NCBI GenBank assembly: GCA_016934535.1
Contig: JAFGSQ010000002.1
Span: forward strand, 1 to 48,059
Length of the DNA stretch: 48,059 nt
Direction: 5' to 3'
Source of the DNA: a candidate division WOR-3 bacterium
GTDB taxonomy: Bacteria > SDB-A
Below are positions 1-48,059 of this stretch, piece by piece. Made by a program: the position numbers and the translations under genes. Position 1 is the first letter of the stretch, and every line of letters begins with the position of its first letter. The notes under the pieces are model-generated. The model searched no databases. It saw only the letters and a program-made list of their open reading frames with translations, and was not told the DNA's origin.

Positions 1-697
1 TTGAAATTATGTAAGGGCAGGCAGGGTCGTAATTGTCTCTAATGAGCTCACAGAGCTCCCTCGCGTCCGCCTTGTGAGACCATATATCAAATGTGTCGCC
101 CGTCTGTTCTGCGCCGGGTCCTGCGTGAACGACAAAAAGCCCGTGCGCAACCTTGTCTCCGTCCGGATCGAGAATGTTGAGATCAAAACCGGCCTGTTCC
201 GCCCTGTAAACTGCGTCTCTGGCGGCCATGTAAACCCCGATGCTCGTGTTTTGGGTATAGGGGTCAAATATCCACTCTATGCCGTAATAGTGCTGAGCAT
301 AAGCGGTCCTCGGATAATAACTCTGAAACCAGCCTGCTATCACTCCATAAAGCGAGAATTGTCCGTAACTGACCTCCCTGTAATAGGAATGCATGCTTCC
401 CGGATTCGACGCCGAAAAAAGAAGCTGATCGTAGCTTGTCTGAGTATGCGCGGGATTGTGTACGAGATCAGCAAAATCGAAAAGAATGACGGCTGTTGTC
501 AGAGAAGGCGGAGTTTTCCCAGATTCCGTGACGCTGAATAATTTCTCTTCTGGTTTTTCAATTCCGAATTTACCGCCCGGAAAAGTCACTCCTGTTTGGA
601 CGACGACTCCGCTATTGTCGCAAAGACCGGGCAAAGGCGGCATAAAATCAAAATAAGCCGTGAGGGTTATAACTATAATACTGACTGCAGAAATCAT
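1..697 (-). CDS. M6-family (immune inhibitor A-like) metallopeptidase, N-terminal part, truncated by window edge
   Basis: The minus strand is open from an ATG at 697 to base 1 (232 codons, no stop). The translation begins with a short hydrophobic segment (about residues 2-16) and then shows hallmarks of the M6 peptidase N-terminal region: FADxVHNPAHT, a YDQLLFS segment, SYYREVSYGQFSLYGVIAGW, and VVHAGPGAEQTGD followed by DIWSHKA. In the family the HExxH zinc site lies further downstream; here that would be beyond base 1, so activity cannot be judged. An in-frame TGA lies just upstream of the ATG, which makes 697 the first possible ATG. There is no Shine-Dalgarno site; a promoter at 703-731 ends 5 nt before the ATG. 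Probably a secreted protease, divergent from the BNR protein. Family assignment is by motif recognition; confident for family, not for substrate. Confidence 0.85.
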   Translation of the reverse strand, partial: MISAVSIIVITLTAYFDFMPPLPGLCDNSGVVVQTGVTFPGGKFGIEKPEEKLFSVTESGKTPPSLTTAVILFDFADLVHNPAHTQTSYDQLLFSASNPGSMHSYYREVSYGQFSLYGVIAGWFQSYYPRTAYAQHYYGIEWIFDPYTQNTSIGVYMAARDAVYRAEQAGFDLNILDPDGDKVAHGLFVVHAGPGAEQTGDTFDIWSHKADARELCELIRDNYDPACPYIIS

Positions 698-702
698 ACC
701 GT

Positions 703-731
703 ATCATAATTTCAATTGCACGTTCTGTCAA
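703..731 (-). promoter_or_regulatory. Sigma70-type promoter for the M6 peptidase gene, leaderless geometry
   Basis: On the minus strand TTGACA (726-731), a 17-base spacer and TATGAT (703-708) are present. Only five bases separate the -10 box from the ATG at 697, so transcription would begin at or within a base or two of the start codon. Confidence 0.7.
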
Positions 732-780
732 ACAGGCTTTTTACCTGCGTCAGTATTTCTTTTATTTCAGGCGGCGATAA

Positions 781-789
781 TGGTATAAA
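781..789 (+). promoter_or_regulatory. Extended -10 promoter candidate for the BNR-repeat protein gene
   Basis: TGG-TATAAA (781-789) fits an extended -10 element (TGn before the hexamer); the -35 position holds only a T-rich stretch. The predicted start lies near 796, leaving a short leader containing the GGGGGA ribosome site at about 808-813. Confidence 0.4.
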
Positions 790-818
790 CATCTTTAAAG
801 CTTAATCCGGGGGATAAA

Positions 819-2087
819 ATGAAAATACTGTGCTGTTTTTTAACTTTTTCGCTTTTTTCTCACGTGGCATCATCTTCCCCTGTTGTCATTTCAGGAGGGA
901 CTCCAAACGACATCATAGGAAGGGTCTGCAGGATGCAAAACGGAAACCTTCTTGCCGTCATAGAGAGAAATCCCGACTGGATTTCCGGAGACCTCTACAC
1001 GAGTGTTTCGACGGACGACGGAACTGCGTGGAGCTCTCTTTATCCCGCCGTGACAGGAACCGGCAATCAATCAACTTTTTCCCTTCTGAAGGGAGAAGGA
1101 GACTCCCTTTTGCTCTTTTACGCTTCTAACGAATCGGGTACATACAGAATATACAGTGCTTTTTCGGCAGACGGATCGTCGTGGACAAAGACGGGCGAAA
1201 TCCCTCTGCCGTGGGCTTCTTCTCAGAATGTCTACGACCCTGTCGTATTAAGAGAACCTGACGGATCGCTGACGATGACATACATAGCGTTGGGACTCGG
1301 AGCTTATGTAACCCACAGGTCGCCGGCGGGTGCGTGGGACACAATCAAAACCCAGGTCGCGGCGAGCGCTTACAGAGCGAGAATATGCAGGGATTTGTCA
1401 GGCATCTATCTTGCGGCATATCACAGAAAGACGGGAACAGATTATCAATACGACGTCTTCATAAGGACATCGGCAGACAGATTGAACTGGTCGCAGGAGA
1501 TTCAACTGACAACCAATCTCAATTCACACGACCCTTTCTGTGCCGTCACTCCCGACGAAGCCTTCACTGTTGAATACGCCAAAAACGTCTCAGGGATTTA
1601 CAATATCCACTCGAGGCGTTCATACGACGGGATTAACTGGGAAACCGAACAGCAGATCACGATGGACGCAACCCACAACACACAGCCCTCTTTCTTTTTT
1701 GAAAACGGTTTTATTTACAGAACATGGACTCACGCCGTCAATTACGACACTGACAATGACATTTATTTTGAAAAAACGCTCTATGAACCGAATCAGGTGT
1801 CTGAAGATTTCACAGGGAATGTGCTTGTTAGCGGGTTTTCTTTCTCTTATCGCCTGTGCCGGGAAAATGATCTTCTCCTTTTGGATTTTGAATCTTCCTC
1901 GACGACAGAGATCTCTTTTATTCTTTTTGACATCACGGGAAGAAAGGCTTCGGAAGCGCTCGAGTTTTCCGTTTCGGGAAAAAGAACGGAATATATGGAT
2001 ATGTCAGGCTTAACCAGCGGTGTTTATTTCGGGCATCTTCGGGCGGGTGAAAGGCTTTTCTTTGGAAAAATCATGCTCTTAAGATAG
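819..2087 (+). CDS. Secreted BNR/sialidase-like repeat protein with C-terminal sorting-type domain
   Basis: 422 residues. A signal peptide (about residues 1-19, K-rich start then hydrophobic core to ASS) leads into a beta-propeller-like region with Asp-box-type repeats S-x-D-x-G-x-x-W at about 64-71 and 116-122 and degenerate copies near 217-224 and 267-274. These are typical of BNR/sialidase-fold proteins but do not by themselves show sialidase activity; I did not see the arginine triad clearly. The last ~75 residues form a Por/FlgD-type C-terminal domain (FILFDITGRK, then SGVYFGHLRAG, ending KIMLLR). GGGGGA precedes the ATG by about 5 nt. It converges on gmhA, with a 3-bp gap between stops. 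Likely an exported surface or extracellular carbohydrate-binding protein. Confidence 0.75.
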   Translation: MKILCCFLTFSLFSHVASSSPVVISGGTPNDIIGRVCRMQNGNLLAVIERNPDWISGDLYTSVSTDDGTAWSSLYPAVTGTGNQSTFSLLKGEGDSLLLFYASNESGTYRIYSAFSADGSSWTKTGEIPLPWASSQNVYDPVVLREPDGSLTMTYIALGLGAYVTHRSPAGAWDTIKTQVAASAYRARICRDLSGIYLAAYHRKTGTDYQYDVFIRTSADRLNWSQEIQLTTNLNSHDPFCAVTPDEAFTVEYAKNVSGIYNIHSRRSYDGINWETEQQITMDATHNTQPSFFFENGFIYRTWTHAVNYDTDNDIYFEKTLYEPNQVSEDFTGNVLVSGFSFSYRLCRENDLLLLDFESSSTTEISFILFDITGRKASEALEFSVSGKRTEYMDMSGLTSGVYFGHLRAGERLFFGKIMLLR

Positions 2088-2090
2088 GAT

Positions 2091-2678
2091 TTATTCGTAA
2101 TTTTCAGGAAAAAGAATTCTCTCGACCCCTTCTATGACGATGTGAAGAACCGTCATGTGGACTTCCTGAATCCTGTCGGACGTGGCTCCTTTGACGATGA
2201 ATTCTATGTCGGCTTTTCCGGAGAGGGCGCCTCCTCCCTTTCCGAGAAGCAAAATCGTCTTCATGCCGGTTTTTATGGCCGTTTCATGAGCTCTGACGAT
2301 GTTCGGAGAGTTGCCGCTGGTTGAAAGTCCGACAAAGACATCGCCTTTTGTTCCGTAAGCTTCGACCCCCCTGGAAAATATCTCTTCAAAACCGTAATCG
2401 TTGCCTACACAGGTAATGTGGGAAGAATCCGACAGGGAGATAACAGGCAACGGTTTTCTGTTTTTTCTGTATCTGCCCGTGAATTCCTCGGCAAAATGCA
2501 TGGAATCACAAGCGCTTCCGCCGTTGCCGCATATCAGCGCCTTGCCGCCTCTTGCGAAGCACTGTGCGAGCACGTTTGAAACTTCGGCGATATTTTTCAC
2601 ATTAGACTCATTTTCTGTAAAATCTCTCAGAGTTTTAATCGCGTCGGTTAAAGAATTTTCGAGCCATTCTGAATTCAT
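2091..2678 (-). CDS. gmhA: Phosphoheptose isomerase (D-sedoheptulose 7-phosphate isomerase)
   Basis: 195 residues, the normal GmhA length. A SIS domain holds the phosphosugar loop CGNGGSACDSMHFAEEFTGRYR and a second loop LSTSGNSPNI; the C-terminal RIQEVHMTVLH matches the catalytic Gln/His helix of E. coli GmhA, and the Glu of HFAEE matches its catalytic Glu. The enzyme makes D-glycero-D-manno-heptose 7-phosphate for the ADP-heptose branch of LPS core synthesis in the cytoplasm, which argues for an LPS-bearing outer membrane. TAGGAG precedes the ATG by 8 nt. It lies 40 bp downstream of the radical SAM gene on the same strand, probably one transcript. No other heptose genes are in the window. 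Confidence 0.93.
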   Translation of the reverse strand: MNSEWLENSLTDAIKTLRDFTENESNVKNIAEVSNVLAQCFARGGKALICGNGGSACDSMHFAEEFTGRYRKNRKPLPVISLSDSSHITCVGNDYGFEEIFSRGVEAYGTKGDVFVGLSTSGNSPNIVRAHETAIKTGMKTILLLGKGGGALSGKADIEFIVKGATSDRIQEVHMTVLHIVIEGVERILFPENYE

Positions 2679-2718
2679 GGATTAACTCCTATAAAGAAAG
2701 TTTGAGCTGATTTCGGTG

Positions 2719-4230
2719 TCAGCCTGAAATTCCTTCGTTTAAAACCAGGTAATGATTTGTTATCTTTTTTAAATGTCTACCGTAAATGGCTAAAGATACG
2801 GCAAGAGGAAGGGACTTAATGTTCGTAAAAAAGGTTCTCATAACAAGCTTCCAAAAGTAAAGCTTTTCCGGACCGAAGAGGCCGAGAAAAATGATTGCCT
2901 GCAGGAATGCCGACACGTATATCATTTTGTTTCTGAAATTGAAGTATACGTTTGTTTTCGGCTTTTTATATTCTTCAAAAAATGTTCTGATCCTTCGATA
3001 GTACATTTTGGGAGAATATATGGAACTTATTATGGTTTCGTATCCGCTTTTCAATTCTACTTTGTTCATCTTCGTTATTACATTCGTTGAACAATCAGTG
3101 TTGTCTCCTGTAAATTTCCTGCGAATCCGGTTTGACTTTTTCAGTCTTTCATAGAGCCTGGTCCCGACCGGAGCCTGTAATATTCCGACCATTGCCGTCG
3201 TAATCCCGCTTTTTTGTATAAAATCTATCATATGCTGAAATGACATGGCCGTGTCACTGTCAAACCCGACGATGAACCCCCCCTGGACCATGAATCCGGT
3301 CCTCTGCAGTTTTTTTATATTTTCTATTAAATTCCTGTTTAAGTTCTGATTTTTCCTGCACTCGAGCAAACTCGCTCTGTTCGGCGATTCTATACCAATA
3401 AAGAGAGTGTCGAAGCCGGCTAATATCATTTTTTTTAACAGTTCGTTATCGTCCGCTACGTTTATTGAAACTTCAGTGATGAGCTGAATTCCCTTTTTTC
3501 CTCTTCTCCATTCGGAAATCGCCGGAAGGAGATTCTCTTTCAAGTCCTTTTTATTCCCTATAAAATTGTCATCTACGAAAAACACGCCTCCCCTCCAGCC
3601 GGTTTTGTAAAGGCTGTCGAGTTCTTCTATTATCTGCGAAGACTTTTTCAATCTCGGAACCTTTCCGAAAAGAGAAGTAATGTTGCAAAATTCACAGTTA
3701 AAAGGACACCCTCTCGAATACTGCATGGGCATCATGGCGTATTTTCCTGTTTTGGCGAGAGACCAGACGGGCAAAGGCGTCGCGGCCAAATCAGCATGGT
3801 TTTTGGTTTCGTATATCTTTTCGGCTTTTCCGTTTTTCATGTCTTCAAGAAACGCGGGAAGCGTCAGCTCGGCTTCGTTTAAAACAAAATGATCGACCTT
3901 ATCGAATCCGTCTCTTTCGAGAGTGAAAAGCGGACCGCCGGCGACAACAGTCAAACCGGCTTTTTTGCAGATGTCTACAACTTTTTTGGCCGATTCTTTC
4001 TGTAATGACATACCGCTTATGAAAGCGGCGTCTGCCCAGGCCAAGTCTTTCTTTTTCAGCTTTCCGATGTTCATGTCCGCGAGTTTTTTTTCCCAGGTTT
4101 CAGGCAGCATTGCGGCAACAGTCAGAAGTCCGAGAGGAGGCATCAAGGCCTTCTTGTGAACAAATCTTACGGCGTGCTTGAAACTCCAAAATGTCGCGGG
4201 AATTTCAGGATATATAAGCAGAACATTCAT
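2719..4230 (-). CDS. B12-binding-type radical SAM protein with DUF4070-like C-terminus
   Basis: 503 residues from the ATG at 4230, chosen because GGAGGAAG stands 3-5 nt ahead of it; reading is also open upstream to 4260. Residues 1-135 form a B12-binding-like Rossmann domain (MNVLLIYPE, PPLGLLTVAAMLP, DMN, ISGM, VVAGGPLFT). The radical SAM cluster motif CPFNCEFC places Cys at about 175, 179 and 182, after the family-typical QYSRG. Downstream GIESPN and a GFIVGFDSD strand continue the barrel, and the remaining C-terminal ~150 residues resemble the DUF4070 extension found in hopanoid-type and related methyltransferase-like enzymes. Substrate unknown. A hydrophobic stretch near the C-terminus (VSAFLQAIIFLGLFG) could touch the membrane. 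Neighbouring gmhA suggests, but does not prove, an envelope role. Confidence 0.85.
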   Translation of the reverse strand: MNVLLIYPEIPATFWSFKHAVRFVHKKALMPPLGLLTVAAMLPETWEKKLADMNIGKLKKKDLAWADAAFISGMSLQKESAKKVVDICKKAGLTVVAGGPLFTLERDGFDKVDHFVLNEAELTLPAFLEDMKNGKAEKIYETKNHADLAATPLPVWSLAKTGKYAMMPMQYSRGCPFNCEFCNITSLFGKVPRLKKSSQIIEELDSLYKTGWRGGVFFVDDNFIGNKKDLKENLLPAISEWRRGKKGIQLITEVSINVADDNELLKKMILAGFDTLFIGIESPNRASLLECRKNQNLNRNLIENIKKLQRTGFMVQGGFIVGFDSDTAMSFQHMIDFIQKSGITTAMVGILQAPVGTRLYERLKKSNRIRRKFTGDNTDCSTNVITKMNKVELKSGYETIISSIYSPKMYYRRIRTFFEEYKKPKTNVYFNFRNKMIYVSAFLQAIIFLGLFGPEKLYFWKLVMRTFFTNIKSLPLAVSLAIYGRHLKKITNHYLVLNEGISG

Positions 4231-4342
4231 CTCTTCCTCCATGAAATTATAGAAGGACACTTTTCGAGGAAAAACAATTAAAGAGCCTGAATTCCCTTAT
4301 TCAAAAACAATCATCAAAATGCCATACAAGCGTTTTCAGAAG

Positions 4343-4418
4343 AATCTGTAAATCAGACAGATTAATAATTGTTTCCCCCATTAGGATAAATATACTTCAA
4401 ATAAAAATAAAATTGAAG
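4343..4418. other. AT-rich intergenic stretch with two small inverted repeats
   Basis: Between the radical SAM gene and the histidine kinase (4231-4441) there is no gene. It holds AATCTGT/ACAGATT (4343-4349 and 4357-4363, 7-nt loop) and CTTCAA/TTGAAG (4395-4400 and 4413-4418). The second lies just downstream of the histidine kinase stop and could be part of a weak terminator. A TATAAT on the minus strand at 4246-4251 is too close to the ribosome site to be a convincing promoter. Confidence 0.3.
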
Positions 4419-4441
4419 ACATTATTGCCGGTACACAGTTT

Positions 4442-6265
4442 TCAACTTACAATAATCTCTGATATATCCGTGTATTCGTCCTTCTGAAAAACAGGAAACT
4501 CCAAAGTGAAAACAGACCCTTCCCCCTCGGTGCTCTTGACTAATATGTCCCCTCCGTGATTTTTAACTATCCTGTAAGTTATTGACAGACCGAGACCAGA
4601 ACCGTAGCTTTTGGATTTTGTCGTGAAGAAAGGATCGAATATGTTTCTTATAATATTTTTAGGAATGCCGATCCCGTTGTCCGAGACCTCGACAAAAATC
4701 AAGCTTTTGCCTTCCCGGGCTGTTTCACCGGCTTTGATTGTTATTTCGCCTTTTCCAATGATTGAATCTTTAGCGTTAATTATCAGATTGAATAGCGCCT
4801 GTTCCAATTGCGATAGATCTCCTTTTATGCCGGGCAGGACTTTATCCGGTAAATAAATTCTAAGGTTTATTTTCGGCAGGATGGCGCTTTTAACGACGTT
4901 TACGCAATTTTCTATTACCGTCTCAATCTGGATTTTCCTCAGTTCTGGTGTTTTACCGCGTGCAAATTCGAGAAGATCGTTTGAAAGAGTAATTCCCCTG
5001 TTGGCAGAATCCGAAATCATATTTACGTATTTTTCAATCCCCGATGCGTCTTCAATTTTTTTTTGAAGAGCCTGAAGAGCCAGAGTCACTCCTGAAAACA
5101 AATTTTTAATATCGTGGGATATACCTTCAGCCAGCCTGCCGAGAGAATTTATCTTGTCCGATTGGATAAACCTCTGCTCCAGTTTGTATTCGTCGGTTTT
5201 GTCAATTACCACTATGCTGTATAGGTTTTTTTCACCTACGGAAGACTGATCGAGAAATATGTCGCCGATAAAGTCCGATCCGTCGAATTTTCTCATCATT
5301 GTTCCGTTTAAGGCGTATTTTTTGTTCATTATTAATTCTTTAACTGCTTTCTTGTACGTTTCTTTCTCCTGAAAATACACCGCCAGTTTCGGATCAATTA
5401 TTTCCGGCGGAGTTCCGCTAATTCTGTAAAAAGCCGGATTCGCCTGAGTTATGAAAAATTCATTGTTGTCGAAGGAAAGTTCGCATACCGCCACGGGAAG
5501 ATTTTCAAGGATTTGCGCGAAATAAGTCCCCTGAATCCTTATTTTGTCCTTCAACTCCGTGTTTGACTGTTTGAGAGACCTGTCTTTAGTATAGGCGAGC
5601 AGTATGTATCCGACGATCCCTTTTATCAGGTCTATCTCCTGCTTTGTCGCGTCGTCAATTTCGGTCCTGTTTTCGTATGAAAGATTTATGACGCCTATTT
5701 TTTCTGTTTCGACAATTATAGGAAGGGAAATCAGCGTTTTGATATCAACTGCTGTCTGCATGGTTTCCTTGTCTTCGCTGTCTTCCATGTCCTCTATTAT
5801 TATTGTGTGTCCTTCAAGAAAAGCTTTTCCCGCCGTTCCCCTGCCCGGTTTAAAAGATAATCCTTTGTTGTAGGCGAAATCGGGCGGTTTTTCGGAGTCT
5901 TTCAAACCGAACGCGGCCATCAATTCGAGCGTTTCTCTTTCGTTGTTGAACAAGAGAATGGAGGCATTGCAGAATCCCATTTCGAACACGAGTATTTCCA
6001 CTATTTTTCTGCAAAGATCGTCCAGGGAATAATCCAGTAAAATCAACGTGTTCATGGATTTTATAGCAGATATCGAACCAGTAGGTTTTGTCGTATTATT
6101 TTCAGCGACGAGATCAGCAAGAAGCCGCATTTTTACTGACGCTTTCTCCGCGAGAGACGCGATTTCTTTCCTTTTCAGCTCGCCGTCTGCTATTTTTGAA
6201 AAAGAAGCCTCTATTTCTCCCAAAATGCCGATGGCCTCTTCGCAGAAAGACCTGTTCTTGCTCAT
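4442..6265 (-). CDS. Cytoplasmic GAF-PAS sensor histidine kinase
   Basis: 607 residues, with no membrane segment, so a soluble sensor. Residues ~75-225 are a GAF domain (GRGTAGKAFLEGHTIIIED, LISLPIIVETEKIGVINLSYE), ~245-360 a PAS domain, ~370-440 the dimerisation/phosphoacceptor helix pair with GISHDIKN (His384), and ~470-592 the HATPase domain with N-box NLIINAKDSI, G1 DNGIGIP (529-535), F-box DPFFTTK and G2 GSGLGL (555-560). All catalytic boxes are intact. The H-box with HDIKN resembles NtrB-like kinases. No response regulator is adjacent, so it is an orphan. No Shine-Dalgarno; a TATAAT ends 6 nt before the ATG. Divergent from the ACT-domain gene. Confidence 0.9.
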   Translation of the reverse strand: MSKNRSFCEEAIGILGEIEASFSKIADGELKRKEIASLAEKASVKMRLLADLVAENNTTKPTGSISAIKSMNTLILLDYSLDDLCRKIVEILVFEMGFCNASILLFNNERETLELMAAFGLKDSEKPPDFAYNKGLSFKPGRGTAGKAFLEGHTIIIEDMEDSEDKETMQTAVDIKTLISLPIIVETEKIGVINLSYENRTEIDDATKQEIDLIKGIVGYILLAYTKDRSLKQSNTELKDKIRIQGTYFAQILENLPVAVCELSFDNNEFFITQANPAFYRISGTPPEIIDPKLAVYFQEKETYKKAVKELIMNKKYALNGTMMRKFDGSDFIGDIFLDQSSVGEKNLYSIVVIDKTDEYKLEQRFIQSDKINSLGRLAEGISHDIKNLFSGVTLALQALQKKIEDASGIEKYVNMISDSANRGITLSNDLLEFARGKTPELRKIQIETVIENCVNVVKSAILPKINLRIYLPDKVLPGIKGDLSQLEQALFNLIINAKDSIIGKGEITIKAGETAREGKSLIFVEVSDNGIGIPKNIIRNIFDPFFTTKSKSYGSGLGLSITYRIVKNHGGDILVKSTEGEGSVFTLEFPVFQKDEYTDISEIIVS

Positions 6266-6271
6266 TTCTGT

Positions 6272-6301
6272 ATTATATACACAAAAAAAAGTTTTTTACA
6301 A
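6272..6301 (-). promoter_or_regulatory. Promoter of the GAF-PAS histidine kinase, leaderless geometry
   Basis: Minus strand TTGTAA (6296-6301), 18-base spacer, perfect TATAAT (6272-6277), then six bases to the ATG at 6265. The expected start site coincides with the A of the ATG. Confidence 0.65.
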
Positions 6302-6325
6302 ACTGTACGTATTCACATTCACCGG

Positions 6326-6354
6326 TTGACATGTAAAGCCGCAGGAAATAAAAT
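6326..6354 (+). promoter_or_regulatory. Sigma70-type promoter for the ACT/SGNH gene pair
   Basis: TTGACA (6326-6331), 17-base spacer, TAAAAT (6349-6354). Predicted start near 6361 gives a ~16-nt leader with AAAGGG ahead of the ATG at 6377. Confidence 0.7.
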
Positions 6355-6376
6355 TAAAAATTTCAAAGGGCGTAAA

Positions 6377-6784
6377 ATGAACTCAAAAACAGCGATACAG
6401 TACACTATTTTCCTTGAGCACAAATCCGGTGCCATGGAAAAAATCGTCAGTAAATTGAAAGCGGAAGGGATTCAGATACTTGCTCTTGCAGGAAGCGGTT
6501 CGGTAGACGGAGGGCTCCTGAGAATTGTCATAGAAAAGGAAACAGATCACGTGAATTCAATTTTCAAAGGCATGAATGTGTTTCCTATGACGGCTCCTGT
6601 CATTGTCCTGAGAATAGACAAGAAATCACCCGTCGACATGAATCACATTTTTCAGTTTCTGGCTACCAATGACATAAATCTGCAGTCGGTATACTGGAGC
6701 GACTGCGCCGAAAACAGCTTTATCTGCATGTCATTGATCCCGGACAAATATGACCAGACTGTAAAATTACTCGAAGAAATATGA
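6377..6784 (+). CDS. Tandem ACT-domain-like protein
   Basis: 135 residues from the ATG at 6377, chosen because AAAGGG lies about 7 nt upstream and the predicted promoter (6326-6354) would leave out the upstream in-frame codons. The sequence reads as two ACT-like beta-alpha-beta halves: residues ~5-70 (IQYTIFLEHKSGAMEKIVSKLKAEGIQILALAGSG, then a GGLLRIVIE strand) and ~75-135 (IVLRIDKKSPVDMNHIFQFLATNDINLQSVYWS). ACT domains usually bind amino acids and regulate enzymes or act as small sensors; no catalytic domain is attached and no ligand can be read from the sequence. The last codons overlap the next gene by 4 nt (ATGA), so the two are translationally coupled. Confidence 0.7.
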   Translation: MNSKTAIQYTIFLEHKSGAMEKIVSKLKAEGIQILALAGSGSVDGGLLRIVIEKETDHVNSIFKGMNVFPMTAPVIVLRIDKKSPVDMNHIFQFLATNDINLQSVYWSDCAENSFICMSLIPDKYDQTVKLLEEI

Positions 6785-7467
6785 TTTGTGTTTTTCTTGC
6801 TTTTTTTATGTTTTCATCGGGCAGGTTTCTTCAACCTGACATCACATGGAAGGACGCTTTTTCCATTTCAGGATCGAGGATAAAAGACAGCGTGTTTCTG
6901 TTGATAGGCGATTCCATGATAGGCGGAGCGCTGGGATTCATTCTTTCAAACAGCCTGAAAACTTCCGGCGCCAGCTCCGTGTTCCTCGACTATCATGTCT
7001 CCAGCGGACTTTCCCGTCCCGATTTTTATAACTGGGCTGAGAGACTGACGGAATTAAAATCCATGCATAATTTCGATTACGCGTTCGTATTTTTGGGAGC
7101 AAACGACAATCAGGCTCTTCACAGGTATGGTTCGGGTTGGATAACGTACCATTCTGACGAATGGTACGAAGAATATCATTCAAGAGTCGGTGCAATGATG
7201 GACGGCTTGCTCTCAGAAGCCGTAAAAGTATATTGGATAGGCCTGCCGAGAATGGCAAGTTCTGAATTCGACGCCGGAACAAGAGTATTAAATGATATAT
7301 ACGAAGAAGAAGCGGCAAAAAGAGACCGTGTGATTTATATTTCTTCGTACGATATTCTCGACGAACGCAGTTACGAATTTTCTTCTCTCAGAACCGACGA
7401 CGGATGCCACCTCACAAGCGACGGCGCCAAACTTCTGGCGGATAAAATAATAGAATTGATGAACTGA
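6781..7467 (+). CDS. SGNH/GDSL-type hydrolase (DUF459-like)
   Basis: 228 residues. N-terminal hydrophobic segment (ICVFLAFFMFSSG) suggests export or membrane anchoring. The SGNH blocks are present in order: block I LLIGDSMIGG with the nucleophilic Ser, block III LGANDNQ, and the C-terminal DDGCHLTSDGAKLLA giving the Asp/His pair. Such enzymes deacylate or esterify sugars, lipids or peptidoglycan substituents at the envelope; the actual substrate is not evident. The start ATG overlaps the ACT gene stop (ATGA). The stop codon sits inside a hairpin followed by a T run (7462-7484), ending the transcript facing etfA. Confidence 0.8.
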   Translation: MICVFLAFFMFSSGRFLQPDITWKDAFSISGSRIKDSVFLLIGDSMIGGALGFILSNSLKTSGASSVFLDYHVSSGLSRPDFYNWAERLTELKSMHNFDYAFVFLGANDNQALHRYGSGWITYHSDEWYEEYHSRVGAMMDGLLSEAVKVYWIGLPRMASSEFDAGTRVLNDIYEEEAAKRDRVIYISSYDILDERSYEFSSLRTDDGCHLTSDGAKLLADKIIELMN

Positions 7468-7484
7468 GTGATTCTCAGTTTTTT
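7462..7484 (+). terminator. Intrinsic terminator enclosing two convergent stop codons
   Basis: AACTGAG (7462-7468), loop TGATT, CTCAGTT (7474-7480), then a run of T to 7484. The plus-strand TGA of the SGNH gene (7465-7467) and the minus-strand TGA of etfA (7475-7477) lie in opposite arms. The T run favours plus-strand termination. Confidence 0.65.
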
Positions 7485-8674
7485 CTTTTCTCGAGCGCCT
7501 TTACTATTTCAGGGACAATTTCAAACAGGTCTCCGATTATCGCGTAATCCGCGACTTTCATAATCGGAGCGTCCTTGTCTTTGTTTATGGCCACGATACA
7601 GTCCGAAGACTGCATTCCTACAAGATGCTGTATGGCGCCTGAAATTCCTACGGCGACATAAAGTTTAGGCGCCACAGTTCTTCCCGTCTGACCCACCTGG
7701 TGAGAATGGGCTATCCAGCCGTCGTCAACTGGCGGTCTTGAAGAACCGACCGCTCCTCCGAGCGCCGACGCGAACTTTTCTATCAGTGAAAAATTTTCCG
7801 GAGATTTAATTCCTCTTCCTCCGGAAACGATTATGTCGGCGTTGTCGAGTCTGACTCGGGTCCCCTCTTCTCTCAGAATCCCGAGAAACTTCACTGGATC
7901 TTTCAGTATTTCCGGTGAAACTTCAAAGCTGATGATTTCCGGTTTACGCGAATAATCCGGAGTTTTCTTTTTCATCACTCTCGGTCTGACGGTGGCCATC
8001 TGCGGTCTTGTATTCGGTGTCATTATAGTAGCCATGATAGATCCGCCCCAGGCCGGCCTTGTCTGAAGAAGGTGCCTGTCAGGCATTTCAACTTCAAGAT
8101 GCGTACAATCCGCCGTAAGTCCTGTTTTCAAACGAACGGCAACTCTAGACAACAGCGGCCTGCCTTGAGAAGTAGAACCGGTGAGCACGATTTCGGGTTT
8201 TTCTTTTAAAACCAGTTCGTAAAGGGATCTCGCTCTCGGTCCGGTAAGAGGCTTGCCGAGGATTTCGCCTTTAACAATTATAATTTTGTCCGCTCCGTAA
8301 GCGCAGAGACTGTTCAGGTCATCTTCCGAGGCGCCGCTGAAAACAACCGCCGTGAGGGGGGCGTTCAAAACTGCGGCCAGTTCACTGCCTTTGCTGACCA
8401 GTTCGTAGGACACCTGCGCTATTTTGTCGTCCTCTTCCTCGGCGACGACCATGATTCCTTTGTAATCGTTGAAATCAGCCTGGCTCGAACTGGTTTTGTG
8501 AACGCGGACGATCGCTCCAGTGGGGCATTTTTCCACGCATATTCCGCATAAATTGCACTTTCCAAAATCAATTACGGGCATTTTATTTTCGTTGATTGAT
8601 ATGGCTTTGACAGGGCAGACTTTTTCACAAACTGAACAGGAAACGCATCTTTTTTCAATAATTTTCAAGCTCAT
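7475..8674 (-). CDS. etfA: Electron transfer flavoprotein alpha subunit with N-terminal 2[4Fe-4S] ferredoxin
   Basis: 399 residues. Residues 1-60 carry two complete 4Fe-4S motifs (Cys10, 13, 16, 20 and Cys40, 43, 46, 50). Residues ~70-250 are the EtfA N-domain, and ~265-399 the FAD-binding domain with [34 protein letters not shown] and [20 protein letters not shown]. Ferredoxin-fused EtfA occurs in anaerobes, for example with bifurcating caffeyl-CoA reductase, so the complex may connect acyl-CoA or lactate-type dehydrogenases to ferredoxin/NADH. No dehydrogenase gene is adjacent. It follows etfB by 11 bp with a GGAG site; stop lies within the terminator shared with the convergent SGNH gene. 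Confidence 0.93.
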
Positions 8675-8685
8675 AACATCTCCGT

Positions 8686-9477
8686 TTAGATTAGGTGTCT
8701 CTCTGTCAGAATTTCGACGATTCTGCCGGCTTGAGACGGCGGTTCTCCGTCTAAAAAGAGAACCTGGCCCCCGACTTCCGGCGTGAAGATTTTAACGACT
8801 TGCGTCGGGCTTCCTTTGAGCCCAAGCATACCGGTGTCCGCATCAATTTCATCCGGAGACCATACAGGTATTATCTCTTTTCTCGATCTCGTTTTATTCC
8901 TCAATGAAGGCATTCTTGGTTCGCCTATGCCTTTGCCTACTGATATTACAGCCGGATAACCTACTGATAGATCGACGTACCCTTCCTCGGTCATAACTCT
9001 TAATTTTAATTGGTTTTCTGCGATTTCAATGAATCCGTTTACGTCAGTGACGACCGGATAACCAAGATGCTCTGCTATACCGGGGCCAACCTGCGCCGTG
9101 TCTCCGTCTATGGCTTGTCTTCCTGTAATCACAAGATCCGTTTGCCCGGTCTGAATTATGCCCTTTGCCAGTGCGTATGAAGTTGCCAAGGTGTCTGATC
9201 CCGCGAAATCTTTTGAACTCAGCAGGACCGCGTTGTCAACTCCCATGGAAATAACTTCTCTCAGTGCATTTTCCGCCTGAGGCGGACCCATGGAAATCGC
9301 GGTTATCGTTACGCCTGAACCCAATTCGTCTTTAATCCTGAGAGCCGCTTCAACTGCGTAAAGATCGAAAGGATTGACGACCGCATCAACTCCCGTTCTT
9401 ATTATCGTGTAAGTTTCGGGGTCCACTTTCGACTGCGAAATGTCCGGAACCTGCTTCACGCAGACGATTATTTTCAA
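8686..9477 (-). CDS. etfB: Electron transfer flavoprotein beta subunit
   Basis: 263 residues if started at the TTG at 9477, which is preceded by GGGAGGG at 4-5 nt and gives the family-typical beginning LKIIVCVKQVPD; an ATG at 9507 is possible but has no ribosome site. The EtfB signature blocks are present: NPFDLYAVEAALRIKDE, ISMGPPQAENALREVISMGVDNAVLLS, TGRQAIDGDTAQVGPGIAEHLGYP, and the PRMPSLRNKTRSRKE segment. It pairs with the EtfA encoded 11 bp downstream and binds AMP or, in bifurcating forms, FAD/NAD. The upstream 157 bp separate it from fabF and hold an imperfect hairpin at 9541-9574, so it probably has its own promoter, not identified. Confidence 0.93.
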   Translation of the reverse strand: MKIIVCVKQVPDISQSKVDPETYTIIRTGVDAVVNPFDLYAVEAALRIKDELGSGVTITAISMGPPQAENALREVISMGVDNAVLLSSKDFAGSDTLATSYALAKGIIQTGQTDLVITGRQAIDGDTAQVGPGIAEHLGYPVVTDVNGFIEIAENQLKLRVMTEEGYVDLSVGYPAVISVGKGIGEPRMPSLRNKTRSRKEIIPVWSPDEIDADTGMLGLKGSPTQVVKIFTPEVGGQVLFLDGEPPSQAGRIVEILTERHLI

Positions 9478-9540
9478 ACTCCCTCCCTTTTTACCAAGAA
9501 AAAACAATGAACGGCTTCGCTAAAAATCTCCGGTCTTGAC

Positions 9541-9574
9541 GCCGAAAAAGAAACCGAATCACGTCTTTTTCGAC
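9541..9574 (-). terminator. Imperfect hairpin between fabF and etfB, possible terminator
   Basis: Eleven-base arms (9541-9551 and 9564-9574) pair with one G-U wobble in the minus-strand RNA. It lies about 60 bp after the fabF stop. No T run follows, so it may be a processing or Rho-related element rather than an intrinsic terminator. Confidence 0.3.
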
Positions 9575-9634
9575 AATCCTCTCCCGCGTTTCGCTGAAAT
9601 TTTAAAATGCGTATTCTCTCTGAAAATGCGTTAT

Positions 9635-10876
9635 CTAACTTGCGTTAAATTTTTTAAAAAGAATGGACACGTTGTGTCCTCCGAATCCGAAGGAGTTAGA
9701 AAGGACGTATTCAAGTACAGCGCTTCTTTTTCCTTCGGTAACATAGTCGAGGTCGCATTCAGGGTCCGGGTTGACCAGATTTATAGTCGGGTGAATTATC
9801 TGTTCATTCAAAGACAAAGCGACCACTGCGGCTTCAATTGCTGAAGCGGCTCCCAGCATGTGCCCCGTCATTGATTTTGTAGATACGACTGGTATTTCTT
9901 CGGCTCTTTTTCCGAGAGCAAGTTTTATCGCTTTTGTCTCGATTTTATCGTTGTAGGGAGTGCTCGTGCCGTGGGCATTGACGTGATCAACATCTTCAGC
10001 CATTATTCCCGCGTCCTTCAAAGCGATTTTCATCGCCATTGCCGGCCCTTCAGCCGTTTCGTCGGGGGCGGTCATGTGAAAAGCGTCGTCTGTCTGTCCG
10101 GCGCCGACAATTTCACAGTAAATTTTTGCCCCTCTGTCTTTCGCTCTTTCGTAATCTTCAAGAACCAGCAACGCCGAGCCTTCCGCCATGACAAATCCGT
10201 CTCTTTCCCTGTCGAAAGGTCTGCTGGCCGTTTCGGGATCGTCGTTTCTTGTTGATAGAGCTTTCATAACGGAAAATCCCGCTACAGAAAGCGGCGTTAT
10301 GGAACACTCTGATCCGCCTGCCAGCATAACGTCTGCTTCTCCTCTTTGAATGATTCTGGAAGCAGACACTATGGCGTGACCCGAAGATGCACAGGCACTT
10401 GAAACCGAGTAATTGGGTCCTTTCAGTCCGAATCTGATGGCAACCATACCCGAAGCCATGTTTATAATCATCATCGGAATAAAGAACGGGGAAACTTTAT
10501 CGGGTCCTTTGTTGAGAAGGGTTTTGTGCTGTTCTTCCCAGGTGAAGTTTCCGCCTATTCCGGATGAAATTATCGAACCGATCCGGAATTTGTCAATTTT
10601 TTCGAGATCGAGTCCTGAATCCGCTATCGCTTCCGCTGCGGCAAAGATCGCATATTGAATGTAAGGATCCATTCTGCGAATATCTTTCCTGTCGAGAATA
10701 GAAGAAGGATCGAAATTCTTGACTTCGCCGGCAATTTTCACAGAAAGCAAGTCGGTGTCGAATTTTTTTATTGTCGATACGCCCGAATTGCCTTCGAGAA
10801 GTTTCTGCCAGGTCGTTTTTACGTCGTTAGCGACCGGATTAACTGTACCCAAACCAGTTATTACAACTCGTTTCAT
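9635..10876 (-). CDS. fabF: 3-oxoacyl-[acyl-carrier-protein] synthase II
   Basis: 413 residues, full FabF length, beginning MKRVVITGLGTVNPVANDV. The Cys-His-His triad is visible: Cys162 in SACASSGHA, His302 in NAHGTSTPYND and His339 in TGHMLGAA, with the GFGGHNVS C-terminal loop. It condenses malonyl-ACP with growing acyl-ACP in the cytoplasmic type II pathway. An AAAGGCAG ribosome site precedes the ATG. It is the last gene of the plsX-fabD-fabG-acp-fabF series, 32 bp after acp. The Ser-Ser following Cys-Ala differs from the more frequent Thr-Gly but is not expected to abolish activity. Confidence 0.95.
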   Translation of the reverse strand: MKRVVITGLGTVNPVANDVKTTWQKLLEGNSGVSTIKKFDTDLLSVKIAGEVKNFDPSSILDRKDIRRMDPYIQYAIFAAAEAIADSGLDLEKIDKFRIGSIISSGIGGNFTWEEQHKTLLNKGPDKVSPFFIPMMIINMASGMVAIRFGLKGPNYSVSSACASSGHAIVSASRIIQRGEADVMLAGGSECSITPLSVAGFSVMKALSTRNDDPETASRPFDRERDGFVMAEGSALLVLEDYERAKDRGAKIYCEIVGAGQTDDAFHMTAPDETAEGPAMAMKIALKDAGIMAEDVDHVNAHGTSTPYNDKIETKAIKLALGKRAEEIPVVSTKSMTGHMLGAASAIEAAVVALSLNEQIIHPTINLVNPDPECDLDYVTEGKRSAVLEYVLSNSFGFGGHNVSILFKKFNAS

Positions 10877-10908
10877 CTATACTGCCTTTTTTTATCGCTA
10901 TAGATTTT

Positions 10909-11199
10909 TTATTCTTCCTCTTCTCCGTCTTTTCCTGGGCTGTCGCCTTTTTCTGCGAGAGCTTTTTCCAGATAATCAACCGAGTCGCCGACGGTCTCAA
11001 GCTTTTCCGCGTCTTCGTCGGGTATGTCTATGTCAAATTTTTCCTCGAAAGCCATGATAAGTTCGACCAAATCCAATGAATCGGCTCCAAGATCTTTCAC
11101 GTATTTCGAATCCAGCGTGACCTGCGCGTCATCTACGCCGAGTCTTTCGACGATGATTTTTTTTACTTCTTTCTCCAAGCTGGATCTGTCGGGCGCCAT
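10909..11199 (-). CDS. acpP: Acyl carrier protein
   Basis: 96 residues. The 4'-phosphopantetheine site is Ser41 in [20 protein letters not shown], followed by the usual [21 protein letters not shown]. It carries acyl chains between the Fab enzymes encoded around it. It is about 15-18 residues longer than typical AcpP because of a Gly/Glu-rich acidic tail (ending GEEEE). AAGGAGG precedes the ATG by about 5 nt. Located 24 bp after fabG and 32 bp before fabF in the usual order. Confidence 0.95.
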
Positions 11200-11223
11200 A
11201 ACAACCTCCTTAAATTTTAATTA

Positions 11224-11964
11224 TTACATTGCCAGACCGCCGTCTAATCTGATCGTCTCTCCCGTGATGTAAGACGCTTCATCGCTTACAAGAAAAGATA
11301 CGACATCGGCGACGTCTTTCGGCGCTCCGAATTTTCGCGCCGGTATGCTATTCATATATGTTGTTTTAACTTCTTCAGAAAGCTTCATCGTCATGTCCGA
11401 TTCTATGAATCCGGGGCAGACGGCGTTGACTGTTATTCCTTTTGAAGCGACCTCCTTTGCTGTCGATTTTGTAAGTCCTATCAATCCGGCTTTTGACGAA
11501 GCGTAATTGGCTTGTCCGGCGTTGCCGAAAAGGCCGATAACCGATGATATGTTTACTATTCTGCCTGATTTACTTCTTATCATCTGCCTGATTACGGTTT
11601 TTGTACAGACAAAAGCGCCGACGAGGTTGACTTCCAGGACCTTTTTAAAGTCATCGACGGACATTTTCATAATCAGGTTGTCTCTTGTTATGCCTGCATT
11701 GTTTATCAGAACGGAAATTATATCGCCTTTATCGGTTATGATTTTGAGGGCGTCTTCGCAGGATTTTTCATCCGTTATGTCGACTTTGGAAAAAAAACAT
11801 TGCGCCGGTATGGTTCGCATCTCTTCTGCGGTTTTTTCCCCCTCTTGATCCAGGACGTCCCATATATATACTTTGTATCCTTTTTCGCACAGCTTCTTTG
11901 TTATTTCTTTTCCTATGCCCCTCGCTCCACCCGTGACGACAGCCGTCATGTTTTTTTCTTCCAT
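11224..11964 (-). CDS. fabG: 3-oxoacyl-[acyl-carrier-protein] reductase
   Basis: 246 residues, short-chain dehydrogenase. NADPH loop TGGARGIG (11-18), structural NNAG (88-91), catalytic Ser140/141 in NISSVIG, Tyr154 and Lys158 in YASSK, and the C-terminal GETIRLDGG. It reduces 3-oxoacyl-ACP after each condensation. The start at 11964 follows a GGGGGC stretch; a second ATG five codons later is an alternative. Only one base separates it from the end of fabD, so the genes are translated in series. Confidence 0.95.
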   Translation of the reverse strand: MEEKNMTAVVTGGARGIGKEITKKLCEKGYKVYIWDVLDQEGEKTAEEMRTIPAQCFFSKVDITDEKSCEDALKIITDKGDIISVLINNAGITRDNLIMKMSVDDFKKVLEVNLVGAFVCTKTVIRQMIRSKSGRIVNISSVIGLFGNAGQANYASSKAGLIGLTKSTAKEVASKGITVNAVCPGFIESDMTMKLSEEVKTTYMNSIPARKFGAPKDVADVVSFLVSDEASYITGETIRLDGGLAM

Positions 11965-11965
11965 T

Positions 11966-12895
11966 TCAGCCCCCGTTCTCTTTAATAAAATCGTTCACGC
12001 TTTGTGTGCCCGACAGGCAAACAGTTTCAATTTCATTTTCCGTCTTTTTGACGAGCGAGGACAAAACCGGTTTCGGAGAGAATTCAATGACTCGTTCGAC
12101 TCCGTTTTCTTTGAGGAACCGAATGGTCTGAAGCCACTTGACCGGACCGGTCATTTGCTCCATCATCGCCGCTTTCAGATCGCCGGGAGAAGAAACAGGC
12201 AAAGCCGATATGTTTACCAGGACCGGTTTTGATGCGTTTTTCACGCTGACGGTGCCGACGACTTCGGAAAATTTCTGTGCCGCTTCTTTCATCAGAGGCG
12301 AATGAAACGCCGCTGAAACGTCAAGAAACACGCATTTTTTCGCCCCCATGGATTTGCAAATACCGACGGCTCTTTCGACAGCGTCGCTTTCCCCGCTGAT
12401 CACTATCTGAGAGGGACTGTTGTAATTGGCAGGTACGGCTATTCCTCCAGCCTCAGAACATGCTTTTTCCACTTCCTGGGGGCTGAGACCGACTATCGCG
12501 GCCATCTTTCCGGGCGTTTTAGCGCCCGCTTCGCTCATTAACTCGCCTCTTTTTCTGACGAGTTTGAGGGCATCCCCAAATTCTATCGCTCCTGCGGCCG
12601 TGTGAGCGGTGTATTCGCCAAGGCTGTGTCCGGCAAAATACTCGGCTTCTTTCGCGTATCCCTTTACAAGATCGTAAATGCAAAAAGCATGGAGAAGCAG
12701 GGCGGGTTGCGCGTTTTTTGACTCCGTCAAAGCTTCCTGCGGACCTTCGAACATTATTTTTTTCAAATCAAAACCGAGAATATCGCACGCCTCGTCAAAG
12801 AGGATTTTAGTCTGCGGAAAGTCCGTATAGACGTCCTTTCCCATTCCCGATTGCTGAGCTCCCTGGCCCACAAAAATGAGAGCCGTTTTTTTCAT
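11966..12895 (-). CDS. fabD: Malonyl-CoA:ACP transacylase
   Basis: 309 residues. The acyl-binding motif QGAQQSGMG, nucleophile Ser91 in GHSLGEYTA, the SAAFHSPLM histidine and the late RFLKENGVERVIEFSPKPVLSSL segment identify FabD. It loads malonyl groups onto ACP for FabF. The ATG overlaps the plsX stop by 4 nt and has no ribosome site of its own, implying coupling. In many genomes fabH lies between plsX and fabD; here they touch directly. Confidence 0.95.
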   Translation of the reverse strand: MKKTALIFVGQGAQQSGMGKDVYTDFPQTKILFDEACDILGFDLKKIMFEGPQEALTESKNAQPALLLHAFCIYDLVKGYAKEAEYFAGHSLGEYTAHTAAGAIEFGDALKLVRKRGELMSEAGAKTPGKMAAIVGLSPQEVEKACSEAGGIAVPANYNSPSQIVISGESDAVERAVGICKSMGAKKCVFLDVSAAFHSPLMKEAAQKFSEVVGTVSVKNASKPVLVNISALPVSSPGDLKAAMMEQMTGPVKWLQTIRFLKENGVERVIEFSPKPVLSSLVKKTENEIETVCLSGTQSVNDFIKENGG

Positions 12896-13845
12896 TTTTT
12901 CTGTGCCGAAAGTTGTTCGGATAAAAATCCGTTTATGTTTTTAGCAAAAGCTTTTTTTACGCTGCAAAGTCCGTTTTTCACTCCCAGAGGAGAAGCTTTT
13001 CCATGTCCGATGAAAACTATGCCGTTTACACCTATCAAGGGAGCCGCGCCGTATTCGTCCGAAGTCAGTTTTTTAACCATGTCGTAGGGTATTTGTATCG
13101 ATTTACCCAGAAAGGAGGTCAGAAATATTATCATGCTCTCGGCGAATTTAAGGACCACGTTACCGACGAAACCGTCCATTACTATCACATCCGACTTCCC
13201 TTTGAAAATATCGCTTCCTTCAATGTTCCCTATGAAATTTAGATTGCTTTTTTCGAAGAGTTTGTGAGCGAGCAGTGTCTGTTCATTTCCTTTCGACGGT
13301 TCTTCGCCTATGGAGATCAGACCTATTCTGGGTTTTTCGCAGTCGAAAAGTTTCGAGTAATATATTGATCCCATCTGTCCGAATTGATACAAAACGGAAG
13401 GTTTGCAGTCGACGTTTGCCCCTCCGTCGACTATAAGGGTTGGATCGGCTATCGTCGGAAAAAGACACGCCACTGCAGGTCTTGATACGTTTTTTATCCT
13501 GCCGAGGTTTACAAGTGCGAAAGCCATTACGACTCCTGTGTTGCCTACGGAGAAGAACGCATCCGCTTTGCCTTCTTTGTGCAGTTTCAATCCGACGCTT
13601 ATTGAAGAATCTGTTTTGGTCTTGAGTGCCTCTGACGGGCTTGTGTGCATGTCAACCGAACCGCCTGACTCTGTGAACTCGAGTTTTTTCTCTTTTTTTA
13701 TCCACGCGTTGTTTTCTAAAACGCTTTTCTCGCCGACAAGGATGACTTTGTCTTCTTCCGGCGACGATTCAATAAAAAGCTTCACGCCTTCCAAGACGGG
13801 TAAGGGCCCTTCGTCTCCGCCCATCGCGTCCATGGCAATAATCAT
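12892..13845 (-). CDS. plsX: Phosphate acyltransferase PlsX
   Basis: 317 residues beginning MIIAMDAMGGDEGP, the PlsX hallmark, with SVGNTGVVMAFAL, RPAVACLFPT, LIVDGGANVDCKP, GLISIGEEPSKGN and VIVMDGFVGNVVLKFAE. It converts acyl-ACP to acyl-phosphate for phospholipid synthesis by PlsY at the membrane. A GAGG site lies upstream. It starts 3 bp after rpmF and overlaps fabD by 4 nt, in the classical rpmF-plsX-fab arrangement. Confidence 0.95.
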   Translation of the reverse strand: MIIAMDAMGGDEGPLPVLEGVKLFIESSPEEDKVILVGEKSVLENNAWIKKEKKLEFTESGGSVDMHTSPSEALKTKTDSSISVGLKLHKEGKADAFFSVGNTGVVMAFALVNLGRIKNVSRPAVACLFPTIADPTLIVDGGANVDCKPSVLYQFGQMGSIYYSKLFDCEKPRIGLISIGEEPSKGNEQTLLAHKLFEKSNLNFIGNIEGSDIFKGKSDVIVMDGFVGNVVLKFAESMIIFLTSFLGKSIQIPYDMVKKLTSDEYGAAPLIGVNGIVFIGHGKASPLGVKNGLCSVKKAFAKNINGFLSEQLSAQKK

Positions 13846-13848
13846 GAT

Positions 13849-14034
13849 TTATTTTTCCTCTTTAACCTTTACTACTTCCTTGTCCTTGTAAAAACCGCAG
13901 TTCCTGCATACGCTGTGCGGGAGATTTAAACTACCGCATTTCTTGCATTTTGTCAAAGACGGGATAGTAGCTTTCCAGTGTGTTCTTCTTTTTTTTCCCC
14001 GGGTCGAGGACTGCCTTTTTTTCGGGAGCGCCAT
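13849..14034 (-). CDS. rpmF: Ribosomal protein bL32
   Basis: 61 residues: MALPKKRQSSTRGKKRRTHW followed by a zinc ribbon with Cys30, Cys33, Cys43 and Cys46 (CKKCG, then CRNCG). A zinc-binding (C+) L32. GGAGG precedes the ATG by about 6 nt. It sits between yceD and plsX as in many bacteria. Confidence 0.96.
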   Translation of the reverse strand: MALPKKRQSSTRGKKRRTHWKATIPSLTKCKKCGSLNLPHSVCRNCGFYKDKEVVKVKEEK

Positions 14035-14053
14035 ATTTTCCTCCTGTTATCTA

Positions 14054-14575
14054 TTAGCCTTTATTGCCGTTATTGCCGTTTTCATCGGCATAACCGGCAT
14101 CGCCGGCAAGGTCACAACCACAGACTTTATTGTTCAAATTTTCTCCGCACGAAGGACAAAGACCTTTGCAATCTTCCTTACAAAGAGGTCTCATGCCTTC
14201 ATCCAATATGATCATGTCTCTTATTATATTAGTCAAATCCGCAACTTTATCTATTATCTGAACGATTCCATCGTCCTCGACGAAACTTTCCTTATCAGAA
14301 ATAACAGCTTCGGCCCATTCAGTCAACTCCGATCTTTTAACAAAATTCTCAAGGCATCTCGAACAGATCAGCTCTCTTTCAAAATCAATTTTCAAAGTGA
14401 TCTCCGCGCTGTTTTTTCCGGGATTGACTTTTACAAAAAACTCTCCTTTTTTCAGGCCTTCTATTGAAAACTCCCCGATCGGCAGATCCCCTCTTTTTTC
14501 CACAGGAATTCCTTCTGAAAAATCTATTCTCACTTTCAGGATTCCGTCTGTAATGCCGCGATTTGCGTCTTTCAT
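14054..14575 (-). CDS. yceD: YceD/DUF177 family protein
   Basis: 173 residues. The family pattern is clear: a cysteine pair in LICSRCLENF, the DLTNIIRDMIILDEGMRPLCKEDCKGLCPSCGENLN segment, and a terminal Cys-Gly-Cys. DUF177 proteins are encoded next to rpmF and are linked to 23S rRNA or L32 biogenesis in some bacteria and chloroplasts. The C-terminal tail is Gly/Asn-rich (GNNGNKG). The ATG overlaps the arcC stop (4 nt) without its own ribosome site, so it is coupled to arcC. Confidence 0.9.
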   Translation of the reverse strand: MKDANRGITDGILKVRIDFSEGIPVEKRGDLPIGEFSIEGLKKGEFFVKVNPGKNSAEITLKIDFERELICSRCLENFVKRSELTEWAEAVISDKESFVEDDGIVQIIDKVADLTNIIRDMIILDEGMRPLCKEDCKGLCPSCGENLNNKVCGCDLAGDAGYADENGNNGNKG

Positions 14576-15522
14576 TTTTCTATTATCGTCCCTGTCTTCC
14601 CGGCAAAAGCTTCCGCGGCTTTGTCGAGGTCGGTAATAATAACTTTTTTACCGCCTTTTTCAATAAAATCCACAGCCGCTTCAATTTTCGGACCCATGCT
14701 TCCGGCCGGAAACTGACCTTCTGAAAGATATTTTCTTGCCGTTTTGATGTCCAATCGGTCGAGAGCCATCTCGTTGTCTTTTTTATAATTTATGACCACT
14801 TTTTCTACGCCGGTCAGAATAACGAGCAGTTCAGCGCCTATCTCCGCTCCAAGAACCGCTGAAGCCCTGTCTTTGTCTATAACCGCGTCCAATCCTTCAA
14901 GCGATCCGTCTTCAAGATAATAAACAGGAATTCCTCCTCCTCCGGCCGCGATTACTATCCCGCCTTTTTCCAAAATTGACAGTATTGCGTCTTTTTCGAC
15001 TACAGAAATCGGTTTTGGCGAAGGAACGACTCGTCTGTAACCCCTTCCGGCATCTTCTTTTACGATCCATCCTCTCGCTTCGAGTACAGGAACGTCTTTT
15101 TTACCGTAAAATATTCCCACTGGTTTTGTTGGATTCTTAATTGACGGATCTTCCGGCGAAACTACTATCTGGGTGACTATCGGCGTGACATCTTTTATTA
15201 TGTTGTCTTTTAGAAGCCTGTTGTGAAGGGATTGAGCTATCATATACCCTATCCATCCCTGAGTTGAAGCGTCAATGACTCCGAGTGGCTGAGGCGGTAT
15301 TTCGTCCGAGCACTTTTCGTTCCTCAGAAGTTCGTGCCCCGCCTGTGGTCCGTTTCCGTGTGTTACCACAACATTGTATCCCTCTTCAATCAGGTGTATT
15401 ATTCCGCCGAGACTCTTTCGCGTGTTGGCAAACTGTTCGTAAATAGTGCCTTTCTGTCCCTCCCTTATCAGAGCGTTGCCTCCGAGGGCTATTATCGCCA
15501 CGGGTTTTTTTTCAGGTTTCAT
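14572..15522 (-). CDS. arcC: Carbamate kinase
   Basis: 316 residues. N-terminal IIALGGNALI, TRKSLGGIIHLIEEGYNVVVTHGNGPQ, VDASTQGWIGYMI-type helix (here DASTQGWIGYMIAQ), the GRGYRRVVPSPKP loop and AAGGGGIPV identify carbamate kinase in the amino-acid-kinase fold. It usually makes ATP from carbamoyl phosphate in catabolism. No ornithine carbamoyltransferase or arginine deiminase is nearby. It overlaps the upstream COG2403 gene and the downstream yceD by 4 nt each, tying it to the lipid-synthesis operon. Confidence 0.93.
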   Translation of the reverse strand: MKPEKKPVAIIALGGNALIREGQKGTIYEQFANTRKSLGGIIHLIEEGYNVVVTHGNGPQAGHELLRNEKCSDEIPPQPLGVIDASTQGWIGYMIAQSLHNRLLKDNIIKDVTPIVTQIVVSPEDPSIKNPTKPVGIFYGKKDVPVLEARGWIVKEDAGRGYRRVVPSPKPISVVEKDAILSILEKGGIVIAAGGGGIPVYYLEDGSLEGLDAVIDKDRASAVLGAEIGAELLVILTGVEKVVINYKKDNEMALDRLDIKTARKYLSEGQFPAGSMGPKIEAAVDFIEKGGKKVIITDLDKAAEAFAGKTGTIIEK

Positions 15523-16832
15523 TTTATTTTCGAAAGAACATCTGATATGTCCGGTTTTCCGATTTCCTGAAGTTCGTAATTAACCCTGACCCAGGGGTGT
15601 TTGATTTTGCAGATTCTCGAAAGATCTATAGGCGTTGCTATAACAACTATTTCGACGTCCATGGCGTTTATTGTTTTTTCAAGGTCGGAGACCTGTTTTT
15701 CTCCGTATCCCATCGCCGGCAGAATGCTTCCTGTTCCGGGATACTTTTCGTAAGTCTCTTTGATTGTGCCGACCGCCCATTTTCTCGGGTCAACAATTTC
15801 ACTCGCGCCGTATTTTTTGGCCGCGACGACTCCCGCTCCGTAGGTCATTGATCCGTGAGTCAAAGTCGGACCGTCCTCGATGACGAGAGCTCTTTTTCCT
15901 TTTATTTTTTCGTGCCCTTCAACTGTCAAGGGTGAAGCGGCATCAATTACAGTTGCTCCGGGATTGAACTTCTCTATGTTCTTTCTGACTGTTTCAACTC
16001 CTTCGGGGTATGCGACGCCTATTTTATTTATGACTATAACATCCGCCATCCTAAGATTTGTCTCTCCCGGATGATACTGAATTTCGTGTCCGGGTCTCAG
16101 GGGATCTACAACGACAATGTGGATGTCCGGCTTGAAAAACGGAAGATCGTTGTTTCCTCCGTCCCACAGAACCACATCAGCCTCTTTTTCGGCTTCTCTT
16201 AGTATTTTCTCGTAGTCAACGCCCGCGAAGACGGTTACGCCGTTTTCAATGTGGGGTTCGTACTCTTCCATTTCCTCGATAGTGCAGTCGAATTTTTTCA
16301 GATCGTCTTTAGTGGCGAATCTCTGAACCTGCTGTTTTACAAGGTCCCCGTATGGCATGGGATGTCTGACAGCGACCACCTTTTTACCCTTTTTAATAAG
16401 TTCCTGCGAGACTTTTCTCGTCGTCTGACTTTTACCGCAGCCCGTTCTGACTGCGCAGACAGCAACAACCGGTTTCGAACTTTTTATCATGGTCTCTTTC
16501 GGACTCAAAAGCCAAAAGCTCGCTCCGCAAGCGTTGACCCTGCTGGCAATGTGCATGACGTATTCGTGGGACACGTCCGAATATGAGAAAACGCAGACGT
16601 CTATGTTTTTCTCTTTAATCAGATCTTCCAAACGATTTTCAGATTCAATCGGTATTCCGCCCGGATACATTTTCCCCGCAAGTTCTTCGGGATATTTTCT
16701 TCCGTCAATATCGGGAATCTGCGTGGCGGTGAAAGCCGCAACCTTGTAATTGCCGTTGTCCCTGAAAAACATGTTGAAATTGTGAAAATCTCTTCCTGCC
16801 GCTCCGAGAATTAAGACATTTTTCGCTTCCAC
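15519..16832 (-). CDS. COG2403-type predicted GTPase (often named cyclic 2,3-diphosphoglycerate synthase)
   Basis: 437 residues from the GTG at 16832, chosen because AGGAGG stands 5 nt upstream; an ATG 24 nt earlier overlaps that site. Residues ~5-120 form a Rossmann-like domain (NVLILGAAGRDFHNFNMFFRDN, VAAFTATQIPDIDGRKYP). A P-loop follows at about 128-137 (VRTGCGKSQTT), then VVWDGGNNDLPFF-type and DVIVINKIG segments of a GTPase/ATPase. The name comes from archaeal homologues; in bacteria the reaction is not established. Pairing with carbamate kinase recurs in other genomes as far as I recall, so the two may act on related phosphoryl compounds. First gene of the nine-gene operon. Confidence 0.8.
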   Translation of the reverse strand: MEAKNVLILGAAGRDFHNFNMFFRDNGNYKVAAFTATQIPDIDGRKYPEELAGKMYPGGIPIESENRLEDLIKEKNIDVCVFSYSDVSHEYVMHIASRVNACGASFWLLSPKETMIKSSKPVVAVCAVRTGCGKSQTTRKVSQELIKKGKKVVAVRHPMPYGDLVKQQVQRFATKDDLKKFDCTIEEMEEYEPHIENGVTVFAGVDYEKILREAEKEADVVLWDGGNNDLPFFKPDIHIVVVDPLRPGHEIQYHPGETNLRMADVIVINKIGVAYPEGVETVRKNIEKFNPGATVIDAASPLTVEGHEKIKGKRALVIEDGPTLTHGSMTYGAGVVAAKKYGASEIVDPRKWAVGTIKETYEKYPGTGSILPAMGYGEKQVSDLEKTINAMDVEIVVIATPIDLSRICKIKHPWVRVNYELQEIGKPDISDVLSKIK

Positions 16833-16936
16833 GATTTCCTCCTGCTGCAAGTTCAAAATTGAAAAACGCTATCCGGGGAGCTTTACTCAAAGCTTCCAAA
16901 ACCCGAAAATCTAAAACGGTGCTGAAAAAAACGTAT

Positions 16937-16966
16937 ATTTTCCTTTAAAATCCTTTTCTATGTCAA
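16937..16966 (-). promoter_or_regulatory. Promoter candidate for the COG2403-arcC-fab operon
   Basis: Minus-strand TTGACA (16961-16966) with GAAAAT (16937-16942) at an 18-base spacing. The leader of about 100 nt contains a short inverted repeat around AGCTTT/AAAGCT near 16879-16894, which could be regulatory. Confidence 0.45.
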
Positions 16967-16981
16967 GTTGTTTTTTGGCCT

Positions 16982-18133
16982 TCAGATGCCGAGAACTAAT
17001 CTGAATCCGAGAGTGTTGGCCTTGACAAAAGCGAAAGCGCAGGAAGGATCCGACAAACCTCTTTTGGCGCACCTTACATTTTCTTCGCCGTCAAACCAGG
17101 ATCCTCCCCTGATGACTCTGTAAGAGCCGTTCTGCGGTCCTCTCGGGTCGCTTGACGGGGACGAAGCGTAATAGTCGCTCCCGTAAAAATCGTTGCACCA
17201 TTCCCAGACATTTCCTGAGACATTGTACAATCCGAATCCGTTGACATCATAAGACACAACCGGTGCCGTGAATTCATAAAAAGGATCGTCCTGCCAATTG
17301 CACATATCGAAAGGACTGCCGTTTCCCCATGGATAATACTCTGAAACCAGTCCGCCTCTGGCTGAAAATTCCCATTCTGCTTCGGTCGGAAGCCTGTACC
17401 CCCCTGTAAATCTGCACTGCCATGTAATTGTGTCGTATTGTTGTTCGTAGCCTTCGATTGAAGAAAGCCAATTGCAGTATCGGGCTGCGTCAAACCAGGA
17501 GACCATTACTACAGGATAATCGGGAAAACTGTCGAAATAATTGCTCATGCCCTGAAAACCCGGGTCGGGAGGATACTGATAAGAAGTCAGATCACAAAAT
17601 TGCCTGTATTCGGAGTTCCTCACTTCCCTTTTTGAAATGTAAAAAGAGGTCAAAGCGACTGAGTGAACAGGACTTTCATCAGGGCAATGTCCAGGTTCAG
17701 TCGAATCGCTCCCCATGTAAAATACGCTGTCGCAGATTATCAGTACGAGCTCGTTTTCAATGATTTTATCAATTATGAAATAACCTTCGTTGGTGTCGAA
17801 AACTGCCGTGTCCTGTGAAGACCTGATTTTTATCATGGCTTTGGCAGTCCTGACTTGCGGAACCGTCCAGACAAGAAAAAGACCCGAAACGCCTGTGTCA
17901 ATTGCAATCCACGGAGAATCGTCTTTTATTCTGTAATACACGTCCACCTGGGTAACATCGCCTTCTTTGTACCAGCTGATAGTGTATGCGCTGTCTTGCA
18001 GCAAAAAATCGCCTTCCTTCGGAGAGACTACTGTTATTCTCTTCTCCGGAGGAGGTTCGGGTTCAGTGCCTGATTTTTTTGTGCAATATGAAAGAGACAG
18101 AGCCAACAATAATAATATTAACCTGCGAGGCAT
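16982..18133 (-). CDS. Lipoprotein with Ig-like and SUMF1 (FGE-type) domains
   Basis: 383 residues. Signal peptide MPRRLILLLLALSLSYC; Cys17 may be lipidated though the lipobox (LSYC) is imperfect. Residues ~32-125 are an Ig-like beta domain (ITVVSPKEGDFLLQDSAYTISWY). Residues ~130-383 are the formylglycine-generating-enzyme/SUMF1 fold: FYMGSD, PVHSVALTSFYISKREV, YPVVMVSWFDAARYCNWL, GYRLPTEAEWEFSARGG, NVWEWCNDFYG, RVIRGGSWFDG, and GFRLVLGI. Only one Cys remains near the active site (VRCAKRG), not the Cys pair of genuine FGE, so it is more likely a binding or scaffolding protein. GGAGGAAAG precedes the ATG; a TATAAT at 18168-18173 lies just after the upstream terminator. Confidence 0.83.
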   Translation of the reverse strand: MPRRLILLLLALSLSYCTKKSGTEPEPPPEKRITVVSPKEGDFLLQDSAYTISWYKEGDVTQVDVYYRIKDDSPWIAIDTGVSGLFLVWTVPQVRTAKAMIKIRSSQDTAVFDTNEGYFIIDKIIENELVLIICDSVFYMGSDSTEPGHCPDESPVHSVALTSFYISKREVRNSEYRQFCDLTSYQYPPDPGFQGMSNYFDSFPDYPVVMVSWFDAARYCNWLSSIEGYEQQYDTITWQCRFTGGYRLPTEAEWEFSARGGLVSEYYPWGNGSPFDMCNWQDDPFYEFTAPVVSYDVNGFGLYNVSGNVWEWCNDFYGSDYYASSPSSDPRGPQNGSYRVIRGGSWFDGEENVRCAKRGLSDPSCAFAFVKANTLGFRLVLGI

Positions 18134-18177
18134 CTTTCCTCCGATTCTTGATTTATTTCTGAAAGGAATTATACAAC

Positions 18178-18210
18178 AAAAAAAGGGGGGTAAAAACCCC
18201 CCTTTTTTTT
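18178..18210 (-). terminator. Strong intrinsic terminator ending the pilin operon
   Basis: Read on the minus strand: an A run, six G, a six-base loop, six C, then seven T (G/C arms at 18185-18190 and 18197-18202). It begins directly after the stop codon at 18210-18212. Confidence 0.92.
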
Positions 18211-21200
18211 CATCTTACGTGAATGAATTTCCCGTTCTCTGAACCGAAGTCGGTCTGCATCATCCAGAAATAAGTGCCGGCCGAAATGTTTTCTCCGGCG
18301 TCGTCCCTGCCGTCCCATCCGAGGAAGTGCGTTCCTGCAGGGAGGAAAGTCTCGACACTGCGGATCTGTCTTCCCGTGATGTCGTAGACCAGCCATCTGA
18401 CAGAAGAATTTCCCGGCAGTGAAAGGCGTACTGAAACTTCATCTTTGAACAGGTTGGGTGAAGCGAGTCTGACAGAAAACACCTGCTGGCTTCCTACAGC
18501 TCCCGTGGAAGTTTCGATGTCCACCCTTTTTTGTGTTTTCAAAACGAGCCTGTAAGCGTCCGGGAGATCACCGGTGGAATTTTTTCCTCCGAGCAGGAAG
18601 AAATCGTTCACCTGGACTGAATCTGAAGACCCTTCATTTTCCCGCGAAATCAAAGAAGCGTTCGAAAGGACAATCGGAAGGTCGGTCATGTTGTACCATC
18701 CGTATCCGTTTTCGTATAGGAAGGAATTCGCCGAAAATGTCCCGGAATCTTTTCCGCCCGCAAAGAGCATGAAAGATCCTGAAGAACCCGCTGAAATCCC
18801 TTCCCTGTTAATCAGCGGTGTCCTGTAATCGGTCTGCCAGTTGATCACCACGGGAGAAGCTGGATTGACCCTGCCGAAATATACGTTGCCTCCGTAGATG
18901 TCCCCTCCGGCAAACACTATGCCGTCTTTAATGCCAACGGCTGTTCCACCTTCAAATCCTCCGGGAAGAGGCGTAGCGCCGATGAATTCACCCGAGTTTT
19001 CGTCGTAGAGGAAACACAGCGGTTTACCGCTCAGGTCGCTTTCGACTATATAAAGATAATCTCCGCCTATCCCGCTGAATCCTGCGAGAGTCGGAGAAAC
19101 GATGTTTTCAGGCAGATCCGCGGTTTCGAAACTCCCCGTTATCTTGTCGAAGATTATCAATTTATTTTCGAGAGCAGGGTCTTCTGATCTCATGTAAATT
19201 CTGTCCGTTGTAACGACTCCCTGTGCGTCTGTTATTCTGTATGGAATCGAAGCCGTGACGGTCCAGGTGTTGCCGTTAACGTCGTATTTCATGTGGACTG
19301 TATCAGCGAACACGTTGAGGTCGCCGTTCTCGTCAAACCACGGGACCGGACCTGAAACTGAAACCGGCATGTCGGCTATCTTCTCCCAGGAGGGTAAAAC
19401 GCATCTGATGGAGTAAAGCGACGTGTCATTGGAAGGATTCTGATCGCCCGGATACTCGATTATTATTTTTTTAACGTAGTGACGGTCTTCCGAGAGCGTG
19501 ATGTTTCCGAAATCAATCACGGCGCTGTCAAGATAAGCGAGACCGCTGACCGTGCGGACTTCATCCATCAGGACTGATCCGTTGCTTATATCTGTCACCT
19601 GAGCTCTGACAGTGAAATCCGCCGCCTGGGTTCCGTTGTTCCTGACAGTCGCCACAACATCATTGCTTCCCGAGGGCAGGAATTCTCCCTGAATATTGGG
19701 ATTGCCTCCGACTACAAAAGCGTCTTTGCTTTCTGAAGAATACAATCTTATGTTGTCTATGACGCAGGCTCCGTAATTCAGCCGGGAATAATAGACAAAC
19801 GCGACCTCGATCTTCGAAGCGTTGGCGAAAGAATCGCTGACGTCAGCCGAATCGAGCGCTCTGAAACTCGGAGTCGTCGCTCTTAAGTATGTCTTCACTG
19901 TGTACCAGGACGACCACACGCCTTCTTTCATTCCCGAAATCAGTACTTTTATCGAGTCGTACTGATTGTTGAATCCTATTCCCCAGACGAAATACTGAAG
20001 GTCTATTGGATTCCACTCCGCGGGGGATATTATAGTGTCGACGAGAGGGACGTTGTGTGAAGAAGTGGTTCCGATCCACGCGCTGTAATTGCCTGCGTAG
20101 TCGAGTTCAAGAGAGCTTATCGTCCCTTCGTCTCTTATGTTCCACCCGTTGGGCCAGTTGTTGGTGACAGTGTGAATCCAGTCCCATTTCGACTCATCTT
20201 CGAAGTTCCAGTTGATCTCGTCGACGTAAGGCCTGTTGAGAAGCCACACGTTGTCCAGTCCGAAAAACCTGGTGTCCGAAGTGCCGTCTCTGTGAATGTA
20301 AATAACTCCAACCTGCACGCTGTCGGCGTCCGCGAGTTCCGGAATTTCCTGATAAAACCAGTTAGCGGCCGTGTTTGCCGTGTACATGTAGGCTTGAAGC
20401 CAGTCTCCCCACACAGTGTTTCTGAATGTTCTGAACATAACTATCGCAGTGTCTCCCTGGATGGTTGTGCTCTTTCTCAGGTACGCAGTCCAGCAAAGAT
20501 ATTTATAATCAACAGCCACAGGCGCGGGAGGCGAATACGTCGTGTCGCAGACGTAGACATTTCCCGTTCCGATGGCCCACATGCTCCAGTTGTCCGAATT
20601 GGGCATGGTCACGCTGTTGTACGTTGAGGAAAGTCTTTGCCACGTTGTGGAGGTTTTCCATCCCTGGGTTCCCGGTTCGAACGTCCAGGGCGGGTCGAAG
20701 TATCCGGAAACTCCTATCTCGATGTAATGGGCGGGGGACCATCCTCCCATCAGCAGAGTGTCTGTAACAAGCCTCGCTCTCGACCTGACAGGGTATAAGC
20801 CTTCTGCGCTCCACTGGTGAAGCGAAGTCCTCGTCGTGTCCCACGCGGAATAAGCCCCGTCTCCCCAGTCGAACTGGTATTCAACCTGACCGAACGGAGA
20901 ATGCGCTGAATCAGACAGAAAAGTATAATTCGTATTTATGTATCCCCACGCGGGTCCCCACGGACTGTGCAGAGGGCCGACAAGAGGAACAAGGAATGTA
21001 TCCACCCTGACGTCGTCTATGTAAAATCCCGGTCCGTTTGCCGTCGTGCCGCTGTTGTCGGCCAGATTCCAGAGAATTTTCAGATCAGTCAGCGCTCTCA
21101 GCGGAGTGAGATTGACGCTGTAAAGAGTCCAGACGGCCTCGGTTCCCGTCCAACCCGGAAGCGTTATGCCCAGGGCCGACACGTTGAAAGTGCCGTTATA

Positions 21201-23243
21201 CACGGGGGCTATTAGATTTTGAGGAACAGTGTCCCAGTACATGCCGTCATAAAACCAGCTCGTCACCATTGCGGCGGAACCGTAGAACATAGTGACGCCG
21301 TCGTAATTGTATCTGCTGTCGTACCACATCCAGAAATACATCACCGATGAATCGGGCGACGAGACGTCTATGCTCGGCAGGGCAAAATAACTCGCGTCCG
21401 TATGATATATTCCGTCGAGGTCGGTCGCGGCCACATTGTAACCTGTTTTTGCCCCTAAAGGACCGGAAAACGGAATACCCACTTCCCAGTCTCCTGAAAT
21501 CAAATATCCCGCCGTATCCCAGGAAAATTCATAACCCCAGTAATAAATTGTGTTCTCGTTGAGAGCCACGGCTATGTGCGGAGGAGACCACGCCGACATC
21601 AGCGTAGTGTCGCCTGCGTCCCTAATCCTTGTCCTTATGTAGTATGTGCCGACTTCACCGTACGTCTTCGGCTGAATGTGCTGGACACTCCAGCCTGAAT
21701 AAGTTCCGTCCCCCCAGTCGAACTGGTACTCGGTCGGATTGACTACAATGTCGGATGTGAAATCATAAGAAGTCCCGGTTATACAGGTGTCCGGGCCCGT
21801 AGGCGCCGCAATCGGGCCGGCAATAAGCATGGCCGTGTCTATCCTGATATCATCTATGTAAAATCCGGCCTGATTCCCCGTAGTTCCGTCGTTGTCGCCG
21901 AATCTCCATAAAAGTCTTAGATCCTGCGAGTGCCTGTAAGGAGTCAGGTCTACTTCGTACAGGGTCCACAGCGGAGAAGAGCCTGTCCAGCCGGGCATAG
22001 TGGTACTCGTCCACGTTACGTTGTAACTGCCGGTGTAAGCAGGGACTATGCTGGCGCTAGGAACTGTGTCCCAGTAATAACCGGCGTTGTCCAAACCCCA
22101 GGTGAAAGAATCGCTTCCAACCCACAGGTTAACGCCGTCGTAATCTTGTCTTGAATTGTACCACATCCAGAAATACAGCTTCAGCGAGTCGCACATCGAA
22201 AGATCCATCTCCGGAGTATTCAGCCAACTGGCGTTAATGGAGTAATTTCCGTTGAGGTTTGTAGCCCAGACGTTGCCGCCGCTTCTCGCATCGAACGGTC
22301 CTGAATTCGGAATCCCCCACTGCCAGTCGCCGAGCTGGTGCAAACCGACGAATCCGCCGTCGTCGTATTCAAATCCCCAGTATCTCGCCGTCCTCGGCGT
22401 CACCATTATGGAGACGAAGGGAGGAGACCAGTTTGAGAACAAAGTGCTGTCAGCGGCGTCTCTTATTCTGCTCCTAACAAAATATGAACCCGGTTCGCTC
22501 CACTGTTTTGTCTGTGTGTTCATTATGTCCCAATCGGAATATGTTCCGTCCCCCCACGAGAACTGGTATTCATAGCTTCCTGCCACAACTTCCGAGGTGT
22601 AAACATAATCGGTGTTCACAAGACCGCTGTCGGTTCCCGTCGGCGCAGTCGCCGGGCCGGGGATGTTGCCAAGTTGAGAAGTTCTCAAAGACACGTTGTC
22701 GAGGCCGAAATAATAATCGGACCCCCATGTCGTCCCTCCTCTGTAGGAGAAACCCAGCTGAATCGTGTCAGCTCCCCTCGCATAAGCTGTTATGTCTATA
22801 GAGTCCCATATCGAGTAATTCGTGCCGAAATAAAACTGCAGCTGCTGCCATTCCGTCCATGTGCCGGAAACGCATCTTCTTACAAGCACTGCCGCCGTGT
22901 CGGCGTCCCTGCCTGTTCTGTATCTGTATCCTATTGTGTATTTGAGCCACTGTGTGTAAAAAAGCGAATCTGAAATTTTCGGAGAATACAGGGTGTCGCG
23001 CAGTGGATAGCTTCCTGCGCGGTTACTGCAAATCCACATACTCATTGTAAGAGGGTCGAGAGGTCTTATGCCTTCCTGATCGTAGACCCTCCATTCCCAC
23101 CTGCGCGGCCAGTTCTGACCCTGGATTCTTTTTGCCGAATTCCAGCCGTCCGTCCAGGGATTTGTTTCGAAATCCCAGAAATGATAAGCCGACAGCGCCT
23201 GAACCGCCGTCAGCAATGTGAGTACTATCAATATTTTTTTCAC
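18210..23243 (-). CDS. Giant secreted repeat protein with PKD-like/MAM-like modules and C-terminal FlgD-type domain
   Basis: 1,677 residues from a GTG at 23243 preceded by GGAGGGGGAA. Signal peptide about 1-19 (MKKILIVLTLLTAVQALSA). Residues ~20-190 form a jelly-roll-like module ending FGLDNVSLRT. Two full tandem units (195-470 and 476-749) each pair a PKD-like part (YQF-WGDGTYS-W) with a MAM-like part (SGPxxAxxGxN, YDGV, GFYIDDIRID); a third PKD-like part lies at 756-845. More jelly-roll modules follow to ~1240, then a Kelch-like stretch (~1280-1560), and a FlgD-type ending (LVYDITGRQIRS, LGWDGRDDAGENISAGTYFW, KFIHVR). It starts 14 bp after the PilY1-like gene in the same transcript, suggesting an exported adhesin or surface protein linked to pili. 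Function unproven. Confidence 0.8.
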   Translation of the reverse strand: MKKILIVLTLLTAVQALSAYHFWDFETNPWTDGWNSAKRIQGQNWPRRWEWRVYDQEGIRPLDPLTMSMWICSNRAGSYPLRDTLYSPKISDSLFYTQWLKYTIGYRYRTGRDADTAAVLVRRCVSGTWTEWQQLQFYFGTNYSIWDSIDITAYARGADTIQLGFSYRGGTTWGSDYYFGLDNVSLRTSQLGNIPGPATAPTGTDSGLVNTDYVYTSEVVAGSYEYQFSWGDGTYSDWDIMNTQTKQWSEPGSYFVRSRIRDAADSTLFSNWSPPFVSIMVTPRTARYWGFEYDDGGFVGLHQLGDWQWGIPNSGPFDARSGGNVWATNLNGNYSINASWLNTPEMDLSMCDSLKLYFWMWYNSRQDYDGVNLWVGSDSFTWGLDNAGYYWDTVPSASIVPAYTGSYNVTWTSTTMPGWTGSSPLWTLYEVDLTPYRHSQDLRLLWRFGDNDGTTGNQAGFYIDDIRIDTAMLIAGPIAAPTGPDTCITGTSYDFTSDIVVNPTEYQFDWGDGTYSGWSVQHIQPKTYGEVGTYYIRTRIRDAGDTTLMSAWSPPHIAVALNENTIYYWGYEFSWDTAGYLISGDWEVGIPFSGPLGAKTGYNVAATDLDGIYHTDASYFALPSIDVSSPDSSVMYFWMWYDSRYNYDGVTMFYGSAAMVTSWFYDGMYWDTVPQNLIAPVYNGTFNVSALGITLPGWTGTEAVWTLYSVNLTPLRALTDLKILWNLADNSGTTANGPGFYIDDVRVDTFLVPLVGPLHSPWGPAWGYINTNYTFLSDSAHSPFGQVEYQFDWGDGAYSAWDTTRTSLHQWSAEGLYPVRSRARLVTDTLLMGGWSPAHYIEIGVSGYFDPPWTFEPGTQGWKTSTTWQRLSSTYNSVTMPNSDNWSMWAIGTGNVYVCDTTYSPPAPVAVDYKYLCWTAYLRKSTTIQGDTAIVMFRTFRNTVWGDWLQAYMYTANTAANWFYQEIPELADADSVQVGVIYIHRDGTSDTRFFGLDNVWLLNRPYVDEINWNFEDESKWDWIHTVTNNWPNGWNIRDEGTISSLELDYAGNYSAWIGTTSSHNVPLVDTIISPAEWNPIDLQYFVWGIGFNNQYDSIKVLISGMKEGVWSSWYTVKTYLRATTPSFRALDSADVSDSFANASKIEVAFVYYSRLNYGACVIDNIRLYSSESKDAFVVGGNPNIQGEFLPSGSNDVVATVRNNGTQAADFTVRAQVTDISNGSVLMDEVRTVSGLAYLDSAVIDFGNITLSEDRHYVKKIIIEYPGDQNPSNDTSLYSIRCVLPSWEKIADMPVSVSGPVPWFDENGDLNVFADTVHMKYDVNGNTWTVTASIPYRITDAQGVVTTDRIYMRSEDPALENKLIIFDKITGSFETADLPENIVSPTLAGFSGIGGDYLYIVESDLSGKPLCFLYDENSGEFIGATPLPGGFEGGTAVGIKDGIVFAGGDIYGGNVYFGRVNPASPVVINWQTDYRTPLINREGISAGSSGSFMLFAGGKDSGTFSANSFLYENGYGWYNMTDLPIVLSNASLISRENEGSSDSVQVNDFFLLGGKNSTGDLPDAYRLVLKTQKRVDIETSTGAVGSQQVFSVRLASPNLFKDEVSVRLSLPGNSSVRWLVYDITGRQIRSVETFLPAGTHFLGWDGRDDAGENISAGTYFWMMQTDFGSENGKFIHVR
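20709..22661 (-). repeat. Tandem coding repeats inside the giant secreted protein
   Basis: Unit 1 spans 21834-22661, unit 2 spans 20997-21818 and a partial third unit 20709-20978. The units align over the motif W-G-D-G-x-Y-S-x-W and, for units 1 and 2, over LDG/LNG-Y, FWMWY-SR-YDGV, PGWTG, LTP-R and GFYIDD. Similarity is clear at protein level and partly visible in DNA around the aspartate/tryptophan motif. Confidence 0.85.
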
Positions 23244-23257
23244 TTATTCCCCCTCCG

Positions 23258-26014
23258 TCAGTAAACTTCGTTCCAATAGACGTATTTCTTCTTAAAGCCG
23301 GGGCCGGTAATTGTTCTTATTATCGGGCCGGAACTCGTCATTACTATGACGACAGGACCGTCGGGTCCCACTGTCACCTGAGGAGAAGATGGAATTCCTA
23401 TGTGCCCGAGGTCTATGGTCTCGACGAGTCTACCCTCCAGAAGCGACGCGACATACATCCTCGCGTAGCCGGCGCCGATGTCGCACGGCCCGGCTTCAGC
23501 TGTGTCCGGAGCGAAAGTCGTCCAATAGACGTTGTTGCTGTAAATGAGAGGGAGGGAGGTCACTTTTTCACCGGGATGCGTGTGCCTGTAGTAAAATCCA
23601 TTGTCTCCCGGAGCAGAAGCGGTCCCTGTCAAAGCGGCCATGTCGCTCATGTCAGCCGGTAAACCCGCTGTCGGAGGGGACATAAGCATGAAAAAATAAC
23701 CGTATCTGGTCGTATCCATGGGATTGTCCCTGTTCCCTGAGCCCCAGCAGTACCAGTATTCTCCGCTGAAATCCTGCGCGACGGCCACGGGGAAAAAACA
23801 CGCCATGTCGGCGTCTGCCGGCGCTCCGGTAGTAGCGCTGAAAGCTGTCCTTATAGACCAGTTGCCGGGATTTGTGTCCGATTCTGTGTCCATTATGAGA
23901 AGGTTTCCGGCAAGGTCCGGAGCTATAACATTGTCTACAAATCCGTTTATGTTCATGTCCGTCATAGCGAGCGAAGCGGCAATTCCGTTGCTGTTGGGAT
24001 TTTCCCATCCTTTGGCCCATGCGGTATTTTCTTTGAGAGCCCAGAAAGCGAAAAAATCTCCCGTGTCGGGAACGAAAGAGCCTGCCGTGTCGGGCGCGTA
24101 GCCGCCTCCTATGAAATAACCCCACATCTGTATTGCCGAATCGCTTCCGACGGGGTCTGTGTCTACTCTGAATTGCCCCGCTGTAGGCTGTGACCAGGTG
24201 TCCGCGAATCTTTTGTACAAACCTCCTACGAGCGTGCCGGATATCTCCGCGAGAAATTTAGGATACTCGGAGGAATCCGGATTTGTCGGAACATAAGTTA
24301 TGTCGAGAAGTATATAATTCGGTCCTCCTTCTCTCTGTCCGACAATCAAAACAGTCCGCCAGTCGTCGGCGTCTTTTAACCCGTTTCCGTTGACGTCCGA
24401 CCAGAGGTCGGCCGCCGTCACCGGACCGTCGAGGATGTAAGTATGCTGATTGTCGAGAGCCCATATTTTGAGCCTGTTCATTGCAAATCTCGGCACCCAC
24501 GCCCATACTTCTTTTCCTGTCGAGGCGTCGAAACAATGGAGAACTCCCGTGTTAGTTCCGACATAAACCCGTTTTCTCTGATCCCTGTAAGCGTTGTTTT
24601 TCCTGAAATGCACATACGAAGGGTCTCCCGTGTAGAACGGGCTCGGCGCTCCGATCATCAGGGGAGCGCTGTGGAAAATGTCGCCAATTTTCCAGCCGGG
24701 AGTAGCAGAGCTGTATCCTTCTCTCGTTCTCTGAACAATGAGATCTTTTTCCCACGCCGAAAACACGTTGACATCCGAAGGAAGCACGTTAAGAAAACTG
24801 AATTCGGTCTTGGCTCCCAGATTGTTTGTAAAAAATATGTTCCTCGATGAGGAAGGCGTCTGCTGAAGCGATTCGCCGGCCGTCCATATTTCCGAGCCCA
24901 GCATGGTGTCGCCAGTGAAGACGACGGCTCTCAGCTGGCCGTCCCAGAATCCTCCTGATTGAGGCCTGAAAGTCGCGTAGACAATCGCCGTGTCGCTTAT
25001 CATCGTCCTGACTACAGGAACACTGGCGGGTGAAAACGAGAAATTGTTCTCGAGAATGGATTGGAATATGTTCTGAAGGGAATTCGCGAGTTCGTCGGCG
25101 GTCTGCGCTATATACGCGTAACCGTCGCAGTAATGATAAGAGGGGGGAAGTGCGTGGTATCCGGTACCGTGAGCGGATCTCGGATTGTACCAACCGTTGG
25201 ACGATCCCCATCCGGAGGGAATCGGCTGAGGCCAGGTCCACGGGTTGTGGACGTGTGTGTGAGGTGGATTGTACTGCAAGTCCGAGTAATTGTATTTATC
25301 GGGATTGTCAGTTCCCGACCAGTAAGCCGCCCAGTTGAGTTCGTTTCTTCCTCTCTGTGTTATGCCTGTGCCGAAGCCTACCAAAAAGACAGGTATGTCT
25401 CTGTCTCTTGTGCTTATTGCGGCTTCCCTTACTATACTCCAGCTTCCGCGCCATTCGTCAGACACGGTTATCTGTGAATAAGAAGCGCTCGTTCCGAAAC
25501 CGTTGGATTCTCCGTCAGTGACGAAAATCAGATAATAACTCCTGCAGTCGAGATCGGGGTGAGTCGTGTCGTAGTTATGTATGTAGTTGGAAGAGTAATA
25601 AATAGCAGGTCCATTGGGAGTGTAGCCGCCGTTTGTAGTGTAGTTCATGTGCGACCATATTGTCGAATAGGGAGTGCCGAAAGTGTCCGCCCTGAGACTT
25701 CCCGTAGCTTCTCCGGGAAGATAAATGTAAGGGCCGGGATTAAAAGTTCCTGTCGGCGTGTTGTAGAAAAAACCCGTCGCCAGATCGACTCCCAGAATGT
25801 CCTTGTCCGAATCCTCTACGGTGCCGTCGCCGTCGGCGTCGAGAAGATTTTTCATGACGGCGAGGGCCTGCGTTATCCTCGTGCCCGACATGCTTCCCGA
25901 TCTGTCGAGGAATATCATTGCGGCAGGTTCAGCCGCTACCCTGAAAAGGACTTCGTCGTTAGCGGCCGACAACGCGGGAAGGAAGAGCAGCAATATAAGC
26001 GTTTTCCATTTCAT
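23258..26014 (-). CDS. pilY1: PilY1-like protein: von Willebrand A domain plus PilC/PilY beta-propeller
   Basis: 918 residues from the ATG at 26014, chosen for the AAGGAGGGAAAC site and a following signal peptide (MKWKTLILLLFLPALSAA). Residues ~30-330 form a VWA domain with MIDAS DRSGS (Asp37, Ser39, Ser41), a Ca-binding-like DADGDGTVEDSDKD loop, and an IFVTDGESN segment. Residues ~430-900 are the PilY1 propeller: VYVGTNTGVLHCFDASTGKEVWAWVPRF, and a DVNGNGLKDADDW calcium loop before RTVLIVGQREGG. PilY1 proteins act at the type IV pilus tip in adhesion and mechanosensing. It follows the small secreted protein and minor pilins in one operon. Confidence 0.88.
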   Translation of the reverse strand: MKWKTLILLLFLPALSAANDEVLFRVAAEPAAMIFLDRSGSMSGTRITQALAVMKNLLDADGDGTVEDSDKDILGVDLATGFFYNTPTGTFNPGPYIYLPGEATGSLRADTFGTPYSTIWSHMNYTTNGGYTPNGPAIYYSSNYIHNYDTTHPDLDCRSYYLIFVTDGESNGFGTSASYSQITVSDEWRGSWSIVREAAISTRDRDIPVFLVGFGTGITQRGRNELNWAAYWSGTDNPDKYNYSDLQYNPPHTHVHNPWTWPQPIPSGWGSSNGWYNPRSAHGTGYHALPPSYHYCDGYAYIAQTADELANSLQNIFQSILENNFSFSPASVPVVRTMISDTAIVYATFRPQSGGFWDGQLRAVVFTGDTMLGSEIWTAGESLQQTPSSSRNIFFTNNLGAKTEFSFLNVLPSDVNVFSAWEKDLIVQRTREGYSSATPGWKIGDIFHSAPLMIGAPSPFYTGDPSYVHFRKNNAYRDQRKRVYVGTNTGVLHCFDASTGKEVWAWVPRFAMNRLKIWALDNQHTYILDGPVTAADLWSDVNGNGLKDADDWRTVLIVGQREGGPNYILLDITYVPTNPDSSEYPKFLAEISGTLVGGLYKRFADTWSQPTAGQFRVDTDPVGSDSAIQMWGYFIGGGYAPDTAGSFVPDTGDFFAFWALKENTAWAKGWENPNSNGIAASLAMTDMNINGFVDNVIAPDLAGNLLIMDTESDTNPGNWSIRTAFSATTGAPADADMACFFPVAVAQDFSGEYWYCWGSGNRDNPMDTTRYGYFFMLMSPPTAGLPADMSDMAALTGTASAPGDNGFYYRHTHPGEKVTSLPLIYSNNVYWTTFAPDTAEAGPCDIGAGYARMYVASLLEGRLVETIDLGHIGIPSSPQVTVGPDGPVVIVMTSSGPIIRTITGPGFKKKYVYWNEVY

Positions 26015-26024
26015 GTTTCCCTCC

Positions 26025-26558
26025 TTACCTCGTGTCTGTTGAATTCGTGAGATCGACAACGACGGCTACGGGAAGGCAAGCCTTGCCCGAACCGAGCTGT
26101 ATTTCCATCACGGTGTAATAAATGCCCTCAGAAACAAATTTTCCTTCTTCGAAATATACGGCGTAATGCCAGGCGTCCCTGTTTAGTATCTTTCCCATAA
26201 ATGAAATCTCGGTGTTGTCGGGAGACCTTAAAGGGAATCCCGGTTCATATCCTTTTAGACGTCCGATCTCAAAACCGTACTCGTCCGGTCCGTGATAATA
26301 AACGATGACCGGGTCGAAGACAAATATACCGGAGGGGAGAGAGGGGTCACGATTCGTCTGGTAATCTTCGAGAACGGCTTTTCGGATATCGTCTGTTTCA
26401 AGGGCAGTCGAAGAGACGGAGGGACCGGCTGTTCTCAAAGGGATCCATTTGACCCGCTCTCTCTCCTGCGGAGGGTTCATGTCTTCGTTCTGATCGAACG
26501 CCGAAACGCTCTGAAAGAGAGACGCCGCCAAAAAAATTATCAATACTGTTTTAATCAT
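26025..26558 (-). CDS. Secreted protein of unknown function in the minor-pilin operon
   Basis: 177 residues with a clear signal peptide (MIKTVLIIFLAASLFQSVSA). No family recognised. The mature part is acidic to neutral with aromatic beta-strand patterns (IFVFDPVIVYYHGPDEYGFEIGR, WHYAVYFEEGKFVSEGIYYTVMEIQLG) and a single Cys. AGGAGGAAAC precedes the ATG. It sits 10 bp before pilY1 and 16 bp after the pilX-like gene, so it is likely an accessory part of the pilus assembly or secreted cargo. Confidence 0.7.
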   Translation of the reverse strand: MIKTVLIIFLAASLFQSVSAFDQNEDMNPPQERERVKWIPLRTAGPSVSSTALETDDIRKAVLEDYQTNRDPSLPSGIFVFDPVIVYYHGPDEYGFEIGRLKGYEPGFPLRSPDNTEISFMGKILNRDAWHYAVYFEEGKFVSEGIYYTVMEIQLGSGKACLPVAVVVDLTNSTDTR

Positions 26559-26574
26559 TTCGTTTCCTCCTTGT

Positions 26575-27018
26575 CTACGGATAACCGGTGGTTCCGCCGG
26601 GCACTGGCGCCGCAGTGGTTCCCACCAATATCTGTGAACGACCTCTGCGCGGAGAGGATATCTGCTCTTCGCCCGTTATCTTGTAAGAGTAATTCAAAGC
26701 GACGAGTGCTCTTTCGTTAGCGGTCCACGATGAAGTGTAACCGGGAAGAATTCTCGTCGTCTTTGTCATAGTGTCGACGTCGCATCTGACATTGCCAATC
26801 GAAAAAGAGTCTCCGTGGTCGGGTTGATAGACGGTTCCAAGCGTTGCCGTCACTCTTTCTGCCCCGGCTTCGGTCCCCCTGAATGCCTGTGTTTTGTGTT
26901 TAATTACATCGGTTATCCGCATGTCCGATGTCGCGAGCATAAACGCCGCTCCGACGAGAAGAGCTCCGGCGACAAGAATGCTCAGCGCTAGAATCAGAGC
27001 TATTCCTTTTCTTTCCAT
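26575..27018 (-). CDS. PilX-like minor pilin
   Basis: 147 residues. The N-terminus MERKGIALILALSILVAGALLVGAAFMLATSDMRI, followed by KTQAFRGTEAGAERV, matches the PilX/PilX_N pattern: hydrophobic helix, then an Ala-rich segment ending in a conserved Glu-Ala-Gly. Unlike its neighbours it lacks the Glu5 of standard prepilins, as in PilX/GspK-type initiators. GGGGGGCAG precedes the ATG. Fourth gene in the operon, 9 bp after the pilW-like gene. Confidence 0.75.
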   Translation of the reverse strand: MERKGIALILALSILVAGALLVGAAFMLATSDMRITDVIKHKTQAFRGTEAGAERVTATLGTVYQPDHGDSFSIGNVRCDVDTMTKTTRILPGYTSSWTANERALVALNYSYKITGEEQISSPRRGRSQILVGTTAAPVPGGTTGYP

Positions 27019-27027
27019 CTGCCCCCC

Positions 27028-27633
27028 TTACATCCTGCTTCTTATGGTCACGATGCGACTGAATGTTATCGTGTCCGCTGAAGTTTGATTTCTTACAGCC
27101 CTCTGATTGTAGGTCGTCACCCTGAGTTCGACGTGAGTGACGGCGAGAGGATCGATTGTTATTGAACCGTTTACGTCCAATGGAACTATGTCAAAATTAT
27201 CAACTCCCGGAATCAGCATATTGTATGTGTACGCTCCGGCACTGTACCTTATGTTGTATACATTTCTGGACGCTGCGTCATATATTATGCCGAAAGTCTC
27301 CTGCGCCGTGTCTAGAGAACCGTTGCCGAAAGTGGCTTCAGGATAGACGTCCGCGTAATAACAAAAAGAGTCGTTGCCTACAGCGCTGTGGTAAAGTTTG
27401 AAAACCTTGAAAATCGTGGTGTCCTGAAATTCTCTCGTGTTTCCCGGTATCGCCCTCATTTCTTTCGCGGCGATCCTCAGGATGGCCTCCGCGGATTGTA
27501 TGGCTTCCGACCTTCCTTCGATGATCGACTGATGATTGCGTTCCTGCGTGTAATAATAGACCAGGACACCTATCATCGCCAATCCCATAGTAAGGGCGCC
27601 GAGAAGCTCTATAAGTGAAAATCCTTTTTTCAT
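27028..27633 (-). CDS. PilW-like minor pilin (prepilin)
   Basis: 201 residues from the ATG at 27633, selected because GAGGTG lies 6 nt upstream and gives a short leader. Class III prepilin peptide MKKG^FSLIELLGALTMGLAMIGVLVYYY with Glu5 after cleavage. The mature part (about 200 residues with one Cys and a beta-rich C-terminal half) fits PilW-type minor pilins that form the pilus tip with PilV, PilX, FimT/FimU and PilY1. Located 5 bp after the pilV-like gene. Confidence 0.82.
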   Translation of the reverse strand: MKKGFSLIELLGALTMGLAMIGVLVYYYTQERNHQSIIEGRSEAIQSAEAILRIAAKEMRAIPGNTREFQDTTIFKVFKLYHSAVGNDSFCYYADVYPEATFGNGSLDTAQETFGIIYDAASRNVYNIRYSAGAYTYNMLIPGVDNFDIVPLDVNGSITIDPLAVTHVELRVTTYNQRAVRNQTSADTITFSRIVTIRSRM

Positions 27634-27638
27634 TTCTT

Positions 27639-27989
27639 TCACCTCTCAGCTACGTAAGTTTGTATCGTGTCGTATACTGTCTGACCCGATCTGTTCCTCC
27701 AGGAATAAATAACAGACAGGCTTTTTGCCCTCAAACCTGCCGTGTCGGGATTGACCGTCCACGTCATTCTTGTCGTACCGAAAGTGGAATCTCCGCTGGT
27801 TATCAAGTCGTAATCTATACTCTTTATCCATTCCATGAAATCTTCGAGGTCATTGATGGCCTTTTTTTCGATCCTGACGCTCAATTCCGCTTCCATCGTC
27901 CTCACTCTCGCCGCTCCGAGCGCCACAACCCCTATGGCGAACAAAACGACAACTACGAGGACTTCAAGATAGGAAAAGCCTTTTTTCAT
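27639..27989 (-). CDS. PilV-like minor pilin (prepilin)
   Basis: 116 residues from the ATG at 27989, which follows GAGGGAG. Leader MKKG^FSYLEVLVVVVLFAIGVVALGAARVRT with Glu5 intact. Short globular part containing TSGDSTFGTTRMTWTV, similar in size and pattern to PilV-type minor pilins (MTWTV strands are typical). It lies 10 bp after the first pilin gene. Confidence 0.82.
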   Translation of the reverse strand: MKKGFSYLEVLVVVVLFAIGVVALGAARVRTMEAELSVRIEKKAINDLEDFMEWIKSIDYDLITSGDSTFGTTRMTWTVNPDTAGLRAKSLSVIYSWRNRSGQTVYDTIQTYVAER

Positions 27990-27999
27990 AATCACTCCC

Positions 28000-28461
28000 T
28001 CAGTATTTGACTATTCTGGCGATTCCGGTCGCAGGAATCACTTTTATAGAGAGTTTTCTTGTTCCGCTCGCAATCATAACTGAATCTCTCGGAGACGTTC
28101 CAAGAGCGTATGTTACGGCTCCTGTCGGCAGAAAAAATATTTCTCCGTAATATCCGGTATTGAGAGTGACATTGCTCGGGATTTCTCCAGCCGTGCCCAA
28201 GGAATGGGCAGAACCGGCTATACCGCCCTGCCATTTGCAGAGTTCGTATTTACCGGAGGGACTGTTTATTCTGACTAACACTGTGTCTGCCCTGGTTATA
28301 GCAAGTTCTCTCGCTTCCCTTACGGCTCCAACAATCTGTCTCGTCGCTCTGTCAACTTTGTCGTTCAAAACCCTGACGAGAGGAATCGATATAGAGACTA
28401 TCAAGCCAATCAGAACGACCACAACCATTAGCTCAATAATCGAATACCCGTATTTTTTCAT
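28000..28461 (-). CDS. FimT/GspH-type minor pilin (prepilin), first gene of the operon
   Basis: 153 residues from the ATG at 28461 behind GGAGGTCCAG. Leader MKKYG^YSIIELMVVVVLIGLIVSISIPL with Glu5, followed by a GspH/FimT-like body: helix with VGAVREARELAITRADTVLVRI, then beta strands including GEIFFLPTGAVTYA. FimT/FimU proteins are minor pilins at the tip of type IVa pili. The predicted sigma-54 element at 28494-28510 would give a start about 22 nt upstream of the ATG. Confidence 0.85.
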   Translation of the reverse strand: MKKYGYSIIELMVVVVLIGLIVSISIPLVRVLNDKVDRATRQIVGAVREARELAITRADTVLVRINSPSGKYELCKWQGGIAGSAHSLGTAGEIPSNVTLNTGYYGEIFFLPTGAVTYALGTSPRDSVMIASGTRKLSIKVIPATGIARIVKY

Positions 28462-28493
28462 CTGGACCTCCAAAATTACTTGACTTACTTAAC

Positions 28494-28510
28494 TGCAATA
28501 TCTTTGCCAA
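28494..28510 (-). promoter_or_regulatory. Sigma-54 (RpoN) promoter candidate of the minor-pilin operon
   Basis: Minus strand TTGGCA-N6-TTGCA. The -24 GG and -12 GC are exactly 12 positions apart as required, and the match to YTGGCACGrNNNTTGCW is complete except two positions. Transcription would start near 28483, leaving a 22-nt leader with the GGAGG site. No convincing sigma70 promoter was found in the same gap. Confidence 0.7.
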
Positions 28511-28603
28511 AGTAAATTGCCTGTAATGGATTTTATAAGTTTTTTGAAACTGCGGTTTACACAAAAGTACGGATATAGGGAAACGGGTTTTAGCGTAATA
28601 ACA

Positions 28604-28639
28604 TGAAAACTTTTTCACTTGTGTGAAAAAGTTTTCACA
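28604..28639. promoter_or_regulatory. Tandem dyads, possible enhancer sites for a sigma-54 activator
   Basis: Two dyads lie side by side: TGAAAA-CT-TTTTCA (28604-28617) and TGTGAAAA-AG-TTTTCACA (28622-28639). Their centres are 20 bp apart, about two helical turns, and 127 and 147 bp upstream of the predicted sigma-54 start. As a unit they also form a 15-bp-arm hairpin, but no T run follows on the minus strand, so an activator site is at least as likely as a terminator. Confidence 0.5.
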
Positions 28640-28651
28640 ATAATGAAATAG

Positions 28652-28685
28652 CCGCACGGAGACGCATCAAAGCGTCTACGTGCGG
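28652..28685 (-). terminator. Stem-loop downstream of the RND efflux operon
   Basis: CCGCACG (28652-28658) and AGACGC (28660-28665) pair with GCGTCT (28672-28677) and CGTGCGG (28679-28685), loop ATCAAA, one internal mismatch. It begins 6 bp after the RND stop. The following sequence is T-rich but not a clean T run. Confidence 0.6.
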
Positions 28686-28691
28686 TCTTCT

Positions 28692-31600
28692 TTAATCGCT
28701 TTCGGTTATGTCTACGGGTTCCAGGTCTGCGGGCATTTTACCCGCCCTGTGAATGAACGTATAGACAACAGGTATCACTACGAGAGTCAGGAAGGTCGAA
28801 AAAAGAAGTCCGAATATTATCGGCCAGACCATTGGACCCCAAAATTTGTATTTCATACCTATTCCGAGCGCGAGGGGCAACATGCCTCCCATCGTCGTTA
28901 CTGATGTCATCAGAATAGGCCTGAGCCTGACAGGGCCGGCTTTTCTGAGAGCCTGATACAAGGGAACCCCGTCTTTCCTCAGTTTATTTGTGTATGTTAC
29001 AAACACTATAGCGTCGTTTACAACGATTCCTACAAGAGCGATCATGCCGATAAACGGCATCACGCCGAAATGGTTCCTGGTCAGCAGAAGCCCTATCATC
29101 ACTCCCGTTATGGCAAACGGAACGGTGAACATTATTATGAAAGGATCTGAAAGCGATTGAAATTGAATGACCATTATTATATAAATAAGCGCAAGACCGA
29201 CGATAAGAGCGATTCCGAGACTGCTGAAATCTTCTTCCATCTGCTGTTTGTCGCCGGTTATGTTTATTGTATATCCCGGCGTCTGAATAGAGTCTATGAA
29301 CGGTGTCAATTTTTTTATGACTTCGATAGACGTGACACCGTAAACATCTGAACTGACAGTTACCTGTCTTTTTCCGTCAACCCTGTTTATCATCGAAAAA
29401 CCCGAAGTGACGTTGACTTCGGCGACCTGTTCGAGAGGGACTGAAGATCCGGCTCCAGTCGGTATGGGAAAAGACCTGAGAACGTCTAGGGTCTTGTCAG
29501 CTTCTTCAAGCTCGACCCTAACCTTTATCCTGTCGTCTTCAATGTTTAATTCCGTCGCGTCTGTTCCGTTGAAGGATACAGCTACGGATTGAACAATATT
29601 AGAAGGAGTAATTCCGTAGTAAGCCGCTTCGCGTCTTTTGATTATCACCTCAACTTCGGGGGAGCCCGATCCGAAATCGTCTTTTACGTTACGAGTTCCT
29701 TCCTGCTGGCGCAAAAACTGTTTGACTTTGAAAGCCAAATCCATCAACACGTTTATGTCGTCGCCTCTGATCTCAACCTGTATGGGTGCCCCCGAAGGAG
29801 GACCCATGCTCTCGCCTTTCATTTCTATTCTCGCCTCGGCTATTTCGTGTCTGACGGAGTCGATTTTCGCAAGAAGTATTTCTCTGATTTCCAAGTCTTT
29901 TTTGTCGGAGTCTTCATAGAGACGCACTTCAATCTGAGCCGTGTTTTCGCTTATGTTCGACGTGTATTTTTCAACTTCGGGAATATCGGCTATAAGGGTC
30001 TCGATTTTCTTGGAAATTTCATCCAGGTTGCTGATGGGCGTTCCGTTCGGCACTGTAACATTGACCGTGAACTGATCGAAGCCGCTCGAAGGCCAGAGCT
30101 CAAACCCGACAACAGGCAAAAGGATCAGCGAAAGGACAAAAGCAGTCACTGAGATGAGCAAGGTCTTGGTTCTGTGAGTCAGCGCCCAATCGAGTGTTTT
30201 CCTGTATGCTTTCATCATCTTTGAATTTACCCATTTATCAGTTCTTTTGGCTGATTTTTTGTGATATACGGCGAATCTCGAAGCGACGGCCGGAATTACA
30301 AGATGGTCTACGAGTATCGAAGCAGAAAGGGCTATTATTACTGTTATCGGAATAAGTTTCATGAATTCGCCTGTGACACCTTTAATCATGAACATGGGAA
30401 AAAAAGCAGCCATCGTAGTCAGAGCCGCGGCCAGAACAGCCCCTCCGACTTCGTCAATTCCCTTTCTCGCAGCGCCGACCTTGTCGTATCCGTACTCAAG
30501 ATATCTGTACGTACTCTCGACGACGATTATCGCTCCGTCGACTATCATCCCTACGAGAAGAATGAGCGAAAAAAGAGACATGTTGTTGAGAGAATAACCC
30601 ATAAGATAAAGAGCCGCGAAAGACACGCAGATTATCAGCGGAAGAGATATCATTACGAGGACGGCGTTTCTCCATCCGACTCCAATGACGAGTATTAAAA
30701 TCACAAGAATCGATCCGAACACGGCATTCTGCTTAAGCTGGTTGAGGTTCTCGTTTATGTAATCGGCCTGATCGAAAGTGATGTCGAAAGTCACTCCGCT
30801 GGGTAGATTTTCCTGAATTTCCTTCAATTCCTCTCGTATGTTTTTTGAAATTCCAATCGTGTTTCCATTGGTTTTTTTATAAATTGCCAAAGTGACGGAC
30901 GGGTTGCCGTTAAATCTCGAAAATGAAACCGTCTTTTCGAGAGTGTCGAGGACCGTCGCGACATCCGACAGATAGACGGGTCCGTTCGCCGTGACAGTTA
31001 TAATAGTGTTCTCTATATCCTCCCTCGATCTGTAAGCTCCCAAAACCCTGAGTGTGTATTCTTTTTCTCCGAGATTTATGTTTCCGGCCGGCAAGTCCAT
31101 GTTGGAGCTCTTTATGGCTCCGATAATAAGAGGTACGGTCAGTCCGAATTCTCTGAGTTTGTCCTCTCTCAGCAAGACCATGAATTGTCTTTCCCTGCCT
31201 CCGAAAATATCGACTCTCGATACGCCGCTGATGCCTTCGAAAATCGGTGATATGTCGTCTGCGTATTTTTTCAGGTTTTCGTAGGATGTCCTGCTTCCGT
31301 TTTCGCTTTTCAGAGTGAGGAAAATAACCGGTATTTCACTCAGTTTTATGTCCCTTATGATTGGGTCCATTGCGTCATCAGGAAATTCGTTTTTGACCCG
31401 GTTTATTATTTCCTCTACGTCGCGTTTCGCCTCGTTGTTGTCAACTCCAATTTCAAATTCATACCAGATCTGAGCTCCGCTGTTCGAAGAATATGAATAG
31501 ACGTGTTTCAGGTCGTCTATTCCCCTGGAGTCCTCCTCGACAAATTTCGCTATCTGATTCTCGACCTCCGCGGGCGCGGCTCCCGGATAGGGAATCGTCA

Positions 31601-31739
31601 CTGAAATCCAGGGTATGTTTACGTCGGGGACAAGCTCGACGGGAATGCTGAAATAAGCGTAGACTCCGAAAAGCGCCGCTCCTATGGCAATAATGAAAAC
31701 AGTGAGATTAGCGGATATTGCGCTCTGTGAAATTTTCAT
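28692..31739 (-). CDS. RND efflux transporter, HAE1/AcrB superfamily inner-membrane subunit
   Basis: 1,015 residues, slightly shorter than AcrB. Typical start MKISQSAISANLTVFIIAIGAALFGVYAYFSIPVELVPDVNIPWISVTIPYPGAAPAEVE; two halves with 12 membrane segments and large periplasmic loops. Helix 4 keeps an acidic residue (GMIVDGAIIVVES) but only one Asp where AcrB has two. In helix 10 the AcrB lysine position reads IVVNDAIVFVTYTN, so the AcrB proton-relay Lys is absent, as in several divergent HAE clades. It ejects drugs or lipophilic compounds in exchange for protons. Overlaps the adaptor gene by 4 nt. Confidence 0.92.
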   Translation of the reverse strand: MKISQSAISANLTVFIIAIGAALFGVYAYFSIPVELVPDVNIPWISVTIPYPGAAPAEVENQIAKFVEEDSRGIDDLKHVYSYSSNSGAQIWYEFEIGVDNNEAKRDVEEIINRVKNEFPDDAMDPIIRDIKLSEIPVIFLTLKSENGSRTSYENLKKYADDISPIFEGISGVSRVDIFGGRERQFMVLLREDKLREFGLTVPLIIGAIKSSNMDLPAGNINLGEKEYTLRVLGAYRSREDIENTIITVTANGPVYLSDVATVLDTLEKTVSFSRFNGNPSVTLAIYKKTNGNTIGISKNIREELKEIQENLPSGVTFDITFDQADYINENLNQLKQNAVFGSILVILILVIGVGWRNAVLVMISLPLIICVSFAALYLMGYSLNNMSLFSLILLVGMIVDGAIIVVESTYRYLEYGYDKVGAARKGIDEVGGAVLAAALTTMAAFFPMFMIKGVTGEFMKLIPITVIIALSASILVDHLVIPAVASRFAVYHKKSAKRTDKWVNSKMMKAYRKTLDWALTHRTKTLLISVTAFVLSLILLPVVGFELWPSSGFDQFTVNVTVPNGTPISNLDEISKKIETLIADIPEVEKYTSNISENTAQIEVRLYEDSDKKDLEIREILLAKIDSVRHEIAEARIEMKGESMGPPSGAPIQVEIRGDDINVLMDLAFKVKQFLRQQEGTRNVKDDFGSGSPEVEVIIKRREAAYYGITPSNIVQSVAVSFNGTDATELNIEDDRIKVRVELEEADKTLDVLRSFPIPTGAGSSVPLEQVAEVNVTSGFSMINRVDGKRQVTVSSDVYGVTSIEVIKKLTPFIDSIQTPGYTINITGDKQQMEEDFSSLGIALIVGLALIYIIMVIQFQSLSDPFIIMFTVPFAITGVMIGLLLTRNHFGVMPFIGMIALVGIVVNDAIVFVTYTNKLRKDGVPLYQALRKAGPVRLRPILMTSVTTMGGMLPLALGIGMKYKFWGPMVWPIIFGLLFSTFLTLVVIPVVYTFIHRAGKMPADLEPVDITESD

Positions 31740-32809
31740 TTTTCGTCTCCGGCCTGATATTCAGGGCACATGACACAGTTGATTAATGAACCGTCTTCTA
31801 TGTAATCCTGCCCCGCAACGATCACGGTATCGCTGACGTTCAAACCGTTCAAAACTATGCCGAAAGAATCGTTTACCTGTTCGACGGTTATTAGCGTTCT
31901 CACGGCTTTTCCTCCCGAAGCCCGGAAAACGACCGTCTCTCCTTCCTGCATGAGCACTGATTTGAGAGGTACAATAATGGCGTCTTCGTATCTGCCGATT
32001 TCAATCATTGCCAGCCCTATCATTCCCGGAAGAAGTAGATTTTCAGAATTCGGACAGACTACTTCAACGGTGAACTTGCCTGTCTGACGATCCGCGGCCG
32101 GATATACCCTGTCTATTTGTCCGTAGAAAATCCTGTCTCTGTAGGCGTCAACCTGAACCGTTACAGAAGCACCTTCAGTTATTCTGGTTACATTTTCCGA
32201 GCTGACGCTCAATTTTAATTTCACCGAGTCCATGTCCGCAATGCCGAAATACGGCATTCCGGGACTCGCCATCTCCTGAGGATCTATTTCACTCGCAGTT
32301 ATGGTGCCGTCGAAAGGAGCTTTTATTGACGCTCCGGACACGGCGGATTGCGCCAGCATTAGACCAGCCTGGGCGCTCTGAAAAGCAGTTTGTGCGGCCT
32401 GGAATTGTACTTGAGACACCAAACCTGAATTGTAGAGTTCTTCCGATCTTGTGAAATTGTCCTGCGCCTGCGTAAAAGCGGCCTGAGCCTGAACGTAATT
32501 GGCGTAAAAATCTGTCTGTTCGAGGGTCGCTATGACTTCGTTTTTTCTGACAAGGTCTCCAACTTCGACAGAGACAGACAATACCCTGCCGCCTGATTTA
32601 AAAGACAGGTCGACTTCTCTTTGTCCTTCGATCTTTCCCGACGAACGGATCCTGTTAATGAAAAGTCCTCTGTTCACTTCTATTGTCCTAACTGAAGTGC
32701 TGAAAGGATTTTTATTGTTTTTAGGCTTTTTTGAACAGCCGAAGCTTCCCGCAAACAGCAACGCGAGACAAACCGTCGACAAGATTATCTTGAAAGCTTT
32801 GTCATTCAT
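31736..32809 (-). CDS. RND periplasmic adaptor (membrane fusion) lipoprotein
   Basis: 357 residues from the ATG at 32809 preceded by GGAGGTTTGT. Signal peptide ends at AGSFGC, so probably lipidated. Barrel-sandwich halves (GKIEGQREVDLSFKSGGRVLSVSVEVGDLVRKNEVIATLEQ and SGASIKAPFDGTITASEIDPQEMASPG) flank a short coiled-coil hairpin (YVQAQAAFTQAQDNFTRSEELY); beta-barrel and membrane-proximal domains follow. It joins the RND pump to the TolC channel. Starts within the last bases of the tolC gene and overlaps the pump gene by 4 nt. Confidence 0.92.
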   Translation of the reverse strand: MNDKAFKIILSTVCLALLFAGSFGCSKKPKNNKNPFSTSVRTIEVNRGLFINRIRSSGKIEGQREVDLSFKSGGRVLSVSVEVGDLVRKNEVIATLEQTDFYANYVQAQAAFTQAQDNFTRSEELYNSGLVSQVQFQAAQTAFQSAQAGLMLAQSAVSGASIKAPFDGTITASEIDPQEMASPGMPYFGIADMDSVKLKLSVSSENVTRITEGASVTVQVDAYRDRIFYGQIDRVYPAADRQTGKFTVEVVCPNSENLLLPGMIGLAMIEIGRYEDAIIVPLKSVLMQEGETVVFRASGGKAVRTLITVEQVNDSFGIVLNGLNVSDTVIVAGQDYIEDGSLINCVMCPEYQAGDEK

Positions 32810-34088
32810 ACAAACCTCCGTCTTGGACAAAGTCGTTTAACACTCCCATGGTGGCGAGCAGTTTTGAGTAAGATAAATAAATTCCGTAATAAGCTGATAT
32901 TTCACCAAGCCTGGCCTTTTCAAGCGTATTCATCGCTTCGTACAGCTCCAGTGAAGTGGCAAGTCCGTTTTTATACATTCTGTCTGTTAGATCGTATGCT
33001 TCCTGAGCGGCTACTACTGTTTTCAGAGCAATCTCGTATTGCAGAAAAGCCTGCCTTACTTCTCTGTAATTCTGATCGACAGTGCTTGCGGTCTGTGAAT
33101 GCACGTCAAGGTAGTCGAGTTCGGCGGATCTGACGTCAGACGCCGCTCCCGAATAATCGTGTATTCTCGCTGTTCCCTGAAACAGCGTCCAGCTCAACTG
33201 AACGCCGCCGTAATAATTGGGTTCGCCGAATTCAAAATTGTTTCCCGACCAGCTGTAACCGGCAAAAGCGCTAACCGTAGGCATGAACGAAGACACGGAA
33301 AGAGCTTTGCCAGATCTCGCGATCGAAAGGGAAACCTCGGAAAGAGCCAGAGAAGGGGAGTTCAATGCGGCTATCATACAGCTGTCAAACTCGGGCAAAA
33401 CAACTTCCAGAAACTCCGGTTCGACAACGGAGATTTCAGTTTTTTCTATCTGAAGAATGTCGCAAAGAGAGTTTACGGCGTTTTCGTAATTGTTCTGTGC
33501 CGTCAAAAGATTTCCCTCTTCCTGTGCGACCTGAACTTCTGATCTCGCCAAATCGAGATTTGTCACCATTCCCACTCTGAGCATTTCATTTGTAAGATTG
33601 AGATTTTCGAGAGCCGTCTCGAGAGCCTCTCTGCTGATTGTCAGGGCTTTTGAAGATTGAACCAGGCCGAGGTAAGCTGAAAGCGTCCCAAGGACTATCT
33701 GGTCTTTAGTCATCTCATTTTTGTATTCTGCCAATCGTACCAAGGAATTGTTCATCCGGACGTTTATGAGCCTTGAACCTCCTGTAAAAAGAGGAAGAGA
33801 CATTGAAAAACCCGTCTGGTGGGTCCCTTTGGCTCTGAGGACGATTTCTCCTCCTCCGTATGTTTCCTGCGTTATTTCATCGGGATACCTTGTGTAAGAC
33901 GAAGAAAAAGACAGTGTGGGCAGAAAAGCGGAAAGTGATTTTCTGTAACCGGTTTTAGCTGAAAAAATATCTTCTTCGGCTTTTCTGACGCTAATGTTGC
34001 TTTCCAGGGCTATGTCGACGGCTTCTTCCAAGGTCAAAGTCGTTCCAGTCTGGATCAGCAGTGTAAATATAAAAAAGGCGCAAAACAC
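32802..34088 (-). CDS. TolC-family outer membrane efflux protein
   Basis: 428 residues from the GTG at 34088, chosen because AGGAGG is 4-5 nt upstream and a signal peptide follows directly (FCAFFIFTLLIQTGTT). Then LTLEEAVDIALESNISVRKAEEDI and the repeated OEP halves with long heptad-rich helices (for example LEETALENLNLTNEMLRVGMVTNLDLARSEVQVAQEEGNL-type segments and NGLATSLELYEAMNTLEKARLGEISAYYGIYLSYSKLLATMG). It forms the trimeric outer-membrane channel for the pump. Reading remains open upstream to 34169 but overlaps tetR and lacks a ribosome site. Confidence 0.9.
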   Translation of the reverse strand: MFCAFFIFTLLIQTGTTLTLEEAVDIALESNISVRKAEEDIFSAKTGYRKSLSAFLPTLSFSSSYTRYPDEITQETYGGGEIVLRAKGTHQTGFSMSLPLFTGGSRLINVRMNNSLVRLAEYKNEMTKDQIVLGTLSAYLGLVQSSKALTISREALETALENLNLTNEMLRVGMVTNLDLARSEVQVAQEEGNLLTAQNNYENAVNSLCDILQIEKTEISVVEPEFLEVVLPEFDSCMIAALNSPSLALSEVSLSIARSGKALSVSSFMPTVSAFAGYSWSGNNFEFGEPNYYGGVQLSWTLFQGTARIHDYSGAASDVRSAELDYLDVHSQTASTVDQNYREVRQAFLQYEIALKTVVAAQEAYDLTDRMYKNGLATSLELYEAMNTLEKARLGEISAYYGIYLSYSKLLATMGVLNDFVQDGGLYE

Positions 34089-34098
34089 TTTTCCTCCT

Positions 34099-34707
34099 TT
34101 AACGCTGACAGGGTCTCTCGAGGACTCCGTTTTTGAAAATGTCAAGTGCGGTTTTGATTGATTTATCACCCGCTGTTTTTTTATTCTTTATAATTCTCGG
34201 GGACATGGTTCTGAATATGAGATCGTAATACAAACTCATGAAAATGAAAGCCGTTTCTTCCGTGTCCAGGTTTTTTCTGACAGAACCCTCTTTTTTGCCT
34301 TTTTCTACAAGGCTTTTTAGAAAATCGAAGAACTCAACTTTTCTCAAAAAAATCTCGTCGAAGAATTTTTGTCTGTTTTTGAGCAAACCGGGATTGTGAA
34401 GTATGAAAGCCAGACCCGAAAACTCGGGATTTTTTTTGAAAAGACCGACGGATGCTTTCAATATTATATCGCAGGTAATAAAGAATTTATCCTCTTCGTC
34501 ATACTTTTCAACAATAATATTTTTCATGGCGTCAATAATGAAAAGAACGCATTTAAGATAAAGATCCTCTTTGTCCTTGAAATAGAGATATAAAGTTCCC
34601 TTGGCCAATCCTGCCTCACGGGCAATTTCTTCCAGGGTCACTTCTCCGAAGTATTTCTTCGAAAGCACTTTCAATGCTGATTTGATTATTTTTGTCTGTT
34701 TGTCCAT
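34099..34707 (-). CDS. TetR/AcrR-family repressor of the efflux operon
   Basis: 202 residues. N-terminal TetR helix-turn-helix at about 24-43 (TLEEIAREAGLAKGTLYLYFKDKEDLY); the C-terminal ligand/dimerisation region is family-variable. First gene of the efflux operon, 10 bp ahead of the tolC gene. The dyad at 34718-34735, between the promoter and the start, fits autorepression released by a pump substrate. AGGAACATAAC precedes the ATG. Confidence 0.92.
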   Translation of the reverse strand: MDKQTKIIKSALKVLSKKYFGEVTLEEIAREAGLAKGTLYLYFKDKEDLYLKCVLFIIDAMKNIIVEKYDEEDKFFITCDIILKASVGLFKKNPEFSGLAFILHNPGLLKNRQKFFDEIFLRKVEFFDFLKSLVEKGKKEGSVRKNLDTEETAFIFMSLYYDLIFRTMSPRIIKNKKTAGDKSIKTALDIFKNGVLERPCQR

Positions 34708-34717
34708 GTTATGTTCC

Positions 34718-34735
34718 TGACTGACTGTTCAGTCA
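34718..34735. promoter_or_regulatory. TetR-type operator
   Basis: TGACTGA (34718-34724), spacer CTGT, TCAGTCA (34729-34735), a perfect 7-bp dyad of the TGACTGA type common for TetR/AcrR repressors. It lies between the promoter's -10 box and the tetR start. Confidence 0.8.
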
Positions 34736-34746
34736 TAAATCGCAAA

Positions 34747-34775
34747 AAAATACACCCGGCAAAGTGCTTTGTCAA
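34747..34775 (-). promoter_or_regulatory. Sigma70-type promoter of the tetR-tolC-adaptor-RND operon
   Basis: TTGACA (34770-34775), 17-base spacer, TATTTT (34747-34752) on the minus strand. The start would fall near 34740, just upstream of the operator. Confidence 0.75.
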
Positions 34776-34796
34776 GTACAAGTTTTGAAAAAACGT

Positions 34797-34825
34797 TTGA
34801 CTATTTCGCCTTCCTGTTTTATCTT
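34797..34825 (+). promoter_or_regulatory. Promoter of the methyltransferase gene, leaderless geometry
   Basis: TTGACT (34797-34802), 17-base spacer, TATCTT (34820-34825); six bases then the ATG at 34832. No Shine-Dalgarno sequence lies in between. Confidence 0.6.
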
Positions 34826-34831
34826 TCTTGC

Positions 34832-35479
34832 ATGAATTTCAGGGACGAGACTTTCAAGCGTTTGATTCAGGACAAAGAGGCTTTGAAATACGAGCTTCAG
34901 AATCAGCCCAAGAGCGATTTTCTGTCCCTTTTTCTCAACGAAATGGAAATTTACAAAGAACGCAGGATCCTCGATTTTCTCTGCGGAACTGGTATGTATT
35001 CGGTTTATCTTTCCCAGATGAACAACAGAGTCATAGTGACAGAAACTTCTCCGGAAGCCATACATATAACGACTTTGAGAGCCAAACAGAATGACATCTC
35101 GCTTGAATTTGCCGAAATATCCCAGTCATTCACAATAAACCTTCCTAAAAACGTCTTCAACGGGGCGACCATGATAGACTCGATAAACTATTTCAACGAC
35201 AGCGAAGTGACGACGATTGTTCAGGAATTAAACCGACTGCTCATAAAAAACGGTTATTTGTTCATGAATTTTCTTCCCGAGGAACCTATACCCACGAAGC
35301 ATAAATTCGACTTTAAAAGCGACGGCACTTTCATTCTGCACGACGGACCAGACAAAGGGAAGATCCTTTTTCTGCGCGACAGCAAGAAAATCGAGACTTT
35401 TTTCAAAGAAGGATTCGCTCTGGTTGATATCGAAGAGACGAAAAGCGGAATGAAAAAAGTCCTGGCAAAAAAGATCTGA
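34832..35479 (+). CDS. Class I SAM-dependent methyltransferase
   Basis: 215 residues from the ATG at 34832 (MNFRDETFKRLI). Motif I RRILDFLCGTGMYSVYLSQ is the SAM loop; an acidic residue follows at the end of strand 2 (VIVTETSPEAI); a later ATMIDSINYFNDSEVTTIVQELNRLLIKNGYLFMNF segment is the methyltransferase-11/25-like core. Substrate unknown. It is the first gene before a cysteine desulfurase (50 bp) and an IscU-like scaffold, so it may modify a sulfur-dependent product or tRNA, which is only a guess. Confidence 0.8.
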   Translation: MNFRDETFKRLIQDKEALKYELQNQPKSDFLSLFLNEMEIYKERRILDFLCGTGMYSVYLSQMNNRVIVTETSPEAIHITTLRAKQNDISLEFAEISQSFTINLPKNVFNGATMIDSINYFNDSEVTTIVQELNRLLIKNGYLFMNFLPEEPIPTKHKFDFKSDGTFILHDGPDKGKILFLRDSKKIETFFKEGFALVDIEETKSGMKKVLAKKI

Positions 35480-35528
35480 AGATCAAAAGGTTCAAGAACG
35501 CCCGCTTTTCAAGAAAGGCGCTGTACAG

Positions 35529-36683
35529 GTGATATACCTCGACAACAATGCCACTACTCCCGTCGATCCGTCAGTGCTGGAAGAGATGTTGCCATATTTT
35601 TCGGAAATTTATCAAAATCCCTCTTCCTCTTACGAGTCGGCTTACATTGTCAAACAGAGAATTGAGCGTTCCCGCTCCATAATCGCCGATCTTCTGAATT
35701 GCGATCCGTCTGAAGTAATTTTCACTTCAGGAGGCACAGAATCGGCAAATCAGGCTATTTTGGGAGCCGCACTTTTTCTTTCCGAAAAAGGCAAACACCT
35801 TATTACTTCTTCCATTGAACACAAAGCGGTATTAAATACATGTAAATTTCTCGAAAAACTGGGCTTTTCGGTAACTGTTCTGCCTGTTGACGAAAATTGC
35901 TTTGTTTCGCCCTCCGATTTTGATAAAGCCGTCAGAGACGACACCATACTTGCTTCAATCATGACAGCAAACAATGAAACGGGAGCTATACAACCCGTTC
36001 AGGAACTGGCCGAAATTGCCTCTGATAAAAGCGTACTTTTTCACACGGACGCGGTCCAGGCCTTCGGAAAAATCCCTTTTGATGTAAAAAAAACGCCTGT
36101 TTCTATGCTTTCTCTTTCCGGACATAAAATATACGGACCAAAAGGAACCGGCGCCCTCTACATCAAAAAAGGAGTCCGGATTCATTCACTCATACACGGC
36201 GGATCTCACGAATATAAACTGAGAGCCGGAACCGAAAACGTCGCAGGTATTGTAGGCATTGGAAAAGCTGCCGAGATAGCCCGGGAAAGAATGCAGGAAG
36301 ACAAAAAAAATATAGGGTGTCTGCGGGACGACCTACTGAAAAAAATCAATGAAAACATCCCGGATGTCATAATAAACACGCCTGCCGAAAATTCCCTTTA
36401 CAACACGTTGAACGTTTCTTTCAGGTTCGTCGAAGGGGAGAGCCTGACGACTTTGCTCGAAATTGACGGTATTGAAGCGTCCACGGGCTCCGCTTGTTCT
36501 TCGGAGTCCCTCGATCCCTCTCATGTTCTTCTCGCGATGGGCAGGGATCACGTAGACGCTCACGGCAGCGTGCGTTTCAGTTTCGGCAGACATAACACAC
36601 AGGAAGATGTCGACGCGACCCTTTTATCTTTGAAAAGTGCTGTCGAAAAGCTGAGAAAAATGTCTCCTCTATCAAAAAAGTAA
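35529..36683 (+). CDS. nifS: Cysteine desulfurase (NifS/IscS family)
   Basis: 384 residues beginning at a GTG (35529) with a weak AAAGG upstream. PLP site Lys200 in SLSGHKIYGPKGTGALYIKKG, His98 in SSIEHKA, the NNETGAIQP loop, and the persulfide Cys323 in STGSACSSESLDPSHVL. It converts cysteine to alanine and passes sulfur, here almost certainly to the scaffold encoded 31 bp downstream. Start choice is moderately certain: MIYLDNNATTPVDP is the typical beginning. Confidence 0.94.
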   Translation: MIYLDNNATTPVDPSVLEEMLPYFSEIYQNPSSSYESAYIVKQRIERSRSIIADLLNCDPSEVIFTSGGTESANQAILGAALFLSEKGKHLITSSIEHKAVLNTCKFLEKLGFSVTVLPVDENCFVSPSDFDKAVRDDTILASIMTANNETGAIQPVQELAEIASDKSVLFHTDAVQAFGKIPFDVKKTPVSMLSLSGHKIYGPKGTGALYIKKGVRIHSLIHGGSHEYKLRAGTENVAGIVGIGKAAEIARERMQEDKKNIGCLRDDLLKKINENIPDVIINTPAENSLYNTLNVSFRFVEGESLTTLLEIDGIEASTGSACSSESLDPSHVLLAMGRDHVDAHGSVRFSFGRHNTQEDVDATLLSLKSAVEKLRKMSPLSKK

Positions 36684-36714
36684 ACCGTTTTTCAGAAAAA
36701 TATAAGGAGCTCAC

Positions 36715-37092
36715 ATGCCTCAATACAGCGAAAAAGTGATCGATCATTTTAAAAATCCGAGGAACATGGGTTCCATTCCTGACGCAGACGGAATCGGAAC
36801 CGTCGGCAATCCGGTTTGCGGCGACATAATGACGATCTATATTAAGGTCAGGGACGGGTTGATAACGGACTGCCGTTTTGAAACTTTCGGATGCGTGGCC
36901 GCCATTGCTTCTTCTTCCATGACAACGGAACTTATTAAAAACAAAACTCTCGAAGAAGCGCTGAAACTGACAAACAAATCAGTCATTTCAGAACTCGAAG
37001 GTCTTCCTCCTGCGAAAGTCCACTGTTCCGTACTCGCCGAACAGGCAATAAAAGCGGCCATAGACGACTACAAATCAAAAAACGGTCTATGA
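36715..37092 (+). CDS. nifU: Fe-S cluster assembly scaffold (IscU/NifU N-terminal type)
   Basis: 125 residues. Ligands Cys35 with Asp37 (NPVCGD), Cys60 (TFGCVAAIASSS) and Cys104 (KVHCSVLAEQA) are all present, in MPQYSEKVIDHFKNPRNMG context. It builds transient [2Fe-2S] clusters with sulfur from the desulfurase. No C-terminal Nfu or ferredoxin domain, so it is the short form. AAGGAG precedes the ATG by 5 nt. Its last 6 bases overlap the convergent ROK gene. Confidence 0.93.
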   Translation: MPQYSEKVIDHFKNPRNMGSIPDADGIGTVGNPVCGDIMTIYIKVRDGLITDCRFETFGCVAAIASSSMTTELIKNKTLEEALKLTNKSVISELEGLPPAKVHCSVLAEQAIKAAIDDYKSKNGL

Positions 37093-38169
37093 TCCGTCCA
37101 AGGTACTAAGCGCATAGACGTAAGCGCCGAGAGCTGCCGCTCTTTCCGTTCCGAGTTTGGTTATTCCTACGCCTGTTCCCCTGAGTGTGTCCACCGACAC
37201 TTTTTTTGAGGAGCCCGGTACTGTGAGTGTTATTCTTTTACCTTCGAGATAAATCTCAAGTTCGTCGCGTTTTTCAAGATTGAAAATCCCGGTTTCCGTT
37301 CTCGGTATCTTTCCTCCGTGTATGCTGTCGAAAGGCGTATTCATTTCTTCAACAAGCTTTTCAAGAAAAACATCGTGAGCAAATGAAATTCCGCCGCCCA
37401 AAACCACGAGTCCGTCGATTAGGCAAACAGAGTCGGCGAGAGCGTCGGCCGCCGAACGCGCAAATTTATAAAACGCGCTTTTTGCCTGTTCGTGAAACGG
37501 CGAAAAAGGGTCTCTCGCGTAAGATGCGATTTTTTTCACGTCGACAATTTCTCCGGACGGGATTTTCGCTTCATCGGAAAACGCTTTTATTATACCCCTT
37601 GACGAAACCGAATCTTCCGCGCAGGAATTATAGAAAAACCTGTTTCTCATCCTGTTAATTTCACCCTGAGCACAGTTGTCTCCTCTGAAAAGTCTGCCTC
37701 CGACGATTAAACCACCTCCCATTCCTGTTCCGAAAGTCGCCGCTATCAGGTTCTTTGTGACTCTTTTGGATCCTCTTATTTTAAACTCGGAATTTATCTT
37801 CCTGGTGAGACCGTAAACAAACTCACCCAAGGCGAACATGTCAGCGTCATTATTTATAAATACAGGGACACCGAATTCTTCTTCGAGAAAGGCTTTGAGT
37901 GGAAATGGTTCTTTGAAAGCCGGCAAGTTGACGAGTTCGTATATCACGCCTTTCTCGTAGTCTGCGGGACCGGGAAAACCGAAGCTTATCGCATTTGGAC
38001 ATTCGTTAACTTTTTCAGAGGCGATTCTGAATCCTTCAACTATTGTTTTCAGGCAAAGCGCCAGGTCTTTCCCGTTAGAAGGCAGAAATACCGGGTCAAT
38101 TATACTTTTTTCACCTTTTAAAGCCTGGAAGGCGAAATTAGTCCCTCCGGCGTCAAGGGTCAGGATCAT
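37087..38169 (-). CDS. ROK-family sugar kinase-like protein
   Basis: 360 residues from the ATG at 38169, with AAGGTG about 8 nt ahead; a GTG at 38211 with a poor ribosome site would add 14 residues. ATP/phosphate loop MILTLDAGGTNFAFQAL, FGFPGPADYEKGVIYELVNLPAF, sugar-binding NNDADMFALGEF, and FGTGMGGGLIVGGRLFRGDNCAQGEINR. The Zn motif CxCGxxGCxE usual after this segment in ROK kinases is missing (only one Cys, YNSCAED), and about 50 residues near the C-terminus (FNLEKRDELEIYLEGKRITLTVP) look like an extra beta segment. Likely a hexokinase-like or N-acetylhexosamine kinase; substrate uncertain. Confidence 0.85.
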   Translation of the reverse strand: MILTLDAGGTNFAFQALKGEKSIIDPVFLPSNGKDLALCLKTIVEGFRIASEKVNECPNAISFGFPGPADYEKGVIYELVNLPAFKEPFPLKAFLEEEFGVPVFINNDADMFALGEFVYGLTRKINSEFKIRGSKRVTKNLIAATFGTGMGGGLIVGGRLFRGDNCAQGEINRMRNRFFYNSCAEDSVSSRGIIKAFSDEAKIPSGEIVDVKKIASYARDPFSPFHEQAKSAFYKFARSAADALADSVCLIDGLVVLGGGISFAHDVFLEKLVEEMNTPFDSIHGGKIPRTETGIFNLEKRDELEIYLEGKRITLTVPGSSKKVSVDTLRGTGVGITKLGTERAAALGAYVYALSTLDGS

Positions 38170-38274
38170 TCTGCCGTCACCTTGGTAATCTTTTACTTCG
38201 CTGAAATCCACGTCCTATTATATGCGTCGGAAATTTATCTGGCAAACGGTTCACCTTAAAATTTCAAAACCAGC

Positions 38275-38303
38275 TTGTCGTGCAACCCTGAAATAAATAT
38301 AAT
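38275..38303 (+). promoter_or_regulatory. Sigma70-type promoter for the small barrel protein
   Basis: TTGTCG (38275-38280), 17-base spacer, TATAAT (38298-38303). Predicted start near 38310 leaves about 20 nt including AAGGAG. Confidence 0.65.
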
Positions 38304-38329
38304 TACCAAAAGCCAAAAAGGAGTTCAAA

Positions 38330-38794
38330 TTGAAAAAAATCGTTATCTGCTCCCTTGTACTGATAGTATTCGCCGGAACCTTGTTTGGTCAGTCAAAAAG
38401 ATTCGGGCTTGGAATAGTAGTCGGCGAACCGACAGGATTTACTGCAAAATACTGGCTCTCCCCCGTCAATTCATTGAACGCCGCCATAGCATGGTCGGTT
38501 TTCGACGACAATTCTTTCGAGGCTTTTTATATCCACATCGATCACGTCTTTTACTACTATGATCTGTTCAGGGTGCAGTCAGGAAAAGCGCCTGTTTTCA
38601 TAGGCGTTGGAGGAAGATTTTACTTTCCCAGACACGACGACACAAAGATAGGATTTCGCATACCGATGGGTCTCGCGTATATGTTTGAACAGGTGCCGAT
38701 AGAGATTTACGGGGAGATTGCGCCTGTTATAAACATCGTCCCTGAAACGGACGTTGACCTGGACGGCGGCGTCGGCTTCAGGTATTTTTTCTGA
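38330..38794 (+). CDS. Small exported, probably outer-membrane beta-barrel protein
   Basis: 154 residues. TTG start at 38330, 6 nt after AAGGAG. Signal peptide MKKIVICSLVLIVFAGTLFGQ. The mature part alternates hydrophobic and polar residues with Gly/aromatic-rich strands (FGLGIVVGEPTGFTAKYWLS, NAAIAWSVFDDNSFEAFYIHIDHVFYYYDLF, APVFIGVGGRFYFP, VDLDGGVGFRYFF) and ends in an aromatic residue, the usual outer-membrane insertion signal. Similar short proteins occur in many FCB-type genomes; function unknown. Confidence 0.8.
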   Translation: MKKIVICSLVLIVFAGTLFGQSKRFGLGIVVGEPTGFTAKYWLSPVNSLNAAIAWSVFDDNSFEAFYIHIDHVFYYYDLFRVQSGKAPVFIGVGGRFYFPRHDDTKIGFRIPMGLAYMFEQVPIEIYGEIAPVINIVPETDVDLDGGVGFRYFF

Positions 38795-38813
38795 TCCTTC
38801 CGTTTAACGGCAT

Positions 38814-38839
38814 AAAAGACGCATTGCGCCTGTCTTTTT
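38814..38839 (+). terminator. Intrinsic terminator after the barrel-protein gene
   Basis: AAAAGAC (38814-38820), 11-base loop, GTCTTTT (38832-38838), part of a run of five T. About 20 bp downstream of the stop. Confidence 0.5.
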
Positions 38840-38892
38840 GAAAATTATCGGACCAAGGTTTCGTCAGTCGGGTTTTTATAAGTTTCATCTTT

Positions 38893-38921
38893 TTGTTGAA
38901 AATCTGTTGATTTCATATAAG
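38893..38921 (+). promoter_or_regulatory. Promoter of the C25-like peptidase gene
   Basis: TTGTTG (38893-38898), 17-base spacer, TATAAG (38916-38921). Predicted start near 38928; GGAGG lies 8 nt before the ATG at 38962. Confidence 0.55.
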
Positions 38922-38961
38922 AACGGTAGTAATAGCGGCAAATCTAACGGAGGTAATCCTT

Positions 38962-41478
38962 ATGCCTTGTATCCCTTTATTTCTACTTTTGCTGTCGAAT
39001 ATGTCGGGTATTCCGGTAACCCGTTGGGTGGGTTCGGAAAAACCCACCTCCTTTGCCGAATGGTCTTCAGCTTTTCCCGCTGAAAATCACCTCTCTCCGG
39101 CAAATGTTTTCCAACAGTTTTCTCCTGGAGCCGACCTCATCGAAATTATTGTCGAATCATCATTATACCAGTCCCTGACCGCCGAGATATCCGTTCTGGC
39201 GTCCGACTTGCAGTCTGAAGGATACTCTGTTTCAGTTGATACGGTTCGCGGCGTTCAGACTCTTGGAGCTTGCGTTTCGCTTAGAGATTTTCTGATCTCG
39301 AAGTTTCCGCAGGATCTAGTCGGCGCATATTTCATAGGGAATGTTCCGGTCGCCTGGTTCCAGATGATTGATGACTGGGGCTCCGGTCCGGAAAGTTACG
39401 AAGAATTTCCATGCGACCTTTTTTACATGGAACTTGACGGCACATGGGCGGATGAATCTCTATGGGTTAACCCAAATCTTTTTTTATCACCCGGACCCGA
39501 TGGTATTCTGGATTTTCACACAGGCAACACTTCCCCCGAAATCTGGGTGGGCCGGCTCTACCTTTCTTCCCTAGGCGATGAAGATTCACTGGCAAAAGTA
39601 TATCTTCGGAGATCTCACCTTTACAGGACAGACTCGTTTCAGTCCGTTTCAAGAGGTTTGAGTTACGTAGACGACGACTGGGCTTATTGGGCTGGAGAAT
39701 TCAGCTCCAACATGCAATCGGCTTATCTGAATGTCACGTCGGTTTCCCAGATAGACACAACCAATCCCGTAAATTACAAGAAATATTTGTCGTCCACTTA
39801 TGAATGGGTCGGCATCTTTTGCCATTCTTCTTACATGCATCATTCATTTAAAGTTCAGGGGGGAGCTTCATGGGCGGACATGTACGGATCAGAATTGCCA
39901 GGATTAAAACCTCTCGGGCTCTTTTATAATTTATTCGCATGCTCGAACACAAGATTCATCGAAAACAACTTCATGGGCGGCATGTATGTGATTAAAACTC
40001 CTTTCGGCCTTGAAGCCGTGGGCTCTACAAAAACGGGAAGCATGCTAGAATTCGGTTATTTTTACACCCCTCTTGGACAGGGACAGAACATGGGCGAAGC
40101 TTATCTTGCCTGGTATCAGCACATAGCATCAAACGGCTTCACGAACACAGAAAAAGCGTGGCATTACGGAATGACACTTTTCGGCGACCCGACTCTGTCG
40201 CTGAAAACTCCCGGTCCTTTTTTATATGTAACGGATTTTTCCGTCTTGGATGCATCCGGCAATAACAACGGAAGAATAGACCCGAGTGAAACCGCCGACA
40301 TTACATTTTCCGTATTCAATCTACCGGACGCTCAAAACGCATATTCAGTAAACGCGACACTCGCATCACTGGACAGTTCTCTATTTGTTTCTACCGCGAA
40401 TTCTTCCTGTCCTTCAATTCCTGCAGGCGACACGCTTGATCCGGCTTTTACTTTTACTGTCGATGCGGCCGCTTCATTCACCCCTCATCAGGCGCAGATT
40501 GCTCTTTACATGAACGATTCTTCCTCCGGGAGAGTCATCTGCGACACGTTTGATTTATTTATCGGAAGACATCCTGTACTCGTCGTCGATGACGACGGAG
40601 GCAATTCCACTGAAGGCGCATGTCTTCAAAGCCTTGAAAATCTCGGTGTCTGTTACGAATACATCTGCAGGGATTCTTTCCCCGTTGCAGACAATCTTCT
40701 TTCCTCGTACGAAATGATAATATGGCTGACGGGCGGAGTTTCCAGCGGAACTCTCACCGCACAGGATCAGACGGACATCGTCGATTACTTTAACGGCTCC
40801 GGAAAAATCCTCATTTACGGACAGAGCATAGCAGAAGAACTGTCCGGCACCTCTTTTCTCTCGGATTTCCTCGGCGTCTCGTGGCAAGGCAACACGGCCA
40901 ATCATTTTCAGACCGGTATGGCTTCAGATCCGATAGGAGAGAATCTTTTACTCGCTACTTCAAACCAGACGTCCCAGGATATGCTTGCTGTCATAAGCGG
41001 TGTTTCGGAATGCTTCAGGTATCAGACCAACCCTGAACAAACATCCATGATTAGAAAAGAAAACCCTGGAAAATGCGTCTTCGCGGGATTCGGTTTCGAA
41101 GGAATAGTATCTACGATTCCGGGTTACGCTCCTGTCGACACTTTATTTTCCAGAATTCTAAATTACATGGAATTGAACGTCGGCGTCGAGGAGGAGATTC
41201 CAGAAGTGCCGACAATCACAGGTTTTTCCGTCTTTCAGACATTCGCGGGTATTTTTTTCAGGATATCCGGCGCGAATACTGGTCAAATTTCGATTAAAAT
41301 TTATGACGTCTTGGGAAGACGCGTAAATACCGTTTATGAAGGACCGGCCAGATCAGGCAATGAATTCTTCTGGGATTTTAGCGATGAAACGGGAAGAGAA
41401 ATCTCTTCGGGCACATACTTTGCCATTTTGACTCTAGGCTCAAAAGAAACAGCTGTCAAATTCACGGCGTTGAGGTGA
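38962..41478 (+). CDS. Secreted C25 (gingipain-like) cysteine peptidase with C-terminal sorting-type domain
   Basis: 838 residues. Short hydrophobic N-terminus (MPCIPLFLLLLSNMSG). Residues ~55-400 read as the C25 caspase-like fold: YFIGNVPV, PDLFYMELDG-type segment (here CDLFYMELDGTW), GRLYLSS, then His288 in GIFCHSS and Cys327 in NLFACSNTRF as the likely dyad, and AVGSTKTGS. Residues ~405-530 are a CARDB-like beta domain, ~540-660 a GATase1/ThuA-like alpha/beta domain (VLVVDDDGG, IIWLTGG, ILIYGQSIAEEL). The C-terminal ~90 residues are the FlgD/Por-type domain (IKIYDVLGRRVNT, WDFSDETGREISSGTYFA, KFTALR). Probably an exported protease; specificity unknown. Confidence 0.82.
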   Translation: MPCIPLFLLLLSNMSGIPVTRWVGSEKPTSFAEWSSAFPAENHLSPANVFQQFSPGADLIEIIVESSLYQSLTAEISVLASDLQSEGYSVSVDTVRGVQTLGACVSLRDFLISKFPQDLVGAYFIGNVPVAWFQMIDDWGSGPESYEEFPCDLFYMELDGTWADESLWVNPNLFLSPGPDGILDFHTGNTSPEIWVGRLYLSSLGDEDSLAKVYLRRSHLYRTDSFQSVSRGLSYVDDDWAYWAGEFSSNMQSAYLNVTSVSQIDTTNPVNYKKYLSSTYEWVGIFCHSSYMHHSFKVQGGASWADMYGSELPGLKPLGLFYNLFACSNTRFIENNFMGGMYVIKTPFGLEAVGSTKTGSMLEFGYFYTPLGQGQNMGEAYLAWYQHIASNGFTNTEKAWHYGMTLFGDPTLSLKTPGPFLYVTDFSVLDASGNNNGRIDPSETADITFSVFNLPDAQNAYSVNATLASLDSSLFVSTANSSCPSIPAGDTLDPAFTFTVDAAASFTPHQAQIALYMNDSSSGRVICDTFDLFIGRHPVLVVDDDGGNSTEGACLQSLENLGVCYEYICRDSFPVADNLLSSYEMIIWLTGGVSSGTLTAQDQTDIVDYFNGSGKILIYGQSIAEELSGTSFLSDFLGVSWQGNTANHFQTGMASDPIGENLLLATSNQTSQDMLAVISGVSECFRYQTNPEQTSMIRKENPGKCVFAGFGFEGIVSTIPGYAPVDTLFSRILNYMELNVGVEEEIPEVPTITGFSVFQTFAGIFFRISGANTGQISIKIYDVLGRRVNTVYEGPARSGNEFFWDFSDETGREISSGTYFAILTLGSKETAVKFTALR

Positions 41479-41526
41479 AGTCAAAAATATATACTATTCT
41501 GAATTATGGCTTTTCCTGAAACAGAT

Positions 41527-44500
41527 TTATTTCGACTTCAGAAGTTTGCTCAGTTCTATCAAACTGTAGGGTTTTATAAGAAAACCGCTGAAACCGTACT
41601 TTTTATAATTAGAAATGACGGGATCGTCTGAATAACCGCTCGAAACATAAACGACCGCATTTGGATCAATTTTGAGAATTTCGCCGACTGCGTCCCTGCC
41701 GCCCATGCCTCCTCCCTGTATCGTCAGGTCCATAATGACAGCTCCATAACGGCGACCCGCAAGAAGAGCGTCGGCGTATTTCTTCAAGGCTGCGTTTCCG
41801 TTTGGAGCGGAGTCAACTTCATACCCGAGATAACAAAGCATGTCGGACAGAACATTGACAACGAGTTCTTCGTCGTCCATGACCAGAATTCTGCCTTTTC
41901 CTTTTTCAGGTCTGGATTGATTTTCTTCACGAACCGGTTTATTCCGGCTTGCGGGAAGATAAATCCTGAAAGTAGTTCCTTCACCCCGTTTTGAAAGCGC
42001 TTCAATGAAACCGCCGTGGTTTTTGACTATTGAATATGCCGTAGTGAGACCCAGACCGCTTCCTGAATCTTTTGTAGTAAAAAACGGATCGAATATCCTT
42101 GAAAGGTCATCCTCTTCTATTCCCGGACCCGAATCAGCAAGGGATATGATTACATAATTCCCGATCGAAACCGGCAGCGCCAAATCTTCGTCTATGTGCA
42201 GATTTGATGCCGAAATTTTTATGACGCCTCCTTTTGGCATGGCTTGAATCGCATTAATAATAATGTTGTTGAGGACCTGGACTATTTGTCCTTCGTCAAT
42301 ATCAACGGGAAATACTTCTTCGGATAATTCGAATTCGCATCGGCAACTTGAACCTCTCGTCGCAAAAATCCCTGTGTCTGTCAATATTTCCGCAAGGTTC
42401 ATTGCTTTTTTTATCGGTTGTCCGCCTTTTGAAAAAGTGAGAAGTTGTCTCGTAAGGTTTTTTGCCCTTATCGCCGCTGTTTCCGCTTCTTCCAGCAGTT
42501 TCCATGCTTCGCTGTTTTGATCCAGGTAAACGCGGGACAACGATATGTTGCCCAAAACTCCCGTCAGAATGTTGTTGAAGTCGTGTGCTATTCCTCCCGC
42601 GAGAATCCCTACGGACTCGAGCTTTTCTATTTTCATGAGTTCTTCTTCCATTTTCATCTGATGTGTCTGATCGCTCAATATCCCGTTTGCCCTCAGAATC
42701 TCTTCCCCTTTTCTTTCAAACCTCACGGTAGCTCTGAAACACAGGACGCTGCCGTCGGATTTCACTGCCTTGAAGCGGATTTCCATAAAATCTTTTTCAT
42801 TTTTTGGATCGTATACCTCGGAGATTGCTTTTATCACTTCTTCCTTGTCTTCTTCACGGATCATAGAAAACAGGAATTTTTTCGGGTCTTCAAAAGCTTC
42901 GGAAAGAGGGTACCCCAAAACGTTCTCAATTGAAGGTGACAATAACTCGAACTTGTTTTCTTTAAGATTCAGTCTGAAAAGTATATCGGGCGCCAATTCC
43001 ATAAAATGTCTGAATTTTTCTTCGGAGTTTTTCAGAGCGTTTATATATTTATTCATTTCTGTGAAATCCCTGACTATAGCCTGTAAGTAGATGTTGTTTC
43101 CCGAAGTAAATCTGTTCAATGAAACCTCGGCATCAAAAACCGATTCGTCGCCTCTTTTATGTATCCAATCGAACCTTTGAGGAAAGCCTGACATGGCTTT
43201 TTCCATATACGCAATAGCTTTTTCCCTGGACCTCGTACCGTCTGTCTGAAATTCGGGTGAAGTCTCGAAAGGTTTTTTCCCCACCAGAACATCTTTTGGG
43301 AGACGAAACATCTCACATGCTTTTTGATTACAGTCTATAAAAAGATGATCTTTCATCATAAATATGGCGTCGTCCGCGCTTTCGAATAAAAGCCTGTATC
43401 TTTCCCTGCTTTCTTCAAGCGCTTTTTGGGCGTCTTTTTTGAATGTTATGTCTTCGATGGATCCGTCTATATACAAGATTCTGCCGTCTTCCGATTTTAT
43501 GTGTTTTTCTTTTGCCAGGCACCAAATTATCTCTCCGCCCTTTTTTTTCATCGGAATTTCAAAGTCCATCACAGAGTCATTTTTACCGTGAAGATCGATG
43601 AGATTCGCTCTGTCGGCGGGGAGTGCGTAGAGATCCAAAGCATTAATTTTCTCAATTTCGCTGAAATCTCTGTAACCGAACATTTTTACGAACGCATGAT
43701 TCGCCGAGACAATATTTCCCTCAATGTCGGTTCTGAAAAGACCAATTTGGATATTTTCCTGCAAAGTTCTTATGTTCTTTTCGCTTTCCGACAGTTTTTC
43801 CTGAGAAATCTTCTTTTCAAGAATTTCCGAGAACAGTCCGGCAGTGTTTTCAAAGAATATCTTGTCTTTTTCCTCGAAACGCTTTTTTTCCTTTCCAATC
43901 AAATGCATGACACCGAAAACTGCGCCGAAGTCGTTGGTCAGGGGCCATGAAAAAAGCGATTTCATTCCTTTTTTAACAATCGATTCCGAAAACATCCCGT
44001 ACAGAAAGTGTCTTTCGAGATCCGGAGCGAAGACCGGGATTTTCGTTTCGGCAACATATGTTGTTATGTGGCTTTTTTCTGCCAAAAGTCTCGGCTTTTT
44101 CTGATCAATTTCTTCATCCGGACAGAAGCCGAACGTCGAAACAAGATCGAGCTTTTCCTTTTTTTCGTCCACAAGCCGCACCGATCCCCTGTCCAGGTCG
44201 AGTATAGTCACAAATTTTTCCAGGAACAAAGAACAAAGATCGATCACGTTTGTTGAATTTGAGGACGATTCGACAAGCGCGTGATATGCGTCTCTTTCTC
44301 TTTTGAGGTCGTTTTCCGCTTTCTTTTTCATCGTCACATCTTCTGCTACAACGAGATTGCCTTCTTTTGTTCTGCGAACAGTATATGACAGGTGTTTATC
44401 GCCGAATTCCTCCTCACCGCTGACCGCTGTACCTTTTTCAATAGAATTGATGTATGAAGCAAAGGCTTTTGATTTTTTAAAATCAGGAAAAAGCTGGTAC

Positions 44501-45036
44501 AGATTCTTCTTTTCCAGCTCTTCTTCCTTTCTGCCGATTAGTTTACAGTAAGCTTTGTTGAAATATATGAGATTATAATCGTCGTCAGTCGCCAAGACTG
44601 GATTGTTCAGGCTGTTTAATATTTCTTTTATCTTGATCTCTTCTTTTTCGAGTCTTTTTTGAATTTCTTTGAACTCGGTTATTTCGTTGCCGATTGCAAT
44701 GTAGTTGTCTTCGTTTTCGGTTGCGAAAAACATTATTTTGATATGAAAATGCCTCTGTTTACCATCTTTGACGAACATTATTTCGTATTCGTTGCCGCCC
44801 AGGGCTTTGGCTTTTTGCAGAGATTTTTCTATAGCGGTGTATTGACCGGGATCGTGAAGATCTTTAACTTTTTTACCTTCATAATGAGATGGGGGCTGGT
44901 TTTCAACATCGGCAAAATTTTCATTTACCATATCGTAGTAGTATTCTCCGTCTCTGAACGAGACAACCCAGAATAATATACCTGTTTTGCTTTTTATTAT
45001 GGAAAAAAGATTTTCTTCACTCAGATTAAAAGACAT
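41527..45036 (-). CDS. Hybrid sensor histidine kinase with five PAS domains, a GAF domain and a receiver domain
   Basis: 1,169 residues, no membrane segment. PAS at ~10-125 and ~130-240, GAF at ~255-415, PAS at ~420-535, ~540-660 and ~670-790. Phosphoacceptor His818 in GGIAHDFNNILTG, HATPase with N-box NIIINAIQAM, G1 DSGPGI, DPFFTTKD and GSGLGL (to ~1025). Receiver ~1048-1169 with Asp1054/1055, phosphoacceptor Asp1103 (IMDLTI), Ser/Thr in VSSGYS and Lys1155. Fully equipped for autophosphorylation and transfer to its own receiver, but no output protein is adjacent. AGGTT before the ATG is a weak ribosome site. Confidence 0.92.
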   Translation of the reverse strand: MSFNLSEENLFSIIKSKTGILFWVVSFRDGEYYYDMVNENFADVENQPPSHYEGKKVKDLHDPGQYTAIEKSLQKAKALGGNEYEIMFVKDGKQRHFHIKIMFFATENEDNYIAIGNEITEFKEIQKRLEKEEIKIKEILNSLNNPVLATDDDYNLIYFNKAYCKLIGRKEEELEKKNLYQLFPDFKKSKAFASYINSIEKGTAVSGEEEFGDKHLSYTVRRTKEGNLVVAEDVTMKKKAENDLKRERDAYHALVESSSNSTNVIDLCSLFLEKFVTILDLDRGSVRLVDEKKEKLDLVSTFGFCPDEEIDQKKPRLLAEKSHITTYVAETKIPVFAPDLERHFLYGMFSESIVKKGMKSLFSWPLTNDFGAVFGVMHLIGKEKKRFEEKDKIFFENTAGLFSEILEKKISQEKLSESEKNIRTLQENIQIGLFRTDIEGNIVSANHAFVKMFGYRDFSEIEKINALDLYALPADRANLIDLHGKNDSVMDFEIPMKKKGGEIIWCLAKEKHIKSEDGRILYIDGSIEDITFKKDAQKALEESRERYRLLFESADDAIFMMKDHLFIDCNQKACEMFRLPKDVLVGKKPFETSPEFQTDGTRSREKAIAYMEKAMSGFPQRFDWIHKRGDESVFDAEVSLNRFTSGNNIYLQAIVRDFTEMNKYINALKNSEEKFRHFMELAPDILFRLNLKENKFELLSPSIENVLGYPLSEAFEDPKKFLFSMIREEDKEEVIKAISEVYDPKNEKDFMEIRFKAVKSDGSVLCFRATVRFERKGEEILRANGILSDQTHQMKMEEELMKIEKLESVGILAGGIAHDFNNILTGVLGNISLSRVYLDQNSEAWKLLEEAETAAIRAKNLTRQLLTFSKGGQPIKKAMNLAEILTDTGIFATRGSSCRCEFELSEEVFPVDIDEGQIVQVLNNIIINAIQAMPKGGVIKISASNLHIDEDLALPVSIGNYVIISLADSGPGIEEDDLSRIFDPFFTTKDSGSGLGLTTAYSIVKNHGGFIEALSKRGEGTTFRIYLPASRNKPVREENQSRPEKGKGRILVMDDEELVVNVLSDMLCYLGYEVDSAPNGNAALKKYADALLAGRRYGAVIMDLTIQGGGMGGRDAVGEILKIDPNAVVYVSSGYSDDPVISNYKKYGFSGFLIKPYSLIELSKLLKSK

Positions 45037-45063
45037 AACCTGCCTGTTATCCTTTTTTCTATT

Positions 45064-45092
45064 AGTATATTGCCATAAATCATAATAATCAA
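45064..45092 (-). promoter_or_regulatory. Promoter of the hybrid histidine kinase gene
   Basis: Minus-strand TTGATT (45087-45092), 17-base spacer, TATACT (45064-45069). Predicted start near 45057, giving a ~20-nt leader. Back to back with the helicase promoter. Confidence 0.55.
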
Positions 45093-45105
45093 TCCTTGTT
45101 TATAA

Positions 45106-45134
45106 TTGTATTTTGAATCCGCCGGAATTATAAT
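45106..45134 (+). promoter_or_regulatory. Promoter of the SF2 helicase gene, leaderless geometry
   Basis: TTGTAT (45106-45111), 17-base spacer, TATAAT (45129-45134); five bases then ATG at 45140, no Shine-Dalgarno. Confidence 0.6.
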
Positions 45135-45139
45135 GATAT

Positions 45140-46555
45140 ATGAAAATATCAGTATCAAACGTCATCGAAATCGAGAATTTCGAAGAGCACGATTTTCTAA
45201 TCCCTTATATAAAAAAACACCTCACGATACCGAACAACGAATATTTTATTCGAAAAAAAATGGGAAAAAGCCTTTGGGGCTATAAAAGCGTTCAAACTTT
45301 TTTCAGATTGACAGATAATAAAATTGTCGTGCCAAGAGGATTTTTACCGGAATTGACACGTTATCTTTCGAAAAATTCGATTTCATTTCTGACCTCGGAT
45401 AAAAGACATGTTCCGAATAAAATCATTTTTCCTTCAGACATTATTCTTTTAAAACACCAGAACAAAGCGCTTGAAAGCGCCATGAAAAATGATTGCGGCA
45501 TAATAGTCGCTCCTCCGGGTTCCGGTAAAACCGTGATTGCCCTGAAGATAATCAAACAAAAATCCTTTCCTGCTCTCGTTCTGGTTCACAGAAGGCAGCT
45601 TCACGATCAATGGTCCGACAGAATACAATCTTTTTTGAAAATACCCAAGAAAGACATAGGCTTCATAACATCGAAAAAGATGAGAATAGGGGAAAGAATA
45701 ACGTTGACGACGTTGCAAACGCTTTCCAAAATCAAACCCAATGATATAAAAAACATTTTCGGAACTGTGTTTGTAGATGAATGCCACCACATACCGGCAA
45801 AAACTTTCAGAAAAGCTGTAGTCAAGCTCAATCCCCTGTATATTTACGGATTGACAGCTACGCCTGTAAGGAAGAATAAAGACGAAAAAGCGATTTTCAT
45901 ATTTATTGGGGACATAATACACGACATGTCAAAAGACAGTGAATCATCATTGAGGGAGAATGTTAATTCAAAAGGAGAAATATATATAAAAATAATATCT
46001 ACCTGTTTTTCCGTTCCTTTTGACTTAAAAACAGGTGACATAAATCTCCTGAACAAGACACTTATTTTCGACACAACCAGAAACAGGACGATTCTTGAAA
46101 GAATGAATCAAGAGCTTGAAGATGGTAAAAAAGTGATATTGATAACGGAAAGAAAAGAGCACATTGAAGCCTTGAACATGTTTATTTCAAGCAAATATGA
46201 CTGCGTGAATATAACAGGAGACGATTCGGCCAGGAGCAGAACTTATAAAACGGAAAAAATAAAATCCGGCGACTATCAAATTATTATGACTACGGGACAA
46301 TTTTTCGGAGAAGGCGCGGATGTTCTTTCTCTAGATTGTCTGTTTCTCGCCTTCCCTCTTGCCTTTGACGGAAAACTGTTTCAGTACATAGGCAGAATTC
46401 TCCGCGGCGATGACAATAAAACAATTTACGATTTCAGGGATTCAGGCGTGGAATACTATGAAAACCAGTTCAGAAAAAGAGAACGTTTTTACAGAAAAAT
46501 TGAAAATTTGCTTAAAAGGCCCGTTCGAATAGAATCCGAACGGGCCAAACAATAA
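45140..46555 (+). CDS. Superfamily 2 (XPB/UvsW-like) DNA helicase
   Basis: 471 residues. Residues 1-95 form a non-helicase domain containing IPNNEYFIRKKMGKSLWGY and VVPRGFLPEL, seen ahead of XPB-like helicases in phage and TOTE-type conflict proteins (recalled, not searched). Motor motifs: I PPGSGKT (~125-131), Ia VLVHRRQLHDQW, II DECHH (213-217), III LTATP, then the second RecA domain with VILITERKEH, FFGEGADV and VI QYIGRILR (415-422). No nuclease or primase domain. The gene is visibly richer in A runs than its neighbours. Its last codons overlap a hairpin serving the convergent lipoprotein gene. Role may be DNA repair or a defence remnant. Confidence 0.87.
   Translation: MKISVSNVIEIENFEEHDFLIPYIKKHLTIPNNEYFIRKKMGKSLWGYKSVQTFFRLTDNKIVVPRGFLPELTRYLSKNSISFLTSDKRHVPNKIIFPSDIILLKHQNKALESAMKNDCGIIVAPPGSGKTVIALKIIKQKSFPALVLVHRRQLHDQWSDRIQSFLKIPKKDIGFITSKKMRIGERITLTTLQTLSKIKPNDIKNIFGTVFVDECHHIPAKTFRKAVVKLNPLYIYGLTATPVRKNKDEKAIFIFIGDIIHDMSKDSESSLRENVNSKGEIYIKIISTCFSVPFDLKTGDINLLNKTLIFDTTRNRTILERMNQELEDGKKVILITERKEHIEALNMFISSKYDCVNITGDDSARSRTYKTEKIKSGDYQIIMTTGQFFGEGADVLSLDCLFLAFPLAFDGKLFQYIGRILRGDDNKTIYDFRDSGVEYYENQFRKRERFYRKIENLLKRPVRIESERAKQ
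46518..46546 (-). terminator. Terminator hairpin of the lipoprotein gene, placed inside the helicase coding end
   Basis: Perfect 10-bp arms GGCCCGTTCG (46518-46527) and CGAACGGGCC (46537-46546) with a 9-base loop. On the minus strand it is followed by TTTT, and lies 15 bp after the lipoprotein stop. It occupies the final helicase codons (arms encode RPVR and SERA). Confidence 0.8.
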
Positions 46556-46560
46556 AAATC

Positions 46561-47310
46561 TTATTTAACCGTGAACGTCACGCTGGTCAGTTCTTTTCCG
46601 TAATCGTCACCGTCAAAAAGCCTGAAGTCGTAGGATCCGGGTTCGTCGGGCGCGTTAAAAATCAATGTGCCTTCAAGCTTGCCAGGAAGATATTCGTAAT
46701 CGACGTCGTATTTATCGCATTCATCTTCATCGCCGTGAGCGACTTCAGAAGGGATAATTCCGATCCATGCGGAAGGGTCGAGTTCTCTTGAAACGCTGAA
46801 GTCTAACTCTATCTCATCACCAGGTCCAAATTCATATTCATCGAGATCAAGTACCGCGATTACAGGTTCACCGGCGTCTTCATCAAAAACTTCAAAAGAA
46901 ACGTAGGTCGCTTCAACGCCTTCAAAATCGCTCGTGAACATTCTTATGTCGTAGAGACCGGGTTCTGTCGGAGCCACAAAAGTGACTTCTCCGGTGAGAT
47001 CAGATCCAATCAAATGGTATTGAAGATCGTATTCGTCGTTTTCTTCCTCGTCGCCGTGGGGAACTTCAGACGGTATCAGGCCTATCCACGCGTTGTCATC
47101 GTATTCCTCAAGAGCGCTGTATTTAACCGTTATTATTTCGTCTGGTTCGTATTGATCTTTGTCAAGTTTGACAAATACTTCTACTTCGACTTCAGTCGTG
47201 TCTGTCGAAGTCGTGTCTGCCGCGGGTTTTGCGGGTTTCAAACTGCAGCCTGTCGTGACAACAGCAGTGATCATCAAAATAGCACACAATGCAACAATCA
47301 GCCTGTTCAT
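46561..47310 (-). CDS. Lipoprotein with two acidic beta-sandwich repeats
   Basis: 249 residues. Lipoprotein-type signal peptide MNRLIVALCAILMITAVVTTGC. A Thr/Asp-rich linker is followed by two ~95-residue repeats (about 48-150 and 150-249), each with YEPDE/FGPGDEI, AWIGL/IPSEVxHGDE and a PGxYDxR(L/M)F ending. The HGDEEENDEYD and HGDEDECDKYD loops are strongly acidic and may bind calcium. The W-I-G pattern recalls SKICH-like or Ig-like modules; no enzyme motif. AAAGGAG lies upstream. Likely periplasmic or surface lipoprotein. Confidence 0.75.
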   Translation of the reverse strand: MNRLIVALCAILMITAVVTTGCSLKPAKPAADTTSTDTTEVEVEVFVKLDKDQYEPDEIITVKYSALEEYDDNAWIGLIPSEVPHGDEEENDEYDLQYHLIGSDLTGEVTFVAPTEPGLYDIRMFTSDFEGVEATYVSFEVFDEDAGEPVIAVLDLDEYEFGPGDEIELDFSVSRELDPSAWIGIIPSEVAHGDEDECDKYDVDYEYLPGKLEGTLIFNAPDEPGSYDFRLFDGDDYGKELTSVTFTVK

Positions 47311-47346
47311 CTCTCTGCTCCTTTCGTAAATATTAACTTATCCGCT

Positions 47347-47375
47347 ATTTTATTAAAATAACTATAATATTGCAA
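47347..47375 (-). promoter_or_regulatory. Promoter of the two-repeat lipoprotein gene
   Basis: TTGCAA (47370-47375), 17-base spacer, TAAAAT (47347-47352) on the minus strand; about 35-nt leader to the ATG with AAAGGAG. Confidence 0.6.
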
Positions 47376-47415
47376 ACATTAAATTCATAAAAGGCTTGCA
47401 ATCATCTGTTAATTT

Positions 47416-48024
47416 TCATGAAGCGCGTTTGAATATTTCGAACAACTCTTTTATCTCAAGCATGTATATTTTAATTACTTCGTCTTTATCTTTCTGAAAT
47501 CTTTTTTCAGAAAAACCGGTGAAATAACTGTGAAATATTGACCTGATAATTATGTTTAAAAGTTCGGCTCTCTTTTTTGAAATTCCGAATTGTTCGGCTG
47601 TTTTACGAAACACTTCACCTTCCAGCAAAGACGCCTTCGATTCTATAAGTTTCGAAATCACTTCAGGCGTGTTGTCTCCAAAGTACGTGAAATTGATAAG
47701 TCTGTATGCGTCCTGATGTTCAAAAGCAAAATATGAGACGGCTTTTCTAATTTGCTGATAGTGTGCGAGGGGAGATTCAAACTCGACATCTTTTGTGAAA
47801 TTAGATATATAAACATAGATATCATCCATAAACTTCAAAGCCGCAAGAAATTTAAGCTCATATATATCTTTGAAATAAGAATACAGGGTTGCGTAATGAT
47901 AACCGGCCAAATCGGCAACTTTTCTCACGCTCAACGCGCTCAAGCCCTCATCTTCTATTATCTGACAAGCAGCTGACACGAAAAAATCAACAGTCCTTTT
48001 TTTTCGTATGTCTTTTTTGTTCAT
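47416..48024 (-). CDS. TetR-family transcriptional regulator
   Basis: 202 residues. TetR helix-turn-helix at about 31-50 (LSVRKVADLAGYHYATLYSYFKDIYELKFL), preceded by a Lys/Arg-rich start. The C-terminal half is all-helical and aromatic-rich, typical of a ligand-binding domain; ligand unknown. GAGGT precedes the ATG by 6 nt. It ends about 105 bp upstream of the lipoprotein, which has its own promoter; whether it controls it is unclear. The upstream control region is cut off by the window edge. Confidence 0.9.
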   Translation of the reverse strand: MNKKDIRKKRTVDFFVSAACQIIEDEGLSALSVRKVADLAGYHYATLYSYFKDIYELKFLAALKFMDDIYVYISNFTKDVEFESPLAHYQQIRKAVSYFAFEHQDAYRLINFTYFGDNTPEVISKLIESKASLLEGEVFRKTAEQFGISKKRAELLNIIIRSIFHSYFTGFSEKRFQKDKDEVIKIYMLEIKELFEIFKRAS

Positions 48025-48059
48025 TCTTTTACCTCAATCAGATATTACAAAAAAAAAAA

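Follow-up and report, generated by a model that had tools for sequence, protein, structure and literature searches.

The minor-pilin/PilY1 tip operon of a candidate division WOR-3 bacterium is very probably driven by a sigma-54-dependent promoter that has a tandem pair of activator sites upstream of it, as judged from its sequence and from conservation among relatives. The window analyzed here comprises 48,059 nucleotides (positions 1 to 48,059 of contig JAFGSQ010000002.1, assembly GCA_016934535.1). It was studied together with its own genome (G000), three relatives (G001, G002 and G003) and 56 other genomes that served as outgroup and control. The PilY1 proteins of the two same-genus relatives share 84 and 83% identity with that of G000, and that of G003, a member of the same family, shares 63%. 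All four genomes are draft assemblies, and the bacteria are uncultured. For the -24/-12 element we used the consensus TGGCAC-N5-TTGCW in the window, exact TGGCA-N6-TTGCW in G000 and exact TGGCAY-N5-TTGCW in the relatives. Paired dyads were searched as TGAA-N6-TTCA-N4..7-TGAA-N6-TTCA, with the same pattern read backward as the control.

The putative -24/-12 element, TTGGCAAAGATATTGCA, lies at 28494–28510 on the minus strand and is conserved in all three relatives. Within it, TGGCAAAGATATTGCA (28509–28494) is the sole match of the window to the consensus at no more than one mismatch, and it keeps the GG and GC dinucleotides 10 bp apart. At up to two mismatches the window holds 15 matches against 15.3 expected, which is the chance level. 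A comparable element arose in about 0.1–0.2% of shuffles of the 250–290-bp upstream stretch. Given the -24/-12 spacing, transcription is predicted to start at 28483 (minus strand), 12 nt past the C of the -12 element, leaving a leader of 22 nt to the first ATG (28461), with a Shine-Dalgarno sequence GGAGG at 28467–28471 of the same strand. Scanning of 28400–28800 found no sigma-70-like promoter. The first-pass annotation of this DNA had already placed a correctly spaced -24/-12 element and a 22-nt leader here, and our calculation reproduced both; its coordinates hold, but it left unsaid that the elements run along the minus strand. The element is retained in the four genomes as TGGCAAAGATATTGCA, TGGCAAAGGTTTTGCT, CGGCAAAGATATTGCC and TGGCATGGATCATGCT, unlike the remaining intergenic DNA, which is unalignable among the relatives. 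Since the consensus occurs genome-wide at near-chance frequency when one mismatch is allowed (67/80 versus 68/83 for the control), it was not taken as proof by itself. Exact matches are rarer: G000 has seven, five of them just ahead of genes, namely the tip operon, pilA, a NifX-like gene beside an enhancer-binding protein (EBP) gene, a gene for a secreted-type protein and a response regulator gene. The relatives yielded 19 exact matches, versus none in the control.

The genes downstream, all on the minus strand, follow the fimU/pilV/pilW/pilX/pilY1-type order of a classical minor-pilin operon, so that the promoter indeed stands ahead of the minor-pilin operon to which it had been assigned. The first gene (28000–28461) encodes a FimU/GspH-like minor pilin with a prepilin N-terminus and a GspH match. 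It is followed by genes for a PilV-like (27639–27995) and a PilW-like minor pilin (27028–27642), both assigned from a weak prepilin motif and gene order only, a PilX-like protein with a weak PilX_N match (26575–27018), a product without an assigned family (26025–26558) and a PilY1-like tip adhesin with a beta-propeller domain (23258–26059), which has orthologs in the relatives. In G001 the pilY1 match (G001:C23:27142-29928) contains one in-frame TAA in the aligned stretch, yet an open frame of 918 residues is listed there. Only 14 nt behind pilY1 begins a gene for a 1677-residue protein with a C-terminal FlgD Ig-like domain (18210–23243), which probably belongs to the same transcript and may be a tip-associated adhesin. 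A gene behind pilY1 is conserved in the relatives as well. On the upstream side, an RND transporter gene of the same strand ends at 28692, and a terminator-like hairpin without a long T run (28652–28685, minus strand), predicted by folding, separates it from the pilin operon. The whole 55-nt stretch including the flanks of this hairpin folds at -26.2 kcal/mol (z -7.3), and the scan of 28400–28800 did not call it.

Between this hairpin and the promoter lie two dyads, both on the minus strand. The proximal one (28604–28617; 18-bp frame AGTGAAAAAGTTTTCATG) is centered at -127.5 from the predicted start, and the distal one (28622–28639; TGTGAAAACTTTTTCACA), a perfect TGTGAA-N6-TTCACA that is unique in the genome, at -147.5, in agreement with the two dyads 20 bp apart and about 125–150 bp upstream that had been described before. 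About 90 bp of AT-rich DNA separates the proximal dyad from the -24/-12 element. The box has the form TGTGAA-N6-TTCACA, which is of the TGT-N12-ACA type, and literature searches found no description of it. Both window matches to TGAAAA-N2-TTTTCA fall at these dyads, and the further exact matches in G000 all lie within open reading frames. Each of the four genomes has a single double dyad, always located downstream of the RND gene and ahead of the minor-pilin promoter; among the 56 other genomes only one has it, in an unrelated setting. Read backward, the pattern gave no match in the four genomes and a single match in one of the 56. Likewise, G000, G001 and G003 each have one perfect box, always at the tip locus.

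The arrangement of the dyads is also conserved. From G000 to G003 they lie at -127/-148, -107/-127, -128/-149 and -203/-224 from the predicted start, that is, at -107 to -149 within the genus and farther upstream in G003. Their centers are 20, 19, 20 and 20 bp apart, or two helical turns, and all eight boxes have an N6 spacer. In G003 the locus is split over two contigs: C171 carries the dyad pair at its end, right after the RND gene, and the promoter is on the pilin contig. Because these contigs overlap by 24 bp where the first ends and the second begins, the arrangement appears to be the same as in the other genomes. Conservation of the promoter together with the dyad pair in the three relatives places the arrangement beyond chance. 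The idea that AT-rich palindromes happen to stand beside a sigma-54-like string can draw on the near-chance frequency of the consensus noted above, but co-location in four genomes, the uniqueness of the double dyad and its absence from all 20,000 shuffles made for each genome refute it, leaving a negligible probability.

The boxes are in all likelihood EBP sites, as suggested by their sequence and placement. The activator-dependent switch of the tip operon put forward in the first-pass annotation presupposes a sigma-54 gene and a promoter kept among relatives; rpoN is present in all four genomes (TIGR02395 above cut-off), and all four retain the -24/-12 element along with the dyad pair. Because multiple TGT-N12-ACA dyads also stand upstream of that element, as conserved tandem predicted sites at -107 to -224, activator-dependent transcription is the best reading; sequence and conservation support it, and activation itself we infer. 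In the proposed mechanism, a phosphorylated two-component EBP would bind the box pair as a cooperative oligomer, the two centers, 19–20 bp apart, being expected on the same helix face. The bound EBP would then loop over 100–200 bp to the polymerase and open its sigma-54 complex at 28494–28510 at the expense of ATP, with RNA predicted to start near 28483.

The fibre gene appears to follow a different box. In G000, G001 and G003 a separate sigma-54 promoter precedes pilA (G000:C15:54326, G001:C35:7656 and G003:C257:1350). These three and four secreted-protein promoters carry a TTGCA-N3-TGCAA dyad 78–101 bp before the -24 element, with six of the seven matching at 9/10 or better. Thus pilA and several secreted-protein genes are predicted to form a second sigma-54 regulon sharing this dyad. 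None of the seven promoters checked contains the TGTGAA box, and the tip operon promoter lacks the TTGCA-N3-TGCAA box, so the tip operon does not share the activator box of pilA from the same genome. Since the two boxes are mutually exclusive, a different EBP probably acts on the tip operon, and tip and fibre are probably controlled separately.

We therefore surveyed the candidate readers. G000 encodes six sigma-54 activators, which fall into groups A–E, and only groups A, B and D are common to all four genomes; no NCBIfam match above cut-off told the EBPs apart. Group A is a two-component EBP whose gene lies beside lptD together with that of a membrane histidine kinase. Group B is PilR, encoded together with PilS behind two pilB-like ATPase genes, pilT and pilC in each of the four genomes. 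Group D is a PAS-EBP; the NifX-like gene next to it has a TTGCA-N4-TGCAA dyad in its promoter. The recognition helices of B and D are alike, and that of A is different. Group C (C23, C57) was rejected as the box reader, being absent from G001 and G002, as was group E, which is missing in G003 although that genome has the dyad pair at the end of C171. If PilR controls pilA as it does elsewhere, it is probably not the reader, because the pilA promoters have no TGTGAA box; overall, we consider it rather likely that the reader is not PilR. Group A is the best candidate, given that only A, B and D occur in all four genomes and that B and D go with TTGCA-type boxes. By this elimination we tentatively assign the tip boxes to the group A EBP; no further perfect TGTGAA-N6-TTCACA box was found near its own genes. 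The full division of labor, with PilR acting through TTGCA-N3-TGCAA on pilA and secreted proteins and the lptD-linked envelope two-component EBP acting through the TGTGAA-N6-TTCACA pair on the tip operon only, is offered even more guardedly. The suspected dissimilarity of the dyad to PilR sites fits the different box found before pilA in the same genomes. As to the unpaired sigma-54 activator suggested along with it, a PilS-PilR pair adjoins pilB/pilT/pilC, so that a second two-component EBP is more likely.

Several further features of the EBP genes were observed. The PAS-EBP without a receiver domain stands before a NifX/NifB-like gene of the dinitrogenase iron-molybdenum cofactor family in G000 (C8:13855) and G001 (C12), where the latter gene has a sigma-54 promoter and a TTGCA-N4-TGCAA box; in G003 (C103:5398) the PAS-EBP is only near such a gene. 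The genes of group E and its kinase precede that of a response regulator containing a DUF4388 domain (G000:C40:95-1669; G001:C21), and in G000 the gene of this regulator has an exact sigma-54 promoter. G003 alone encodes very large EBPs, with open frames of 1667–1764 residues (C114, C208 and C353), the N-terminal part of which reads as TPR-like; two of them adjoin exact sigma-54 sites.

Among the alternatives, PilR itself might read the TGTGAA boxes, placing the tip operon in the classical PilSR regulon and leaving the TTGCA boxes to another EBP or a co-factor. PilR is indeed present in every genome that has the TGTGAA box, and its gene neighborhood beside pilB/pilT/pilC is the same in all four. 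However, pilA, the classical PilR target, carries the other box in place of the TGTGAA box in G000, G001 and G003, and the PilR recognition helix resembles that of group D, whose neighbor gene also has a TTGCA-type dyad. Accordingly, this reading is unlikely. Far less probable is an ordinary repressor or redox regulator acting on the RND or pilin genes, with dyads unrelated to the sigma-54 element. The half sites TGTGAA/TTCACA do resemble those of Rex (TTGTGAA-N4-TTCACAA) and CRP (TGTGA-N6-TCACA). Yet Rex requires a spacing of N4 and all eight tip boxes have N6, and CRP has N6 where the tip boxes have N8 between TGTGA and TCACA. Neither a rex gene nor its operator accompanies the tip operon: the Rex DNA-binding domain (PF06971) gave no match in the four genomes and was found in seven control genomes. 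Moreover, a position 100–220 bp upstream is unsuited to a repressor, and the tip boxes always accompany a sigma-54 site. Both readings were thus rejected for their wrong spacing, and Rex also for its missing gene.

The two dyads might instead form one long RNA or DNA hairpin, a terminator or processing site between the RND and pilin operons. They can cross-pair into a single long stem in G000 and G001 (-19.4 and -17 kcal/mol), but the cross-pairing core is lost in G002 (3/6) and G003 (1/6), where the arms of each dyad still pair with themselves (10/12 and 11/12) and fold as two weak hairpins. In addition, G000 already has a separate strong hairpin behind the RND gene, and no T run follows the long dyad hairpin. 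As the outer arms are conserved, the central six bases vary and the long hairpin fails in G002 and G003, the dyads resemble protein sites rather than a terminator, and the single-hairpin reading was rejected as most improbable.

Because pilus assembly is primed by minor pilins and PilY1, which also bear the tip adhesin, the timing of pilus formation and attachment depends on what controls these proteins. If tip and fibre have two different sigma-54 activators, the cell could set pilus number or adhesin separately from the pilin supply. A conserved single-locus box in an uncultured lineage provides a specific DNA target along with a short list of candidate regulators, and the idea of separate control is open to in vitro work that combines purified proteins with synthetic DNA and needs no culture.

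That sigma-54 controls the major pilin is textbook knowledge, and the mechanism proposed here is that of a textbook sigma-54 promoter. As in the PilS-PilR/pilA systems of Pseudomonas, Geobacter and Myxococcus, a sigma-54 promoter with upstream activator sites precedes a pilin gene, a PilSR pair adjoins pilB/T/C and the promoter of pilA is of the sigma-54 type; unlike in those systems, the target is the minor-pilin/PilY1 operon, with a TGTGAA-N6-TTCACA rather than a TTGCA-N3-TGCAA box. This box also differs from the GTCT elements and TGT-N11-AGA sites of Pseudomonas aeruginosa PilR; in that species, loss of PilR alters the expression of minor-pilin genes (PMC6058289). EBP sites of the TGT-N10-12-ACA class are known for NifA, FhlA and fifteen Clostridiales EBP groups, the latter mostly 100–250 bp upstream and usually multiple (PMC6615313). 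The tip boxes share the TGT-N12-ACA half sites, the multiple copies and the distance of 100–250 bp before the -24/-12 element, and they are distinguished by their inner bases GAA/TTC and by having a single target locus. For a dedicated sigma-54-type activator of a PilY1 operon we found one precedent, Myxococcus xanthus HsfA, which we take to be an EBP of the NtrC type. HsfA, of the HsfBA two-component system, binds directly to the pilY1.1 and pilY1.3 promoters and alters their expression (PMC9109919). Similarly, a two-component regulator distinct from PilR would act here on a PilY1/minor-pilin promoter, group A being set beside HsfA by role and not by orthology. HsfBA switches several PilY1 clusters against each other, whereas here one operon has one dedicated double box. 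The novel points are the lineage, the box and the cleanly separated boxes of fibre and tip.
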